From positions 3,472,001-3,536,000 of the forward strand of contig NZ_CP036319.1 in NCBI RefSeq assembly GCF_007752935.1: DNA of 64,000 nucleotides, written 5' to 3'. Every line of letters begins with the position of its first letter. Positions within the stretch are counted from its first letter, which is position 1. Source of the DNA: Crateriforma conspicua (lineage in GTDB: Bacteria > Planctomycetota > Planctomycetia > Pirellulales > Pirellulaceae). Shown piece by piece: positions 1 to 64,000 of this stretch. Both the position numbers and the translations under genes were made by a program. The notes beneath the pieces were generated by a model, which ran no database searches, was not told the origin of the DNA, and saw nothing but the letters and a program-made list of their open reading frames with translations.

Positions 1-717
1 GACTTTGTCAATGCGACCGGCAAGAAGGTCGATCGTTTGACAGCGGTCAAAGAAGTCTTGGGCGACTTCTTGATGCGACGCAAAGGTGACCGTGTTGGGT
101 TAGTGGTCTTTGGTGACGCAGCTTATCTGCAGGCACCGTTCAGCATCGACTTGGAACTATCGCGACAGTTGCTTGACGAGTGCCAAGTCGGGATGGCGGG
201 GCCACGCACGGCGCTGGGTGATGCGATCGGGTTGGGCGTTCATTTGTTTGATGATAGCGATGCAGCGGCAAAGACCATGATCGCTTTGACCGACGGGAAC
301 GATACGAAAAGCCGGGTGCCGCCGGTCGAAGCGGCGCGAGTGGCGAAGCAGCGCGACATCAAAATCTACACCGTTGCGATCGGCGATCCGACGACGGTGG
401 GTGAAGACAAGCTGGACGAGCAGGCACTGCGTGACGTCGCATCGGCAACCGGTGGCGATTACTTCTTCGCTGCTGATCGAACGAATCTGGAATCGATCTA
501 TGAAAAGCTGGATCAGATCGAAGTCCGAAAGGTCCGCACGGTCAGCCACAAACCGCGTGTCGATGTCTATTTCGCTGCGGTGGCGGTCGCCTTGCTGATC
601 TTGTTGATCGATCGATTGGTTCGGGCGATGGCGGCGGCGCGACAAACAACGCTGCAACAGGATGCACCGACGATTCGTGTCGATGCGATGACCGGCAAGT
701 TGGAGGTGTCCCAATGA
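1..717 (+). CDS. vWA domain protein, BatA-like (5' end outside window)
   Basis: The frame is open from base 1, so the gene begins upstream; the internal TTG at 37 is unlikely to be the start. What remains is the second half of a von Willebrand A domain: a Thr in GPRTALGDAIG and an Asp in ALTDGND are the later metal-site (MIDAS) elements, while the first DxSxS motif lies off the window. A single hydrophobic helix (VYFAAVAVALLILLIDRLV) follows near the C-terminus, as in BatA, which is anchored in the cytoplasmic membrane with its vWA domain in the periplasm. The stop overlaps the next start by 4 bases (ATGA), so the two are probably translationally coupled. The family is linked to aerotolerance and envelope stress, with precise biochemistry unsettled. 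Confidence 0.85.
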   Translation, partial: DFVNATGKKVDRLTAVKEVLGDFLMRRKGDRVGLVVFGDAAYLQAPFSIDLELSRQLLDECQVGMAGPRTALGDAIGLGVHLFDDSDAAAKTMIALTDGNDTKSRVPPVEAARVAKQRDIKIYTVAIGDPTTVGEDKLDEQALRDVASATGGDYFFAADRTNLESIYEKLDQIEVRKVRTVSHKPRVDVYFAAVAVALLILLIDRLVRAMAAARQTTLQQDAPTIRVDAMTGKLEVSQ

Positions 718-1640
718 TTGCGGCTTGGACCGATTTTCATTTCATTCGACCCTGGGCATTGATGGCCATCCCTTTGGCACTGGCCATCGGTTGGTATTTC
801 CAGCGGTCGGCCGATCCGCTGCGGGGCTGGCGGCAACAAATGGACCGTGGGTTGTTGGATGCGTTGACCCAGAACCAACATGACGTTGCATCGTGGCGAC
901 GATATGGATGGCTTGTTATCGCAATCGTCGCATCGCTGGCAGTTGCCGGACCCACTTGGCAACGGATGGCGAACCCATTTGCCAAGGACGCACCGCCGCT
1001 GGTGATTCTGTTGTCAGCCAGCGACAGCATGGCGGCGATCGATGTGTCGCCCAATCCGCTGGACCGTGCGAAGATCAAGATCGACGATTTGGCCAATCGC
1101 CGCGCCGGTGATCCGCTGGGGCTGATTGCTTACGCCGGATCGGCCCATGTCGTCTTGCCCCCGACCGAAGACACCGCGGTGGTTTCCGATATGGCCGCAG
1201 AGGTGTCGCCGGACATCATGCCGGTCCCGGGGAATCGCTTGGATCTGGCGATTCCAGCCGCCGTGGAATTGCTGAACGCTTTTGACGGTGCGGGATCGCT
1301 GCTTGTGGTTGCCGATCGAATCGACGTCGACCCTCAAGCCGTTGCCGAATCGCACCAGAAAGCGGGCCGGCCGCTGATCCAGTTTCTGGCGATGTCACCG
1401 CCGGGAACCGCTGCCGATCCGTCGATCAAGGACGTCGCCAAAGCATTGAGGGCGACGGTGCAGGTCGATTCTGTCGACGATTCGGACATCGACGCGGTCA
1501 TCGCGCAATCCAACCGACGATCGGCCGCGACCACCGATGGCCAGACCGAACGTTGGGAAGAATTCGGATACTGGTTGACGCCAGTGATCACGTTGATGGT
1601 GGCTTTGGGTTTTCGGCGTCAACAAGCGGCGGGGCGTTGA
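714..1640 (+). CDS. vWA domain protein, BatA/BatB-like, with altered metal site
   Basis: A protein of 308 residues with N-terminal hydrophobic segments (around residues 15-30 and 60-80), a vWA domain (about 95-260) and a C-terminal hydrophobic helix (WLTPVITLMVALGF). This is the Bat layout, with the vWA domain outside the cytoplasmic membrane. The first metal-binding motif reads SASDS where DxSxS is expected, so the first Asp is Ser, and no clear MIDAS Thr is seen in the following PGNRLDLAI stretch. It may therefore bind partners without a normal metal. It overlaps the preceding vWA gene by ATGA and is followed 3 bases later by the TPR gene, so it is the second gene of the operon. Confidence 0.82.
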   Translation: MIAAWTDFHFIRPWALMAIPLALAIGWYFQRSADPLRGWRQQMDRGLLDALTQNQHDVASWRRYGWLVIAIVASLAVAGPTWQRMANPFAKDAPPLVILLSASDSMAAIDVSPNPLDRAKIKIDDLANRRAGDPLGLIAYAGSAHVVLPPTEDTAVVSDMAAEVSPDIMPVPGNRLDLAIPAAVELLNAFDGAGSLLVVADRIDVDPQAVAESHQKAGRPLIQFLAMSPPGTAADPSIKDVAKALRATVQVDSVDDSDIDAVIAQSNRRSAATTDGQTERWEEFGYWLTPVITLMVALGFRRQQAAGR

Positions 1641-1643
1641 ATC

Positions 1644-2234
1644 ATGGTGCGATGGACATTGATGGTTTTTGCGGGGTTCCTTGGGTCGTCTTGGTTTTTG
1701 ACCCGGGATCAGCAGGGCCAACGTTTGATGAAAGACAAGAAGTATTCGGTGGCTGCGGAAACCTTTGACGATCCCATGCGTTCGGGCGTCGCTTGGTACC
1801 GTGCCGGCGAATTCGAGAAAGCGGTTCAAGCGTTCGCGCGTGTCCGGTCGCCTGAATCCGCCTACAACCGCGGCAATGCTTGGATGCTGTTGGGCAAGTA
1901 CGACAAGGCAATCGCGTCTTATCAGGAAGCGATCGAACAACGCCCGGATTGGAAAGAAGCCAACGACAACCTGAACATCGCCGAAGCACGCCTGAAGATG
2001 ACCGATGCGCCCGGCGGTGACATGGGCGACCAGCGTTTGGGGGCGGATAAGATTGTCTTTGACAAAAAGAAGTCCAACGATGGCCAAGACACCGAAGTGG
2101 CCGGAAGCCGTGCGACCACCGATGCGAATGTGCAAGCCATCTGGTTGCGACAGGTGCAGACACAGCCCGCGGATTTCTTGAAATCCAAGTTCGCTTATCA
2201 ACAGGCGTTACGATCGGAGGAGCCATCACCGTGA
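1644..2234 (+). CDS. TPR protein of the Bat operon (BatC/BatE-like)
   Basis: A protein of 196 residues with an N-terminal hydrophobic segment (MVRWTLMVFAGFLGSSWFL) that looks like a signal anchor, then at least two TPR units (about residues 45-115; AYNRGNAWMLLGKYDKAIAS and the helix before it are typical). It lies between the vWA genes and the BatD-like gene, the usual place of the TPR member, and probably scaffolds the Bat proteins at the membrane. The C-terminal 80 residues are polar and carry no recognised domain. The stop overlaps the next start (GTGA). Confidence 0.8.
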   Translation: MVRWTLMVFAGFLGSSWFLTRDQQGQRLMKDKKYSVAAETFDDPMRSGVAWYRAGEFEKAVQAFARVRSPESAYNRGNAWMLLGKYDKAIASYQEAIEQRPDWKEANDNLNIAEARLKMTDAPGGDMGDQRLGADKIVFDKKKSNDGQDTEVAGSRATTDANVQAIWLRQVQTQPADFLKSKFAYQQALRSEEPSP

Positions 2235-3562
2235 TCCCCAACAGCGTCATTCTTGGTCGCGATTGGCTCGGGTTCACTGCTTTCGCCGCACTCGCCGTGA
2301 CGGGCCAGTCGTGCGCTTCACAAGACTCGCAGGCGAAAAGTGAATCTGAATCGGTCGTCGTCCACGTACAGACCGATGCACCCGAGCCGAAAGCGTGGGT
2401 CGGCCAACGGTTGCCGTTCTTTGTGAAGCTGAAGGCACCGGGGCCGTTCGTTGGTGCGGCCGGGTTTTCCGTCCCCAGCGTTGCACGTGCGTTCATCGTT
2501 AAAGTAGGCAGTCCCGTGGTGTCATCGGAAACCGGTGATGACGACCAGGACTGGACGGTCCAGACGCATGAGTTCGCGTTGTTTTCCCAAGCGACGGGGA
2601 CCGTATCGATTCCCGATATTCAGGTACGATTCAGTTGCCGAAACGGATACACCGGACCGGTCAGCGACCACGTCGAAACATCGCGCGGGATCGATGTCCA
2701 GATTCAAACGCCGGACGATTACGACCCCGATGTCTTTATCGTTTCCACCCGTCGCTTGGAAGTCAGCCAGTCTTGGGATCCGCCGCCGGGCGACATTCGG
2801 CAAGGCGATCTGATTCGTCGAACGATTCAACAGAGTGCCGATGACGTCGCTGCGATGGCCTTGGCACCGCCGGTGTTGACCGCCCCGGAAAACGTCCGCG
2901 TGTACCCGGACGATCCCGCAGTGGACGATGACATGCAGCGCGGCAACTTCACCGGACGTCGCACCGATGTGATCACTTATGTGCCTCGCCAAAGCGTCAC
3001 GGTCACTTTGCCGGCGGCCAAATACGTTTGGTGGGACCCGGCGCAGAAACAATTCGGTTCGACGACATTGCCGGCGGCCACCTACACCGTTGCAGCCGTC
3101 GCGAATGCCACGACCGGTGGCGACGCCGTCAGCGATGAATCGTCCGGCGGTGCGTTCCCACGTTGGTGGGCTTTGGGCCTGATGATCGCGGTGGTCTTGC
3201 TTGGCTGCATCGCCGTATTGAAGCGACGGACACTGAAAATCCGCCTGCAACAGTTTTGGTCACGGCTATTTCCGCCGGATCGCGTGGCGGTCGGACGCCT
3301 GCGGCGTGCCTGCCGCAACAACGACCCGGTGGCCGCCGAAGCCGCTTGGCAGCAATGGCAAAACACCTTACCTGGCTCGCCGACTGTCACACCCGCATTG
3401 CGATCGGCGGTGACCGAACTGCATCGTCGCCGTTATGGAAACGTTGACGATGCGACCTGGGATGGTACCCAACTTAGCCGCGCGGTGGCCGAATACTTGG
3501 CTGCAACCAAAGACGACGCCGAAGGCTCGGTTGATGCGTTGCCACCGCTGAATCCGGTCTAG
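2231..3562 (+). CDS. BatD-like membrane protein
   Basis: A protein of 443 residues starting at GTG 2231, which overlaps the stop of the TPR gene. It has an N-terminal hydrophobic signal, a large beta-rich extracytoplasmic region (about 35-300) with the QVRFSCRNGYTG and VITYVPRQSVTVTLPA type strands of BatD, and one transmembrane helix (WWALGLMIAVVLLGCIAVL, about 316-335). A cytoplasmic tail of about 110 residues rich in Arg and Ala follows. BatD-family proteins complete Bat operons, and their molecular role is unknown. This is the last gene of the operon; only 21 bases separate it from the convergent efflux pump gene. Confidence 0.8.
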   Translation: MIPNSVILGRDWLGFTAFAALAVTGQSCASQDSQAKSESESVVVHVQTDAPEPKAWVGQRLPFFVKLKAPGPFVGAAGFSVPSVARAFIVKVGSPVVSSETGDDDQDWTVQTHEFALFSQATGTVSIPDIQVRFSCRNGYTGPVSDHVETSRGIDVQIQTPDDYDPDVFIVSTRRLEVSQSWDPPPGDIRQGDLIRRTIQQSADDVAAMALAPPVLTAPENVRVYPDDPAVDDDMQRGNFTGRRTDVITYVPRQSVTVTLPAAKYVWWDPAQKQFGSTTLPAATYTVAAVANATTGGDAVSDESSGGAFPRWWALGLMIAVVLLGCIAVLKRRTLKIRLQQFWSRLFPPDRVAVGRLRRACRNNDPVAAEAAWQQWQNTLPGSPTVTPALRSAVTELHRRRYGNVDDATWDGTQLSRAVAEYLAATKDDAEGSVDALPPLNPV

Positions 3563-3583
3563 GTGCGGTGTTCGTGGGGCCGA

Positions 3584-6500
3584 CTAGGCTGCTTTTGAAA
3601 GCGGGATCTCTTCTTCAGCGGCAACGGGTTTGCGTGCGAACCGCCGCAGCACCACATAGAACACCGGCGTCAGGAACAATCCAAAGATTGTCACGCCCAA
3701 CATGCCGCTGAAGACGGCCGTGCCCAGCACACGCCGCATTTCGAATCCGGCACCGGTGGCGATCAACAGCGGTATCACGCCCAAGATGAATGAAAATGCG
3801 GTCATCAGGATGGGACGCAGCCGCATTCGACAGGCATCCACCGCGGCTTGGAAACGGTCCTTGCCGGCGTCTTCTTCCGCCTTGGCAAACTCCACGATCA
3901 GAATGGCATTCTTACAGGCCAGGCCGACCAGAACGATGAAGCCAATCTGGGTCAAGATGTTGTTGTCCATTCCTCGCATCCAGATGCCGACCACCGCGAA
4001 CAGCAAGCACAACGGCACGATCAAGATGATGGCCAGGGGCAATAGCCAGCTTTCGTATTGGGCGGCCAGTGTCAAGAAGACGAACAGCACGGCCAGCGGG
4101 AACAGATAGACGATCGTGTTGCCGGCCTGCTTTTCCTGGTACGCGATTTCCGTCCACGCATAACCAAATCCGGGTGGCAGTTTGGCTGCGGCGATATCCT
4201 CCATCGCGGTCAAAGCTTGTCCGGTGCTGAATCCGGGAACGGTCACGCCGTTGATGTCGGCTGCGGGGAACAGATTGAATCGGACCAAACGATCGGGACC
4301 CACCACACGTTCGACTTCCACGACCGAGCCCAACGACACCGTCGCGCCCCGTGCGCTTCGGGTACGAAGCCGCAAAATATCCGCCGGATCATCGCGGAAT
4401 TCAGGTTCGGCCTGTGCCGTCACACGATAGGTGCGTCCCAGGATGTTGAAATCGTTGATGTACGACGACCCCAAGTAGACCTGCAACGCTTCGAAAACGT
4501 TGTCGATCGGGATGTCCAACATCTGCGCTTTGGTACGATCGACTTCGGCGCGGATTTGCGGAACGCCCAAGCGATAGTTCGAAAAGACCTGCAGCAAACC
4601 CGGATGCCCATTGGCGTCGGCCACCATTGATTGATTCACCTGCTCCAGGGCTTCCAGACCCGCGCCGCTTTGGTCTTGTATGTACATCTTGAATCCGCCG
4701 CCACGACCGATACCACGCACCGGGGGCGGAGGAATGATGTAGATCATTGCCTCGTTGATCGCCGAAACCTTCTTCCGCATGTCTGTAGCGATGGCTTCGG
4801 CGGTGCGCCCACGCGCTGCGCGATCTTTCGAATCCTCCAGCGGCAGGAAAGTCACCGCGGCATTGGGGCTGATCGTGAATGTTGACCCGTTCAGCCCGAC
4901 GATGCCGACCGCGTGCGCCACGCCATCAATACCTTTACCGATTTCCGCGACCTGCTGTGTGATCTTGTCCGTCCGCGCCAGCGATGCACCGTCGGGCAAG
5001 TTGATGCTGACGATCAGATAGCCTTGATCCTGTTGCGGGATGAAGCCGGATGGCACCAGCGAAAAACTGTATCCGGTTGCAACCAAAAGGCCGCCGTACA
5101 AGACCAGCGAAACGAAGGCGGTACGGACCAAACGCGAAACGATGGCTGCATACGCATTGCTGGCCACATCAAAGGTCGCGTTGAACCAGCGAGCCGGAGC
5201 CGAAACCACCGCCGAAAACCAGCGGCCGATTCGAGTCTTTCGCACACGCGGGGAATCTTCGTTGGGCTTCAACAGCAACGCACATAACGCCGGCGTCAAT
5301 GTCAGCGAAACGAACGTGGAAATGGCCGTGCTAATGGAAATCGTCAACGCGAACTGCTGATAGAACTGACCGCTGATGCTGGGGATGAAGATGGTCGGCA
5401 CGAACACCGCGATCAACACTAACGTTGTCGCGATCAGAGCGGAACCCACCTCGTCCATCGCACGGTGCGCCGCTTCACGAGGCGACATGCCTTCGCGGAT
5501 CAGTCGTTCGACGTTTTCCACCACCACGATCGCGTCGTCGACGACGATTCCAATGGCCAGCACCAAGCCAAACAATGACAGCGTGTTCAGCGTGACGCCC
5601 AATAACTGCATCGCGGCAAACGTACCGACCAATGAAATCGGGATCGCGACGACTGGGATGATCGTCGGACGGAAATGATGCAGGAAAACGAATACCGTCA
5701 GCACCACCAAAATCGTGGTGATGAATAGTGTTTGAAAGACTTCGCTGATCGAATCTTCGACGTATTGGGTCGGGTTGTACGCGATACGGTATTCCACGCC
5801 CTCGGGAAAGTCCTGGCTTAGGCCATCCATCGTTTTCAGGACTTCCGCCGCGGTGTCGACCGCGTTGGTGCCCGGTCGCTGATAGACCAACACCGCGATC
5901 GCCGGCTTTCCGTCCAAGTAGCTCAGTCGCGAATAGTCTTGGGCCCCCAATTCGATCCTGGCGACGTCGCTCAGCCGAGTCACACGACCGTCCTCGCCCC
6001 GCTTGACGATGATCTTGCCGAATTCATCGGTGTCTTTCAAACGACCCTGGGTCGTCACATTCAACTGAAACGCGCCCGTGCCGTCGGTCGGCGGTTGGCC
6101 GATCACGCCCGCGGCGACTTGGACGTTCTGTTGTCGAATCGCATCCAACACATCGCCTGCGGTCAGGTCGACGTGAGTCATCTTTTCGATGTCCAGCCAC
6201 ACCCGCATCGAATATTCATTGCCGCCGGCAATTCGAATGTCGCCGACACCGTCCAAACGCATCAACGCGTCGCGAACACGCAAGAATGCAAAGTTGCTGA
6301 TGTACAGGTTGTCGCGACTTTCGTCAGGCGACGTCAGGTGGACCACCATCAGCATGTCGGGGATCTGTTTTCGCGTCGTCACGCCGATTTGGCGCACGGT
6401 TTCCGGCAAACGTGCTTCGGCGATCGCCACGCGGTTTTGGACCAGCACCTGCGCGTCGTCCAAGTCGGTCCCCAACTTGAACGTGACCGTCAGTTGCATG

Positions 6501-6766
6501 GTACCGTCGGCGCTGGACGACGATTCCATGTACAGCATGTCGTCGACGCCGTTCATTTCCTGTTCGATCGGCGTGGCCACCGTGTTGGCGATGACTTCCG
6601 GGGTGGCACCGGGATAGCTTGCACGAACAACGATCGTCGGCGGTGCAACATCGGGATACTGCGAAACCGGCAACGAGAAATACGTGATGCCGCCGACCAA
6701 CAGAATCAGAAACGAAAGCACCGATGCAAAGATCGGCCGATCGATGAAGAAGTGGGGAAACTTCAT
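3584..6766 (-). CDS. RND efflux pump inner-membrane permease (AcrB/HAE1 type)
   Basis: A full-length 1060-residue RND permease that exports hydrophobic or amphiphilic compounds using proton motive force as a trimer in the inner membrane. The N-terminus (FFIDRPIFASVLSFLILLVGG), the porter-domain start (YPDVAPPTIVVRASYPGA) and two groups of transmembrane helices separated by large periplasmic loops fit the HAE1 family. The paired Asp of helix 4 (GIVVDDAIVVVENVER) and the Lys of helix 10 (GLACKNAILIVEFAK), which form the proton relay, are both present. Its start overlaps the stop of the adaptor gene (ATGA). No TolC-type outer-membrane gene is adjacent, so that partner must lie elsewhere. Substrates cannot be predicted. 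Confidence 0.96.
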   Translation of the reverse strand: MKFPHFFIDRPIFASVLSFLILLVGGITYFSLPVSQYPDVAPPTIVVRASYPGATPEVIANTVATPIEQEMNGVDDMLYMESSSSADGTMQLTVTFKLGTDLDDAQVLVQNRVAIAEARLPETVRQIGVTTRKQIPDMLMVVHLTSPDESRDNLYISNFAFLRVRDALMRLDGVGDIRIAGGNEYSMRVWLDIEKMTHVDLTAGDVLDAIRQQNVQVAAGVIGQPPTDGTGAFQLNVTTQGRLKDTDEFGKIIVKRGEDGRVTRLSDVARIELGAQDYSRLSYLDGKPAIAVLVYQRPGTNAVDTAAEVLKTMDGLSQDFPEGVEYRIAYNPTQYVEDSISEVFQTLFITTILVVLTVFVFLHHFRPTIIPVVAIPISLVGTFAAMQLLGVTLNTLSLFGLVLAIGIVVDDAIVVVENVERLIREGMSPREAAHRAMDEVGSALIATTLVLIAVFVPTIFIPSISGQFYQQFALTISISTAISTFVSLTLTPALCALLLKPNEDSPRVRKTRIGRWFSAVVSAPARWFNATFDVASNAYAAIVSRLVRTAFVSLVLYGGLLVATGYSFSLVPSGFIPQQDQGYLIVSINLPDGASLARTDKITQQVAEIGKGIDGVAHAVGIVGLNGSTFTISPNAAVTFLPLEDSKDRAARGRTAEAIATDMRKKVSAINEAMIYIIPPPPVRGIGRGGGFKMYIQDQSGAGLEALEQVNQSMVADANGHPGLLQVFSNYRLGVPQIRAEVDRTKAQMLDIPIDNVFEALQVYLGSSYINDFNILGRTYRVTAQAEPEFRDDPADILRLRTRSARGATVSLGSVVEVERVVGPDRLVRFNLFPAADINGVTVPGFSTGQALTAMEDIAAAKLPPGFGYAWTEIAYQEKQAGNTIVYLFPLAVLFVFLTLAAQYESWLLPLAIILIVPLCLLFAVVGIWMRGMDNNILTQIGFIVLVGLACKNAILIVEFAKAEEDAGKDRFQAAVDACRMRLRPILMTAFSFILGVIPLLIATGAGFEMRRVLGTAVFSGMLGVTIFGLFLTPVFYVVLRRFARKPVAAEEEIPLSKAA

Positions 6767-8163
6767 TTGGAAACACCCCCGTACATCGCCAAGCCTTCAC
6801 CCGTTTGGGCATCTTCCGGCAAAGGAGTCGGTTCGGGTGAAATCCACTGATCGGGCGTAAGCGGGTCGCTCTTATCTGGCAGCCCGTCTTCGACCACCAT
6901 GATTTCAACTTCCTCGACGGCGACCTTCATTTTGGGCCGAACCATCAAAAGTCCTTGGATGACCAAAGCTTCGTCGCCTTGCAAGCCTTCGCGAACGACA
7001 CGCAAGCCATCGGCGATCGGACCTGTGTCGATTGGTCGCCGCTCGATCTTGCCATCGACCACGACGTACACGAATTGGCTGGACTGGTCCGTACCGATTG
7101 CGGAATCGGGGATCAGGATCGCCTTGTACGATGCACTGCCGGGAATACGCACACGTGCGAACATGCCGGGAACCAGCGTCCCCGATTCGTTGCGAAAGAT
7201 ACTGCGGGCACGAAGTGTTGCCGTGTTGGCATCAAAGCGGTTGTCGACGAAGTCCATATGGCCTCGGTGCGGAAACCCCGTTTCATCGATCAAGCTAAGG
7301 TAGGCGGGGTTCTTCGCGACACGTGAACTTTCACGTCGACCTTGTTGGGCCAAGCGGACATACTTCAACACATCTTGCTCGTGCACATCAAAGGTGCAGT
7401 AGATCGGGTCCACCGACGTGATCGTGGTCAGCAACGTGGATGTCGAAGTTCCGCCACTGACCAAGTTGCCTTTGGTCACCAATTCGCTACTGATCCGCCC
7501 GGTGACCGGTGCATAGATCTGGGTGTACCCGAGATTCAACCGAGCCGTTTCCACACCCGCTTTGGCGGATTCCACCGACGCCGTGGCAGTGGCGATCGCG
7601 GCCTCGGCCGAACTGATTCCCGCTTCGCTGCCCTGGACATCGGCTTCGGCCTGCAGAAACTCGGCTTCACGTTGGTCGACCTCTTCCTGTGAAACCGCAT
7701 TCTGTCTCTTCAGACTGCGGGCGCGATCGACTCGTGCGGATGCCAATGACAGTTGTGCATCCGATTGGCGTTTCAGTGCTTGGGCTTCTTTCAGTCCCGC
7801 TTTTGCTTGCTGCAGTTGCGATTCGGATTCCTGCAATGCCGCCCTGGCGCGACTCAGTTCGGCCTTGAAAGGGCGAGGATCGATGACGAACAGCAGGTCG
7901 CCTTCGTTGACGATTTGCCCCTCGTCGAAGTGAATTGATTCCAAGTAGCCGCCGACACGGGCGCGGATCTCAACAAAATTGGTGGCTTCCAGCCGGCCGG
8001 TGTATGCGTCCCATTCGACAATCGGTCGTACGACCGGCTTTGCCACGGTCACCGTCGGTGGGGGCATCTCACCCGCCGTCTGTTGCTCGGGCTTGCACCC
8101 GAGTGACGCCAATATCGTGATGCCCAGCGATAGGGCCAGCGTTCCGGTGTAGGTAGGTTTCAT
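6763..8163 (-). CDS. RND efflux periplasmic adaptor lipoprotein (membrane fusion protein)
   Basis: A 466-residue HlyD/AcrA-type adaptor that joins the inner-membrane pump to an outer-membrane channel. The ATG at 8163 is chosen over an upstream in-frame start at 8235 because it begins directly with a lipoprotein signal (MKPTYTGTLALSLGITILAS then the Cys of LGC). The barrel-sandwich halves are visible (YTGRLEATNFVEIRARVGGY; LNLGYTQIYAPVTGRISSEL). Between them lies a long Ala/Glu/Gln-rich coiled-coil hairpin (about residues 95-200). Co-transcribed with the permease through a 4-base overlap. The divergent marR gene 260 bases away is the likely regulator. Confidence 0.94.
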   Translation of the reverse strand: MKPTYTGTLALSLGITILASLGCKPEQQTAGEMPPPTVTVAKPVVRPIVEWDAYTGRLEATNFVEIRARVGGYLESIHFDEGQIVNEGDLLFVIDPRPFKAELSRARAALQESESQLQQAKAGLKEAQALKRQSDAQLSLASARVDRARSLKRQNAVSQEEVDQREAEFLQAEADVQGSEAGISSAEAAIATATASVESAKAGVETARLNLGYTQIYAPVTGRISSELVTKGNLVSGGTSTSTLLTTITSVDPIYCTFDVHEQDVLKYVRLAQQGRRESSRVAKNPAYLSLIDETGFPHRGHMDFVDNRFDANTATLRARSIFRNESGTLVPGMFARVRIPGSASYKAILIPDSAIGTDQSSQFVYVVVDGKIERRPIDTGPIADGLRVVREGLQGDEALVIQGLLMVRPKMKVAVEEVEIMVVEDGLPDKSDPLTPDQWISPEPTPLPEDAQTGEGLAMYGGVSK

Positions 8164-8423
8164 GATGGTTGAATTCAAAACACGATTCTCGCGTTGAACT
8201 TGAATAACGTGGGACCGAATCCCAGGAACATTCACAGGCGACCAAAATGTCGCAGGCTAGGTTCGGTGTAATAGAGTTGCCGGACGTGAATCCGCCAAAA
8301 TGGGCGGTCAGACAAGGGTCCACCCCACTTGTGGCGGCAGGCGTCCCCGTAAAGATGACCGGAAAATAGTTGTCGCATCAACTATTTGCCGGTACTGTAT
8401 TTTTACTCAAGGGAGACGACAAG
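8164..8423. promoter_or_regulatory. divergent control region between efflux operon and marR
   Basis: This 260-base spacer separates the adaptor start (8163, minus) from the marR start (8424, plus), so it must contain promoters for both directions. The only clear element seen is the perfect inverted repeat at 8364-8387, near the marR side. No second good copy was seen close to the adaptor start. A short purine run GGGAG at 8411-8415, 8 bases before the ATG, is a plausible ribosome binding site for marR. Confidence 0.5.
8364..8387. promoter_or_regulatory. candidate MarR operator (perfect inverted repeat)
   Basis: Two perfect 9-base arms, AAATAGTTG and CAACTATTT, separated by six bases (TCGCAT). 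An AT-rich palindrome with TAGTTG/CAACTA half sites of about this spacing is the usual form of MarR-family operators. It sits 37 bases upstream of the ATG chosen for the marR gene, where binding would block transcription and give autoregulation. It could also affect the divergent efflux operon. The palindrome is read directly; its role is inferred. Confidence 0.65.
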
Positions 8424-8906
8424 ATGAAAGCTGGCGGACTACAGCGTGAATTGAAGCGGAAGACTCCGTTTGATTCTGCACAACAAGAGGCCAATCTGAA
8501 TGTCATTCGGACGGCCGACCAGATGATCAATCGTTGTGGCAAATTCTTTCGCGATTACGGTTTGACCACTTCGCAGTACAACGTGCTTCGGATTTTGCGG
8601 AACGAGGGTGCCGCACTTCCCTCGCTGGAGATCGGGCAGCGGATGGTCCAAACCGTTCCGGCGATCACGGGGTTGATCGATCGGCTGGAAAAACAAGATT
8701 TGGTCGTTCGGCGTCGCTGTGATCAGGACCGTCGGGTGGTCTATGTCCAGATCACCGCGGCCGGTAAGCGGTTGCTACGAAAGATCGATGCGCCGCTGAT
8801 CGACTTGCATCACCAAATCAGCGGCACTCTGACGAAGGCCGAACTCAAGCAAGTCAGCCGTTTGATGGAAAAGGTTCGCGCCGCCCTGGAAGCATCTGAC
8901 CAGTGA
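8424..8906 (+). CDS. MarR family transcriptional regulator
   Basis: A 160-residue winged-helix regulator. The recognition region is clear: TSQYNVLRILRNEG, then TVPAITGLIDRLEKQDLVVR and the wing CDQDRRVVYVQIT. The ATG at 8424 is preferred over a TTG at 8370 because it has a GGGAG ribosome binding site 8 bases upstream and the TTG lies inside the inverted repeat. MarR proteins are dimers that usually repress and are released by small phenolic or drug-like ligands. Its position divergent from the RND pump suggests control of efflux. The gene ends 40 bases from the convergent queD gene. Confidence 0.92.
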   Translation: MKAGGLQRELKRKTPFDSAQQEANLNVIRTADQMINRCGKFFRDYGLTTSQYNVLRILRNEGAALPSLEIGQRMVQTVPAITGLIDRLEKQDLVVRRRCDQDRRVVYVQITAAGKRLLRKIDAPLIDLHHQISGTLTKAELKQVSRLMEKVRAALEASDQ

Positions 8907-8946
8907 TCGGTGAAAAAACGGCGTTACGTGATTGAGAAGCCTTTGT

Positions 8947-9378
8947 TCAGTCGTCCAAAGTGACCTCGGCACAGGTTTCTTCGCTTTCCCAAAGTCGCAC
9001 CATGTAGGCCGACGCTCCGGTACCGTCCAGGATCTTGGGGCAAACCTGTTCCAACAAGTACTTGGCCATGTTTTCCGCGGTCGGGTTGTACGGCAATTCG
9101 TAGATCCGGTGCGGCTTGGACGATCGAATCGCCTGCAATGCGTTCTCGTCTTGGTCCCACAACACGAACGCGTGATCCCAGTTGTCGTCCAACCAACCCT
9201 TGCAGACATTCTTGAGCGCCTTGAAATCCATGATCCGGCCGATCGAATCTTGTTCTTCGCCCGTCAAATGAAATTCGACGACGTAATTGTGGCCGTGCAG
9301 GTTTTGGCATTTCCCTTCGTGCCCCAGCAATCGGTGTCCGGCACAAAAGGTGAATCGTCGGCTGATGCGGATCGCCAC
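8947..9378 (-). CDS. queD: 6-carboxytetrahydropterin synthase (QueD/PTPS family)
   Basis: A 143-residue protein that converts dihydroneopterin triphosphate to 6-carboxytetrahydropterin, the second step of queuosine synthesis, in the cytoplasm. The zinc ligands are His15 (CAGHR) and the HGH at 28-30. The catalytic Cys24 lies in the CxxxHGH form that marks QueD. A downstream Asp-His pair (NWDHAF) and Glu (WESEETCAEV) complete the active site. The start is GTG at 9378, since no in-frame ATG lies nearby. Eukaryote-type PTPS is an alternative, but the CxxxHGH spacing favours QueD. A second queuosine gene, queG, is at 41331-42518. Confidence 0.88.
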   Translation of the reverse strand: MAIRISRRFTFCAGHRLLGHEGKCQNLHGHNYVVEFHLTGEEQDSIGRIMDFKALKNVCKGWLDDNWDHAFVLWDQDENALQAIRSSKPHRIYELPYNPTAENMAKYLLEQVCPKILDGTGASAYMVRLWESEETCAEVTLDD

Positions 9379-9723
9379 GGGCTTGAATCGGGGGTAAAAG
9401 TGGAATCGGGAATCGTTCCGACGCGAATTGCGGAACGCGGAAAACTGTAGAAAATCATGTCACCTCGGTGGCCGGTCCGTCGAGTGGGGTGGACGTCGAA
9501 CGATGCACCTTGATCAAAGTTCAAGCAATGCTGTGGGCCGGGTGGGGGCGACGTTGATACCATAGCCGGCGGTCAAAAACGTCCGCGATCATTGCCCCGA
9601 ATCATTGACTTTGGTCGCCGCGTCGGGTGTTTTGGTAACGGTGATTGTCGCTCCCAAAAATTTGACCGATGAGTCCCACGTGTTGTCCACGGCACGTTTC
9701 AAACCTTTTGCGAAGCAAGACGC
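9379..9723. other. intergenic region between queD and scpB
   Basis: This 345-base region separates the divergent queD and scpB starts and must hold both promoters. Open frames here do not look like genes and have no family features. No repeat, strong hairpin or RNA gene was recognised. Confidence 0.5.
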
Positions 9724-10824
9724 ATGACGGACCCCAAGGACGGTCACGACGACGAGCTGGACCCCGAATCGTCGGCTTCGCCGTTGCCCGAGCAGGATCA
9801 GGATTCCCCGGTTCCGGCCAAAGACATGGCTTCGCAGGGCGACCTCGAAGATGGCGACCAATTGGTCGCTGATGTGTCCGGCGGGCAAACCGAAGACCTG
9901 CCAACAGAGGAAGCGGCTGGCGACCAGAGCGTTGCCGGATTCGAACTGACGTCCGACGATGAAGTGACTGCTGACGATGAAGTGACTGCTGACGATGAAG
10001 TGACTGCTGACGATGAAGTGACTGCTGACGATGAAGTGACTGCTGACGATGAAGTGACTGCCGACGACGGGCACGAAGCCGATGACGAGATGGAGGAGGA
10101 GTTTTCGCTGGAAGACTTGGGTGCCGCCTACGCCAAAGCGGCGGCGGCACACGACCCCGACGCCTTTGTCGATCCTGAAACTCTGGAATCCGATCCCGAC
10201 GATGACGCGATCGATGGCGGTGAAGTCGAAACCACCGATGAAGAATCCGGACCCGCGGATTCCGCTGGCGATTCCCAGGACTTTGCGGATCCGGTCACCC
10301 CGGAATCCATCGTCGAAGCCGTCTTGTTTGTCGGGCACCCCAAGAACGAACCGGTCACGTTGGAGCGGATCGCGTCCCTGATGCGCGACTTTACCCCCGA
10401 CGAAGTTCGCGAGGTGATCGACCGGCTGAATCAGTCCTATCGTGATGCGGGCCAGGCTTTGCGGGTTGTTCCCGATCAGCACGGATTCAAGCTGACGATT
10501 GCACCGGAGGTGGAAACGGTTCGCCGATCATTCCTGGGAAAAGTTCGCGAAGCGCGATTGAATCAAGCGATGATCGAAGTATTGGCGTTGGTCGCCTATC
10601 AACCGGGAATTTCCGTCCACAAGGTCAACGACCAAAGGGGCAAAGATTCGGGCGCGCTTCTGAACCAATTGGTCCGACGACGGTTGCTGGAATTGACCCG
10701 AGCCCGCGACGAGGAAACAGGAAAGATGACCAATTTCTACCAGCCGACCGAGCGGATGATGGTGCTGTTCGGCTTGGAAAGCCTGGAAGACTTGCCGCAT
10801 GTTGAAGAAGGCTTTGCCAGCTAA
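9724..10824 (+). CDS. scpB: SMC-Scp complex subunit ScpB with long acidic N-terminal extension
   Basis: A 366-residue protein; ScpB is normally about 180-200 residues. The ScpB core is residues 198-366 (TPESIVEAVLFVGHPKNEP, LNQAMIEVLALVAYQPGIS, GALLNQLVRRRLLEL), two winged-helix domains that bind the kleisin ScpA in the chromosome-condensing SMC complex. The first 195 residues are strongly acidic and probably disordered. They include a six-residue repeat (EVTADD, six copies at about residues 80-115, preceded by a degenerate ELTSDD). No scpA gene is next to it. The 3' end is part of a 16-base tandem repeat that duplicates its stop codon region. Confidence 0.9.
   Translation: MTDPKDGHDDELDPESSASPLPEQDQDSPVPAKDMASQGDLEDGDQLVADVSGGQTEDLPTEEAAGDQSVAGFELTSDDEVTADDEVTADDEVTADDEVTADDEVTADDEVTADDGHEADDEMEEEFSLEDLGAAYAKAAAAHDPDAFVDPETLESDPDDDAIDGGEVETTDEESGPADSAGDSQDFADPVTPESIVEAVLFVGHPKNEPVTLERIASLMRDFTPDEVREVIDRLNQSYRDAGQALRVVPDQHGFKLTIAPEVETVRRSFLGKVREARLNQAMIEVLALVAYQPGISVHKVNDQRGKDSGALLNQLVRRRLLELTRARDEETGKMTNFYQPTERMMVLFGLESLEDLPHVEEGFAS
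9943..10068 (+). repeat. 18-base tandem repeat inside scpB
   Basis: Six units of GAAGTGACTGCTGACGAT lie head to tail from 9961 to 10068. Five are identical and the last has two changes. A degenerate unit precedes them at 9943. Because 18 is a multiple of three, unit gain or loss would keep the frame and only change the length of the acidic EVTADD tail. Confidence 0.95.
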
Positions 10825-10874
10825 CAGCTTTGCCAGCTAACAGCTTTGCCAGCTAACAGCTTTGCCAACTAACC
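10811..10874 (+). repeat. 16-base tandem repeat spanning the scpB stop codon
   Basis: Four units of GCTTTGCCAGCTAACA at 10811, 10827, 10843 and 10859, the last with changes. The first unit encodes the final residues and TAA stop of scpB, so the repeat has copied the end of the gene, including its stop, three times into the 3' untranslated region. The 16-base period is not a multiple of three. Confidence 0.95.
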
Positions 10875-10903
10875 ATGAGCGTGTCCGGTAGGACCAGAGG
10901 CTT

Positions 10904-13900
10904 TCAGTCGCTTTCGCATTCGGCGTCATCGTCCTGGGACCGCGGTCCGGTGAACTTCGCCACGGTACGCAGCAGCGCTTGCGCGTCGATCGGTTTGCTT
11001 AGATAGTCATCGCAACCAAACTGCAGCGACTTTCGCATGTCACCCTGCATCGCGTCGGCGGTCAGTGCGATGATGGGCCGATCGAATCCCATTTCTCGCA
11101 AACGTCGCGCGGTTTGGTATCCGTCCAGACGCGGCATCTGCATGTCCAACAAGATTAGGTCGGGCAGCGGCCCCTGTTCCATCAATGATTCGACCAATTC
11201 CACGGCTTCCTGGCCGTCTTCGGCTTCGCGAACGGTCGCGCCACACCGGGTCAGCAAACGCCGGCTGAGGTATCGAATGTCGCGACGATCATCCACGACC
11301 AAGACATAGCAATCCAGTTCCGGTGGCGCGTCGTCCTTTTCTTCCAACACCGCTTGCTGGGCGACGTCACGGCCATCGATCCAAGGGACATCGTCAACGT
11401 CGCCGATCGCAACGGTGCACACAAAGGTGCTGCCTTTTTCAATCTCCGAATCGACTTTGATCGTGCCGCCCAAGATCCCGGCCAAACGGCGACTGATGGT
11501 CAGACCCAGGCCGGTCCCGCCGAATTGACGATTGACCGACGCGTCGCCTTGAGTGAACGGGCGAAACAGTTTCTGTAGCTGTTCATCGGACATCCCGATG
11601 CCGGAGTCCTCGATTTCGATCTGCAGCAAGTCTTCACCGGATTCGTCGTGGCTGACGGCGATTTCGACGCCGCCCTCCTGGGTGAACTTGATCGCATTGC
11701 CGACCAGATTGATCAGCACTTGTTTCAGTCGCCGCGGATCCGATTCGATCTTCTCGGGAACTTTGCCGTCATAGCGGACGTCCAGAGACAGCCCCTTTTC
11801 CTTGGCGCGGACGTTCATGATGGAACGCACGTCTTCGATCAGATGCACGACGGAGAATTTCTCCCGGCTGACTTCCATTTTGCCGGCTTCGATCTTCGAC
11901 AAGTCAAGAATGTCGTTGATGATGTCCAACAGGAAGTTGCCGTTGCGAACAATCGTGCCCAGCAATTCATCCAATTCGTCGCTATCGGATTGCTGGCGTG
12001 CCAGGTCTGCGTAACCCAAGATCGCCGTCATGGGAGTGCGAATTTCATGGCTCATGTTGGCAATGAATTCGCTCTTGGCCGCGTTGGCTTGTTCGGCCAT
12101 GCGACGTGCGTCATGCAGTGACGTTTCGTATTCGTGGCGTTCGGTCACGTCGCTGCCGTTCAGCACGACAAACAAGACTTCGCCTTCCTCGTCCAACGCC
12201 GGCGTCAAAACCAGGTCGATGTAGTGCGGTCGGCCGCTTCGATCGAACAGCCGGAATTCTTGGTGGAACGTTTGTCCGCCCAGCACGCTGTGGAATTCTT
12301 GGCGCAGCAGCCGGTGGACTTCGACTTGTTGCGACCACCACGGCAGATTCCATAATCGTTTGCCGACGATTTCGTCTTTCCCAAATCCGTAACGTGTCAG
12401 CGTCGCATCGTTGATGTCGGTCAGCATGCCGTCGGTGCTGACGATCCCGGTGAAGAAGTACGATTGATCGAACAGCACTCGCAATTTTGCATTGGCTTCC
12501 CTTAACACCTGTTCGGCGCGGTAGCGAGCACTAATGTCCACGCCGGATGGGATGACAAATTCGACGTCTCCGGCGGCGTTGCGGACCGGGGCCAACATGA
12601 AGTCGATCATCAGTGGTTCGCCGCTGTGATGAAACAGCCCGATGTCGAAGCGAACCGTTTGCCCGGACAACGCCTGTTGGACCGCAAATTCAATCTTTTC
12701 GGCGACGTTGGGGTCGTAGTTCCACCACGGCGACGATGCGAACGCTTTGCCGATCACATCATCACGTTGCAGCCCGGCAATGGCCAGCGAACGGTCGTCG
12801 ACCTCCAATAAAACGCCCTGTGAATCGATCACGCCGACCAGTCCCAACTGGTTGTTGATGACGCGACGCAAATGAGCTTCGCGATCGATCAGTTGGGCTT
12901 CGGCATGCGCACGTTCCAGTCGCAAACACAACCGGTTGCAGGTTTCCTGCAACAAGGACGTTTCGTTAGCGGTCCATTGATGGGGCGTCTGTTTGATCGC
13001 GGCAATGACGAACTTCAAACCGTTGCTATCGACATAGGACGAATCCACCAGCGATCGGATGTCCAGCGATTCAAAGTGTTCGACCAAGCGGGGATCACGA
13101 TCGCCGTCGCGGACGTCGTTCAGGACCACTTGTTCGCCATGACGCAGTCGATCGCATTCATCCGGCGTGTGAAAGTCAGAGATGCGGTATTGGCCCACGG
13201 CAGATTCATCGAACTCCGCCGGATGCGTCTGGTGGTCGTGGATCACCGTACTGACCAATGCGTCCGGATCCACCTCGGTCAACAAGCATCGCGACAGCCC
13301 CAGGTAATCCGCCAAGCGGGCGGTGGTCGCCCGCATCAATTCGGCGGGATCCTGTAGCCGAGTGAATTCCAATTGCAGGGAAGCTTGAAACGCCAAATCC
13401 AGTTCGCGCTGTTTCCGGCTGCTAATGTCCGCCGCCACGCCCATCATCGCGCGGGGGTTGCCTTCGCCGTCACGCATCACGACCGCTTGGCCGAACACCC
13501 AGACGTATCGTCCGTCACCGCGCAGCATACGAATTTCCACCTCGTACTGTTCCGCGGCGCCCGACAATGCGGCTTCGATCTGCTCGCGCGCCATTGCACG
13601 ATCGCTTGGATGAATCAAGTCGATGAAACCGTTCAGCGTTTCATCGAACTCGTTATCGCGATAACGCAACGTGTCATACAGCGATCGAGACCAAGTCACA
13701 CGATCGCTTGCGATGTCCCATTCCCAAGCACCTAGATGACCGGCCTGGAGTGCCAGGTCCAGTTTCCGTTGACCTTCGGCAAGCGCCGTTTCATTGCGTT
13801 TGCGTTCGGTGATGTCGGTAACGATGACGTGGCACCCGTCGACGACGCCGGAGCTGTCCCGTTGCGGGACGTAGTTGACTTGATAGTAATTGTCGCTGGT

Positions 13901-16699
13901 AAACCGATGGCCGGAAAATTGCAGGTCGACGGTATGGGTTTCACCCGCCAAGCCACGAAGCAAATGGGGGCGGACCGTTTCGTAGTTTTCCGGTCCCACC
14001 ACGTCGATGACTTTTTGACCGATGATGGCCTGGCGGTCTCGGCCGAACTGGTTCGCATAGGCTTTGTTGACAAAGCGATAACGTTCATCGGTGTCGACCA
14101 GAATGATCATCGGTGGGATCGCGTCGGTGATCGTCCGCAATTGGTTTTCACGTTCACGCAGTTCACGTTGACGCTCGTGCAATTCCGAAACGTCATGGAA
14201 CGTGACCACAATGCCGGGTTTTCCGGCAGCCGCGGATTCGTGCAACAACACCCGACGCACAAACCACCGGCCGTTGTCTGCTTCGATTAAATCATCGGTG
14301 GGTGGCTTTCCGACCAAAGATCCCACATCCGGAATGTCCGGCATCTGTTGGACTTTGGCCCGGAATCCCAGCAGCGACCGACCGACGTCGCTGGGCAGCA
14401 GGTCATAAATCATCCTGGCCGCTTCGGTATAACTGCGGATGACAAAGTCACCGTCCAGGAAGATCGCGGCGATTTGTGAACTGGCCAACAGAGCCTGCAG
14501 GTCGTTCTTTGCAGTGGCCAGTTGTTGCAGCGTGGTTTCAACTTCTTCCTTCGAAGCTTCCAATTCTTCGTTCGCTGCCTGCATTTCCTCGTTCAACGAG
14601 CGCAGTTCTTCATTGGATGCCGTCAGGTCTTCGTTGGAAGATTCCAGTTGTTGGACGGTCAGTTCCAGTTCCGAACGCGTGCGGTCGACTTCCTGTTCCA
14701 GCTGTTCGACCAAGGCATGCGAATCATCTTTGTGCGATGGATGTCCGCTGATTAACGGCCCCATGTCTTCAAAGACCACCATGTACAGATGATCGTCGTC
14801 ACCGGGCGATGGCATGGGCTGGACCGTCAGCCGAACTGCACGAATCCCGTCGGTTTGACGGATCCGCAGATCCTGGCGCACGACCTTGTCCTTACGCTCG
14901 GACGCTTCGCGAAACGCGGTCCGCAATCCATTGCGTAATCCCGTCCGCACCAGCTTGATCGCGTCATTGCGAAATGGGCCACTGGGGATTTCCAAATAGG
15001 GATCCAGTTTCGATGAACCGGCGACCATTTGGCCGTCGCCGTTGATGACGATCCAGCGAGGCGAAAATTCGTCGATGATGATGCGTTGGGCGAATCGATC
15101 GATATCCGAGTCGGATGCCGGTTGATGATTGTTGTCGGAAATGGCGTTGGACGATGGACTATGGGATATGAATCGAGGCATCGGATCAGCCGAAGCCGGG
15201 CGTCGTTGGGAGATTCGCTGGCGTTGATCCACGACGCGGAACAGGTCTTGATGATTGCCCAGACTTTCGCTGGTGCCCAGCAGCAAGAATCCTTTGGGAC
15301 GCAAAGCGAAATGGAACAGCGGGATGACCTTTTGCTGCAGATGCGGACCGAAATAGATCAGCACGTTGCGGCACGAAATCAAATCAATTCGCGAAAACGG
15401 TGGGTCCGCAATCAAGTCGTGATAGGTGAAGACGCACAGGTCACGTAGCAGTTTGTTGACTTCGTAATGGTCGGACTTTTTCGTGAAGTATCGTTGCAGC
15501 AACGGGCCGGGGACTTCCGAAGCGATCGACAGGGGATAGTGTCCTTGACGTGCCAGCGCCAGCGATTTGCGGTCGATATCCGTTGCAAAAATCTGAATTT
15601 CAAAATCCAGCTGGTGAAGTCGACGGTGTTCGGCCAAGACGATGGCGATCGAATAAGCTTCTTGGCCGCTGGCGCAACCCGGCACCCAAACTCGCAACGT
15701 GTTGTCGTTCAATGATTCGACCAGAGCCGGACTGACTTCGTCGCGTAGCACATCGAACGCGTCAGGATCGCGAAAGAACGATGTCACGTTGACCAACAAT
15801 TCGCGAAACAAGTGGTCCGTTTCGTCTCGATCGGACTGGACCAAGTCCAAATAGGCTTCGGCGTTGGCGACTTTGCGGACTTGCATGCGACGCGCAATCC
15901 GTCGCATCACGGTGGATTGTTTGTAGTGACGAAAGTCGTGATCGGTCTGCTTTCGCAAGACTTCGCACAAGTCATCGATGACCTGGCGAATGTCACGAGC
16001 CACGACCGCACTTAACCCATCGGTTGACTCCCCGTCCTCGGCATCTGTGTCGGGCAACGAATGGGTGGCCGGACGACAGACCGCTGATGGGACTTCTTTT
16101 GCCGCGATTACTTCGTCAGGTCGGAACCGGTCCAAGATACGCTCGACTTTGTCGGCGATCGCCGCTGACTTGGGCGATTCGACCATCGTCGTGTGCCCGG
16201 CATCGGACCAATGTGCCAAAGCATCGACACCGTCGTTGCCACGTCCGGACAGCAACACGCCAACCAGTGGTCCTTTCCACATGCATTGCACGGCATCAAA
16301 GGATTGGTTGATCGGGTCGTCACATGGATCGCCTGGAACGAAGGCGACGCAATCGTCATCACCGCGGTCGCCCAATGTCACCGGATCGACCGATCGCAAC
16401 GACTGCAGACGCAAAGGACAGCCCGGCGGCGACAAATAGACCGTGCCAGGACGGACCAAGGTTTCACCGTCGATCAACGCCACCGGAATCGGACAGACGG
16501 CTTGCATCCCGGCGACGTCCCAGGGCACCGTGGTGTCCCCCCCACTGATCACCACCAAAAACGTTTCGTGGCACTGTACATCCACCGCCGCCAACATCTC
16601 CTTCAGCGAATCAACCGAACCTTCCGCCGCGCCGATGGCGACCAGAGTTCCGTCGACCGATCGGCGAAGCAGGTTTGCGGTTTCGTCGGCTTTGGTCAT
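10904..16699 (-). CDS. CheB/CheR-PAS-GAF hybrid histidine kinase with receiver domain
   Basis: A 1931-residue signalling protein with no clear membrane segment. Domains in order: CheB-like (about 15-190), CheR N-terminal and methyltransferase domains (about 240-500; VWVPGCASGQEAYSIAI binds SAM), PAS-like (540-650), a Glu-rich coiled coil (660-735), PAS repeats (735-1100), GAF (1100-1270), two more PAS domains (1275-1520), HisKA with the phospho-accepting His in NMSHEIRTPM (about 1550), HATPase (1617-1775; NLVGNAIKFTQEGG) and a C-terminal receiver (1797-1920; Asp in LILLDMQMPRLDGY). The CheB part has lost its catalytic Ser (GAAEGS for GASxGG) and the usual His, so it is probably not an active methylesterase. 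It probably integrates several signals and passes phosphate to an unlinked regulator. Confidence 0.93.
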   Translation of the reverse strand: MTKADETANLLRRSVDGTLVAIGAAEGSVDSLKEMLAAVDVQCHETFLVVISGGDTTVPWDVAGMQAVCPIPVALIDGETLVRPGTVYLSPPGCPLRLQSLRSVDPVTLGDRGDDDCVAFVPGDPCDDPINQSFDAVQCMWKGPLVGVLLSGRGNDGVDALAHWSDAGHTTMVESPKSAAIADKVERILDRFRPDEVIAAKEVPSAVCRPATHSLPDTDAEDGESTDGLSAVVARDIRQVIDDLCEVLRKQTDHDFRHYKQSTVMRRIARRMQVRKVANAEAYLDLVQSDRDETDHLFRELLVNVTSFFRDPDAFDVLRDEVSPALVESLNDNTLRVWVPGCASGQEAYSIAIVLAEHRRLHQLDFEIQIFATDIDRKSLALARQGHYPLSIASEVPGPLLQRYFTKKSDHYEVNKLLRDLCVFTYHDLIADPPFSRIDLISCRNVLIYFGPHLQQKVIPLFHFALRPKGFLLLGTSESLGNHQDLFRVVDQRQRISQRRPASADPMPRFISHSPSSNAISDNNHQPASDSDIDRFAQRIIIDEFSPRWIVINGDGQMVAGSSKLDPYLEIPSGPFRNDAIKLVRTGLRNGLRTAFREASERKDKVVRQDLRIRQTDGIRAVRLTVQPMPSPGDDDHLYMVVFEDMGPLISGHPSHKDDSHALVEQLEQEVDRTRSELELTVQQLESSNEDLTASNEELRSLNEEMQAANEELEASKEEVETTLQQLATAKNDLQALLASSQIAAIFLDGDFVIRSYTEAARMIYDLLPSDVGRSLLGFRAKVQQMPDIPDVGSLVGKPPTDDLIEADNGRWFVRRVLLHESAAAGKPGIVVTFHDVSELHERQRELRERENQLRTITDAIPPMIILVDTDERYRFVNKAYANQFGRDRQAIIGQKVIDVVGPENYETVRPHLLRGLAGETHTVDLQFSGHRFTSDNYYQVNYVPQRDSSGVVDGCHVIVTDITERKRNETALAEGQRKLDLALQAGHLGAWEWDIASDRVTWSRSLYDTLRYRDNEFDETLNGFIDLIHPSDRAMAREQIEAALSGAAEQYEVEIRMLRGDGRYVWVFGQAVVMRDGEGNPRAMMGVAADISSRKQRELDLAFQASLQLEFTRLQDPAELMRATTARLADYLGLSRCLLTEVDPDALVSTVIHDHQTHPAEFDESAVGQYRISDFHTPDECDRLRHGEQVVLNDVRDGDRDPRLVEHFESLDIRSLVDSSYVDSNGLKFVIAAIKQTPHQWTANETSLLQETCNRLCLRLERAHAEAQLIDREAHLRRVINNQLGLVGVIDSQGVLLEVDDRSLAIAGLQRDDVIGKAFASSPWWNYDPNVAEKIEFAVQQALSGQTVRFDIGLFHHSGEPLMIDFMLAPVRNAAGDVEFVIPSGVDISARYRAEQVLREANAKLRVLFDQSYFFTGIVSTDGMLTDINDATLTRYGFGKDEIVGKRLWNLPWWSQQVEVHRLLRQEFHSVLGGQTFHQEFRLFDRSGRPHYIDLVLTPALDEEGEVLFVVLNGSDVTERHEYETSLHDARRMAEQANAAKSEFIANMSHEIRTPMTAILGYADLARQQSDSDELDELLGTIVRNGNFLLDIINDILDLSKIEAGKMEVSREKFSVVHLIEDVRSIMNVRAKEKGLSLDVRYDGKVPEKIESDPRRLKQVLINLVGNAIKFTQEGGVEIAVSHDESGEDLLQIEIEDSGIGMSDEQLQKLFRPFTQGDASVNRQFGGTGLGLTISRRLAGILGGTIKVDSEIEKGSTFVCTVAIGDVDDVPWIDGRDVAQQAVLEEKDDAPPELDCYVLVVDDRRDIRYLSRRLLTRCGATVREAEDGQEAVELVESLMEQGPLPDLILLDMQMPRLDGYQTARRLREMGFDRPIIALTADAMQGDMRKSLQFGCDDYLSKPIDAQALLRTVAKFTGPRSQDDDAECESD

Positions 16700-17328
16700 G
16701 GAAGGACGATCGATCCGATCGAGGAAAGGTGGTGGAGAGTCGATGTGCAGGCGTGTCGGACAATCAGCGATGTTGGGAGATGGCTTTTCAAGTTAACTCT
16801 TGCGATGCCGCCGTAGCGTATTCAAAAATCCGGGCTGTAATTCAAAACCGTCGCTGGATTTGTGCACTCCATCGTTACGTAACCCGAAGGAATTTGGGCG
16901 ACCCGAATGATCTGCACAGATTCAATTGGTACACCTGTTTAACTGGTACACCTTGCGCGTTGCCATCCAAGTCGGCGGTGACCACGATCGCGAAACGGAT
17001 GCCAAAATGGCTGCAAACCCACGCACATTTCTGGTGCGGATTCGTCGGCCGGCACCGCCCAATGGTTCGTCGTTTTGCGGACCGCCCAGTGTATCGGTCG
17101 CAGTCGGGAATCGAAGGGTGAAAAGCGATCAAACGCGATCGCCATATTTGCAGCCAACTTGGTCGATCAGCGGCCAGTCCGCATCGCCCCACGGTGCTTG
17201 GCTATCTGCTTTGGCAAGCGATCCGATCCGGCTTGTCCGGAAACTAGTCTGGTTGGGGGCCAACGCGTTATCCGCGATGATCGAAAAAACACAGCCTTCA
17301 CTGCCTGATACGAATTGCCCACTGATCG
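16700..17328. other. intergenic region upstream of the GH32-like gene
   Basis: About 630 bases between two divergent genes with no convincing coding frame. Two small elements are visible: a perfect 10-base palindrome GTTACGTAAC at 16874-16883, and a direct repeat of TGGTACACC at 16927 and 16944, 17 bases apart. Either could be a regulator site. No tRNA or known RNA family was recognised. Confidence 0.45.
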
Positions 17329-18888
17329 ATGTACTCGGAATCTGCTGGAACCCGCAAAACACTTGGTGATGTCGACGTTCTTTACCACGACGGCATTTAC
17401 CACCTGTTCCATCTGGTGCTTCCCAACCACGACTTTATTGCCCACGCGGTCAGCGACAATTGTCTGCAATGGCGACGGGTCGAAAACGCGTTGTTCCTGG
17501 GCGACCCGGGTGGCTGGGACGATTCGATGTTGTGGACGATTCACGTCACACCCGATCCGCACAAACCGGGTTCGTGGCGGATGTTTTACACAGGTCTGTC
17601 ACGACGTGATCAGGGGTCCAAGCAACGCATTGGGATGGCCGTCAGTGATGATTTGTACGACTGGACCAAGGCCCCGGTGAATTGGAAAGACCGTCGCAGC
17701 CCTTTGCCGTATGACTTGCCAGGCCGTCCACCCCAACCACCGTTCTCTTACGATCCGGACAGTTGTTTTCCGCTGGACCCCGACCCGCAGTATTACGAAA
17801 GCGATGTTTGCGAAGGCCGTCATTGGATTTCATGGCGAGATCCGTTCTTTTATCAAGACGAAGAACACCGATGGTTGTTGGCCGCCGGCCGAATCAAAGA
17901 CGGGCCGGTGGTCCGTCGCGGTTGCGTGGCGCGAATGGAAGAGGTCGCGCCGAATCACTTCGAAGCTCGACCGCCGCTGTACCACCCGGGACTGTACGAC
18001 GACGTCGAAGTTCCCAATTTGATCAAGATCGACGGCGAATACTACTTGATCGGCAGCCTTCGCGAAGACGCGAAAATTCGATACTGGCACACGCGTGACG
18101 TCGACGCACCATGGCGCAGCTATGCCGATAACGTCTTGTTGGCCTCCGGAAACTATGCCGGACGTGTTTGTGCCGACGACGAAGGCTATTTGTTGTTCAG
18201 CTTCTTTACACCCGGCGGCGTGGACCGGGTCACATTCAACTTGATGCCACCGCCGAAGCGTTTGGTGCGGCGTCCGACCGGGCACCTGGAAGTTCGGTCC
18301 TTCGAACGCTTTGACGAATTCGTTGACGGCAAGATTGACACATCACAAGTGCAGGTGCTGGATGCGGGGCGTGAATCGAACGTCGAATGTCGGCAGTCCG
18401 GCGGGCTGATGTGCGAATGCTTGTCAGGCTTTCAAGGCTTTGTCTTGCCGCAAAACGTCGGCTGCTTCCGTTTGGACGCGGAATTGGAGATGTTGGACAG
18501 TGGAAAGTGCGGGATCCTGTTTCGAATCGATCGAGACACTCGTGACGGATATTACTTGTCGCTGGATCTGTTCAAAGGCGTCGCGCAGTTTCGATCTTGG
18601 GGCAGCAACGGCGAAGGCAGCGGCGAAGAAATGATGCGTTTTGATTCGTTGCAAAGCGGATATTGGCAAAACGAAACGCCGGGCAAAGCAAAGGTGCGTC
18701 TGTTGGCCTTTGGCAGTTACTTGGAATTCAGCATCGGCGACAAAGTTGTTCTGTCTTTGGCCGACAAAGCTTTTTCCAAAGGCGCGGTCGGCTTCTATAT
18801 CGAAAGCGGGCAATTGTTGGTCGACCACCTGCGCGTGGACAAACTGACGCCGCCGCTGCAGACCGATGAACATTTGGCCAACGGTTAG
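17329..18888 (+). CDS. GH32-like five-bladed propeller glycosidase with C-terminal beta-sandwich
   Basis: A 519-residue protein resembling GH32 (fructan- or sucrose-cleaving) and related GH43/GH68 enzymes. Blade motifs include GDVDVLYHDGIYHLF near the N-terminus (the likely nucleophile blade), the conserved Arg-Asp-Pro in SWRDPFFYQDE, and EVPNLIKIDGEYYLIGS where the family acid/base Glu is expected. The C-terminal 170 residues (CFRLDAELEMLDSGKCGILF onward) look like a concanavalin-like sandwich, as attached to GH32 enzymes or in DUF1080 proteins. No signal peptide is evident, so it may be cytoplasmic. Substrate is uncertain, and a phosphorylase-type propeller is an alternative. Confidence 0.75.
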   Translation: MYSESAGTRKTLGDVDVLYHDGIYHLFHLVLPNHDFIAHAVSDNCLQWRRVENALFLGDPGGWDDSMLWTIHVTPDPHKPGSWRMFYTGLSRRDQGSKQRIGMAVSDDLYDWTKAPVNWKDRRSPLPYDLPGRPPQPPFSYDPDSCFPLDPDPQYYESDVCEGRHWISWRDPFFYQDEEHRWLLAAGRIKDGPVVRRGCVARMEEVAPNHFEARPPLYHPGLYDDVEVPNLIKIDGEYYLIGSLREDAKIRYWHTRDVDAPWRSYADNVLLASGNYAGRVCADDEGYLLFSFFTPGGVDRVTFNLMPPPKRLVRRPTGHLEVRSFERFDEFVDGKIDTSQVQVLDAGRESNVECRQSGGLMCECLSGFQGFVLPQNVGCFRLDAELEMLDSGKCGILFRIDRDTRDGYYLSLDLFKGVAQFRSWGSNGEGSGEEMMRFDSLQSGYWQNETPGKAKVRLLAFGSYLEFSIGDKVVLSLADKAFSKGAVGFYIESGQLLVDHLRVDKLTPPLQTDEHLANG

Positions 18889-19054
18889 TTACGCCTGGCG
18901 TTTGCGTCGGGAATCGCCTTGCGACACGGTCGGCGGATCGGCCGCGACTGCAAATTTGGCACCGGCGCGCCGCGTGCACCAAGGTTGCGACACGTTTGAC
19001 GAATGACAACGTGAAGCATTCGATTTGTCCGCACCGAAGATCTGGCCATCCGCC

Positions 19055-19513
19055 ATGAGCACTGCAACGTCCACCCCGCAACACCAGTATCACCACGAAT
19101 ATCCGACCGGTGGCCTGATGCCGCCCACTGAAACGCATTCGATCGTGATCGGGTACGTCGTTTGGCTGTTCGGCTTTTTCGGTGCCCACCGATTCTACTA
19201 TGGCAAACAGATCTCCGGCACGATCTGGTTCTTCACGCTGGGCTTGTGTGGAATCGGCTGGCTGATTGACTTGCTGTTGATCCCTGGGATGGACCGTCGC
19301 GCGACGATGCGATTCGCGACCGGACCGTTTGACTACACAGTTGCGTGGATTCTGCTGACCTTCTTGGGCGTGTTCGGTGTCCACCGTTTCTATATGGGGA
19401 AATGGGTCACCGGTGCCATCTATCTGTTGACCGGTGGCCTGCTGGGAATCGGTTGGCTGTATGACCTTTGGACACTGAACGAACAAGTGGATTCGGCAAA
19501 CCGACGTTTTTGA
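19055..19513 (+). CDS. double TM2-domain membrane protein
   Basis: A 152-residue protein starting at ATG 19055; an upstream TTG at 19025 lacks support. It contains two TM2 units, each a pair of hydrophobic helices joined by a short turn. The hallmarks are FGAHRFYYGKQISGTIWFF with GIGWLIDL in the first, and FGVHRFYMGKWVTGAIYLL with GIGWLYDL in the second. Most bacterial TM2 proteins carry one unit, so this is an internal duplication. Function of the family in bacteria is unknown. The N-terminal 35 residues are polar and His-rich. Confidence 0.85.
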   Translation: MSTATSTPQHQYHHEYPTGGLMPPTETHSIVIGYVVWLFGFFGAHRFYYGKQISGTIWFFTLGLCGIGWLIDLLLIPGMDRRATMRFATGPFDYTVAWILLTFLGVFGVHRFYMGKWVTGAIYLLTGGLLGIGWLYDLWTLNEQVDSANRRF

Positions 19514-19532
19514 AGTGATTGCCAGTTGAAGG

Positions 19533-20135
19533 TGTTGTCGGGGCCCAAGCCGCGGAGCGGCGATAGATCCCTGCCGGCCTTCCAGGCCTTTCAGGGCGAG
19601 TGTCAGTTGAGGGCTTTGTCGGGTCCCAAGCCGCGGAGCGGCGATAGATTCCTGCCGGCGGCGCCAGCCGCCGGTATGGAAGCCCATGAGTACCAGTCCC
19701 GAAGGGACGGCAGCGTTAGAATTCTGGCATGTCCTCCTCAACCAGGAGATCAGCTTGCCGGGCACCCACCATCAGCTGCTGTATCACTTCGTCTTCAGCA
19801 CCAAGAATCGGCGACCGTACCTGCAACCGGAAACGAAGGATAAGGTTTTTGAATATCTCGGTGGAACCGCACGAGGACTCGGTGGAGTTCCGATTCGAGT
19901 CGGCGGACATGTTGATCACGTGCACCTGCTGGTCAAGCTAACCACCAAACACTGCATCGCCGACTTCAAAGGAGTCGTTCCAAGATGAGTATGTGCGATT
20001 CTTGCGGAGGCATGGGATCGAGTACGATCCTCGTTACCTTTGGGATTGACCGGAAAGAATGCTATCGACCCTTCGGGTCTGGGTTGATGGCGGGGCTTTC
20101 GGATCCGGTGGCTTTCGCCACCGGCAGGAGGCTGT
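19533..20135 (+). mobile_element. decayed IS200/RAYT-type element, copy A
   Basis: This is the first of two copies matching over about 590 bases, without any length change between 19573 and 20135 here and 22429 onward in copy B. It consists of a transposase remnant flanked by short perfect hairpins: 19655-19674, 19696-19708, 20067-20079 and 20105-20124. Such hairpins are typical of REP sequences moved by these transposases. The 5' end also holds an 84-base-spaced direct repeat (TGTCGGG(G/T)CCCAAGCCGCGG at 19534 and 19618) of which copy B has one unit. A further hairpin at 20198-20217 lies downstream. Confidence 0.8.
19686..20049 (+). pseudogene. IS200-like (Y1/RAYT) transposase, internally deleted and frameshifted, copy A
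   Basis: The first 94 residues match the N-terminal half of a Y1 transposase: HQLLYHFVFSTKNRRPY, then GGTARGLGG and the metal-binding HUH motif in DHVHLLVKL. After HCIADF the frame shifts by one, and the typical C-terminal tail appears in the new frame (19969-20049: KESFQDEYVRFLRRHGIEY then DPRYLWD and stop). The missing middle, about 50 residues in intact relatives, carries the WQ-GYGAF segment and the helix with the catalytic Tyr. The encoded product (ending at 19988 in the first frame) cannot be active. Confidence 0.85.
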
Positions 20136-20342
20136 CGGCCCTCCGGGCCTATTACCAGGGCGAATTCCAGTTGAAGCGATTGCCGGTGTTGTTGAAGGGC
20201 CGCTGAGCGAAGCGGCCAATGTGTTGATGGGCCACCTTGCGGTGTGTCTGTTTTACAATGGTCGATCGATGGGACCTGACGAACGTTTGAGGATCCCATT
20301 CCCGCCGGTCTGTCCTGCCCTTGTATCAATTGGCACCGCCCA

Positions 20343-22373
20343 ATGTTGTCGACGCTTCGTTTGTTTGTTGCGCACTTTGTGCTGTTGTTGTGCTTCCTTT
20401 CAACGGGCGTTTGCCGGGCCGCGGATGAGCCGGCGGGATCCACTGGCCAGACCGAATCATCGCCCGGGGATGACTTGGTCCACCAATACTTCGCCGAACA
20501 AACCAAACAGATTCGTGATCAATGCTTGTCCGATGTCCACACGCTGAAGGAATGGACTCAGCGTCGTGAAATCTATCGATCACAGTTGCTGGACATGCTG
20601 GGGCTGAATCCTCTGCCGCCCCGTGGCGATCTTCAAACGACGGTGACGGGCCAGGTTCAGCGCGAAGGCGTTGTGGTTGAAAAGATCCATTTTCAATCTT
20701 TGCCTGGCCTGTATGTCACGGGAAACCTTTACCGCCCCGCCGAAGTGGACCAACCCCTGCCCGCCATTTTGTACGTGTGTGGCCACGGTAAGGTCGTCGA
20801 AGACGGCGTCAGCTATGGCAACAAGGTCCACTATCAACATCACGGTGCATGGTTCGCACGCAACGGCTATGTGTGCCTGGTTATCGACACGATACAGCTG
20901 GGCGAAATCGAAGGCACCCACCATGGCACCTATCGCAAGAAGATGTGGTGGTGGAACAATCGGGGGTACACGCCCGCCGGAGTCGAAGCGTGGAACTGCC
21001 TGCGCGCGGTCGACTTGCTGCAATCACGCGACGACGTGGACTCCGAACGCATCGGCGTGACCGGACGCAGCGGCGGTGGCGTCTATTCGTGGTGGTCCGC
21101 GGCAATCGACCCACGCATTAAGGTCGCCGTTCCCGTCGCCGGTATCACGAACATGAAGAATCACGTGGTCGACGGTTGCGTCAGCGGTCACTGTGACTGC
21201 ATGTACATGGTCAACACACACCGTTGGGATTTTGCCAAGGTCGCGGCGTTGGTGGCTCCTCGGCCATTGTTGATCTCCAACACCGATCGTGACAGCATCT
21301 TTCCGCTCGACGGCGTCGTCGATTTGCATTCTCAGGTCAGGGACGTCTACGCGTTGTATGACGCCGAACCGAATCTGGGATTGCAGATCACATCGGGGCC
21401 TCACCAGGACACTCAAGAGTTACGCGTTCACGCGTTTCGCTGGTTCAACAAGTATTTGCGCGATGATGAATCGTTGATCGAATCGGTTGCCCGTCCATTG
21501 TTCACGCCCCAGGAATTGAAAGTCTTCGATCGTCTTCCAGGTGATCAACGAGTGACGACGATCCATGAGATCTTTGTCCCACAGGCGTCCGCGAACCAGA
21601 CCATCGATGGTCTGGATGATTTATCGAACAAAGTGCGAAAGCTTCGTGAGATGACCTTCGCGGGATGGCCGGATGGTGGTGACGATCCCGCGCCGCTGAC
21701 ATTACTGCGAACGGTTCAGCATTCTGGGGTCGAAGTGGACTTTCTCGAATATCACAGCCAGTCGCCGTATCGCTTGCCGATGATCTTGGTGCGTCCCACG
21801 GATCCGAGTCGCGGAACCCAATCGTCGGTCGATGTGCATGTTTTGAATGATGAGGGCTGGCAGAGCACGTTTGTCGATTTCAGCTGGAATCGGATCCATG
21901 AGTCCACCGCCGCCGAACTGGTCAAAGCACTTCCGGGTGCTCTGGCTGATTCAAAGCGATCAATACTGAAGCAGCCAACTCTGTTTGTTGCACCGCGTGG
22001 CGTGGGGCCGACGCAGTGGACACGCGACGAACGTCCGCGGACGCACATCCGCCGACGTTTCATGCTGCTGGGTCAGACCGCCGCGGGAATGCAAATCTAT
22101 GATGTGATTCGTGCACTCCGGTCCGTGCAAAACATGGACAGTCTTTCGGCGGAGAAAGGGCCCATCGTCGTTCACGGCCAAGGCGATGCCGCTTTCTGGG
22201 TGCTGTGGGCGTCTCTGTTTGTCGATGACATCGACGAACTTCGTCTCCGCGATTTGCCTTCATCCAATCGCCAAGCACCCGATCTGTTGAACGTCAGCCG
22301 GGTCGTGCGATTGCCCCAAGTCATCGAGATGGTGCAACAGCGAGTCGGAGACGTGCGTATCAGCGGACAATGA
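20343..22373 (+). CDS. secreted alpha/beta hydrolase, acetylxylan-esterase-like
   Basis: A 676-residue protein with a signal peptide (hydrophobic core HFVLLLCFLSTGVCRA, cleavage near residue 27). The hydrolase fold is seen at about 60-390: the nucleophile Ser in GVTGRSGGGVYSWW (about 243), an Asp in NTDRDSIFPLDG (about 316) and a His in SGPHQDTQEL (about 355), giving a complete triad. It belongs with acetylxylan esterase/dipeptidyl-peptidase-like planctomycete hydrolases that probably remove acyl groups from polysaccharides. The C-terminal 280 residues are a second, less clear hydrolase-like region. It is bracketed by the two transposase remnants. Confidence 0.82.
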   Translation: MLSTLRLFVAHFVLLLCFLSTGVCRAADEPAGSTGQTESSPGDDLVHQYFAEQTKQIRDQCLSDVHTLKEWTQRREIYRSQLLDMLGLNPLPPRGDLQTTVTGQVQREGVVVEKIHFQSLPGLYVTGNLYRPAEVDQPLPAILYVCGHGKVVEDGVSYGNKVHYQHHGAWFARNGYVCLVIDTIQLGEIEGTHHGTYRKKMWWWNNRGYTPAGVEAWNCLRAVDLLQSRDDVDSERIGVTGRSGGGVYSWWSAAIDPRIKVAVPVAGITNMKNHVVDGCVSGHCDCMYMVNTHRWDFAKVAALVAPRPLLISNTDRDSIFPLDGVVDLHSQVRDVYALYDAEPNLGLQITSGPHQDTQELRVHAFRWFNKYLRDDESLIESVARPLFTPQELKVFDRLPGDQRVTTIHEIFVPQASANQTIDGLDDLSNKVRKLREMTFAGWPDGGDDPAPLTLLRTVQHSGVEVDFLEYHSQSPYRLPMILVRPTDPSRGTQSSVDVHVLNDEGWQSTFVDFSWNRIHESTAAELVKALPGALADSKRSILKQPTLFVAPRGVGPTQWTRDERPRTHIRRRFMLLGQTAAGMQIYDVIRALRSVQNMDSLSAEKGPIVVHGQGDAAFWVLWASLFVDDIDELRLRDLPSSNRQAPDLLNVSRVVRLPQVIEMVQQRVGDVRISGQ

Positions 22374-22399
22374 ATTAAGCCACACCCTTGGTCGCGGAT

Positions 22400-23026
22400 C
22401 CGGCGGCTTTCGCCACCGGCAGGAGGATGCCGGCCTTCCAGGCCTTTCAGGGCGAGTGTCAGTTGAGGGCTTTGTCGGGTCCCAAGCCGCGAAGCGGCGA
22501 CAGATTCCTGCCGGCGGCGCCAGCCGCCGGTATGGAAGCCCATGAGTACCAGTCCCGAAGGGACGGCAGCGTTAGAATTCTGGCATGTCCTCCTCAACCA
22601 GGAGATCAGCTTGCCGGGCACCCACCATCAGCTGCTGTATCACTTCGTCTTCAGCACCAAGAATCGGCGACCGTACCTGCAACCAGAAATGAAGGATAAG
22701 ATTTTTGAATATCTCGGTGGAACCGCACGAGGACTCGGTGGAGTTCCGATTCGAGTCGGCGGACATGTTGATCACGTGCACCTGCTGGTCAAGCTAACCA
22801 CCAAACACTGCATCGCCGACTTCAAAGGAGTCGTTCGAGGACGAGTATGTGCGATTCTTGCAGAGGCATGGGATCGAGTACGATCCTCGTTACCTTTGGG
22901 ATTGACCGGAAAGAATGCTATCGACCCTTCGGGTCTGGATTGATGGCGGGGCTTTCGGATCCGGTGGCTTTCGCCACCGGCAGCCTGCTGCCGGCCCTCC
23001 GGGTCTTTCAGGGCGAGTGCCATGTC
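22400..23026 (+). mobile_element. decayed IS200/RAYT-type element, copy B
   Basis: Second copy of the element, about 98% identical to copy A by eye, with about ten base changes and no length difference over the shared core. Perfect hairpins lie at 22511-22530, 22552-22564, 22923-22935 and 22961-22980, and one with a single mismatch lies at 22400-22419, just after the esterase stop. It ends about 30 bases from the 3' end of the tRNA-Leu gene. With copy A in direct orientation 2.86 kb away, it brackets the esterase gene. Confidence 0.8.
22542..22905 (+). pseudogene. IS200-like (Y1/RAYT) transposase, internally deleted and frameshifted, copy B
   Basis: Same structure as copy A, with the same deletion junction after HCIADF. 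The C-terminal tail reads in the +1 frame at 22825-22905 (KESFEDEYVRFLQRHGIEY then DPRYLWD and stop). The HUH motif is kept (DHVHLLVKL) but the catalytic-Tyr helix is absent. In the first frame translation runs on to 22943 without family similarity. The shared junction shows the deletion happened before the element was duplicated. Confidence 0.85.
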
Positions 23027-23057
23027 ACACCCCGAACCCAAAGGTTAGAGAAATCAA

Positions 23058-23143
23058 TGCGGCCGAGAGGACTCGAACCTCCACGCCCTGAAACGGGCAC
23101 CAGATCCTTAGTCTGGCGCGTCTGCCAGTTCCGCCACGGCCGC
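23058..23143 (-). tRNA. tRNA-Leu, anticodon AAG
   Basis: Reading the minus strand gives a full class II cloverleaf: 7-base acceptor stem GCGGCCG/CGGCCGC, D arm with GGAACTGGCAGAC, anticodon stem CCAGA/TCTGG with loop CTAAGGA, a long variable arm (GCCC/GGGC) and T arm GGTTCGAGTCC. The long variable arm and A discriminator (base 23058) mark leucine. By position the anticodon is AAG, which would need A34-to-inosine editing to read CUC. The 3' CCA is not encoded. Confidence 0.92.
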
Positions 23144-23284
23144 AAATGATTCGTGGGGGCAGCAAATCGATCAAGAGTTTGGCAGATTCCGCCGGTGCGT
23201 CAACGCCAGCGGTGTTGGTGGATCGCCGAAGTCGCGGGAAATCCGTGGCCGCGTTCCGTTGGTGACAATCGCAGGGATTTGGCG

Positions 23285-25018
23285 TCAATAAACGTGGTTG
23301 CCGAAATCGATCCGCCGCACGCGACGGCCCACGGCGACTTCCGCATGGTCCCAGCCGACGTTCAGCCGGACATCGCCGCCGGAAAATTCGCGGATCGTCC
23401 AGCCACGTCGAGCGGCCGGCGTGTTCGACGGCGGTGCGGCGGCACGCTGGATTCGCTTTTCTCGATTCGCCAGCGATTCGTCAATCGCACCTTCGGTCAA
23501 CTGGCGGAAATAGCCGTCGTCGGACAGTTCGTGATACCTGAGATCGATCTTTTTCTTTTGAGACCAGCTGGCACCCGCACCTTGTCGTTCGATCAGCCAG
23601 CGTTTGGTCAGCCAATCGATCTTGCAAATGGCCGCCGCGAAATCGTCGGCGTCGTGTCGGTAATTCACCAAGGCGTCCAGCAATGATTGCCAGGATGACG
23701 TGATCCGCAACGCTTCGCCGCGGACATTGGCCGGCGTTTGATCAACGAACTTCTGGACCGCCGACAGATAGGCTTGCTGGATCTCCAGTGCCGACATTTC
23801 GCCACGGTCCGTCGCAACCCGCTGTACCAAATGCCAATCACGGCTGATCTGGCGCAACGCGGCAATCGGGCGACGCAAACGGGGCAGCGAATCGGTTTCG
23901 CCTTGTTCGATCATGTCCATGAGCAGGGAAACGGATCCGACTTTGACGTATTCGGCCATTTCCGACATGTTCGAATCGGACAGCCCAATTTGCAGCCGCT
24001 GGCGTTTACGGAACAGCCGCAGCGTTCGCCTCCACGAATCAATCGACTTGCCACACAATTGGCTGAACCAGTGGCCATAAACGAACACGGGGCGTTCGCC
24101 GCTGAACCCGCCGATGTCGGCCAACCGATTGATCACCGACGCCTTAGCGGACAGATAAAAACGTCCTTTAGCGTCCAATTCACCCGCCCCGCCATAGGTG
24201 ATTCGGGTGATCAGCAATGTCGTCAGGTATTGCCGTTGGCGTCGAAACGCGACGTGTCGACCGACAAAACGCAGCCCCCATGCGATCGGATAGTGCGTCG
24301 CTTGGATTAGCCCCATACAAGGGGACCGGATCAAACGTGGGATCGCCAAATATGCCTGGGTGGTACTGGGATCATCGTTTCCGCGGCGGCGTAGCGTCCA
24401 GATTTGAATGACGGTTGCAAACAACAACAGAGCGATCAGTGGTGATGCGGCGATCGCGGCGGCGATCTGTGTCATCCACAGTGCAGCGATGCACAGCCGG
24501 TAGACCCACAACCATGCGCCTTCGGCAACGTCGGCTTCGTAGTTTTCTTGACAGCCATAGACGTGTCCGAGCCCGTCCGCGTTGTTCTTCAAGATGCGTA
24601 AGTCGGCTGCAACATCGCACTTCGAAGCCGCGTCGCGAACCATGTCATCGACGACACGCTGGCTGGCCAACAGATCGCTGGGCGAACGGACTTCCGGCGT
24701 CGCCATTTCGACCAGCCCGCCGGGGACGTCCTGCAACAACGGATGAGCTTCGAAGGTGACCGAGCTGCCGTTGCTGAAGAACACCTGGTCACCGTCGTGC
24801 AGACCGATCGCCGAGGGACGCGATTGACGCATTGCCGAGACGATCGACCGATAGACGGACTTGGCCGACGGCAGCATGCGGTCCAAATCGGTCAATTGGT
24901 CGTGCACCAACGACGCATATTCCGTCTCCATGCCCATCAAACGCGACGCCAACATGTCGCTTTGAAAGGTATCGGTATTCTGCGACCGGCGACGAAGCTT
25001 GGTGGCCGAAGTGTTCAT
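23285..25018 (-). CDS. PafA/Dop-family protein ligase with membrane-segment insertion
   Basis: A 577-residue homologue of the Pup ligase PafA and deamidase Dop, glutamine-synthetase-fold enzymes that activate a C-terminal Glu with ATP. Family signatures in order: MGMETEYA (28-35), VEMATPE (103-109), LKNNADGLGHVYGCQENY (143-160), SDSNMSEMAEYVKVGS (347-362) and, near the C-terminus, KIDWLTKRWLIERQ with IDLRYHELSDDGYF. Between the second and third ATP-site regions is an insertion of about 80 residues containing a 35-40-residue hydrophobic stretch (170-208), probably one or two membrane helices, which PafA and Dop lack. The start overlaps the small upstream gene by ATGA; Met22 is an alternative start closer to PafA. 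No proteasome or Mpa gene lies nearby. Confidence 0.88.
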   Translation of the reverse strand: MNTSATKLRRRSQNTDTFQSDMLASRLMGMETEYASLVHDQLTDLDRMLPSAKSVYRSIVSAMRQSRPSAIGLHDGDQVFFSNGSSVTFEAHPLLQDVPGGLVEMATPEVRSPSDLLASQRVVDDMVRDAASKCDVAADLRILKNNADGLGHVYGCQENYEADVAEGAWLWVYRLCIAALWMTQIAAAIAASPLIALLLFATVIQIWTLRRRGNDDPSTTQAYLAIPRLIRSPCMGLIQATHYPIAWGLRFVGRHVAFRRQRQYLTTLLITRITYGGAGELDAKGRFYLSAKASVINRLADIGGFSGERPVFVYGHWFSQLCGKSIDSWRRTLRLFRKRQRLQIGLSDSNMSEMAEYVKVGSVSLLMDMIEQGETDSLPRLRRPIAALRQISRDWHLVQRVATDRGEMSALEIQQAYLSAVQKFVDQTPANVRGEALRITSSWQSLLDALVNYRHDADDFAAAICKIDWLTKRWLIERQGAGASWSQKKKIDLRYHELSDDGYFRQLTEGAIDESLANREKRIQRAAAPPSNTPAARRGWTIREFSGGDVRLNVGWDHAEVAVGRRVRRIDFGNHVY

Positions 25019-25203
25019 TCACCCGCCTGCGCGACGTCGCTTCGCAGCACGTACTGCCGCGGCTCCACCGTCGCGTCGATACGGATGCGGGTCAAAATCT
25101 CGACCCGACGTTCGGCCGATGTGGTGGTCGCAGATGCGACGTTTTCACCTTTCGATGCGGCATCGGTGTCCGCAATCGTCTGACTATCCGTGGCATTTTC
25201 CAT
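25015..25203 (-). CDS. candidate Pup/UBact-like small modifier protein
   Basis: A 62-residue protein, about the length of Pup (64 in mycobacteria). The first 31 residues are Ala/Ser/Thr/Asp-rich and low complexity, as expected for a disordered tail. The second half is charged (SAERRVEILTRIRIDATVE) and it ends RSDVAQAGE. A C-terminal Gly-Glu is what PafA-type ligases join to lysines, and UBact proteins also end in Gly-Glu. The stop codon overlaps the ligase start (ATGA, 25015-25018), so the two are made together. A GGGGAA tract lies upstream of the ATG but at long spacing. Similarity to Pup outside the end is weak; it could instead be an unrelated small leader protein. Confidence 0.65.
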   Translation of the reverse strand: MENATDSQTIADTDAASKGENVASATTTSAERRVEILTRIRIDATVEPRQYVLRSDVAQAGE

Positions 25204-25870
25204 GACGGTCTCGCTTGTTCCCCGTGAGACGTGCGTGGTGGTAAAGGTGACGATTGGATTGGGATTCGACGATGCAGCGACGAAGGCTCAGATCGACGCG
25301 GCGGACTATTGATTCTATGCGGCCGGCCAACCGCCCGAACAATGTACACCGAGGCGAAGAACTTGTCTCATCCGACACCCCCAAAAGTGCCGGCGATGCG
25401 ATCCCCGTGCCTTGGCCAATCTATCAATGCAAAGGACGCGCCGGATTTCCGCCAATCCCGCCGGTATTTTTTTGCGACCGCCCGATCTTCGCACGGCAAT
25501 TTACCTGGTTTCCCCCAGTTCCCGCGGATGTTCCTGATTTCCTGCCAGACCGACCGTCGGGCCGCCCCAGATCTTCACAATCAACGCGATCTTCCCATTG
25601 AACGACGGATGCAATGGCTTCGCCCATCTAGCGTCGCCGGAATCTGCCGATGAATCTCGCAGACGCTGCTTGGTTTACGGGCGGGGGATGGGCGGTTGGC
25701 ACCGGCGTGTCGACGCGATGGGGAAACGGACGCGTCGGCCCGGCCGGGCTGGCCCCGTCGACTCGGCCCGTCAACTTGGCGATGCGACGGGAATACGACA
25801 CATTGTGGGCCCACGCTGCGTGGGACGAGACATGCCACCGGCCGGATGAAGCGACGGGATACATCTTTCA
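25204..25870. other. intergenic region upstream of the Pup-like operon
   Basis: About 670 bases between two divergent genes. Several open frames of 60-140 codons exist on both strands, but they overlap one another, have atypical composition and show no family features. It must include the promoter for the modifier-ligase pair. No RNA family or strong repeat was recognised. Confidence 0.45.
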
Positions 25871-26662
25871 GTGACCAAGTTGGACGACTGGTACGACCAT
25901 CCACAGTATTTTGACATGGTGTTTCGCGATGAAACGCCTGCGGAAGTGGCCTTTTTCAAAGAAGCATTCGATCGCTATTGCGACGCTCCGGTGCAACGGC
26001 TTATCGAACCCGGTTGTGGCAGCGGTCGTTTGGTCGCGGCATTGGCTGGCGAAGGTTACCAGTGCTGTGGGCTGGACCTGAGCGAACCGATGCTGCGTTA
26101 TTTGCGCAGCCGGCTGCGTCGTCGCGGTTTGGCCGCCGAGGTCATCCAAGGCGACATGATCGACATGCCGGTGGGCGACCAGATCTTTGACGCCGCTTTT
26201 TGCACGTTCAATACGTTCCGCCATTTGTCCAACGACGACGATGCGGTGAAGCACCTGCGGCGTGTTGCCGACCATGTCCGCACGGGCGGTCTGTATTTGT
26301 TGGGGTTTCATATCATCCCGATGGACGCCGATCCGGAATGTACCGAACGTTGGCAAGCGTCCGCGGGCGGCACCAAAGTCCACGTGACGTTGAAGGTGAT
26401 CGATTTCGATCGGAAACAACGCCGCGAAACGCTGCGGGTGTCGATCAAGGCGACACGTCGAAGCGGCGCGGTGCATCGAGTCCGCAGCGAATTTCCGCTG
26501 CGGTTGTACACCGCGTCACAGACGAAACGCTTGTTGGCAAAGGTCGCCGACGTGTGGACGATTCGCAAAATCTTTGACTTCGATTACGACATCGATTCGC
26601 CGCGAAAGTTCGACGACGATTTGACCGACGCACTGTTTGTGCTTCAGCGCACCGGCGATTGA
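25871..26662 (+). CDS. class I SAM-dependent methyltransferase
   Basis: A 263-residue methyltransferase. Motif I is EPGCGSGRLVAALAGEGY (about 47-64), followed by an acidic residue after the second strand (CGLDLSEPML), motif DMIDMPVGDQIFDAAFCTFN, and a post-motif helix VADHVRTGGLYLLGFHI. The start is GTG at 25871: an in-frame stop lies at 25847-25849 and no ATG lies between. The substrate cannot be told from the sequence. The gene ends 9 bases from the convergent oxidoreductase gene. Confidence 0.85.
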   Translation: MTKLDDWYDHPQYFDMVFRDETPAEVAFFKEAFDRYCDAPVQRLIEPGCGSGRLVAALAGEGYQCCGLDLSEPMLRYLRSRLRRRGLAAEVIQGDMIDMPVGDQIFDAAFCTFNTFRHLSNDDDAVKHLRRVADHVRTGGLYLLGFHIIPMDADPECTERWQASAGGTKVHVTLKVIDFDRKQRRETLRVSIKATRRSGAVHRVRSEFPLRLYTASQTKRLLAKVADVWTIRKIFDFDYDIDSPRKFDDDLTDALFVLQRTGD

Positions 26663-26671
26663 CTTGCTGGT

Positions 26672-27838
26672 CTAGCTTGGGATGCCCGATTCGTCGATGT
26701 CGATCCATCGGCGTTCGTGATGGCTTTTCAAGATCGCTTCGCACAGCACGACTTCACGGTGGCCGTCGGCAAAGCTGGGGTGGCCCGGCGTCGGGGCGGC
26801 TTCGCCATTCAGTTTCGCTTCGATCGCCCGATAGAAATCGATAAAGCAGTGCTTGAACGTGTCGGGGAACCCTTCGTTGTGACCGCCGGGATAGCTGATG
26901 CCTTCGGCAACCGATCCGCCGACCAACGCCGGGTCACGCAACAGCGTTTCGTTGGGGCGGTCACGGTGCCCGACGAACATCTCGTTGGGCGATTCGCTGT
27001 TCCAAGCCAACGTTTGTCTGGATCCGGCCATTTCAAATCGACAGCAGTTTTTGCGGCCCGCGGTAACCTGGGACACGGTCATGCAACCGTGTGCGCCGCC
27101 TTCGAATCGGACCAGAATGCTGCCGGCGTCCTCGGTATCGATATCGATCGGTTGCGTGGATTGAGGCTGGGACGACGAACCGCTGTAAGTTTCCACGTTT
27201 CCGGTGGGGCGTCTGCGAACCGGATAGACGGTTTGCAGGTCCGCACATACCGAACGCACGGGCGTTTTCGTGATGAAGTGAATCAAATCCAGCCAATGGG
27301 TGCCGATGTCGGCGACCGCACGCAAGGGGCCGCCTTCGGATGACAAAACGCGCCAATTGAAATCGGTCGGATGAAACAACCAATCTTGGACGTAACCGCC
27401 GGTGACGTGGTGGACGTTGCCTAGTTCGCCGTCGGCATTTCGCCGCTCCGCTTCGCGACAAAGTGGGTAGTAGCGGATGTTGTAATTCACTCCCGTCACG
27501 ACATCGGACTGTTCAGCCAAGTGAACCAGTTCGGCCGATTGCCGCGAGTCCATGGCCAATGGTTTTTCACACATCACGTGCTTGCCCGCGGCGATCGCGG
27601 ATTTGGCCATGTCATAATGCAGCCGGTTGGGCGTGGTGATGTGAACCACGTCGACTTGTGGGTCCGCCAGGACGGCTTCGTAGCTGTCGTAGACTTGCCG
27701 CAGCCCCAGCGCTTCGCAGGCTTCAGCGGTTTTCTGGGGGCTGGACGCGACGATGCCCAAAACGTCTTGTCCGGCACGAAGTAGAGCTTCCACGTGGACC
27801 GGGCCGATAAAACCCGATCCGACGACGACGGCACGCAT
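26672..27838 (-). CDS. Gfo/Idh/MocA family NAD(P)-dependent oxidoreductase
   Basis: A 388-residue sugar-dehydrogenase-like enzyme starting at ATG 27838, directly before the Rossmann motif (MRAVVVGSGFIGPVHVEALL). The EKP motif (GKHVMCEKPLAM, about 90-101) carries the conserved Lys, and the C-terminal alpha/beta domain has the GTHWLDLIHF stretch with the catalytic-type His. Such enzymes oxidise or reduce sugars and inositols, and planctomycetes have many paralogs. No signal peptide is seen. It stands alone, convergent with the methyltransferase gene. Confidence 0.9.
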   Translation of the reverse strand: MRAVVVGSGFIGPVHVEALLRAGQDVLGIVASSPQKTAEACEALGLRQVYDSYEAVLADPQVDVVHITTPNRLHYDMAKSAIAAGKHVMCEKPLAMDSRQSAELVHLAEQSDVVTGVNYNIRYYPLCREAERRNADGELGNVHHVTGGYVQDWLFHPTDFNWRVLSSEGGPLRAVADIGTHWLDLIHFITKTPVRSVCADLQTVYPVRRRPTGNVETYSGSSSQPQSTQPIDIDTEDAGSILVRFEGGAHGCMTVSQVTAGRKNCCRFEMAGSRQTLAWNSESPNEMFVGHRDRPNETLLRDPALVGGSVAEGISYPGGHNEGFPDTFKHCFIDFYRAIEAKLNGEAAPTPGHPSFADGHREVVLCEAILKSHHERRWIDIDESGIPS

Positions 27839-28049
27839 TCGATTCAAAACCAAAACCTTTCAATTCTTTGGGGGCGAAGTTGTTATTGGGCGACGATGTT
27901 GGGGCAGGCTGCGCCGTCAACGACCGGCGGTCGCTTTCCTAGGATGACATTCCGCTACGATGTCGTCGATTCCGGGCGACGGGATAACACGCAAGCAATG
28001 AACCTAACACACCGCGGCGCATCGTTCGGATGCGTCCGAGACGGATCGC

Positions 28050-28712
28050 ATGAACGAAATTGATTTGCAGGCTGACTTTGATGATTTGCTCTCGGCTCCG
28101 CGACCGCTGGAATCATTGGATTCACTGATTTGGAAAACGTTGGCGTCCGCAGCGGATCAAGCGGGGCATCCTTGGAAAGAAGCCGCTGTGGCAACGTTGC
28201 AAACGCCGACGCAGGCTTCGCAAACCCCGTGCCCCGAGATTCGCACGATCATTTTGCGTCGTGTCGATGAAGACGCACGGACGATCGATTTTCACACCGA
28301 CCTGCGATCGCCCAAGGTGGATCAAATTCGACACGCCGGCGACCCTTCGCCGATCAGTTGGCTGTTTTACGACTCGAGTTCCAAAATCCAGTTGCGTTTA
28401 AGCGGCACGGCCACGGTGGTCAGCGGCGCAGCGGCCCAGGCGGCATGGGAATCGGTTCGCGAACCGGCACGAGACAATTATCGGTCGGCCGCCGCGCCGG
28501 GGACGTTCCATGCCGGCGACGATCCACCGTCGGACGACCAGCGATTGGTCCAGTGGTCGGAAGATTCGGATGCGGGGCGGCGCTGGTTTTGCATCGTGCG
28601 GACCACCATCACCACAGCGGACTGGTTGTATTTGCGCCGGGGCGGGCACGTTCGTGCGTCGGTGAACTATTCCACAACCGGCCGATCGACCGGCCGCTGG
28701 GTCATGCCTTGA
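28050..28712 (+). CDS. pyridoxamine 5'-phosphate oxidase family (FMN-binding) protein
   Basis: A 220-residue protein with the split-barrel fold. The FMN-binding signature is clear: RTIILRRVDEDARTIDFHTD, RSPKVDQI and SWLFYDSSSKIQLRLSGTA (about residues 70-125). The C-terminal DWLYLRRGGHVRASVNY is the dimer/FMN contact typical of the Alr4036-like branch rather than true PdxH. The reaction is unknown; it may be a flavin-dependent oxidase or reductase. It precedes the ligase-associated repair cluster on the same strand but is not known as a member of it. Confidence 0.82.
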   Translation: MNEIDLQADFDDLLSAPRPLESLDSLIWKTLASAADQAGHPWKEAAVATLQTPTQASQTPCPEIRTIILRRVDEDARTIDFHTDLRSPKVDQIRHAGDPSPISWLFYDSSSKIQLRLSGTATVVSGAAAQAAWESVREPARDNYRSAAAPGTFHAGDDPPSDDQRLVQWSEDSDAGRRWFCIVRTTITTADWLYLRRGGHVRASVNYSTTGRSTGRWVMP

Positions 28713-28755
28713 CGATGGTAAGGCCGCGCGGTTGGCTCGCGGCAACAATGCACCG

Positions 28756-29829
28756 ATGATCGACGATTCCACCAGCCGACCGACGGACTGTTTTGTCCGC
28801 CAAACGCCCGCGGGCCTGTATTGTGACCCGGGCGGGTTTTACGTCGATCCGATGCGACCGGTCGATCGCGCGGTGGTCACACACGCGCACAGCGATCACG
28901 CTCGCGTGGGCAGCCGGCACTACTTGGCCGCCGAACCGTCGCGTCATGTGCTCAGCGGCCGGATGGCTGGGGACGCGGATCTGCAATGGTTGCCCTATGG
29001 CCAAACGATCACGGTGGGCGGGGTGACGGTCAGCTTTCATCCGTCGGGCCACATGCTGGGGGCCGCTCAGGTCCGGATGGAATACCGTGGGCAAGTGGTG
29101 GTGGTCACCGGTGATTACAAAATCGACGATGACCCGACGTGCCAACCTTGGGCTCCGGTGCAGTGTCATGTCTTGGTGACCGAGTCGACGTTTGGATTGC
29201 CCGTCTATCGATGGCCTGATTCGACCGCCGAATTTGCATCGATCAACGCGTGGTGGCGGCAATGCCGTGATGCGGGTAAGTGTGCGGTCCTGTACGGCTA
29301 TGCGGTTGGGAAGAGCCAGCGGCTGATCGCCGGATTGGATGACAGCATCGGACCGATTTACACCCACGGTGCCGTCGAGAAAGGCAACGAAGCGTACCGA
29401 GCCAGTGGTGTGTCGCTGCAGGACACTCAAGCGGTCGCTTCACTGTCACAGAAACCCGATTATCGGGGCGCGATGGTCGTTGCGGTTCCGTCAGCTCACG
29501 GCACGCCTTGGCTGCGCCGGTTCGGCCGGATCAGCACGGCGATGGCCAGCGGATGGATGGCCGTTCGCGGCGCGCGGCGGCGACGTTCGGTGGACCGAGG
29601 CTTCGTCATCAGCGATCACGTCGATTGGCCTTCGCTTCAACTTGCCGTCCAGCAGTGTCGTCCGGAATCGGTTTGGGTGACACACGGATACAGCGCCGTG
29701 GTGGCCAGGTACTTGAACGAAACAGGGGTGCACGCGATCCCGCTGGAAGGCGGCCGATCGGTGGGATCCGATGACGACGTGGACTCGGCCGACGATGGGG
29801 ACGGCGATGACCAGGAGGCCCCGTCGTGA
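28756..29829 (+). CDS. ligase-associated DNA exonuclease (metallo-beta-lactamase fold)
   Basis: A 357-residue protein of the metallo-beta-lactamase/beta-CASP-like nuclease group. The metal motif THAHSDHAR (about 40-48) supplies the HxHxDH ligands; later metal and catalytic elements are HPSGHMLGAAQV and VVTGDY. The ATG at 28756 is chosen over TTG 28732. It is the first gene of the four-gene set exonuclease-ligase-helicase-phosphoesterase known in many bacteria. Its stop overlaps the ligase start (GTGA). It probably trims DNA 3' ends before sealing. The C-terminus ends in an acidic Asp-rich tail. Confidence 0.88.
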   Translation: MIDDSTSRPTDCFVRQTPAGLYCDPGGFYVDPMRPVDRAVVTHAHSDHARVGSRHYLAAEPSRHVLSGRMAGDADLQWLPYGQTITVGGVTVSFHPSGHMLGAAQVRMEYRGQVVVVTGDYKIDDDPTCQPWAPVQCHVLVTESTFGLPVYRWPDSTAEFASINAWWRQCRDAGKCAVLYGYAVGKSQRLIAGLDDSIGPIYTHGAVEKGNEAYRASGVSLQDTQAVASLSQKPDYRGAMVVAVPSAHGTPWLRRFGRISTAMASGWMAVRGARRRRSVDRGFVISDHVDWPSLQLAVQQCRPESVWVTHGYSAVVARYLNETGVHAIPLEGGRSVGSDDDVDSADDGDGDDQEAPS

Positions 29830-31427
29830 TCCGATTCGCACAGTTGTTCGCCCGGCTGGACGAAACCACCAAGACGAACGAAAAGATCGACGCCATCGCC
29901 GGCTACTTGGATACCGCGAACCCGGCGGATGCGGCATGGGCCGTGTATTTCCTGTCCGGCCAACGTCGTCGACGCAGCGTGCCGACGAAATTGCTGCGTC
30001 AATGGGCGGGCGAAGTCGCGGATTTGTCCGACTGGTTGGTCGATGAGTCGTACCATGCCGTCGGCGATCTTGCCGAAACCATTTCGTTGATCGTCCCGCC
30101 CGGTGAGGACCTCAGCGAACTGACGTTGGCCCAGTGGGTCAGCCAGCGTTTGGATCCCTTGGCGTCGATGGACGAAACGGCCCAGCGTCAGGCGGTGCTA
30201 CGTATCTGGGACGAAACCCGAATGCCGACTCGGTTGGTGGCAATGAAGTTGATCACCGGCGCGTTTCGCGTGGGGGTTAGCAAGCGTTTGGTCACACGAG
30301 CCTTGGCGAAGCATTCCGGCGTTCCGGTCGACGTGGTGGCCGATCGTTTGATGGGCCAGTGGCAGCCGAGTGATGAAGTCTATCGGCGTTGGACCGATCC
30401 CACCTCGCCGGACCGAATCAGCAGCCAGCCGTATCCGTTCTGCTTGGCTCATCCGATCGATACGGAGACCGATGTGTCGACCCTGGGGCCGCGAGAAGAC
30501 TACTTGGCCGAGTGGAAATGGGATGGCATTCGCGGACAACTGATTCGTCGTGACGGCAAGTCGTTTCTGTGGTCGCGGGGCGAAGAGCTGATGGAAAACC
30601 GTTGGCCCGAAATCGAATCGGCTGCGCAGTGGTTGCCCGACGGCACCGTGCTGGACGGTGAAATCTTGGCGACTGCGGCCGACGGAACGGTGATGCCGTT
30701 TGCACAACTGCAACGACGCATCAATCGAAAAACGGTCGGCAAGAAATTACTGGTCGAGGTCCCGGTGGTCTTTCACGTCTTTGATTTGCTGGAGATCGAT
30801 GGTGTCGATTTGCGTGACCAGCCGCTGCAGATTCGCCGGCAGCGGTTGGACCAGACGTTGGCTCAGATTGACCACCCGCATTTGAAGCCGACGGAGATTT
30901 TGACCGAACCCAGCTGGGATGATCTGACAACGATACGACAAACCAGTCGCCAGCGACGTAGCGAAGGATTGATGCTGAAGCGGATCGATTCGAAATACGA
31001 CGTTGGGCGTGTCCGTGGCACTTGGTGGAAATGGAAAGTCGACCCGTTCACGATCGATGCCGTGTTGATCTATGCCCAAAAGGGTCATGGAAAGCGAGCC
31101 AGTCTGTTCACCGATTACACGTTCGCTTTGTGGAACGATGGCGAATTGGTCCCGTTTGCCAAGGCGTACAGCGGGTTGGACGACGCGGAGATTCGCAAGG
31201 TCGATCGTTTCGTGCGCGATCATACCGACGAAGCGTTCGGGCCGGTGCGACGGGTGACCCCGACGTTGGTGATGGAATTGGCTTTCGAGGGTTTGCAGGT
31301 CAGCACACGGCACAAGAGCGGCATCGCGACTCGGTTTCCTCGAATCGTTCGCTGGCGTCACGACAAAGGTCCCCAGGACGCCAATTCGCTGGACGAACTG
31401 AAAGCGATGATGCCCGATGGTTCGTGA
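29826..31427 (+). CDS. ATP-dependent DNA ligase (ligase-associated repair cluster)
   Basis: A 533-residue ligase with an N-terminal DNA-binding domain (1-200), adenylation domain and OB fold. The active-site Lys is Lys231 in EWKWDGIRGQ (motif I). Other motifs are ENRWPEIE with LDGEI (III/IIIa), EGLMLKRID (IV) and WWKWKVDPF (V). It seals nicks using ATP, unlike the essential NAD-dependent LigA. It starts at GTG 29826, overlapping the exonuclease stop, and its end overlaps the helicase start by 11 bases, so the three are tightly coupled. Confidence 0.93.
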   Translation: MIRFAQLFARLDETTKTNEKIDAIAGYLDTANPADAAWAVYFLSGQRRRRSVPTKLLRQWAGEVADLSDWLVDESYHAVGDLAETISLIVPPGEDLSELTLAQWVSQRLDPLASMDETAQRQAVLRIWDETRMPTRLVAMKLITGAFRVGVSKRLVTRALAKHSGVPVDVVADRLMGQWQPSDEVYRRWTDPTSPDRISSQPYPFCLAHPIDTETDVSTLGPREDYLAEWKWDGIRGQLIRRDGKSFLWSRGEELMENRWPEIESAAQWLPDGTVLDGEILATAADGTVMPFAQLQRRINRKTVGKKLLVEVPVVFHVFDLLEIDGVDLRDQPLQIRRQRLDQTLAQIDHPHLKPTEILTEPSWDDLTTIRQTSRQRRSEGLMLKRIDSKYDVGRVRGTWWKWKVDPFTIDAVLIYAQKGHGKRASLFTDYTFALWNDGELVPFAKAYSGLDDAEIRKVDRFVRDHTDEAFGPVRRVTPTLVMELAFEGLQVSTRHKSGIATRFPRIVRWRHDKGPQDANSLDELKAMMPDGS

Positions 31428-33972
31428 ACCGGTGAAGACATCAAACGACAAACGAGGAAATGCACCGGAGCCGGCTTGCAATCAAGCTCCAGCAAAGTCG
31501 TCTGCGGCCACCGCCACCGCAACGGTCGACGCGATGTTTGCGTCACAGGGATGGAAACCGTTTCGTTTCCAGCGCTCGGCGTGGCGCGCTTACCGAAACG
31601 GCGAAAGCGGTCTGGTCCATTCCGCGACCGGGACCGGAAAGACGTTGGCCGTTTGGATGGGCCCGATCTTGCAGTGGCTGGATCAAAACCCGAACCGCGA
31701 GAAATGGGACGCGAAACGTCCACCGGAGGCACGCGTGTTGTGGATCACTCCGCTGCGGGCGCTTGCGCAAGACACTGAAAACGCGCTGCGGCAACCGATC
31801 GATGCACTCGGGTTGCCGTGGTCATTGCAATCACGCACCGGCGACAGTTCGACCAGTCAAAAGTCACGGCAACTGCGGCGTTTGCCGACGGCGCTCGTCA
31901 CAACGCCCGAAAGCCTGTGTCTGATGTTGACCCATGAAAAGTTGCATTCGGCGTTTGCCGGATTGCAGGCCGTGGTGGTCGATGAATGGCACGAGCTGTT
32001 GGGCACCAAACGTGGCGTTCAGACGGATTTGGCACTGGCACGACTGCGTCGTCTGCAACCGGGGCTACGGGTCTGGGGTGTGTCGGCGACGCTGGGCAAT
32101 CTGGATGACGCGATGGAGTCGCTGTTGGGGCCCGCGTCCGCCGATCAGGGGCGTTTGATCCAAGGCTACACCAAAAAGAAGATCCAATTGGAATCGATCA
32201 TCCCCAAACGGATTGATCGTTTTCCCTGGTCCGGCCACATCGGGACTCGGATGGTGCCCCAGGTGGCCGAGTGCTTGGACGAAGTCAACAGCGCGCTGGT
32301 GTTTGCCAACACGCGGTCGCAAACGGAGATCTGGTACCAGAGTCTGTTGAAGCATCGTCCGGACTGGGCGGGACGGATCGCGCTGCACCATGGTTCGCTG
32401 GACGGCAGCGTCCGGCGTTGGGTCGAAGATGGCTTGCGCGATGGCAGTTTGAAAGCCGTCGTGTGTACCAGCAGCCTGGACTTGGGCGTTGATTTCACCG
32501 CCGTGGATCTGGTCGTACAGATCGGCAGCCCTAAGGGTGCGGCTCGATTGCTTCAGCGTGCCGGTCGCAGCGGCCATCAACCCGATGCCGCCAGCCGGTT
32601 GGTGTTCGTTCCGACCAACGCGATCGAGTTGATCGAATTGGCTGCGGCACAGCAAGCGATCGCCGACGGGGCGTTGGAGTCGCGTCCGTTGTTGTCCAAA
32701 CCGCTGGACGTGTTGGCCCAGCATGTCGTCACTGTTGCGATCGGCGGCGGTTTCGATGACAAGACGTTGTTGAATGAAGTTCGATCGACGGCCAGCTATC
32801 AAAACTTGACGAATGGTGAGTGGCGTTGGATCCTGGACTTCGTCGTCCAAGGCGGCGCGTCGCTTCACGCTTATCCCGAATTCCATCGTGTCCAGCGTCA
32901 AGGTGATCGCTATCAGGTCACCGAGCGTCGGATCGCAACGATGCATCGGATGAACATCGGCACGATCGTCAGCGACGCGGCGATGAAGGTGAAGTTTTTG
33001 AAGGGAAACACGTTGGGTACCGCGGAGGAATCATTCCTGTCAAAACTGAATCCGGGCGATAAGTTCCTGTTTGCCGGTCGCTTGGTCGCTTTGGTTCGTG
33101 TCAAAGACAACGTCGCTTATGTCCGCCGGGCCAAAGGCGAACCCGATTCGGTGCCGCGTTGGATGGGCGGTCGAATGCCGCTGTCCAGTGAACTGAGTCG
33201 ACAGTTGCGTGAAAAACTGCACCAGGCGGCGGACGGTGTCTTGGTCGGCCGCGAAATGAAATCGCTGAAAGGTCTGTTGGAACTGCAACAGCGTTGGAGC
33301 CGGTTGCCACGGGTCGACGAATTGCTGATCGAATCGATCAAGACCCGAGGCGGTTATCAGCTGTTTGTCTTTCCGTTCGAAGGTCGTTTGGTCCACGAAG
33401 GTATGGCCGCGCTATTGGCGTATCGGATGACACGCCGCATGAAGACGACGTTCACGATGGCGTGCAACGACTATGGGATCGTGTTGCAGTCACCACACCG
33501 TGTCGATGTGGCCGCAGCGATCGATCACGGCCTGTTCGCCTCGGAGCAGTTGGTTGCGGACATTCTGGAAAGCATGAATTCCACCGAAATGGCGAAGCGA
33601 CAATTTCGCCAAATCGCCCGGGTCGCGGGGCTGATCCAACAAGGCTATCCGGGACGACAAAAGTCCGCGGGCCATCTGCAGGCCAGCAGCAATCTGTTCT
33701 TTGATGTCTTTCGGCAATACGATCCGGACAACATGTTGTTAAGCCAAGCGGAACAAGAGGTCTTGGATTTGCAGCTGGAAACCGACCGCATGGCGTCCGC
33801 ATTGGATCGGATCGAAAATAGTACCGTGGTGGTCACAGCCCCGGATCGGGTGACGCCGCTTTCGTTTCCGCTGTTGGTCGATAAGCTTCGGGAACGTGTC
33901 AGTAGCGAGACGTTGGCGCAGAGGATTCAGCGGATGCAACAGCAGTTGGAAAAGGCTGCGGGGGCGGAGTGA
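31417..33972 (+). CDS. Lhr-type DEAD/DEAH-box helicase (ligase-associated, Lhr core)
   Basis: An 851-residue superfamily 2 helicase matching the Lhr core length. Walker A is HSATGTGKT with Lys75, the DEVH-type box reads VVVDEWHEL (about 188), the helicase C domain has VCTSSLDLGVDF and LQRAGRSGHQP, followed by winged-helix and Lhr-specific C-terminal domains. Lhr proteins are 3'-to-5' DNA translocases that unwind RNA:DNA hybrids. The start ATG 31417 lies inside the ligase gene; the first 35 residues are polar and could be trimmed by a later start. Confidence 0.92.
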   Translation: MVREPVKTSNDKRGNAPEPACNQAPAKSSAATATATVDAMFASQGWKPFRFQRSAWRAYRNGESGLVHSATGTGKTLAVWMGPILQWLDQNPNREKWDAKRPPEARVLWITPLRALAQDTENALRQPIDALGLPWSLQSRTGDSSTSQKSRQLRRLPTALVTTPESLCLMLTHEKLHSAFAGLQAVVVDEWHELLGTKRGVQTDLALARLRRLQPGLRVWGVSATLGNLDDAMESLLGPASADQGRLIQGYTKKKIQLESIIPKRIDRFPWSGHIGTRMVPQVAECLDEVNSALVFANTRSQTEIWYQSLLKHRPDWAGRIALHHGSLDGSVRRWVEDGLRDGSLKAVVCTSSLDLGVDFTAVDLVVQIGSPKGAARLLQRAGRSGHQPDAASRLVFVPTNAIELIELAAAQQAIADGALESRPLLSKPLDVLAQHVVTVAIGGGFDDKTLLNEVRSTASYQNLTNGEWRWILDFVVQGGASLHAYPEFHRVQRQGDRYQVTERRIATMHRMNIGTIVSDAAMKVKFLKGNTLGTAEESFLSKLNPGDKFLFAGRLVALVRVKDNVAYVRRAKGEPDSVPRWMGGRMPLSSELSRQLREKLHQAADGVLVGREMKSLKGLLELQQRWSRLPRVDELLIESIKTRGGYQLFVFPFEGRLVHEGMAALLAYRMTRRMKTTFTMACNDYGIVLQSPHRVDVAAAIDHGLFASEQLVADILESMNSTEMAKRQFRQIARVAGLIQQGYPGRQKSAGHLQASSNLFFDVFRQYDPDNMLLSQAEQEVLDLQLETDRMASALDRIENSTVVVTAPDRVTPLSFPLLVDKLRERVSSETLAQRIQRMQQQLEKAAGAE

Positions 33973-33997
33973 AAGGGTGCTGTTAGGAGGACGCTAC

Positions 33998-34012
33998 TTT
34001 CGCGGAGCGAAA
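33998..34012. repeat. short hairpin between helicase and phosphoesterase genes
   Basis: TTTCGC-GGA-GCGAAA, a perfect 6-base stem with 3-base loop, in the 107-base spacer after the helicase stop. It lacks a T tract, so it is not a classic terminator. It may be a scattered intergenic repeat. Confidence 0.5.
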
Positions 34013-34079
34013 GGCGACGATAGGCCGGAATGAGAGGCGAGGATTAGGAGTAATTGATATTGAAGGGCAGGCTGGTTTC

Positions 34080-34736
34080 ATGGAAGGGGGAATAGCGACC
34101 CGTGTGGGTGGTCACGACGTGATCTTGCTGGCCGATCGCGGGTTGTACCACGTCGCCACGTCGACGCTGTTCGTCGCCGACTTGCATTTGGGCAAAGATT
34201 CGACCTTCCGTCGACACGGCGTGCCGGTGCCGACGGGCAGCACCGAGGGAACTCTGTGCCGAGTTGAAAAAATGATCCGCACCACCGACGCACGGCGGCT
34301 GGTCCTGTTGGGCGACCTGTTCCACAGTCGGTCGTCGTTGTCACGCGATTCGTTAAGCGTCGCCGTGCCTTTTTTTGCGCGGCATCGGTCGCTGAATCCC
34401 ACGCTGGTACTAGGAAACCATGATCGTGCGGTCGGAATCTTGCCGGGTGACCTGTGTGTGAAGGTCATCGGTCCCACGACGGATGAATCGGGGCTGTTTT
34501 GTGCTCATCAACCCGACGAAGTTCCCCCTGAGATCAACATGGCGCTTTGCGGCCATTTGCATCCATGCATCTCGGTGGGTGACCAGAACGATCGGATCCG
34601 TCTGAGGTGTTTTTGGCGCGACGGAAATCGTTTGGTCTTGCCCGCGGTCGGCGACTTCACCGGTGGCCATCGCATCCGCAGACACGCGGGCGACCAAGTC
34701 TGGGCGGTCACCGACGAATCGGTGGTGGCGTTGTGA
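34080..34736 (+). CDS. pdeM: ligase-associated DNA damage response endonuclease, PdeM-like
   Basis: A 218-residue calcineurin-like metallophosphoesterase. Metal-binding motifs in order: FVADLHLGKD, LLGDLFHSR, LGNHDRA, AHQPDE and CGHLHPC, all intact. It is the fourth member of the exonuclease-ligase-helicase cluster, where it is a manganese-dependent DNA phosphodiesterase. It is 107 bases downstream of the helicase gene with no strong terminator between, so it may share the transcript. The ATG at 34080 gives the usual length. Confidence 0.88.
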   Translation: MEGGIATRVGGHDVILLADRGLYHVATSTLFVADLHLGKDSTFRRHGVPVPTGSTEGTLCRVEKMIRTTDARRLVLLGDLFHSRSSLSRDSLSVAVPFFARHRSLNPTLVLGNHDRAVGILPGDLCVKVIGPTTDESGLFCAHQPDEVPPEINMALCGHLHPCISVGDQNDRIRLRCFWRDGNRLVLPAVGDFTGGHRIRRHAGDQVWAVTDESVVAL

Positions 34737-34767
34737 CCGGCCGATGCACCGGTCCGGTGGCCGCGGA

Positions 34768-35760
34768 TCAGTCGAGTGCTTCGTGCAGCATTTGATCCAG
34801 GCAATCGAACACGCGTTGGCTGGCGCTTTCCATCTTGGACAAGCAGTCCTTGGCTACCGATTCGCTCAGATGTCCGGTTCGCAGACAGTTCAACAGTTCG
34901 TTGACGTTGTCATGAACGGCGGCGTGTGGTCCGGGCAATCGGGTGAACGCGCTGGTGTGTCCGAACGCCTTCTTGCCGTCGCCTTCGTCGTACCAAAGGC
35001 CCAGTCGGCAATGGTGATGATCGACCGCGTCCATCATCGGCCGCGATTCAAAGAAGCTGGAGTACGCGTTCACTTTCCAGATCACGTGATCCATCTTCGC
35101 CAGGCTCATGAAAACGCCGGCGTTGGATTTCTGGATCTCGGATTCGGCGGCTGCGATTTCATCGGATGTGACACCGATTTGCGTGGTGAACGCGGAAACC
35201 GTTTGTTGGATTTGTTCGCTGCGTTCATCCATGCGGCGGATGGTCTCGGCGACTTCCGACGACTTCTTCAGCGCCCCGGCAATGGATTCGCCGATGTTTT
35301 CCACGGCTTCCTTGGACTGCTGAGACAGGTTTTTGACCTCGGTCGCCACGACACTGAAACCGCGGCCTGCTTCACCCGCACGGGCCGCTTCGATGGTGGC
35401 GTTGAGAGCCAACAGATTCGTTTGCTCCGAAATTCGGCTGACCACGTCCACGAACTGATGCATCGATTCCAGTTGCCGGTCGGTTTCTTCGGCCAACCGA
35501 CGCATTTCGGACATTGCGTTGGAAAAGTCGGACGTGTCGTCCCGGATCGACGATGATTCTTCCGCCAGCCCCTGACAGTCGCGGCGAATCTGGTCCAGCG
35601 ACCGTGAATTCCGCTCGTTGGCACGCACCGATTCCAGCAAGTTTTCTTGGACTCGCTTCAGATCATGACGCAGCATGTCGTTTTCTTGACGCAAGGCGTC
35701 AATCACTGCTTCGTGTGAGATGGTTTCCGTTTCAGTTGGTGCGTCCATCAAATCGGCCAT
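34768..35760 (-). CDS. soluble methyl-accepting chemotaxis protein with CZB zinc domain
   Basis: A 330-residue chemoreceptor with no membrane segment, so cytoplasmic. The N-terminal part is coiled coil, residues about 60-215 hold the signalling hairpin (tip [24 protein letters not shown] with [15 protein letters not shown]), and the C-terminal CZB domain keeps all zinc ligands: MDHVIWK, CRLGLWY and PHAAVHD. CZB domains bind zinc through three His and one Cys and sense oxidants or zinc levels. It stands alone, convergent with pdeM, and no che genes are adjacent. Confidence 0.9.
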
Positions 35761-36014
35761 GGCCCCGTGTCCCCCGCTTTGTAGTTTGCTTCCGAGATGG
35801 AGGATCTGCTGGTCCCCTCCGAAAGAATCCTACAATACGCTTGGTGTCCGACATGCCGGCACGGCCAGCGTCTGGCCAAATCGGCTGCCCGGAAAAAGCC
35901 AGCAGGCGGACAGACGGGCGCATTCGCCACAGCCGTGATGGCCGGTGCGATTGCTACCACCGGTCGATCAATCATTAGGCTGGCGTTTGGCGGCGTGATA
36001 CCGGCGGGATGACG

Positions 36015-37508
36015 TCAACGAAGTCCGGATTTTTCCCGGCTTTGCTGACAGGATTCGCGCCAGTCTTGAAGTTGCTGGGCGTAACGACGCACCAACTCGG
36101 GATGCTCCGATGCAATGTCCTGATCTTCGCCCGGGTCGTCGATCAAATCGAACAGCTGGAACTGCGTCTTCTTTCCTTTCGGGCGGTACAGCTTGTAACG
36201 CTGATCAATCAAGGCCACCGATTGGCCGTATTCGAACATCAGCGGGCTCGGTCGCTTGGCATTGCCGCCGTCAATCCACGGCAGCAAACTGATGCCGTCA
36301 TAAGGCCGGTCGCCCGGCAGTTCAAAGCCCAGCACATCGGCGATCGTCGGCACATAGTCACTGGTGAAGCAGGGCATCGAAAGCGTGCGAGCTTCACCGA
36401 TACGTTGTGGCCAGACCAGGATTCCGGGAACGCGAATGCCGCCTTCCAAAAGGTCGCGTTTACGCCCACGCAAGTGACCGGCCGTTCCCGGATCTTTGCC
36501 CTTTTTGCCTTCCGGGCCGTTATCGCTGCAGTACCACAGCATGGTATCGCGATCGACGCCCAGGTCGGCCAGCGTTTGACGCAGTCGGCCCACCTGATCA
36601 TCCAACGCAGTGATCGACCCATAGTAGTGCCTGCGATCGATCGGAAAATCCTTGTACATCTGCAGGTACTTACCGCCCGCAATCGTCGGCTTATGCGGTG
36701 TGTGGAACCAAATAACGGCCAAGAACGGCTGGTTGTTTTCCACGCTGTCGGAAATGAACTTCAAGGCCCGGTCCATCACGACGCGACTGTCATCGCCGCT
36801 GACATTTTCGGTGACACTTTGGTCGGGCCCGGTCCAGTAGTGCGTCCCATAGAACTCACCCGGCTCCTTCCCCGCAGCGCCGGCGGAATGTCCATAGCCT
36901 TCGGTGGGAACTTGCAGCGGATTCCAAGTGGGGACTTTCGATTCGGTGACGAAGGAGACGTCGACGGAGTGTTCCCACGGTGGGCTGTAATCGTTGGTGT
37001 TGCCCGGTCGGCCGCGATTCGCGTCTTTGACTTTGGTCGTCAAGGTTCCCAAATGCCATTTGCCAAAATGGCCGGTGCGATAACCATGTTGCTTCATGAT
37101 TTCGGGCAAGACCAATTCACGATCCAGCAAGCGACCATGATTGGCCGTGTTGATGCCAAAACGGATCGAATTACGACCGGTGTAACAGCTGCCTCGGGTG
37201 GGCGAACACACTGATGAACCGGAGTAAAAGCGATCGAAACGAATGCCTTCGCGGGACATCGCGTCCAGGTGCGGCGTGCGCAGATCCGGGTGACCGTTGT
37301 ACGCGACGTCACCCCAGCCCATGTCGTCGGCCATGCACAAGATGACGTTGGGACGCGCCGCGGACGCTTCGTCGGCGTTCGCACTTTGGCGGCCGCCGCT
37401 GAAGGGGCTCAGACAAACGAAACCCAGCATGCACCCCAGACCGATGCACATCTGTCGGAAATGATTGGATGCCGATGGAAACGGCGATACGGCGGCGCGA
37501 TGGTTCAT
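36015..37508 (-). CDS. secreted sulfatase (arylsulfatase family)
   Basis: A 497-residue sulfatase with a signal peptide (MCIGLGCMLGFVCLSPFSGG core, cleavage near residue 45). The metal site begins PNVILCMADDMGWGD, and the formylglycine motif is SVCSPTRGSCYTGR, whose Cys is oxidised to the catalytic aldehyde. GKWHLG and the later SDNGPEG motif complete the active site. It hydrolyses sulfate esters, probably of polysaccharides, outside the cytoplasm. Length is normal. A second sulfatase lies 176 bases upstream on the same strand, but the two are only distantly alike. Confidence 0.95.
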   Translation of the reverse strand: MNHRAAVSPFPSASNHFRQMCIGLGCMLGFVCLSPFSGGRQSANADEASAARPNVILCMADDMGWGDVAYNGHPDLRTPHLDAMSREGIRFDRFYSGSSVCSPTRGSCYTGRNSIRFGINTANHGRLLDRELVLPEIMKQHGYRTGHFGKWHLGTLTTKVKDANRGRPGNTNDYSPPWEHSVDVSFVTESKVPTWNPLQVPTEGYGHSAGAAGKEPGEFYGTHYWTGPDQSVTENVSGDDSRVVMDRALKFISDSVENNQPFLAVIWFHTPHKPTIAGGKYLQMYKDFPIDRRHYYGSITALDDQVGRLRQTLADLGVDRDTMLWYCSDNGPEGKKGKDPGTAGHLRGRKRDLLEGGIRVPGILVWPQRIGEARTLSMPCFTSDYVPTIADVLGFELPGDRPYDGISLLPWIDGGNAKRPSPLMFEYGQSVALIDQRYKLYRPKGKKTQFQLFDLIDDPGEDQDIASEHPELVRRYAQQLQDWRESCQQSREKSGLR

Positions 37509-37684
37509 GGATTTCGACGAAAAAGCGGCGGGACAGGATGGGGTGGGCGCACGGGCGATTCGGCATCCACCGATGCCGTGCGATGCAGAGCCTAAGGTAG
37601 CCCAGACGCGATCGTCGATGTGGCCGCCGTGGCAAAAGTCGGCGTCACGCGTTTGGGAAGCCGAAAGTTTGCGGGAACGATGGA

Positions 37685-39559
37685 CTATTCGGCCAGATGT
37701 TCGAACCGAACGTAGTAGGCCCCACGTTCCTTGCCGGCCTGTGAGTCAATGCAGCGTGTTTTGACCAAAGACTCGCCTGCAGGAAGCGTCACCGAGAATT
37801 CGGCTGCGGTGTCGTCGCGATCCAGCGACTGTGACCAAGTTCGCTGGCCGATGGTCAGCTCCACCCGATCGTATTGCATGGAACGATTTCGTTGGTCCGG
37901 ATACCGAGACAGCTTGACCCGATAACGCCCCGCTTGTTTCACGTCCAAGGCCCAAAAGCCTTGAATCCACAGGTCGTCGTCGGCCAGTTGAGGCTGCTGC
38001 CAAATCACACCCCCCTTGGTCGGATGCCAGTCGCGAACGGTCATCAATGTCGACGCATAGGGGCCGGGACCGACCATGAATCTTGTAAATGGAACGCCGC
38101 CGTCGCCGGTGGGATCGGTGGTGCGACGTTCATCGCCCTCGGTCGCATCAATGCCGTAAACGTCTTCGAAATGTTCGCGATACGCCGCGGAAAGTTCGTC
38201 CACGATGTCGGGGTAGCGATCGGCAACGTCGACGCGTTGGCCGGGGTCCGATTCGATATCAAACAACTGTCCGTTAACCAGACGGAACTGTTGCGTCATC
38301 ACGGCATAGTTTGGCTTTCTGCGTTTGGCACCCGGCTGCAGCATGCAAACCGGTTGATCGCCTTGCCGCTGAACGAATAGTTTCCGATCATGCCAAGCGG
38401 CGTTGGGGTCTTTCAAAATGGCGGCCATGCTGTGGCCGTCAAAGGTGACGTCCTTCGGCGGTGACAGGTCGCACAGATCGATCAACGTGGGCATCCAGTC
38501 GCGGTGGCACGTCAAATGATCGACGTCCACATCGGCCGGCAATCCATCGGGCCAGCGGACGAAGCAGGCGACGTGGTGACCGCCGTCATAGACCGATCCT
38601 TTCTTGCCACGCATCCCCGCGTTGTAACCGTCGTCGTCTTCGGTGCCGGTCGATCCCATTGCCGTGCCGTTGTCCGACATGAAGATGACGATCGTTTCCT
38701 CGGCCAAGTCATGCTTTTCCAATGCCGTCATCAGACGACCAAGGTTGGCATCAAAGTTCGCGATCATGCCATAGAACTTGGCCCGCTCCGCTTCAATTCC
38801 CATCTCTGCGTAGGGACGCCAAGCTTCCTCCGGAGCACGAAACGGAGAGTGCATGGCGTTAAGTGGCAGGTAGACAAAGAATGGGGGACGCGACGTTGCA
38901 CCGGAGACGGATGCTTGATGGTCGTCCAGATAGCTAAGCAGGTTGTCGAACCAAACGTCGGTGCAGTATCCCGTCGTGGATTCGGCCACACCGTTGCGAA
39001 AATACGTGTCGTCGAAATAGTCGTTTTCGGGCGGGTTGCCGATCTCGTCCACTCCGCCGGCGCGATGGCAAAAGACATCATCGAATCCGCGGAAACGCGG
39101 CGCATAGGGGTAAGTGTCGCCCAGGTGCCATTTGCCAAACATCGCGGTGCGATAGCCAGAATCTCGGAACACCTGGGCCATCGTGGTTTCATCGTGTCGC
39201 AGCATTTGCCGACCGATCACAACATCCCAAGCTCCGACGCGTGTGCAGTACCGGCCCGTCATTAGTGCCGATCGCGTGGGCGTACAGATCGGATCGACGT
39301 GATAGTCGGTCAGCCGCACGCTTTGGGCCGCCAACGTGTCCAAGTTGGGTGTTTTCAGCCACGGATTTCCGTGACATCCCATGTCGCCGTAGCCTTGATC
39401 GTCGGTGACGATCAGCAGAACGTTTGGCGACGATTTTGATCGCGAAGACGCCCCGGCATCGTCGGCCGCAGTGGTGACCGGCGGCACGCACGCGGCGAAC
39501 AAAACAGCGGCTGCGACGACCGATAAACGGCGTCCAATGAGACGATGCGGCGATAGCAT
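37685..39559 (-). CDS. secreted sulfatase with C-terminal beta-sandwich extension
   Basis: A 624-residue sulfatase starting at ATG 39559, directly before a signal peptide (RRLSVVAAAVLFAACVPP); the longer frame to 39646 lacks sense as a leader. Active-site motifs: PNVLLIVTDDQGYGDMG, the formylglycine site DPICTPTRSALMTGR, GKWHLGD and MSDNGTAMG. After the sulfatase domain (to about 490), the last 110 residues (WIQGFWALDVKQAGRYRVKL, VELTIGQRTW, SLVKTRCID) look like a beta-sandwich, perhaps carbohydrate-binding. That addition suggests a polymeric substrate. Confidence 0.93.
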   Translation of the reverse strand: MLSPHRLIGRRLSVVAAAVLFAACVPPVTTAADDAGASSRSKSSPNVLLIVTDDQGYGDMGCHGNPWLKTPNLDTLAAQSVRLTDYHVDPICTPTRSALMTGRYCTRVGAWDVVIGRQMLRHDETTMAQVFRDSGYRTAMFGKWHLGDTYPYAPRFRGFDDVFCHRAGGVDEIGNPPENDYFDDTYFRNGVAESTTGYCTDVWFDNLLSYLDDHQASVSGATSRPPFFVYLPLNAMHSPFRAPEEAWRPYAEMGIEAERAKFYGMIANFDANLGRLMTALEKHDLAEETIVIFMSDNGTAMGSTGTEDDDGYNAGMRGKKGSVYDGGHHVACFVRWPDGLPADVDVDHLTCHRDWMPTLIDLCDLSPPKDVTFDGHSMAAILKDPNAAWHDRKLFVQRQGDQPVCMLQPGAKRRKPNYAVMTQQFRLVNGQLFDIESDPGQRVDVADRYPDIVDELSAAYREHFEDVYGIDATEGDERRTTDPTGDGGVPFTRFMVGPGPYASTLMTVRDWHPTKGGVIWQQPQLADDDLWIQGFWALDVKQAGRYRVKLSRYPDQRNRSMQYDRVELTIGQRTWSQSLDRDDTAAEFSVTLPAGESLVKTRCIDSQAGKERGAYYVRFEHLAE

Positions 39560-39691
39560 GGCGGGCGGGGCGGGATGTGGGGGCCGGGCAGGAGAAGGGA
39601 CGCCACCAATTGTAGATTGTTGACACCTGCCGCTCAATTCGACCACAACGCATCCGCCGGTAGTGGTCGCCGCCGCTGGGCGAAAATGCCG

Positions 39692-40186
39692 CTAGGAGAA
39701 ATCGAACATCGATCCAGCCGACTCTTTGATCTCCTGGATGTACTTGTCCACCTCCGCGTCTTCGTATTCGCCCTGCAGGTACTCCTTCAACTGGACCAAC
39801 TTCTCCTTGGTCGATGCGAGCGCGGTGGAAACGCTTTCGGGCAATTCGATCGATTCCGCTTTGGTTTCAATCCATTCGATCAATTCGCTGACTCTCGCTT
39901 TCAGCTCTTCCGGCTTGTCTTTCAATTGATCCAGATCGCCGAACTTCTCTTTCAACGGCGTCATCATCGCCATCGCTTCGTCTGAAAGATTTGCCGCCGC
40001 CTCCTTTCCTTTTTCCACCATCTCCGCGGTACCTTCGGAGATCTTTTCGCCGGCCTCGGCGACATTCTGCTCCGCGGACTCCAGAGCCTTTGACGCCTCT
40101 TGTGAATCGCATCCGGTCATTGCGGCCATCAAACCGATGACAGGAATCCAACCGACAACCATTGCGGACCAAATCATCTTGCGCAT
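39692..40186 (-). CDS. helical lipoprotein of unknown function
   Basis: A 164-residue lipoprotein. The ATG at 40186 is chosen because it begins a lipoprotein signal (MRKMIWSAMVVGWIPVIGLM with the lipobox AAMTGC). The mature part is Lys/Glu/Ala-rich and predicted almost wholly helical, with repeats of short amphipathic segments (QNVAEAGEKISEGTAEMVEK, VSELIEWIETKAESIELPES), resembling apolipoprotein-like or LEA-like helices. No family was recognised. It may coat a membrane surface. A strong hairpin lies 44 bases upstream of its start. Confidence 0.75.
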   Translation of the reverse strand: MRKMIWSAMVVGWIPVIGLMAAMTGCDSQEASKALESAEQNVAEAGEKISEGTAEMVEKGKEAAANLSDEAMAMMTPLKEKFGDLDQLKDKPEELKARVSELIEWIETKAESIELPESVSTALASTKEKLVQLKEYLQGEYEDAEVDKYIQEIKESAGSMFDFS

Positions 40187-40229
40187 CGCGGCGACCTTTT
40201 TAGGGAAAGGCAGATCCAAAAACGAAAAA

Positions 40230-40281
40230 AGCGTCCCGCGGGCTCGGGGAGAGAAATAACGAAGCCAGCCCGCGGGACGCT
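40230..40281 (-). terminator. strong hairpin with T tract on the minus strand
   Basis: Two perfect 15-base arms, AGCGTCCCGCGGGCT (40230-40244) and AGCCCGCGGGACGCT (40267-40281), with a 22-base loop. On the minus strand the stem is followed by TTTTTCG and then TTTTTGG, as in an intrinsic terminator. It lies 110 bases after the stop of the sugar isomerase gene and 44 bases before the lipoprotein start, so it would end the former transcript or act as a leader attenuator for the latter. The loop is longer than usual. Confidence 0.7.
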
Positions 40282-40390
40282 CAATGATATCGGTTGCTAG
40301 ATACACGCGTGGCGAATTCATCAAACGCGCACCGAGATGACACAATTCAGCAAAACATCTGCGGTGCGAAATCGGGCCGGCAATGAACGA

Positions 40391-41158
40391 TCATTCGAAC
40401 CATTTTCTGATTCGTTTCAGCCCCACCTCCGCGGGCTCAACCGGCCAGTACTCCAGACCGACATAGCCTTGATAATTGATTTCGCCGATCGCTGCAAAAA
40501 CGCTGGGGTAGTGGATTTCGCCTCGATCCAACTCGTGCCGACCCGGGTTGCCGGCGGCGTGAAAGTGACCGATCCGGTCGATGCCCGAAGTGATACGTTC
40601 GATCAGATGACCTTCGCTGATTTGCTGGTGGTAGATGTCAAAGACCACGCGCACGTTGGGGCTGTTGACCTTGTCGACGATTTGAAAGGCCTCGTCGCTG
40701 CGGATCAGATAGTACCCCGCGTGGTCGACCAACTCGTTCAGCGGTTCGATGACCAGCGTGATATCGGTCCCCGCCAAAAGCGCGGCCGCCGCCGTCAAAC
40801 CGTCAACCAAAGCATCGTGTTGTTCGGCTCGAGGAACGCCCTTGCGAAAGTCGCCGACTTGCGAAATCAGCGTGCGACAATCCAGATCTTTCGCGGCGAC
40901 AATGGATTCTTCCAGACCATTCAGATAGTCCGATCGCACGGCGGGATCCACCAGGCTGATGAACTTGGTGCAACACGCAGAAATCGCCATGTTGTGGTTG
41001 TCGCGGGCACGTTTGATCTCCGCCAAGTCCTTGTCCCACCACCCCCAAAACTCAAACGCGTTGATACCGGCATCATGAACTCGCTTGACGGCGTCGGTCA
41101 CCGATAGATCGCCGAACACCGCGTCGATACATACGGATGGTTTCAACTTTCCTGTCAT
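40391..41158 (-). CDS. sugar phosphate isomerase/epimerase, hydroxypyruvate-isomerase-like
   Basis: A 255-residue TIM-barrel protein starting at ATG 41158, with AGGAG 11 bases upstream on the minus strand. The xylose-isomerase-like fold shows AFEFWGWWDKD near the N-terminus, the metal-binding Glu in LVIEPLNE, His in FDIYHQQI, GHFHAAGNPGRHEL and the C-terminal Glu in GYVGLEYWP. The GNPGRHEL element is typical of hydroxypyruvate isomerase. No signal peptide, so cytoplasmic. It may serve glyoxylate/hydroxypyruvate or sugar metabolism. Confidence 0.87.
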   Translation of the reverse strand: MTGKLKPSVCIDAVFGDLSVTDAVKRVHDAGINAFEFWGWWDKDLAEIKRARDNHNMAISACCTKFISLVDPAVRSDYLNGLEESIVAAKDLDCRTLISQVGDFRKGVPRAEQHDALVDGLTAAAALLAGTDITLVIEPLNELVDHAGYYLIRSDEAFQIVDKVNSPNVRVVFDIYHQQISEGHLIERITSGIDRIGHFHAAGNPGRHELDRGEIHYPSVFAAIGEINYQGYVGLEYWPVEPAEVGLKRIRKWFE

Positions 41159-41330
41159 GCCGGTGGGACTCCTGCGGTGGTGATTCGTTTGATCGAGGGC
41201 GGGGCAAAGGTTGACGGCACGGCTTCGATGCCGAAGACGCAAGCAAGAATTGATAATCCGCGATCCAAACGATGACCAGACGGCAGCGTGCCGCGGTCGC
41301 GTGATTTTGGCGTCAAGCGATCGCCGGCGA

Positions 41331-42518
41331 TCAAGCCAAGTGGTCGATCGCAGACTGGATTTCTGCGATCACCTCAGGATCGTTTTCGGTCCCCAGACGC
41401 TGCAACAAGATCGACCGTGCTTCGCCACCGATCCGGCCCAATGCCCATGCGGATGCGGATCGGACCAACGGTTCGTGATCGGACAAACCGGTGGTCAGCG
41501 GTCCGAGGCTTTCCGTGCTGCCTTGATTGCCCAAGACGATCGCGGCGTTTCGCAGGATGCCCCGGCGTCGGGTTCGCCACAACGCGGTTTTGCGATAGCG
41601 TTTTCGGAACTGTTCATCATCCAACGTGAACAGATCGTGCAGGTCCAGTTCCGTCATCGTCGGTTCCGGCGATGCCATCGATTCGACGCCCGTTTGCGTG
41701 TCCCCGCGTGACGATTGCCGATTCCAGGGGCAAACTTCTTGGCAAACGTCGCAACCAAAAACCCAGTCACCGATTTGCGGGCGTAGGGGCCGGGGAATGC
41801 TGCCGCGATGTTCGATTGTCAGATAGCTGATGCATCGGGACGCATCCATGACGCCGGGCTGTGGAAACGCGTCGGTCGGACAGGCATCCAGGCAAGCGGT
41901 GCAGGTGCCGCAATGAAAACGATCGAACGGTGGATCCGGCTGCAGTTGCACGGTGGTCAGTATGCACGCTAGAAAGAAATAGCTGCCGACCTGGGGTCGC
42001 AGCAGCAGTGTGTTTTTGCCTCGCCAACCCAGGCCGGCCAACTGTGCAACTTCACGTTCCATGATCGGTGCGGTGTCGACCACACCACGCGACCGCGACT
42101 CAGGTGCAACCGACTGTAACTGACGGCAAAGCGTCTTCAGCTTGGGATGGATCCAATCGTGATAATCGTCGCCGGTCCACGCGTAACGGGCGACCTTTCC
42201 GCGACCACCGGTGGATTGACCGTGGCTGGGCACAGGGTTTCTCGGAGCATCGATCTGTTCGGATCCACTGGGATAGGGATATGCCAAGGCGATGATGGAA
42301 CGGACGCCTGGCAACACCCCACTGGGATGTTTGTAGGCGTCGATCCGCTGGGAAAAGTAATCCATTTCAGCGGCATAGCCTTCGTCGATCCAGCGCAGCA
42401 ATTCGCTGTGGCCCTGTGACGAAACCGCTGGCGCGAATCCGCACAGGTGGAAGCCCAACTGGCCGGCGAGGGCGCGAATTTCCGCTTTCAATTCGTCGTG
42501 AACGGGATCGGATTGCAT
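41331..42518 (-). CDS. queG: epoxyqueuosine reductase QueG
   Basis: A 395-residue enzyme that reduces epoxyqueuosine to queuosine in tRNA, the last step of the pathway, using cobalamin and two 4Fe-4S clusters. The start ATG 42518 gives MQSDPVHDELKAEIRALA. Key features: LGFHLCGFAPA, EMDYFSQRID, WRGKNTLLLRPQVGSYFFLA, the first cluster Cys in CGTCTACLDACPT, and the second in CDVCQEVCPWN. A C-terminal HEAT-like repeat (IVLGNQGSTESLGPLTTGL, SASAWALGRIGG) contacts tRNA. It stands alone, divergent from the beta-helix gene, and is 32 kb from queD. Confidence 0.95.
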   Translation of the reverse strand: MQSDPVHDELKAEIRALAGQLGFHLCGFAPAVSSQGHSELLRWIDEGYAAEMDYFSQRIDAYKHPSGVLPGVRSIIALAYPYPSGSEQIDAPRNPVPSHGQSTGGRGKVARYAWTGDDYHDWIHPKLKTLCRQLQSVAPESRSRGVVDTAPIMEREVAQLAGLGWRGKNTLLLRPQVGSYFFLACILTTVQLQPDPPFDRFHCGTCTACLDACPTDAFPQPGVMDASRCISYLTIEHRGSIPRPLRPQIGDWVFGCDVCQEVCPWNRQSSRGDTQTGVESMASPEPTMTELDLHDLFTLDDEQFRKRYRKTALWRTRRRGILRNAAIVLGNQGSTESLGPLTTGLSDHEPLVRSASAWALGRIGGEARSILLQRLGTENDPEVIAEIQSAIDHLA

Positions 42519-42699
42519 GTGGCCAATGGACGCACGTGGCGGGGATGGTGGGGATCGAACGTGCGGGACGATGACTATTGTGGACCGATTCGACATATTG
42601 GGAAACCGCGTTCGACCGGAAAATCTTCGTCGACGCCCCGCCTTAGGCGATCTTCCCGCCTAGTTTCATCCCCCCTCCCTTCCCACCTTAGGAAACCCC

Positions 42700-44952
42700 A
42701 TGGGCATCTTTCGTTTCCTGAATCCGTCTCCGGTTCAACGCGCTGTCGCGTTTGGCATGATCGCCGCGATGATTGTTTGCGGTAACGCTGAATCACGATT
42801 CCTTAGCGCGGCGGACGAAACGTCTGCGTATCAATTGTTTGTCGACATTCATGCGGATGACGGGGGTACCGGAACGGCGGACCATCCCTTGCCGAACTTG
42901 GAAGCCGCCAAGCAGACGATTCGGCAACGACGCGGTTCGGGGGCCTGGGCGGTCGGCGGTGCGGTCGTGGTGAACGTCGCGCCGGGGGTTTACCCGGCCG
43001 AATCGTCGCTGGGGTTCGGGGCGGCCGATGGTGGAAGCGAATCTGCACCCGTGATCTATCGCAGCACCCAGCCTGGTGGCGCCACAATTCAGGGCGGCGT
43101 CACGCTGAAGGCGTCGGACTTTCGGCCGGTTCGCCAAGCGTTGGATGATCCCGCAACGACGAGAATGGATCCCGGCGTCTGGGATCGAGTCCTTGTCTGC
43201 GACTTGGGCGATCGAGGGATGGAGTTTCCGAAGGTTCCGAAATCCTATCGTGCGGTTCCGCCGGCACCTTGGTTGTACGTGGATGGACGGCCGATGGAGT
43301 TGGCTCGGTGGCCGAATCACGATGACGGTGATGGATGGGCAAGATTCCACGAAGCGATCGACACGGGGCTGGGGAATCCCGATAGCGAAGACCCCGCCAA
43401 GCGTCAGTTGCGTCCGGGATCCTTTCGTTTCGACGATCCGCGTCCCGCACGCTGGGACATTCAGCGTGGCGTTTGGTTGTGCGGCTATTGGACACACGAC
43501 TGGAGCGATGAAGTCATTCAGATCGCTCAATACGATCCCGCCGAAAAGGCGATCCAGTTGGCTGCGCCGCATCACTATGGCATCAAAGGAAAGACTTGGG
43601 GCAACAGCCAGCGTCGTTTCTTTGCCGTCAATGTCTTGAGCGAACTGGATGCACCGGGCGAATGGTATCTGGATCGTCAGCAACAACGTTTGTTCTTGGA
43701 TCCACCGACTGGTTTCGCAGATTCGTCCATCACGCTGGCCACACTGACCGAACCGATCCTGAAGATCGAACAAGCGAAGCACCTGCGTTTCGAAGGCTTC
43801 ACGATCGAATTCGGACACGGCGATGCCATCGATGTTCGTGACGGACGCGATGTTCGGATCGCCGGATGTACGATTCGAAACATGGGTGCCGGTGGTGTCC
43901 GCGTGACCGGATCGGAAAACCAAGTGCGTTCGTGTGACTTGTATCAGCTGGGGACGTTTGGTATTTCGCTAAGTGGTGGCGATCGCAAGCAACTGACCAT
44001 GGCTGGCAACGTGGCGGACAATAATCATGTTCACCACTACGGATTGTTTCAGCGGACGTATGCGGCCGGGATTTCAGCGGGCGGATGCGGGCAAACCATC
44101 ACGAACAACCTGATTCATGACGCGCCGCACAACGCGATTCGATACGGCGGCAACGAACATCGCATTGAACGCAACGAGATTCATCATGTCGTGTTGGAAA
44201 CGGGCGACGCGGGCGCGTTCTACACCGGACGTGATTGGACCAGTCAGGGAAATGTGTTGCGGCACAACTACATTCACGACCTTGGCGTTGGGAACACCGA
44301 TCACGTCAACACCATGGCGATCTATTTGGATGATTGTGACAGCGGCGACACGTTGGAAGGCAACATCATGGTCCGTGCCGGTCGCGCGGTGATGATTGGC
44401 GGCGGCCGTGACAACAAAGTCGTCAACAACTTGGTGATCGATTGCCCGATCGGTATCCATCTGGATTCACGTGGGATGACGTGGTCGCAGTGGAACAATC
44501 CGGAACACCCGAGTTGGATGCTGGAGGACAAAGCATTGGCTTTGGGCTATCAGTCACCAATCTGGGCCCAGCGCTATCCCAGCCTTGCCAAGATCATGGC
44601 GGATTCACCCAAGGAACCGCTGCACAACCGGTTCGCACGCAATGTGTTTGTCGATTGCGACCGACGTGTTTGCCAATTCGATAGCAACGTGATGAAGTTG
44701 CTTGGCAAGTTGGACGTTGCCGACAATGTGGCGGTCACCAGCACCGGATCGTCTGCGTCAACGGTCAAGGTCGCAGACCTTGCTGGCTTTGCCAATCAAG
44801 ACGCCAAGATCGATGCGTCCGGTGACGACAAAGTGGGCGCGTATTTGAAACAACAAGACGCATCCGGATGGATGGGGATCGACGGCTGGGAACCGATTCC
44901 GGTGGACAGGATCGGGTTGCGAAAGGACGCTTACCGAAAAACGTTGCCATAG
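42700..44952 (+). CDS. secreted right-handed beta-helix protein
   Basis: A 750-residue protein with a signal peptide (AVAFGMIAAMIVCGNAESRF, cleavage near residue 38). DVHADDGGTGTADHP-like text near the start is typical of parallel beta-helix proteins with a pectate-lyase fold. Central repeats (about 365-590) such as IAGCTIRNMGAGGVRVTGS, VRSCDLYQLGTFGISLSGG and ITNNLIHDAPHNAIRYGGN form the helix rungs. It is probably a polysaccharide lyase or glycosidase of uncertain family; no catalytic residues can be assigned with confidence. Confidence 0.82.
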   Translation: MGIFRFLNPSPVQRAVAFGMIAAMIVCGNAESRFLSAADETSAYQLFVDIHADDGGTGTADHPLPNLEAAKQTIRQRRGSGAWAVGGAVVVNVAPGVYPAESSLGFGAADGGSESAPVIYRSTQPGGATIQGGVTLKASDFRPVRQALDDPATTRMDPGVWDRVLVCDLGDRGMEFPKVPKSYRAVPPAPWLYVDGRPMELARWPNHDDGDGWARFHEAIDTGLGNPDSEDPAKRQLRPGSFRFDDPRPARWDIQRGVWLCGYWTHDWSDEVIQIAQYDPAEKAIQLAAPHHYGIKGKTWGNSQRRFFAVNVLSELDAPGEWYLDRQQQRLFLDPPTGFADSSITLATLTEPILKIEQAKHLRFEGFTIEFGHGDAIDVRDGRDVRIAGCTIRNMGAGGVRVTGSENQVRSCDLYQLGTFGISLSGGDRKQLTMAGNVADNNHVHHYGLFQRTYAAGISAGGCGQTITNNLIHDAPHNAIRYGGNEHRIERNEIHHVVLETGDAGAFYTGRDWTSQGNVLRHNYIHDLGVGNTDHVNTMAIYLDDCDSGDTLEGNIMVRAGRAVMIGGGRDNKVVNNLVIDCPIGIHLDSRGMTWSQWNNPEHPSWMLEDKALALGYQSPIWAQRYPSLAKIMADSPKEPLHNRFARNVFVDCDRRVCQFDSNVMKLLGKLDVADNVAVTSTGSSASTVKVADLAGFANQDAKIDASGDDKVGAYLKQQDASGWMGIDGWEPIPVDRIGLRKDAYRKTLP

Positions 44953-44980
44953 CGTAACGTTGCAACGCGATCGTCAACGG

Positions 44981-46954
44981 CTATCGACGCGTCGCTGCAT
45001 TGCCGGCGACGTCGGTGGTTGAACCGCGAAGACTGTGTCGGTAGTAGACTTCCAAGCACAGCGTCGCCATCGCGGTGGTGTAAACTTTGCCGCCATAGCC
45101 GCCCCAAACCGAATCGGTCGGCCAACTGCCGTCGGGCAACTGGGTCGCCAGTAAACGTGTCTTCAGTGCCTGGTTCCAACGCTGCCACGCGGCATCCTGC
45201 AACTGGTGCAATGCGATTGTCGCGTAGTACCAGTAGTAGTAATTGTCTTGGCCCACACCGGGCGGCTGTTCCAGCAAGAATTGTTCGGCTTCGAAGATCT
45301 CAGCCGGCGGAACCGTGTCACCCATCAGCAATCGGGTGGCCAGCGCCTCGGCGGTCATCGTCCGCGTCGGTTTTTCGCCGGGGCGATAGCTGGCCAAGCC
45401 GCCGCTGCGGCCGGCACGAACGGTCCGCAAGAATCGCAGTACACCGCCGACCGCTTGACGATCGGCGGGCAGCCCCGCGCGGAAACCGGCATCCATAACC
45501 ATCGCCTGCCATCCCAATTGGCTCAGGTCGCCGGGATCGCCGGGCGTGTATCGAAACCCACCAGTGGTCGGATGCTGCATCGACCGGGTGTACATCAACG
45601 CCCGTCGCGTGGCTTCGATCGCGTTGGGGTCGGATGACATCGCCGCGGCTTCGCCCATGGCCAACGCGGCCATTCCGTGGCAGTAGTTCGATGCGTAAAG
45701 CGTGGCGTTGCCGGCCAGGGATCCGCTGGATTTCTGTTGACGGATCAGATAGACCAGGCCGCGATAGACGTTTTCGCTGTAGGGGCCTTCGACGTGCGTG
45801 TTGCCCGAACCGACCATGGCCAACAAAGCCAACCCGGTGGATGCGGAATCCGAACGTGACCCGGCGACCACGCCGTGGGCGTCGGATCGAGCTTCACCCA
45901 GTGGCCGTCGTTCTTGGCCGGATCCGGCCGATCGGCTGTCAAAACCACCGTCGGACCGTTGATGCATGGCCAGGAATTTCAAAGCGCGTCCCACGGCGGC
46001 TTCGGTGTTCTGGTCGCCACCGGTTTGTTGCAGTGCCAGCTGTTTCGCGGAACCGACTCGGTTGGCAAAGTCGGCTTTGCGCGCGCCGGCCGTCATGGCT
46101 GCGGGGGCACTGGAGATCGCGCTGCTGACGGTCGCCGTCGGATGTGACGCGGGGGCCGATGTGCCAGGGGGCGGTGCGCTGGCGGGCGATGGCGTCGATG
46201 AAGTGATCGCGGCCTGCTTTGATGGATCGGGCGATGAAGCCGCCGAAGTATCCATGGCGGAACTAACGGCGGGCTCCGGTGCAATGGACTGTGTGGAATC
46301 GATCTGGCTGGCTGCGGCCATATCGTTTGTCGCGTCGATCTCGTTCAGCCAGTCGTCCAACAACGCTTGCGTGGCCATCGCGATCGGCTGATCGTTGATG
46401 GAGTCGCTGGGCTCTGTGTTTTCCGTTGGATTTTCGGCATCCTCGGGTCTCGGTGCAGCATCGAATGATTCGAACGCCAATGAATCGGGAACCGGGGCCG
46501 GTTGGGGTGGCATCGGATCGGCCGGCGCGACATCGGCAACATCCGTCGCGGCGTCATCAATCGGCGGATCCAAGGGTGCCGTCGGGGTTTCGACCAGATC
46601 GGTCAGTTCGGCGACCGGAAGCGGCGCAATCATGGCCGACGGATCGTCACCAGCAACGTCCGTGGTCCAAAGGTCCGCATCAAAGACGGCGACATTGACT
46701 TCCGAAACACCGGGATCGTCGTCGCTGTCGGGATCGACGTTGGTGCTGCCGCCGGGATTCTGGATCAACGGCACGGCAAAGAAAATCACCGCGTGCAGGG
46801 CGATCGACATCAACAAACAGACCACCGCCGCTTGTCGACCGCTGCGTTTTCGACGACCGAACAACCAAACCGTGATGACCAACAGCCCGATCGCTGCAAC
46901 GGCGACGGGATAAACCACCCATGGATCGGTCCACAAGTTCGTCGGATCGATCAC
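44981..46954 (-). CDS. membrane-anchored toroid (prenyltransferase/squalene-oxidase-repeat) protein
   Basis: A 657-residue protein with two N-terminal membrane helices (about 13-33 and 43-63), a long Pro/Ala/Ser/Thr-rich linker (about 70-290) and a C-terminal alpha/alpha-toroid domain with repeat signatures FLAMHQRSDGGFDSRSAG, GGFRYTPGDPGDLSQLGWQA and DGSWPTDSVWGGYGGKVYTT. These are the repeats of terpene cyclases, prenyltransferases and complement-like proteins, here probably for binding rather than cyclisation, since no DxDD-type motif is seen. The start overlaps the exbD stop (ATGA), so it is the last gene of the TPR-exbB-exbD operon. Confidence 0.85.
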   Translation of the reverse strand: MIDPTNLWTDPWVVYPVAVAAIGLLVITVWLFGRRKRSGRQAAVVCLLMSIALHAVIFFAVPLIQNPGGSTNVDPDSDDDPGVSEVNVAVFDADLWTTDVAGDDPSAMIAPLPVAELTDLVETPTAPLDPPIDDAATDVADVAPADPMPPQPAPVPDSLAFESFDAAPRPEDAENPTENTEPSDSINDQPIAMATQALLDDWLNEIDATNDMAAASQIDSTQSIAPEPAVSSAMDTSAASSPDPSKQAAITSSTPSPASAPPPGTSAPASHPTATVSSAISSAPAAMTAGARKADFANRVGSAKQLALQQTGGDQNTEAAVGRALKFLAMHQRSDGGFDSRSAGSGQERRPLGEARSDAHGVVAGSRSDSASTGLALLAMVGSGNTHVEGPYSENVYRGLVYLIRQQKSSGSLAGNATLYASNYCHGMAALAMGEAAAMSSDPNAIEATRRALMYTRSMQHPTTGGFRYTPGDPGDLSQLGWQAMVMDAGFRAGLPADRQAVGGVLRFLRTVRAGRSGGLASYRPGEKPTRTMTAEALATRLLMGDTVPPAEIFEAEQFLLEQPPGVGQDNYYYWYYATIALHQLQDAAWQRWNQALKTRLLATQLPDGSWPTDSVWGGYGGKVYTTAMATLCLEVYYRHSLRGSTTDVAGNAATRR

Positions 46955-47391
46955 CGTCGCATGCCTTGTGGAGAGACCGAAGCGACCGATGGACCTTTGG
47001 CGGCCAAATTGATGTTGGCGATTCCCGAATTGCGAATCGTGCGCAGGATCTGGTCGACGACGTCAAACGGTGCGTTGCGTTCGGCGCGAACCAGCACACG
47101 CAAACCGGGATAGACGGCAAACTGTTCTTGAAGACTTTGGTACAGCTGATCCGGTGCAACCATTTGTCCGTCCAACGTGACGCTGCCGTCGCCGGCGACA
47201 TCGACGATGCGTTTGTCGGGCAGTCGGCTGATGGCTTGCATGTCCGCGGCACCGGCGACGTTGACGTTCACCCGGCTTTCCGATTCGCTGAACTTGCTGC
47301 CGACCATGAAGAAAATCACCAACAAGAACACCACATCAATCATGGGTGTCAGGTTGATCGTTGCGTCTTCGGATCGGCTGCGTTTGGGCAT
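46951..47391 (-). CDS. ExbD/TolR-type biopolymer transport protein
   Basis: A 146-residue protein with one N-terminal membrane helix (PMIDVVFLLVIFFMVGSKF) whose Asp (INLTPMIDV) is the proton-carrying residue of ExbD/TolR. A periplasmic domain follows (VNVNVAGAADMQAISRLPDK onward). ATG 47391 is used in place of an upstream in-frame Met because it gives the usual short cytoplasmic tail. It partners the ExbB protein, whose gene ends 30 bases upstream, to convert proton flow into mechanical force for a periplasmic partner. Confidence 0.9.
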   Translation of the reverse strand: MPKRSRSEDATINLTPMIDVVFLLVIFFMVGSKFSESESRVNVNVAGAADMQAISRLPDKRIVDVAGDGSVTLDGQMVAPDQLYQSLQEQFAVYPGLRVLVRAERNAPFDVVDQILRTIRNSGIANINLAAKGPSVASVSPQGMRR

Positions 47392-47421
47392 CGGAGTTTT
47401 CCGGCGTTGCAATCAGCGTGG

Positions 47422-48471
47422 CTAGGCGGCGCGACGTTTACGCGACTTGGTTCCGCCGCCGGCACTTTCCAGGCCTTCGGCGGAAATACAATCGACGACG
47501 CGTTGGCACAGCTTGTCGATTTCGTTCAAGTATCCGTCCGACTTGGCACTGAAATACATGTAAGCCAGGTAAGCGGGAATGGCGACGGACAGACCGCCGG
47601 CGGTGGTCAGCAGTGCTTGGCTAATTCCGCTGGCCAACAGTTCGGGGTGGCCGATCGATTCTTGGCTGCTGATCGTTTCAAACGCTTCGATCATGCCCAA
47701 GACGGTGCCCAACAGTCCGATCAATGGGGCGACATTGCTGATCGCGTGAAAGACCCGCAGGAAACGACGCAGACCGTCGGCGACGCGATCGCCCGCATCC
47801 ATCACCGCTTGTTCGACTTCGAACATGGGGCGGCCCCAGCGGCGAACGGCTGCTTGAAAGACCTCCGCGACGGGGCAACTGAATTCTTCGCACAACTCGG
47901 TCGCCTCGTCGAAGCTTAGTTGTCCGTCTTCGACACATTCGGTGAACCGGCGCACGAACGGACGCGGGATCACGCGGCCGCGACGCAGTGAAACCAACCG
48001 TTCCATCGACAATGCCAAAACCACCAGCGAACAGATCGCCAGTGGGATCATCAACACGCCACCTTGGGAGATCTTGTCGACGATCGCCGGCATTTCCCAA
48101 GCGGCCGATTCGTCTTCGGACTCCGGTGCAATGTCTTGTTGCGTTTGCGGCAATTCCTGGTTCAGCGACGGGATCGATGACGGCGCGGACGCGATGCGTG
48201 CATCCGGGCCGGTGGCCGCTGTGTTGTAGTATTGGGTGTTGCCGTTGTTGAAATTCGACTGGCCATTGAATCCCGCTTGGCCGCCCTGGAAGTTCAGCGA
48301 CTGGGGACGCATCTGCTGGCCGGTGGCGACCGGCATCCATGCGGTCCATGCGACCAAGCCGAAGGCCAGGACCATCGGTGGCAACAGGAATGACACCAAG
48401 CCCCGCCATGCCGGGCTGCCGCGTCGATCGTCGGCCGCAACGAATTTTCTGGTTCCGCCTTTGTTCGTCAT
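47422..48471 (-). CDS. ExbB/TolQ/MotA-type proton channel protein
   Basis: A 349-residue protein starting at ATG 48471, which overlaps the stop of the TPR gene by ATGA. It has an N-terminal hydrophobic signal (LVSFLLPPMVLAFGLVAWTA), a Gln/Asn-rich periplasmic stretch, then the ExbB core: first helix GGVLMIPLAICSLVVLALSM, cytoplasmic region, and the paired helices beginning VAPLIGLLGTVLGMIEAFE and TTAGGLSVAIPAYLAYMYF. The extra 110 N-terminal residues are common in planctomycete ExbB proteins. It is the second gene of the operon. Confidence 0.9.
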   Translation of the reverse strand: MTNKGGTRKFVAADDRRGSPAWRGLVSFLLPPMVLAFGLVAWTAWMPVATGQQMRPQSLNFQGGQAGFNGQSNFNNGNTQYYNTAATGPDARIASAPSSIPSLNQELPQTQQDIAPESEDESAAWEMPAIVDKISQGGVLMIPLAICSLVVLALSMERLVSLRRGRVIPRPFVRRFTECVEDGQLSFDEATELCEEFSCPVAEVFQAAVRRWGRPMFEVEQAVMDAGDRVADGLRRFLRVFHAISNVAPLIGLLGTVLGMIEAFETISSQESIGHPELLASGISQALLTTAGGLSVAIPAYLAYMYFSAKSDGYLNEIDKLCQRVVDCISAEGLESAGGGTKSRKRRAA

Positions 48472-50495
48472 CGCTTCAACGTCGAATCCGCTTGCGAGGA
48501 TGCTGCTGGTAGATTGGCGAGCCGGCGTCGTGCCAATTCGCTGTGGGGACTGTCGCCGAAGCGACGTACGAGGTTGCCATAACACATCGATGCCGATTGT
48601 GTCCTCCCCAAATGTTCAAACGATTTGCCCGCTTGGACCAACGACGCCGCCACCCAGGGTGATTCCGGGTCGATGCCTTCGACCAGTCGGTAGGCGTCGA
48701 TCGCTGCCGTGTAGTCTTGCTGCAAGAAATACGTTTCCCCGATCAACCACTGGGCGCGGCCGCGAAGGGTGGTGATCGCGTGGGGGTTCCGGACGACCGA
48801 TTCCAACAGGTCGCGGGCGTGCCCGAACTGCAGGGCTCGGATCGAAAGGTCCGCGTCCAGCAGATCCACGAACACCCGTTTGGCCGTGTCGGTGCCGGCG
48901 GCCTGTCGCGCCGCCAAGACTCGCGCCGCCGCTTCGTCACGCTGGCCGTGTTGGCAGGCGATCTCCGCCAGACGCAGCAGCGACGTGATTCGAGTGTCCC
49001 CGAAATCATCGACCGCTCGGATCCACCAAGCATGCGACTGTTGTCCGCGACCGTCTTGCACCAACGATTCCGCCAAAATCGATAGCAGCTCGGCGGGTTC
49101 TTTCAGCGCTGGTTCTTCGGGCAGGTCGTGGTCTTTGGGGGCCGCCACGTCCGCCGGGGAGCTTGTCTTTCCGATCACGTCATCGGCCGTGGCGTCGCCG
49201 AGTGCGGCGGCAATGGAGCTCCAATCCGATGCCGCAGCCAAACGCCGGCAAGCGGCCAGCTTGACCGGGATCGAGATGTCGTTATTGGTCAGGCCCGTCA
49301 GAATCTTGCTGGACAAGATGGTTGCGAAGGTGCCGTCGCCGATATTCGATAGCCTCTTTTGGACCCACCGGATGGTGTCCGCGTCGTCGGTGTTACGGAT
49401 CAAACGCTGGGCGTCGTCATCGAACGCATCGGGTTGATCGCCGCCCGCATCGACCAGGACAAGCAACGCCAGGACTTGACTGTCCGAGACTGGTTCGGCT
49501 TGTCTGCGAAAATGTTTCAGCCAGTGACTGTCGGCCAGTTCCGTGGGATTCCAATCGCCTGATTTTGCCTTCGAGACAAGCATTGACGTCAGGCCGGACG
49601 TCGGATCAGTGGTTGGGGCCCCAGCGTCCACAACGCTTGTCATCGCGAAAGGCAACATGGAATCGGCGGAACGCCAGTCGTCGGCCAGGATGAAGTGTTG
49701 GATCGCTTGATGGGCCGCGACCACCGCATCGCTGTGATCGGGATGGTTGCGAACAAAGTCGGCCATCGCGTTGCCAATTTCGGCCGGCGAAGCGTCCGGG
49801 TTGGACAGCACGCACCAGGCCGAGCCCAGGTCGGCAGTGGCCGCGACGTCCGCCGAAGCGGTTTTTGCCACGAGTGCAAAGGTGGTGGCCGCGGCGGCCG
49901 GGTCGGACTGCATTTGTCGTTTGGCTGATCGCATCAGGAACGTGTGGATCCACTGGCGATGCGTTTCGTCCAATTCGTCAGCGTGTGCTAACGCCTCTTC
50001 AAGACACTGTGTTGCACCGGAGAAATCACCGTCGGCGGCCAGGGCGGACGCGGAAGCCATGCGAATGCCGTTTCGACGCGATGCCGGCAGGTCGGCGCCG
50101 GCGTGGTGTAACCAATTCAGGCAACGACGAAACGTCTCGGCGGCATTCTGGCTGTCCTGCGTCAATGCTTGACCCAGCATGACGTGGGTCAGGATCATCG
50201 CCGGTCCGATCTGTCGGCGGTCCGCTTCGCTGATGGACTGCGCGGGCCCCAATGCTTGATCGACTTTGCTCAGGCGGTCGTTCGCTTGGCTCAGTTCGCC
50301 GCTTTGGATCAGGCGTCGGACTTCGGCCAATTCGTTCAGCGTGTTGGCCGGTACGGACGCGGAATCATGCGTGGAGTCGACGGCTTCTTGTGCCGACGAT
50401 GGTTTCCAGTCGATCGCCAGGACGCATCCAAGCGTGACCAGGATGACGGTCGTCATCACTGGCGGGCGACGGTGCCTGTGGATCGATTCGTGCAT
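48468..50495 (-). CDS. secreted TPR-repeat protein of the ExbB/ExbD operon
   Basis: A 675-residue protein starting at ATG 50495, with a signal sequence (MTTVILVTLGCVLAIDW) about 15 residues in. Helical repeats of TPR type run through most of its length; the clearest are near the C-terminus (AQWLIGETYFLQQDYTAAID, YGNLVRRFGDSPHSELARRR) as in YbgF/CpoB-like proteins. It is the first gene of the TPR-exbB-exbD-toroid operon and is likely the periplasmic scaffold driven or positioned by ExbB/ExbD, by analogy with Tol-Pal CpoB. Confidence 0.82.
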   Translation of the reverse strand: MHESIHRHRRPPVMTTVILVTLGCVLAIDWKPSSAQEAVDSTHDSASVPANTLNELAEVRRLIQSGELSQANDRLSKVDQALGPAQSISEADRRQIGPAMILTHVMLGQALTQDSQNAAETFRRCLNWLHHAGADLPASRRNGIRMASASALAADGDFSGATQCLEEALAHADELDETHRQWIHTFLMRSAKRQMQSDPAAAATTFALVAKTASADVAATADLGSAWCVLSNPDASPAEIGNAMADFVRNHPDHSDAVVAAHQAIQHFILADDWRSADSMLPFAMTSVVDAGAPTTDPTSGLTSMLVSKAKSGDWNPTELADSHWLKHFRRQAEPVSDSQVLALLVLVDAGGDQPDAFDDDAQRLIRNTDDADTIRWVQKRLSNIGDGTFATILSSKILTGLTNNDISIPVKLAACRRLAAASDWSSIAAALGDATADDVIGKTSSPADVAAPKDHDLPEEPALKEPAELLSILAESLVQDGRGQQSHAWWIRAVDDFGDTRITSLLRLAEIACQHGQRDEAAARVLAARQAAGTDTAKRVFVDLLDADLSIRALQFGHARDLLESVVRNPHAITTLRGRAQWLIGETYFLQQDYTAAIDAYRLVEGIDPESPWVAASLVQAGKSFEHLGRTQSASMCYGNLVRRFGDSPHSELARRRLANLPAASSQADSTLKR

Positions 50496-50840
50496 CAACT
50501 GGCTGGGCGGGTCGGTGGACTCGTTCGAAAAGCTCGGGTGCGACGCACACCTCGTGTCGATCGAGCAGGGATCGACGTCCCCTGGCATGCTTACCCAAAT
50601 TGCGCCGGCGCAATCAATAGCGACAAAAGCGATTCGGTCGGCTGGGGGTGCGGGCGTCCAAAAACGATCTTGCGGCGGGCGCGACCGAGTGCTTACAAGC
50701 CGATCAGCCCGCCGAAGCCCTGGCCAATGCTGTCAGGAACCGGGCGCCCGCGCGGCAGCTGGTGCTGACCACGGGACGACCCTGTGTATACGGCGGTTTC
50801 GCAGCCAAATTGGACCATTCATCGGAAGGATTCACGTCCA
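50496..50840. other. divergent intergenic region between TPR operon and ppiC-like gene
   Basis: This 345-base spacer must hold promoters in both directions. The end contains a good ribosome binding site, GGAAGGA at 50824-50830, ten bases before the GTG start of the foldase gene. No coding frame here is convincing, and no repeat or RNA gene was recognised. Confidence 0.5.
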
Positions 50841-52004
50841 GTGTTTTCACGCAATCCTGCGGCACGAAGCGTGATGACGGCATCGTTCGTCGTCGGCCAA
50901 GCGACTCTGTGGTGCTGGCTGGCCGCATCGGCGGCTGCCCAAGGTCCGACGCCCGAACAAATGCGCGAACTGGCGTCGATCCAGTTGCCCGATGATCCGG
51001 CGGCCGTGCTGGCGGTGGTTGGAAAGTCACCGATCCTGGCCGGCGAAGTTTTGCCGAAGGTGGACGCGAAGATTCGCGAGGTCACCGCGAAAACGGGCCA
51101 GACGATCCCCGAACCACAATTGAAGATCGCTCGCGTGAATTTGGTCCGCGGCGAACTGGCACGAGCGATCCAGTTCAAGATGATGCGTGAATCGTTTGTG
51201 CTGGACCAAGTCGGCACCGAAGCGGCCGACAAACGCGAAGAAGCCCAGCAGCGGCTTGCCGCCAAGGCGCGTCAGTACTTTTTCGAAGAACAGTTGCCCA
51301 AACTGAAGGAACAATTCGGCACCGAGGACATGGCCGAATTAGAAGCCAAGCTGGGCGAGCAGGGCAGTTCGCTGAAGGCCCAGCGGCGAGAATTCATCGA
51401 TCAAATGTTGGGTCAGCTGTACGTCAGCAGCAAACTGGACCGTGACCCCAACGTCCCGATCGCCGACATCGTTCGTTTCTATAACCAACATCGCGACGAG
51501 TACGAGCGTTCGGCTCAGGCACGTTGGGAACAACTGACGGTCCGCTTTGATCGTTTCGACAATCGCGATGCGGCGCTGGAAGCCATTCGTGCGATGGGTA
51601 CTGAAGCTTACTACGGCGGAAGCATGCAGGCGGTGGCCCGAGAAAAAAGCCAGGAACCTTTTGCCGCCGATGGTGGCGTTCACGATTGGACTCCACAGGG
51701 ATCGCTGCGTTCGTCGGTTCTGGACAAACAGATCTTTTCTTTGCCGCTGAACAAGATGAGCCCGATTATCGAAGACGACGAGGGGCTGCACATCGTTCGT
51801 GTCTTAGAACGTCGTGACGCCGGTGTGACACCCTTGGCCGACGTCCAAGATGACATCAAGAAGAAACTGCAAAACAAAATCGTCGCCGAAAAGCAGGATC
51901 AGCTGATCAAAGAGTTGTCCCAGCGTGTTCCCGTTTGGTCGATCTTTCCCAAGGACACGCCTGGTGCGTTGCCGTTGCCGGGGACGACGGGGATGTTGCG
52001 GTGA
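50841..52004 (+). CDS. periplasmic peptidylprolyl isomerase, SurA/PpiC type
   Basis: A 387-residue foldase. The GTG at 50841 is chosen because GGAAGGA lies ten bases upstream and the product then has a proper signal peptide (MFSRNPAARSVMTASFVVGQ start, cleavage after ASAAAQ). A SurA-like N-terminal chaperone region (about 35-210; ending FIDQMLGQLYVSSKL) is followed by a parvulin domain (about 230-340; RWEQLTVRFDRFDN, GGVHDWTPQGSLRS, SPIIEDDEGLHIVRVLERR). It probably helps outer-membrane proteins fold. The stop overlaps the lipoprotein start (GTGA). Confidence 0.88.
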   Translation: MFSRNPAARSVMTASFVVGQATLWCWLAASAAAQGPTPEQMRELASIQLPDDPAAVLAVVGKSPILAGEVLPKVDAKIREVTAKTGQTIPEPQLKIARVNLVRGELARAIQFKMMRESFVLDQVGTEAADKREEAQQRLAAKARQYFFEEQLPKLKEQFGTEDMAELEAKLGEQGSSLKAQRREFIDQMLGQLYVSSKLDRDPNVPIADIVRFYNQHRDEYERSAQARWEQLTVRFDRFDNRDAALEAIRAMGTEAYYGGSMQAVAREKSQEPFAADGGVHDWTPQGSLRSSVLDKQIFSLPLNKMSPIIEDDEGLHIVRVLERRDAGVTPLADVQDDIKKKLQNKIVAEKQDQLIKELSQRVPVWSIFPKDTPGALPLPGTTGMLR

Positions 52005-52654
52005 GCCGGAGCGCAACTGTGCGACAGATGGTTCGCCCCGCTTGGATCGTTCCGGTCATGATGACGTGTTGGTTTGCCGGATGCGGCCAGTTGGCTTATC
52101 GGTTGACCAATCCGATGCCCGACCAACCATTGCCCAACCCGATCGAACTGCCCGCTTCGCCGGATGATTTCGTTTGGCTGCAGGTGGTCGATGTCGTCGA
52201 CGATTACTTTCGGATTGCCAAGGAACAGCCGGTCCAGAACAATCGACAAATTGTTTTGGATGGACAGCTGGAAACGGCCTACCGGACCGGCAGTTCCGTC
52301 TTGGAACCATGGCGCAAAGACAGCACGCCGGGGTTCGAACGCTGGCAAAGCACGTTTCAATCGGTACGACGTCGCGCCATCGTGACGTTGCGTCCCAGCG
52401 GCAACGGGTACTGGTTGGAAGTGGTCGTTCAAAAAGACTTGGAAGATCCTGATCGCGTTCAGTACGCCACCGAAACGACCGCCGGGGTGCGCCACGACGG
52501 TACGCTGGTTTCGGGTGCGGAAGAAGTCCAAGATGGGCCGCAGACACTGGGTTGGATTCCGTTGGGACGCGATGCGGCGTTGGAACAACGCATGGTCGCG
52601 GACATTTATGGTCGAATCACCAAAGCCGATCGGCCCCAGGGCTTGCTTCACTAA
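52001..52654 (+). CDS. lipoprotein coupled to the PpiC-like foldase
   Basis: A 217-residue protein starting at GTG 52001, overlapping the foldase stop. The N-terminus has a lipoprotein signal (RPAWIVPVMMTCW with the lipobox FAGC). The mature part has alternating strands (RRRAIVTLRPSGNGYWLEVV) and no recognised domain. Tight coupling to the foldase suggests a role in envelope biogenesis, but nothing in the sequence proves it. ATG 52028 is an alternative start. Confidence 0.75.
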   Translation: MSRSATVRQMVRPAWIVPVMMTCWFAGCGQLAYRLTNPMPDQPLPNPIELPASPDDFVWLQVVDVVDDYFRIAKEQPVQNNRQIVLDGQLETAYRTGSSVLEPWRKDSTPGFERWQSTFQSVRRRAIVTLRPSGNGYWLEVVVQKDLEDPDRVQYATETTAGVRHDGTLVSGAEEVQDGPQTLGWIPLGRDAALEQRMVADIYGRITKADRPQGLLH

Positions 52655-53160
52655 CCCAGCGGCAAACGTTGCTTTCGTCGGTCGAAATGATCGGCGTGTC
52701 GGGTGAGCCCCAAATCTTTACTGTCGTCGCAAAATTTTCGCGCACGAAATTTCGTCTGTTTGGTTGCTCGGGGCCATTTGCCACAGCCATCCACAGGGCA
52801 TCCCCGTGCCGAAACCAGTGGGAGTGCGGCCCGCGACCCATGCGGATCCCTCAAGCGTCGGGGGGCAGGTCAGTGACGGGAAACTGCGTCGGGCGGGGCG
52901 CACCGAATAGGCCGACTTTGATGCCTAGTCTTTTTTGGTTCACTGGACCAAAACCGCACAATCGGCACGGTCGGGTCAAAGTCACGTCCGTGGTTCTTCA
53001 GCCTTTTTCCAACGCTAATCTTCCGGCACCGACCCGCCGATACCGTAGGCTGCTGGCGGCAAGGATTGTGACGCCGCGTTGATACGGGACCGTTTGCCGG
53101 GGGCCTCGGGGCACCATGGTGGCGGGTTGGTTTCCCGGCTGAAAAACTTTTTCGAAACGG
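52655..53160. other. intergenic region with palindromes
   Basis: About 500 bases with no convincing gene. It contains a perfect 12-base palindrome ACGAAATTTCGT at 52744-52755, perhaps a regulator site, and a hairpin TTTTGGT-TCACTGG-ACCAAAA at 52933-52953, which carries T and A tracts on its flanks and could act as a weak bidirectional terminator. Confidence 0.45.
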
Positions 53161-53466
53161 ATGCTGATGATCGGTTTCTCCCCCTCCAAGATCGACCTGG
53201 ACCGGCTTCGTATGCTGGTGGAACACCGGCTGTGTGAACTGGGGCATTTGGAGACACAACAGTTTCCGTTGACGATGCGAGAAGTCATTCGCGGCGGCAA
53301 CCGATGTGGATTCTATTTTTGTCTGCACGGACCTCGTAGCGTGAAGCTGACGGCGATCTGCGACTTAAAGCGTAAGTCGATTCTGTATTACGGACCGGAC
53401 GGGATCCGCAAAGACACCGTAGAATTGCCGCTGCTGTCGGATTCCATGTTGGAAAAGGCCGGCTGA
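53161..53466 (+). CDS. small protein of unknown function
   Basis: A 101-residue protein with no signal or membrane segment. Predicted alternating helix and strands: KIDLDRLRMLVEHRLCELGH (helix), GGNRCGFYFCLHGP and AICDLKRKSILYYGPDG (strands). Composition and codon use match neighbouring genes, and the frame is compact and well bounded, which supports it as real. No family recognised. An in-frame alternative start is the Met at residue 3. Confidence 0.7.
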   Translation: MLMIGFSPSKIDLDRLRMLVEHRLCELGHLETQQFPLTMREVIRGGNRCGFYFCLHGPRSVKLTAICDLKRKSILYYGPDGIRKDTVELPLLSDSMLEKAG

Positions 53467-53512
53467 TTCACGGAGGCGACCATCGCGCGATGCGTCGATG
53501 ACAAACGCAGTG

Positions 53513-54358
53513 TTAAACGTCGCGGCGTGCTTTTTCTTCCGCTGCACTTTCGCGGAAGTAGTCCGGCGTCAAGCGAATTGGATCCAGCACGCAGCCCATC
53601 GATGCCAGCGTGCATGCGATCATGCCAACGCCGGCGGCGACCGGGCGCGGGGGCGTGATGTACCGAGGCGATGCCGCGTCTTTCAGAACCGCATTCTGAA
53701 AGACGATGCGATCGCCGATGCACGGAGTCACAGCGTCGGTTTGCGCGAGCGTTTTGTGCCACGCGTCACGTTGCAGGACGGAGGTCAGGCCGGCGATGTG
53801 TTGCGGCCAGCCGTCACGAAGTTCCGATCCGTTTGCGATCAGGTCATCGCGAGTGTACCGGCCGGCGTAGACCATCTTGCGATAGGCGTTCAGGCCGACC
53901 AAGACTTCGGCGGCGTCGGGTTCAGCGGACAGGAAATTTGCTGCGATCGCCGCTAAAGACGGAACCGCCACGACGGGCAACTGCAAGGCCCAGGCAAGTG
54001 TCTTTGCCGTGGTGACCCCAACGCGCAGCCCTGTGAACGATCCAGGGCCGACGGCGACAGAGATGAATTCTGGCATTGCGTCATTTTCGCGGCCCCACGT
54101 CATCAGATCTTGCAGATCCACCGCCAGCCGCGCGGCCGGTCGCACGGCGGGGGCAGACTGCATGGGGGCAGACTGCATGGGGGCGGTTCGGTCGCCGGTT
54201 GCCGGTTGGGACGATGCATCCGACTGTATGGGTGGCATCGTATTGGCGTCGTTGCAGTCGACCAGGCGGATCGGTTTGTCGCCACGCAGTAAAGCCAGAC
54301 TGGCGGTGGTGCCGATCGTTTCGATGGCCAGATGATGGACCGATGCGTCAAAGGTCAT
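53513..54358 (-). CDS. tsaB: tRNA threonylcarbamoyladenosine biosynthesis protein TsaB
   Basis: A 281-residue ASKHA-fold protein starting at ATG 54358. TsaB pairs with TsaD and TsaE to put threonylcarbamoyl on A37 of ANN-decoding tRNAs. Signatures: HLAIETIGTTASLALLRGD near the start, ISVAVGPGSFTGLRVGVTTA (about 104-123) and LVGLNAYRKMVYAGRY. It is longer than usual (about 230) because of an insertion around residues 45-75 that includes a duplicated QSAPM pentapeptide. It lies alone on the minus strand. Confidence 0.92.
   Translation of the reverse strand: MTFDASVHHLAIETIGTTASLALLRGDKPIRLVDCNDANTMPPIQSDASSQPATGDRTAPMQSAPMQSAPAVRPAARLAVDLQDLMTWGRENDAMPEFISVAVGPGSFTGLRVGVTTAKTLAWALQLPVVAVPSLAAIAANFLSAEPDAAEVLVGLNAYRKMVYAGRYTRDDLIANGSELRDGWPQHIAGLTSVLQRDAWHKTLAQTDAVTPCIGDRIVFQNAVLKDAASPRYITPPRPVAAGVGMIACTLASMGCVLDPIRLTPDYFRESAAEEKARRDV
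54151..54180. repeat. 15-base tandem duplication inside tsaB
   Basis: GGGCAGACTGCATGG occurs twice in direct contact. It keeps the reading frame and encodes the repeated QSAPM in the low-conservation insertion of TsaB. Confidence 0.85.
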
Positions 54359-54814
54359 CGTGGGATCAGCCTGCGGTGGTCGCTGGGGCATTTCGTCAGG
54401 GTTCGTTCAGATGGTTCGGGACGCTTGGCAGCCGTTTTGCCGCGACGCGTTCTATCGGCGGCGATGGTGCGGAACTATGGTGCTACGGTCGATGGTCGGC
54501 GTTGCAATCCGGGTTGTCGCAGTCCGGGATGCTCAAGTCTGTGTGGGATTGCCGTTAAATTTTGGTATCCGTTACACTTTCGGTTTGTTCGATGTCGTAG
54601 CGACGGATCGACGACCAGGGGCACAACACGGTCCGACAGCCCATCGGCCAGGGACCAATTCGGCTTGACGATGAATCAACACCGTTAACGCCGTGTGGGG
54701 CAAAATAATTGGCCGCAGACGATCCCAAACCGGCGTTTGGAATCGCGCAAACGTTGGCACCGTCATTCCGTTTTCTTCCGCATCCCGTTTCATTTGCAGC
54801 CAAGGTTTTCATCC
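54359..54814. other. intergenic region between tsaB and the first phosphoesterase
   Basis: About 450 bases separating divergent genes. Overlapping open frames on both strands lack family features. The region around 54555-54590 is AT-richer than its surroundings and is the likeliest site for the phosphoesterase promoter. No RNA gene or repeat was recognised. Confidence 0.45.
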
Positions 54815-55573
54815 GTGAAGCGAGCGTTGATCAGCGATATTCACGGGAACCTCGAGGGCCTGCAAGCGGTGTTGGCGGACATCGAAACGGTCGGCGTGGA
54901 TGAAATTTATTGTCTCGGCGACATCATCGGCTACGGGCCCAATCCGTGCGAGTGCCTGGACTTGGTGATGCGGCACGCCAAAGTGACGATCTTGGGCAAC
55001 CATGATCAGGCCGCCCTGTTTGATCCCGATGGCTTCAACCCGATGGCGTTGCAGGCGATTTATTGGACTCGCGATCAGCTGGACAATGGTCCGGGCAATC
55101 CAGCGCAAGTCAACAAACGCTGGGACTTTCTGGGCGAACTGCCTCGACTGGTCGATGAAGGCGAATTCAAATTCGTGCACGGTTCGCCGCGTGACCCGAC
55201 CAACGAATACGTGTTCCCCGAATACGTCTTTGATACTCGCAAGATGGAGATTCTGTTCGGACGCGTCGAACAGTATTGCTTCATGGGGCACACTCACTTG
55301 CCGGGCGTGTTCACGACCCAGTGCGAATTCATCGCGCCCGAAGATTGCGATCACCGATACGCCCTTGGGCCCGCCAAAGTCTTGGTCAATGTGGGCAGCG
55401 TGGGCCAACCGCGGGACGATAACAACAAATCTTGTTACGTCGTGCTGGACAAAGACGCCAAGTCGATCGAGTTTCGTCGTGTGGAATACGACATCGATAA
55501 AACGGCCAACAAGATTTACAACATCCCCGATCTCAGCGATGCGTTGGGCGATCGGTTGAAGCACGGACGTTGA
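54815..55573 (+). CDS. metallophosphoesterase, YfcE/MJ0936-type (paralog 1)
   Basis: A 252-residue calcineurin-like phosphoesterase. The GTG at 54815 is used because the protein then begins exactly at the first metal motif (MKRALISDIHGNLEGLQAVL). Other motifs: CLGDIIGYGPNPCECLD, LGNHDQAALFDPDGFN, FVHGSPRDPTNEYVFPE and MGHTHLPG. The group hydrolyses phosphodiesters or phosphomonoesters; the true substrate is unknown. It is the same length as the next gene and about half identical by eye, so the pair arose by tandem duplication. Confidence 0.88.
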   Translation: MKRALISDIHGNLEGLQAVLADIETVGVDEIYCLGDIIGYGPNPCECLDLVMRHAKVTILGNHDQAALFDPDGFNPMALQAIYWTRDQLDNGPGNPAQVNKRWDFLGELPRLVDEGEFKFVHGSPRDPTNEYVFPEYVFDTRKMEILFGRVEQYCFMGHTHLPGVFTTQCEFIAPEDCDHRYALGPAKVLVNVGSVGQPRDDNNKSCYVVLDKDAKSIEFRRVEYDIDKTANKIYNIPDLSDALGDRLKHGR

Positions 55574-55684
55574 AACACAGCGGCGGCAGTTCTGATGATG
55601 TGGGGCCGGCGGTCGCCGCACACATCGTCGCGTCGCCCACAGATCCCTCTGCTCCATTTGTCAAAGCGAAACTAGGTTCAACCG

Positions 55685-56443
55685 TTGCCACGCACCGCGA
55701 TCCTTAGCGACATACACGGAAATCTGGCCGCGCTGGAAGCCGTCCTGAAAGACGTCGAATCGCAGAATTGTGATCGCATCGTCTGTTTGGGCGACGTGGT
55801 CGGTTACGGCCCGAATCCCTGTGAGTGTCTGGACAAAGTCAGCAAGTTCGAATTTTGTGTGCTGGGCAATCACGACAGCAGCGCCTTGTTCGACCCAGAA
55901 GGCTTCAACGCGGCCGCGGAACAGGCGATCTTTTGGACCCGCGATCGATTGGAAGAGTCCGACGGGGATCCCGAAGCGGCACGGCGACGAATGGAGTTCT
56001 TGTGCTTTCTGCCGCGTACCGTTCGCGAAGGAAACGTGTTGTTTGTTCACGGATCACCCCGTGGACCGACGAACGAATACGTGTTCCCGGAGGACACCCA
56101 GAACAGCAAGAAGATGGAAAAGCTGTTCTCGATGATTCCGCATTTGTGCTTTCAAGGGCACACGCACGTTCCGGGCATCTTCACCCAAGACCTGCAGTTC
56201 ATCGCCAGTTCCGCGCTCATGTCGCCGTACGGGACCGACAACCCGTCGCGTCGATTGATGATCAACGTCGGCAGTGTCGGACAACCTCGTGACGGTGACC
56301 CACGCGGTTGTTACGTGGTCTTTGACGGGGTTTCGGTGGAATTTCGACGAGTCGAATATGACGTCGAACGCACCGTCGGTTTGATCGAAGCCGAACCGGA
56401 CTTGGATAACTTCCTGGGTTACCGCCTCCGCGACGGCCGCTAG
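55685..56443 (+). CDS. metallophosphoesterase, YfcE/MJ0936-type (paralog 2)
   Basis: A 252-residue paralog of the preceding gene, starting at TTG 55685 (MPRTAILSDIHGNLAALEAV). Metal motifs are intact: SDIHGN, CLGDVVGYGPNPCECLD, LGNHDSSALFDPEGFN, FVHGSPRGPTNEYVFPE and QGHTHVPG. The spacer of 111 bases from paralog 1 is short enough for co-transcription. It differs mainly in the segment between the last two motifs (ASSALMSPYGTDNPSRRLMI), which could alter specificity. Confidence 0.87.
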   Translation: MPRTAILSDIHGNLAALEAVLKDVESQNCDRIVCLGDVVGYGPNPCECLDKVSKFEFCVLGNHDSSALFDPEGFNAAAEQAIFWTRDRLEESDGDPEAARRRMEFLCFLPRTVREGNVLFVHGSPRGPTNEYVFPEDTQNSKKMEKLFSMIPHLCFQGHTHVPGIFTQDLQFIASSALMSPYGTDNPSRRLMINVGSVGQPRDGDPRGCYVVFDGVSVEFRRVEYDVERTVGLIEAEPDLDNFLGYRLRDGR

Positions 56444-56666
56444 TTCCGTCCACCCATCGTCGCATTTTCGCTACGCGACAGCAGCGTGCACCGAAGCGTC
56501 CCGTGTCAGCGGTGATCCTGAGCCGAACTCGCTAGCGTCGGGTGGTACTGGTCAAACGGCCGGACCCGCGGCTAGCGCTGTGCGGCTCATACACAGCATC
56601 GCATTTCGCCCGGCGAATGTGGCGTACAGTCCCTCGCGATCGCCGCACTAGTCTTCTTCTCAGACA

Positions 56667-57272
56667 CTAGTCTTCCTTCAGACTCAGCACGGCTTTGCGT
56701 GCCCGGTCCAAGAAATCCGCTTTCGGTTCCCCCGCTTCCAAGAAGATCGGTGGTCCCACGGTGATGCAGCTCAGCAGCGGTACGGGCAAGAATTCCCCAC
56801 GTGGCAAAATGCGGTTCACGTTGTCGATGTACACCGGCATCAATTCCAGATCCGGTCGCTTCTTGCCCAGGTAATACAGCCCGCTTTTGAATTCACCGAC
56901 CTCTTCGCCCGACGATCGGCCGCCTTCGGGGAACACGATCAGCGAATAAATGTCGCCGATCTCTTTGATCATGATGTCGATCGGGCTGTGGTGGACCTTG
57001 ATCTTCTTGCGGTCGATCAACAACGCGTTGAAGCTGCGTGCCATGTGGGGCTTCAGCCAGCCTTTGGACCAATAGTCCTTGGCCGCGACCGGTCGTGTGA
57101 CCGCGCGGATGTTGCGTGGCAGCGCCGACCACAACACGACCGCGTCCAGGTGGCTGGTGTGGTTGGCAAAGTAGATGCGTTGGCAAGTGTCAGGCTGGCA
57201 ATCCACCCAGCGGACGGTGAATCCGCTGAACAGTTTGGCCAGAATGACAATGGCTTGGCTGGTCAGTGTCAT
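56667..57272 (-). CDS. plsC: 1-acyl-sn-glycerol-3-phosphate acyltransferase family protein
   Basis: A 201-residue PlsC-family acyltransferase starting at ATG 57272. The catalytic HX4D motif is NHTSHLD, and the substrate-binding FPEGGRS motif is VFPEGGRSSGEE. An N-terminal hydrophobic segment (QAIVILAKLFSGFTV) fits membrane association. It acylates lysophosphatidic acid or a similar lipid in phospholipid synthesis. It lies 10 bases downstream of the glycosyltransferase stop, so it is probably in one operon with it. Confidence 0.87.
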   Translation of the reverse strand: MTLTSQAIVILAKLFSGFTVRWVDCQPDTCQRIYFANHTSHLDAVVLWSALPRNIRAVTRPVAAKDYWSKGWLKPHMARSFNALLIDRKKIKVHHSPIDIMIKEIGDIYSLIVFPEGGRSSGEEVGEFKSGLYYLGKKRPDLELMPVYIDNVNRILPRGEFLPVPLLSCITVGPPIFLEAGEPKADFLDRARKAVLSLKED

Positions 57273-57282
57273 AAACGGCAGT

Positions 57283-58524
57283 CTAGCGAGACGCCGCGAC
57301 CTCGCGAACCAGCCCACGCGGTTTTCGGGCCGTTGCTTTCCGCGGACGAATCACCGCGTCATAGCCATCGGTGATCAGCGTTTGATAGCCGGTCACCATC
57401 GAATCGACCGATCCCGTCGCAAGGACTCGTTCACGTCCCGCGGTGCCCATCGATTCCCGCATCGACGGGTCGTCGATCAAGCGACCGATCGCGGCGGCAT
57501 AAGCGTCCACGTCTTCGCTGGGGACCAGCATTCCGGTTTCGCCTTCGATCACCGTTTCGCCGATCGAACCCACGTCGGTGGACACCACCGCGACTTGGCA
57601 AGCCAGCGCTTCAAGGATCGAAACCGGTGACGCTTCGTTCAGCGAACATAGGGTGAATAGATCCAGCCCTGCGACGATTCGTTGCGTGTCATGGCGGGTG
57701 CCCAGTAGGTGAATGCGATCGGCAACGCCCAACTGATCCGCCAAGCTTTCGATCTCTGGACGCTGGGGACCGTCACCGACGATGACCCAGTGCAGATCGC
57801 AGTGGCTTTCGCGCAGCTGTGCCGCGGCGTGGACCAACATGAAGTGATTCTTTTCCTCACGCAGCGCCGCGACGATCCCCACCAAGCGACTCGTTTCGTC
57901 CAGACCAATCTCGGACCGCAGCCAAACACCGGCCGATTCATCGTGCCGGAACTTTTCACAATCCACACCGTTTCGGATCACGTGGACCTTTTCATCGGGG
58001 AACCGTTCGAACTGACGCAAAAACTTTCCGTGCGAATCCGCCACCGCGATGAAGGCATCGGTGATGCCCGTCAGCCATCGATTGGCGCGTCCGACGCCGT
58101 CGGGCCAACCGGTCGAATGCAAAGCCGATGCAATCACAGGAACGCCGGCGACCGCGGCCGCCAAACGGCCCCAAAACATCTTGTCGCCCGCACCGACCGT
58201 GATCACGGCATCAATGTTTCGATCGATGATCAAACGCCGCAGCCGACGGATGACGCCGATGTCATACTTGCCACCAATCAAGTTGCTGTGGACGGGGAAC
58301 TCCGATGCAATCTGTTGTCCCAGCGGCCCAGGGTCTTTCAAACATGCGACTTCGGGACAAACGACGTCCGGATTCATCCGCCGCATCAGGTTGACCAACA
58401 GTGTTTCGGCACCACCCACGGGCATACTGGTGATGACGAACAGACACCGCAGCGGACGATGGCGGTTGCCGCTGCACCGCGGGCGGTATCGCGACGATGG
58501 GGTGAGCAGTCGACGAAGAAACAT
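57283..58524 (-). CDS. glycosyltransferase family 4 (GT-B fold)
   Basis: A 413-residue GT4-type enzyme. The acceptor domain shows MPVGGAETLLVNLMRRMNPD (about 34-53), and the donor domain VGIVAALREEKNHFMLVHAA, WVIVGDGPQRPEIESLA and the EX7E motif in NEASPVSILEALACQVAVVS. It moves a sugar from a nucleotide donor onto a lipid or polysaccharide, in the cytoplasm at the membrane. It follows the deacetylase gene by 14 bases on the same strand, which suggests a cell-surface glycan operon. Confidence 0.92.
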   Translation of the reverse strand: MFLRRLLTPSSRYRPRCSGNRHRPLRCLFVITSMPVGGAETLLVNLMRRMNPDVVCPEVACLKDPGPLGQQIASEFPVHSNLIGGKYDIGVIRRLRRLIIDRNIDAVITVGAGDKMFWGRLAAAVAGVPVIASALHSTGWPDGVGRANRWLTGITDAFIAVADSHGKFLRQFERFPDEKVHVIRNGVDCEKFRHDESAGVWLRSEIGLDETSRLVGIVAALREEKNHFMLVHAAAQLRESHCDLHWVIVGDGPQRPEIESLADQLGVADRIHLLGTRHDTQRIVAGLDLFTLCSLNEASPVSILEALACQVAVVSTDVGSIGETVIEGETGMLVPSEDVDAYAAAIGRLIDDPSMRESMGTAGRERVLATGSVDSMVTGYQTLITDGYDAVIRPRKATARKPRGLVREVAASR

Positions 58525-58538
58525 ATGACGATGGCTTA

Positions 58539-59471
58539 CTAGGGCAATGCGGTCGGCGGCAGCGAAGCCGCCGGGATGGCCGTGGACAATGGAAGTGTGA
58601 AGTTGGATTCGGCGTTGGATTGCTGTTCATCTGCAACTGACGGCGTGACGTCGACGACCGGTTCGGCGGCAGCTTTGCGCGGGTCAAAGCTGAGCCAATT
58701 GACGAAGCGTCCGAACTGGGGATCGCCATGGAAGCGTCGGATGTGATAGCTGTCACGACCGACCAAGTTGTAGGCACCAAACGCGCTGCACAAGCCTTTC
58801 AGCCCGGCGCGATGCGCGGCGTCGACCACGGCGCTGGTGATCTGTGGTGGCATGCCGAATGGCACGGCAAAGTAGCGGACCGGACGCCCGATCATGTCTT
58901 CCAAATCTTTTTTGCCGCCGATGATCTCGTCATCGACCTGAGCCGTCGTGTTGATCTTGGCAAAGTCGACGTGACGCTTGGTGTGCAGTCCGATTTCGAT
59001 GCCGGCATCGCAGATTTCACGGACATGACCGACCGTGTTCACCGGCAACGGCTGGCCGGCTTTGACGTCGTGCGCGAACGGACGGCCGGTTGAAATGTGG
59101 TCGGACGTGACGAAATAGGTCGTCGGGATTTGGCGTTCGGCCAGCATGGGCAACGCGTCGTCCATGTTGTCGGCATAGCCGTCGTCAAAGGTGACCGTGA
59201 ATGTCGGGTGGTGATTGACGCCCGCTTCGACACGATGCTGGACGGTGGCAAGGTCGACCGGTTGCAAGTGATCCATCAAATAGTCGATGTGCCGCCGGAA
59301 TTGATCCGGGTGGATCGTCCACGGGTTCGGGTGGCTGGTTGCAACGCGATGATAAAAGGGGACGTTCAGCGGTGCCGCCCCGTCGCGGGCCAACCGCTTC
59401 AAGCGTCGTCGTCGCAGCGGGCCCATGAGATGGGCGCGGGCATCGATCGCGATTTGTCTAAAAAGGCTCAA
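58539..59471 (-). CDS. polysaccharide deacetylase (carbohydrate esterase 4 type)
   Basis: A 310-residue NodB-fold enzyme. The catalytic motif is VTFDDGYADNMDDALPML (about 92-109), and a second conserved block is GLHTKRHVDFA with the metal-binding His. It removes N- or O-acetyl groups from glycans. No signal peptide is obvious, although the first 35 residues are basic. The last 45 residues are a low-complexity Ala/Pro tail. First gene of the deacetylase-glycosyltransferase-acyltransferase run. Confidence 0.87.
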   Translation of the reverse strand: MSLFRQIAIDARAHLMGPLRRRRLKRLARDGAAPLNVPFYHRVATSHPNPWTIHPDQFRRHIDYLMDHLQPVDLATVQHRVEAGVNHHPTFTVTFDDGYADNMDDALPMLAERQIPTTYFVTSDHISTGRPFAHDVKAGQPLPVNTVGHVREICDAGIEIGLHTKRHVDFAKINTTAQVDDEIIGGKKDLEDMIGRPVRYFAVPFGMPPQITSAVVDAAHRAGLKGLCSAFGAYNLVGRDSYHIRRFHGDPQFGRFVNWLSFDPRKAAAEPVVDVTPSVADEQQSNAESNFTLPLSTAIPAASLPPTALP

Positions 59472-59783
59472 AGGATCAGCGGCTGGGAATTCGGGTTCAG
59501 AATTCGGGGCGGGAGGCTTCGACGCATGATGCCGTCGGGTGGGAACAGAATGTCAACTCCGTACCGGTTCCTACCTTGCCACTGCACGTTGGCGGGGGAC
59601 AAAGCCGTTCTTGGTCGGCGGGATGCTAGGGGTCCCTGACCGCACAAACAGAATTTGCGGTCTGTGTCGATTGAATGGGCTCAGTCGTCGCCTTTTGCTG
59701 GGCGAAAGCGTCGCTGCGAAAGGGCAAACGCAGTCAGCGAAGAAGATGATTTCGGATTGTCGGATGCGACCGAGCCCGAACGT
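59472..59783. other. intergenic region between deacetylase and receiver genes
   Basis: About 310 bases upstream of the deacetylase and downstream of the receiver gene on the same strand. It holds the deacetylase promoter and nothing else recognised. Confidence 0.4.
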
Positions 59784-60167
59784 TTAGGCGGGTTTCCAGC
59801 CGTAAACGTCCAACAGTGCGTCGGCGACGATCCCACGAATTTGGCCCAGACGCACGGGTTTGTGAACGACTTTGTAGGCGGCAAAACGCCTGGCTTCGGC
59901 TTCGATTTCGTCGTTCCAATCGGCACTCATCAAGGCGCAGGGCGGACGTTTCGGAACGTCACCCAGACGGCGCAACAATTCCAATCCGGTGACGCGAGGC
60001 ATGTGCACATCGACCAGAGCGAAATGGATTTCCGTGTCGCCCAGGACGTGTAGCGCCTGTTGGCCATCGGCCGCTTGGTGAACGCAGAAACCGCTGCGTG
60101 TCAGAGCATCCGACAGGACGCCGCGCAACGCAGCGTCGTCGTCGGTGATCAAAAGGTTGGGGACCAC
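59784..60167 (-). CDS. single-domain response regulator (receiver only)
   Basis: A 127-residue receiver domain with no output domain. Acidic pocket DDD (LLITDDDAALRG), phospho-accepting Asp in ALVDVHMPRVTGLELL (about 53) and the Lys of VVHKPVRLGQI are present. The start is GTG at 60167 in all-receiver fit. It may act like CheY or Spo0F, passing or sensing phosphate. It is divergent from moxR. The hybrid kinase at 10904-16699 is one possible partner, but that is only a guess. Confidence 0.88.
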   Translation of the reverse strand: MVPNLLITDDDAALRGVLSDALTRSGFCVHQAADGQQALHVLGDTEIHFALVDVHMPRVTGLELLRRLGDVPKRPPCALMSADWNDEIEAEARRFAAYKVVHKPVRLGQIRGIVADALLDVYGWKPA

Positions 60168-60283
60168 TTTGAATCACACCGCAAACAAACCAGCACTCGA
60201 GTCTCTGCCACCCTGGCAGGCTCGGTGACTGTACCATAATAGCCGCAATTTCAGTGCCAGAACCACCTTAGGCAATCCCACGC

Positions 60284-61360
60284 ATGAATTCACCCGCCGG
60301 GTCCGCCCCCCAACCGCCCCAGTCCCCCGGACCGGTCACTGACGCGGCGAAGACCGGCCGTCGCGAAAAGTCCGCCGCTTCGGGGCATCCGCCCGCCGCA
60401 TCGACCCCCGGCACGGCGGCGGTCAGCGAATTGTCCAAACGCGTGATCGCCAACGTCGAACAAGCGATCGTCGGCAAACGAAAACAATTGGTTCTGTCGT
60501 TGGTAGCTTGGCTAAGCGGCGGACACATTTTGTTGGAAGACGTTCCTGGGGTGGCCAAGACGATGCTGGCGCGTGCGCTGGCGCGAAGTGTGGGCTGTCG
60601 TTTCAAACGCGTTCAGTGCACGCCCGATTTGTTGCCCACCGACGTGACGGGTACATCGATCTTCAACCAGAAAACGGCCGAGTTCGAATTTCGGCCCGGC
60701 CCCGTGTTCACCCAGATCTTGCTGGCCGATGAGATCAACCGCGCCACGCCGCGAACCCAGGCCTCGTTGTTGGAAGCGATGGCCGAATCGGCCGTGACCG
60801 TCGACGGGACGACGCACGCGTTGAAGCCACCATTCTTGGTCGTCGCCACACAAAACCCGGTGGATCACGAAGGGACGTTCCCGTTGCCCGAAGCCCAGCT
60901 GGACCGCTTTCTGATGAAGTTCAGTTTGGGGTATCCGTCGGCGGAGGAAGAACTGCGGATGCTGACGTTGTTACAGCACGGTCATCCGGTCGACAAGCTG
61001 AAGCCGGTCGCCAAGGCGGAAGAACTGGTCGAAGCCCAGGCGGAAGTCAGCAAGGTCTACGTCGACGATCGGCTGCGGGAATACATGATGCAGATCATTT
61101 CGCAAACGCGTTCCCACGACGACTTGGCCCTGGGCGCCAGCCCCCGTGCGACCATCGCTCTGTTTCGTTGCAGCCAAGCGATGGCCGCGATCCGCGGTCG
61201 CGCTTTCGTCATGCCCGATGATGTCAAACGCATCACCGCGCCGGTGATCAGCCACCGCTTGATCGTTCGCCCAGAAAGCCGGTTGCGTAAACAAACGGCC
61301 GAAGGAATCTTGGAATCCATCTTGGGTCAGATCGCCGTGCCCACCATCGAAAGTCCTTAG
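60284..61360 (+). CDS. MoxR family AAA+ ATPase
   Basis: A 358-residue AAA+ ATPase. Walker A is EDVPGVAKTMLARA, Walker B is LLADEINRATPRTQ, with sensor LVVATQNPVDHEGTFPLPEAQ. The first 50 residues are a Pro/Ala/Ser-rich tail. MoxR proteins act as chaperones for vWA-containing complexes and commonly lie beside DUF58 and bat genes. The DUF58 gene starts 5 bases after its stop, so the two form an operon. The bat genes in this window (1-3562) may be functional partners. Confidence 0.93.
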   Translation: MNSPAGSAPQPPQSPGPVTDAAKTGRREKSAASGHPPAASTPGTAAVSELSKRVIANVEQAIVGKRKQLVLSLVAWLSGGHILLEDVPGVAKTMLARALARSVGCRFKRVQCTPDLLPTDVTGTSIFNQKTAEFEFRPGPVFTQILLADEINRATPRTQASLLEAMAESAVTVDGTTHALKPPFLVVATQNPVDHEGTFPLPEAQLDRFLMKFSLGYPSAEEELRMLTLLQHGHPVDKLKPVAKAEELVEAQAEVSKVYVDDRLREYMMQIISQTRSHDDLALGASPRATIALFRCSQAMAAIRGRAFVMPDDVKRITAPVISHRLIVRPESRLRKQTAEGILESILGQIAVPTIESP

Positions 61361-61365
61361 GAACT

Positions 61366-62691
61366 GTGATGCGTGGTCACTGGATCGATTGGTTGGCGGG
61401 CATCGCAGCACTGGTCTTGCTGGGGTGGCTGTTCGGCGCTTCGCTGTGGTTGTTGGCCGCCGTGGTTGTCGGGCTGTTGTTGGCGATCAACCAATACCTG
61501 GCACGTCTGTGGTCGCACGCGACGACGGCGGTTCGGCACGGCGGTGATTTGGAAGTCGCCGTGGGGTCCGATGTGCCGATCGAGTTGGCCGTGACCAATC
61601 GATCAAAGGTCCCGGTCGGCTGGGTGTTGGTCGAAGACTTGTTGCCACGCTGGGCGATGCGAGGTTCGGAGCTTGGTTTGGATGTCGATGGCGACCGCAT
61701 TGCCGTGATGATGTTGCCGCCCGGCAAGACGACATCGATGCACTACACGATTCGTGTCAAACGCCGCGGGTATTTTCAAGTCGGTCCGACGGTGCTGGAA
61801 ACGGGGGACTTTCTGGGATTGTTTCGTCGTTATCGCGTCGGCACCCAACCGCAATACATCACCGTGCTGCCACGCGTGGTTCCGCTGTCAGGATACGACA
61901 TCGCGTCACGTCGACCGATCGGTGAAATCCGCATGCGTGACAACGTGATGGACGACCCGACACGTCTGCGAGGCATCCGGCAATGGCAACCGGGCGATCC
62001 GATGCGCAGTGTCCATTGGGCCGCGACCGCGCGGACGGGAACGCTGCACAGCAAAATCTATGAACCGTCATCGATCGCCGGTGCGACCTTGGTGCTGGAC
62101 TTTCACCGCCGAACCAACCCGGTCAAACACGAACCGGTTCGCGGTGATTTGGCGGTCACCGCGGCGGCATCGATTTCCGCCATGCTGCACGACCAAAACG
62201 AACCGTTCGGACTGATCAGCAACGGACGTGATGCGGCCGACCGGATCCGCCACGACGGATGGCGCGGGGATCATCGTGTCCGCGACTCGGCGACGCGGGC
62301 GGGACAGATGTTGGCCGAGAGCGACCGGATGCGTCCGGTGATCATGAAGCCGGACCGAGGTGTGATTCAGTTCAAAGACGTGATGCGTCGCCTGGCGCGT
62401 TTGGAACCCACCGACGGCCTGACACTGCCGGAATTATTGGCCGAATGCGAAGGACGTTTGTCCAACGAGACGACCGTGTTGGTGATTCTGCAACAGTGTG
62501 ACGAAGCCACCGCGTCGGCGTTGATTGGGCTATCTCGCCGCGGATGGGAAGTCGCGGTTATCGTCAACACGCACGACATCAACGACTACTCCGCCATCGC
62601 CGGTCCAATGATCGCGGCACGGATCGCCACGTTCCACTTGGCCGATTTCGATTCGGTGGCGGATGTGTGTCGTAATGTCGCGATTCGGTAA
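61366..62691 (+). CDS. DUF58 domain protein
   Basis: A 441-residue protein with two N-terminal membrane helices (IAALVLLGWLFGASLWLLAA and the following stretch). Residues 180-310 carry the DUF58 signature, including LRGIRQWQPGDPMRSVHWAA and RTGTLHSKIYE. A vWA-like fold probably follows. DUF58 proteins occur with MoxR ATPases across bacteria; function is unknown. Only 5 bases separate it from moxR, so the pair is co-expressed. Confidence 0.92.
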   Translation: MMRGHWIDWLAGIAALVLLGWLFGASLWLLAAVVVGLLLAINQYLARLWSHATTAVRHGGDLEVAVGSDVPIELAVTNRSKVPVGWVLVEDLLPRWAMRGSELGLDVDGDRIAVMMLPPGKTTSMHYTIRVKRRGYFQVGPTVLETGDFLGLFRRYRVGTQPQYITVLPRVVPLSGYDIASRRPIGEIRMRDNVMDDPTRLRGIRQWQPGDPMRSVHWAATARTGTLHSKIYEPSSIAGATLVLDFHRRTNPVKHEPVRGDLAVTAAASISAMLHDQNEPFGLISNGRDAADRIRHDGWRGDHRVRDSATRAGQMLAESDRMRPVIMKPDRGVIQFKDVMRRLARLEPTDGLTLPELLAECEGRLSNETTVLVILQQCDEATASALIGLSRRGWEVAVIVNTHDINDYSAIAGPMIAARIATFHLADFDSVADVCRNVAIR

Positions 62692-62946
62692 TCTTTGACG
62701 ATTCGATCGATTGTTTTGATTTTGACGCCCTGGTTTGCCGATCCTGTTCAACCGAGGGGGGCCTCGAACAATCAAAACTGCCGACGCCGTGTGGGTTTCA
62801 CGCAATGATGCCCGTGCGCCGGTTGCGAACGCTTCGCCGGCAACAGCGGACGCGACGCAAACGCCGGAACGATCCGGTCAGATTCCTAGGCCTTCTTCGC
62901 TGAATCATTCGTCCGAAGATTCCCGCGAGCCTACGGATCAAACGCC

Positions 62947-64000
62947 ATGTCGTTGACTTTATGCGTCCAATACAGTTTCTGTCGCGCCGCCAAGTGGTCG
63001 GCCCGACGTGCCGCCATCGTCGCTGCGATCGGTCTGGGGATGACCGTGGTCGGCAATCCAGCCGATGCTCAGCGTCCGGTTCTGCCGGGCACGGGATCGG
63101 AAATCGTTGGCGTCGCGGATGACTTCGAAGACCCCAACTGGGGCTACGTTCCGAACAATCCGAAAAGCACCGAAGATATCGATGAAAATCAACGCCAGCC
63201 GTTGGGCAAAAGCACCAATGGCCGGTGGTACGAAGGCATCAAGCGAGGCCATCCCGATGTCGTCAAACGTGTCGACACGCCCAAAGGTGGTTTGCCGGGC
63301 AGCAAGGGATCGTTGTTGCTGCAGTCCAAGATGACAGGCATCCCCGGTCGTCCGGAAGGAAAGATGCACCAGGACGATTTCATCTGCAACGTCCAGTATC
63401 GTCTGAAACGACGCTTGTCGGTATCGGAAGTTCCCAGCGTGACGACACGCGTCTTTCTGCCGCCGGTCGACCAGTGGGAAGACCGCAGTGGCCCACACTT
63501 TGGTTTCCGCTTGGCATTGGAAACCACGGCCATGGTGGAAAAGGAAACTGGTTTCTTCGGCATGAAACGCGAAGAAATGGGCAACGAGATTTACTGGCCC
63601 GGAATGTTCTTGGAATTCGAAAACAAGAGCCAAACCGGCAAGCCGCACGACTATGCGTACTGGCGAATCCGCAGCAACCGACGTGGCGCCGATTTCCGTG
63701 GCCCTCAAGTCACGACGACCGGATGGTGGACGCTTGGGATGAGTGTTACGCCCGACGGAATGGTGCATTACTATGCGTCGCCCGGCGTGGATGATTTGAC
63801 CGAAGATGATTACATCACCAGCCAGTTCCCCTACGACTATCGGGCCGAGCGTTTCCGTACGTTCTTCTACAATGTTTGCAGTGCGGACAACGGCCGCAAC
63901 TGGAGCACGGCGTTCATCGTGGACGATCCCAAGGTGTTCGTCCTGCGACCTCGCGGCGGCCAACGCGTCGCCCGCACACCGTCATCCAAGTCCCGCCGCT
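62947..64000 (+). CDS. secreted protein of unknown function (3' end outside window)
   Basis: An open frame from ATG 62947 to the window end, 351 codons, with no stop. It begins with a signal peptide (basic KWSARRAA, then AIVAAIGLGMTVVG, cleavage near ADA). The mature part is beta-rich with many aromatic residues (ADDFEDPNWGYVPN, HFGFRLALETTAMVEKETG, GPQVTTTGWWTLGMSVTPDG, YDYRAERFRTFFYNV), suggestive of a concanavalin-like sandwich. No family was recognised. A 334-codon frame on the opposite strand is a shadow of this gene. Confidence 0.8.
   Translation, partial: MSLTLCVQYSFCRAAKWSARRAAIVAAIGLGMTVVGNPADAQRPVLPGTGSEIVGVADDFEDPNWGYVPNNPKSTEDIDENQRQPLGKSTNGRWYEGIKRGHPDVVKRVDTPKGGLPGSKGSLLLQSKMTGIPGRPEGKMHQDDFICNVQYRLKRRLSVSEVPSVTTRVFLPPVDQWEDRSGPHFGFRLALETTAMVEKETGFFGMKREEMGNEIYWPGMFLEFENKSQTGKPHDYAYWRIRSNRRGADFRGPQVTTTGWWTLGMSVTPDGMVHYYASPGVDDLTEDDYITSQFPYDYRAERFRTFFYNVCSADNGRNWSTAFIVDDPKVFVLRPRGGQRVARTPSSKSRR

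Follow-up and report, generated by a model that had tools for sequence, protein, structure and literature searches.

UBact is a family of Pup-like tags found in non-actinobacterial bacteria. For planctomycetes, Pup genes that were unannotated in Rhodopirellula were predicted by Iyer, Burroughs and Aravind (2008; PMC2588565), whose text places Pup outside the actinobacteria in verrucomicrobia, nitrospirae, deltaproteobacteria, and planctomycetes. The same study described membrane-inserted Pup ligases in Rhodopirellula and Plesiocystis that have no link to the proteasome, contain four transmembrane segments inserted after core strand 4, and were predicted to have a membrane role; a linked membrane-protein gene was noted at these pairs, and Pup was stated to neighbor PafA in all organisms with PafA. 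Proteasome-free pupylation with pup directly before pafA is also described for corynebacteria in passages of PMC3511204. A literature search, outside which subscription papers and preprints mostly lay, found no later or experimental work on these planctomycete systems; single-copy planctomycete relatives serve as an outgroup in part of a 2020 paper (PMC7947786), and Rhodopirellula is mentioned in passing in part of a 2010 essay (PMC2837639).

We analyzed a stretch of 64,000 nucleotides (the window) from the genome of Crateriforma conspicua (G000; 7.18 Mb, single contig, 99.74% completeness), for which a sequence-only reading had proposed a two-gene Pup/UBact-like modification locus without a proteasome. 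Both ORFs were confirmed on the minus strand and share an ATGA (Table 1), which suggests that tag and ligase may be translationally coupled; a 4-base overlap occurs in 3 of 46 adjacent pairs, including those of the window and the same-genus genome G011. A divergent methyltransferase gene lies upstream of the pair and a tRNA-Leu downstream, and the immediate neighbors (the tRNA-Leu, an IS200-like ORF, the methyltransferase, and an oxidoreductase) include no membrane-protein gene. The IS200-like ORF (22542-22940) is short and of the transposase type (Y1_Tnp, 43.1 bits).

Table 1. Coordinates of the putative tag and ligase genes in the window, and of small ORFs from loci with two tandem divergent PafA-family proteins
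Feature	Position	Strand	Description
Putative tag protein gene	25015..25203	(-)	62 aa, ends Gly61-Glu62 (...DVAQAGE)
Pup-ligase-family enzyme gene (PafA/Dop relative with hydrophobic insert)	23285..25018	(-)	577 aa; PF03136
ATGA overlap: tag stop / ligase start	25015..25018	(-)	read in DNA
Ligase insert, ~93 aa (residues ~161-253)	24260..24538	(-)	profile alignment and hydropathy
Glu90 codon of ligase, at place of PafA Asp64	24749..24751	(-)	profile alignment
tRNA-Leu, 3' of ligase	23057..23144	(-)	ARAGORN; outside the system, marks its boundary
Small ORF ending RRRN[SRQT]SG[QE]	L093:10373-10606	(-)	
Small ORF ending RRRN[SRQT]SG[QE]	L094:8384-8674	(-)	
Small ORF ending RRRN[SRQT]SG[QE]	L095:1862-2101	(+)	
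Small ORF ending RRRN[SRQT]SG[QE]	L096:10529-10732	(+)	
Small ORF ending RRRN[SRQT]SG[QE]	L224:2837-3100	(-)	

Like the pairs of Iyer et al. (2008), the window has a small G[EQ]-ended gene beside the ligase, a ligase insert after core strand 4 that is predicted from hydropathy to be transmembrane, and no linked proteasome genes; unlike them, it lacks an immediate membrane-protein neighbor, which R. europaea has after its ligase. The locus shares with actinobacterial pupylation a PF03136 enzyme, the GhExE and QxN motifs, and a protein of about 60 aa with a C-terminal Glu. In contrast to that system, the ligase has a long insert and a Glu for the catalytic Asp, the tag falls outside the Pup profile, and no Dop, Mpa, or proteasome was detected in the genome. 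As in Corynebacterium, the tag gene directly precedes the ligase and proteasome subunit genes are absent, but corynebacteria keep the proteasomal ATPase according to passages of PMC3511204, whereas no Mpa was found in the window genome. The sequence-only reading had left open whether the locus was already catalogued; its kind was predicted in 2008 (PMC2588565), and novelty is limited accordingly. New relative to that paper are a branch with unlinked tags, genome-wide co-occurrence of tag and ligase, Glu-only tails across 46 tags, and an Asp-to-Glu change. On the evidence set out below, we consider it likely that the pair is a two-component, proteasome-free relative of pupylation.

The larger protein matched PF03136 with 255.9 bits (cut-off 25) over model positions 1-440 of 441, and all of the PafA/Dop-family motifs named beforehand are present: MGMETEYA at residue 28, KNNADG at 144, YGCQENY at 154, SDSNMSE at 347, and KIDWLTKRW at 466. 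The Pup-ligase active-site motifs GhExE and [HQ]x[NH] given by Iyer et al. (2008; PMC2588565) are found as GMETE at 29-33 and QEN at 157-159. Across 50 relatives with linked or unlinked tags, 33 columns are invariant, and the catalytic-type columns are also kept in the ligases of the unlinked-tag clade. In the profile alignment, Glu90 stands opposite a D of PafA 4b0t and an N of the PafA-Pup entry 4bjr, at the place of Asp64 of C. glutamicum PafA, which we take to be the catalytic residue; the Asn of 4bjr is presumably an inactivating change of this Asp. Of 41 other ligases, 98% have Glu at this place, as do 16 of 16 tested from the wider clade of the window. The window ligase thus has Glu where characterized PafA and Dop enzymes have the catalytic Asp, a conservative change that we count against the preferred reading.

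Scores of the enzyme were below cut-off for both the PafA equivalog TIGR03686 (150 bits, cut-off 551.3) and the Dop equivalog TIGR03688 (124.5 bits, cut-off 492.3). The family profile A3 scored Dop 4b0r (E 1.8e-69, 237.7 bits) above PafA 4b0t (E 1.9e-52, 181.5 bits), an order that weighs against a ligase and would suit a single Dop-like enzyme that removes or edits the tag, or both ligates and removes it. However, no second PF03136 gene was found in the window genome, which leaves a Dop-like enzyme without a separate family ligase to make its substrate, and deamidation would be unnecessary with every adjacent tag ending in Glu; we regard this role as improbable. With a single PF03136 gene found, read here as the ligase, no Dop is detectable in the genome.

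A feature absent from the sequence-only description is a hydrophobic insert inside the ligase. In the follow-up analysis, about 93 residues separate YGCQENY from the following shared block, which starts at residue 254; Dop has one residue there, the profile alignment placing the gap between its residues 160 and 162. The insert is absent from PafA and Dop and is hydrophobic in its first half. At least one hydropathy segment falls in the insert in 58 of 58 rows (window and divergent L103 included), and two or more hydrophobic segments were counted in 47 of the 58 proteins, a few of these segments lying outside the insert. Only one segment (1.72) of the window ligase exceeds the threshold, against the four described by Iyer et al. 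(2008), which we count against the preferred reading. We take the insert as a membrane anchor predicted from hydropathy, and the ligase probably sits in the membrane. The location of the insert directly after the active-site strand with YGCQENY would also fit a non-lysine amine as acceptor, for example an aminolipid head group, in which case the membrane itself would carry the tag; ligation of small amines is known among relatives of the enzyme fold (PMC2588565). We think such an acceptor quite unlikely; characterized PafA enzymes use protein lysines, which argues against it.

The smaller protein, as the sequence-only reading stated, is 62 residues long and has a C-terminal Gly-Glu. Its N-terminal part is variable among relatives, and the C-terminal ~30 aa are conserved. 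We built a profile, A2, from the last 36 residues of 38 of the 46 adjacent tags (window row included); nearly all rows share an Asp, an aromatic residue (Tyr or Phe) eight positions further on, and the GE end. Conservation of the terminal Gly-Glu had been set beforehand as a check: GE closes 38 of 38 A2 rows, and the 46 adjacent tags read by script are Glu-ended in 46 cases and Gln-ended in none, Gly being in both counts the selection criterion and E or Q being left open. The window tail is AGE and the commoner tail of relatives is GGE, which is counted against the tagging reading. The profile matched the window copy, itself one of its 38 rows, with E 1.1e-10. The tag of G011 is identical to that of the window in the last 27 residues, and over the whole tag 7 codons differ synonymously and 4 change the amino acid (dN 0.041, dS 0.179).

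The designation Pup/UBact-like holds as a probable working mode and not as Pfam membership. The window tag matched no family in Pfam and NCBIfam, and at E up to 10 it matched neither the Pup model PF05639 nor the UBact model PF20513, the latter setting it apart from UBact. The window genome as a whole gave no PF05639 match, with 1 of 14 control genomes (presumably C. glutamicum) over the cut-off, and its best PF20513 match (14.4 bits, cut-off 27.8) is located away from the tag. The C-terminal Gly-Glu or Gly-Gln that characterizes Pup is present in the window tag, and an end-to-end hhalign comparison with C. glutamicum Pup gave E 0.0021 (single comparison) with a probability of 13%, which would weakly support a common origin of tag and Pup. 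As a match to Pup this is not significant, and we count it against the preferred reading.

Co-occurrence, a further check set beforehand, was assessed across the window's family in a sample of 119 genomes that includes G000. PF03136 matched in 60, from which we set aside G107 and G115 (divergent proteins only) and G088 (72% complete, with a fragment of 95 residues); the remaining 57 have a full-length or nearly full-length ligase, that of G105 in two frames. An A2 search of the 119 genomes found the tag tail in 57 of 57 ligase genomes compared with 0 of 62 others. The 57 consist of 56 genomes with a match reaching the last A2 position at E ≤0.05, a limit chosen after inspection of matches listed to E ~0.53, and G003, whose tag is split over two contig ends; in G092, which has no ligase, three partial matches under E 0.05 lie in long frames and stop short of the profile end. 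Among 60 distinct ligase ORFs, a Gly-Glu-ended small ORF lies just upstream in 46, the tag at L015 (G003) is cut by the contig end with the same tail visible, and no adjacent tag was seen for 10 ORFs, the two G105 pieces, and the divergent L103. The ligase of G105 / Rhodopirellula maiorica is in two frames in the assembly (L091:2175-4063, L144). Circularity affects the linked cases in part, since the A2 profile was made from linked tags; independent evidence comes from the 11 genomes whose tags are unlinked and did not enter the profile. G006, G072, and G102 have two ligases each with two adjacent tag matches, and those of G072 are of different types, one ending VVPDGGE and the other NTQQQGE, next to ligases that fall in different parts of the ligase tree.

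The conserved tail and this co-occurrence support the proposal that the small protein is the putative partner of the ligase. A chance frame unrelated to the ligase, which the shortness of the ORF and its lack of a curated-family match would allow, was rejected by the same two observations together with the retention of the tag when unlinked and dN below dS, and is very improbable. The correlation between tag and ligase distances has an r of 0.78 across 55 loci (reached by 0 of 2000 shuffles) and of 0.32 across the 10 unlinked loci only (reached by 58 of 2000); shared descent confounds this correlation, and we therefore do not count it as evidence of contact. A conserved third partner gene was also rejected in a survey of ORFs of at least 90 aa within 7 kb of 71 ligases: among the 28 largest clusters, the two widest occur in 14 and 13 loci at scattered positions and the others in at most 7.

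The ligase has no adjacent tag ORF in 11 of the 57 genomes. The first impression, tag loss in a sister clade, was rejected by the genome-wide profile search, which found tags elsewhere: an A2 match reaching the last position is present in each of the 11 (E 5.3e-8 to 0.0475, the weakest at 0.04-0.05). In 11 of 11 cases a stop directly follows Gly-Glu and the tail reads N[TV][GSR]xDGE, in 8 of them in the form NTG[HYLI]DGE. In G174, a genome of the phylum sample without PF03136, an A2 match of E 3.9e-4 lies inside a 781-aa frame; the E-value alone would thus not carry the weakest unlinked tags, and the shared tail and stop do. In G055, a single contig, the tag is ~1.8 Mb from the ligase. In a tree of 71 ligases, 10 unlinked survey loci and three named loci without a tag at the adjacent position (R. 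baltica BR-MGV, Roseiconus, and Rubripirellula obstinata) form one side with support 100/98, and their sister group contains the window, G011, and the linked R. europaea copy (support 97/88). Separation of tag and ligase would most simply be explained by one event. In contrast to the rule that Pup always neighbors PafA (PMC2588565), the tag does not lie beside the ligase in the sister clade of the window ligase, an exception known from the present data alone.

At the R. europaea locus L140, the tag and then the ligase are followed first by the gene of a protein with three hydrophobic segments (L140:7840-10506(+), 888 aa) and next by a second gene (L140:10507-12531(+), 674 aa), the last two without a Pfam match; the 888-aa frame possibly corresponds to the linked membrane-protein gene noted by Iyer et al. 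(2008). Homologues of the two genes that come after the ligase at L140 (48-51% identity) follow the unlinked tag in G046 and G091, where the ligase is elsewhere, suggesting that in these genomes the tag stayed and the ligase left. No neighbor is common to the window locus and any unlinked-tag locus, and the 11 unlinked-tag loci contain no ligase remnant better than E 0.67.

The absence of prcA, prcB, and Mpa-like genes, noted by the sequence-only reading for the window, extends to the whole genome with the models used. PF00227, which matches all four archaeal controls, gave no match in the window genome at E up to 0.001. The bacterial 20S beta model gave none there either, a weaker test with no control genome over the cut-off, and the best match of the Mpa model (146.5 bits, cut-off 504.75) is of the generic AAA kind given by 14 of 14 controls. 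Two PF00227 matches, as alpha and beta subunits would give, were found in 0 of the 57 ligase genomes; single matches in these genomes are what we take to be HslV or similar. Pup ligases usually serve a proteasome, which would favor ordinary pupylation with a proteasome whose genes lie elsewhere in the genome. The results obtained for PF00227, 20S beta, and Mpa in a 99.74%-complete genome, together with the family-wide count, led us to reject a hidden proteasome; ordinary pupylation is refuted for the window genome unless its proteasome is too divergent for these models, and we give it hardly any weight.

Lack of a PF00227 match in the window genome suggests lack of HslV too. Neither this genome nor G011 has such a match, compared with 88 of the 119 family genomes, and HslV seems absent from both. 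Weak PF00227 matches occur in G013, G037, G055, G059, and others, in frames of ~244-331 aa; these presumably resemble Anbu rather than HslV.

Beyond the family, a scan of GTDB species genomes yielded 387 stretches encoding ligase relatives, of which the best 80 of 387 were kept. Among 48 of these best 80, an adjacent tag was present in 21 and absent in 27. Twenty of the 27 (L120-L139, three of them in the ligase tree and some presumably the same contigs as survey genomes) show 44-50% identity to the window ligase, like the unlinked clade, and L143, L144, and L155 are cut or broken. No adjacent tag was seen at L189, L195, L198, and L199, the start being unfixed in three, and these loci are counted against the pairing. 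GGE-ended adjacent tags are found in two Thermoanaerobaculia records, one further Acidobacteriota record, Paraliomyxa (Myxococcota), and Ca. Uabimicrobium. A sample of 246 genomes of the phylum contained PF03136 in 29 and a tag match (A2, E ≤0.01) in 11; besides the window, 6 of 10 tag matches lie beside a PF03136 gene, and the other 4, in frames of 172-781 aa of genomes without PF03136, are presumably due to chance.

Other loci of the Pup-ligase type were observed during these surveys. A different small ORF, conserved and ending RRRN[SRQT]SG[QE], occurs at loci that encode two divergent PafA-family proteins in tandem (Table 1). The tandem enzymes match PF03136 (L094 and L096 tested), and the small ORFs have no Pfam match at E up to 1. 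This system coexists with the membrane-ligase pair in G098, G009, G024, and G042, each of which has at most one PF00227 match. A small ORF ending SGE lies near a single divergent Pup-ligase-family gene in G107 and G354 (L098:5725-6093(-) / L225:943-1317(+)). At L204 and L207 (G155 and G199, of other planctomycete families), the ligase match breaks in two around profile position 360-370, which would fit an additional insertion, and nearby small ORFs end in VPAGGE or SPGGGE. L200-L203 (G134, G131, G168, and G169) hold the highest-scoring PF03136 pairs of the phylum sample, in genomes without a 20S beta model match, and L200 has a small ORF ending EGGQ.

For membrane insertion, catalysis, the acceptor, and the fate of tagged proteins in a two-component relative of pupylation, we infer the following scheme. 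The hydrophobic insert would hold the ligase at the membrane, where the enzyme would use ATP to activate the side-chain carboxylate of Glu62 of the tag; the enzyme would then join the activated residue to an amine, the likeliest being that of a protein lysine on the cytoplasmic membrane face. No deamidase would be needed, since the tag already ends in Glu. In a genome without Dop, the tag would be permanent or removed by the same enzyme, and with no proteasome or Mpa found, it would be a signal or would hand proteins to another protease. FtsH, a membrane protease, is a candidate for receiving tagged proteins.

A wider reading, which we advance tentatively, is that the pair represents one branch of a widespread system free of proteasome and Dop, in which a membrane ligase might tag lysines of membrane proteins or even aminolipid head groups to mark localization or signaling and not degradation, with a modifier family distinct from Pup and UBact. 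Ubiquitin-like tagging is usually seen as a step to the proteasome, and a ligase that has a hydrophobic insert and a tag of its own, but no detectable proteasome, Mpa, or depupylase, raises the question of what the tag is for. The conserved two-protein set and the existence of cultured hosts such as Rhodopirellula make this question directly testable.
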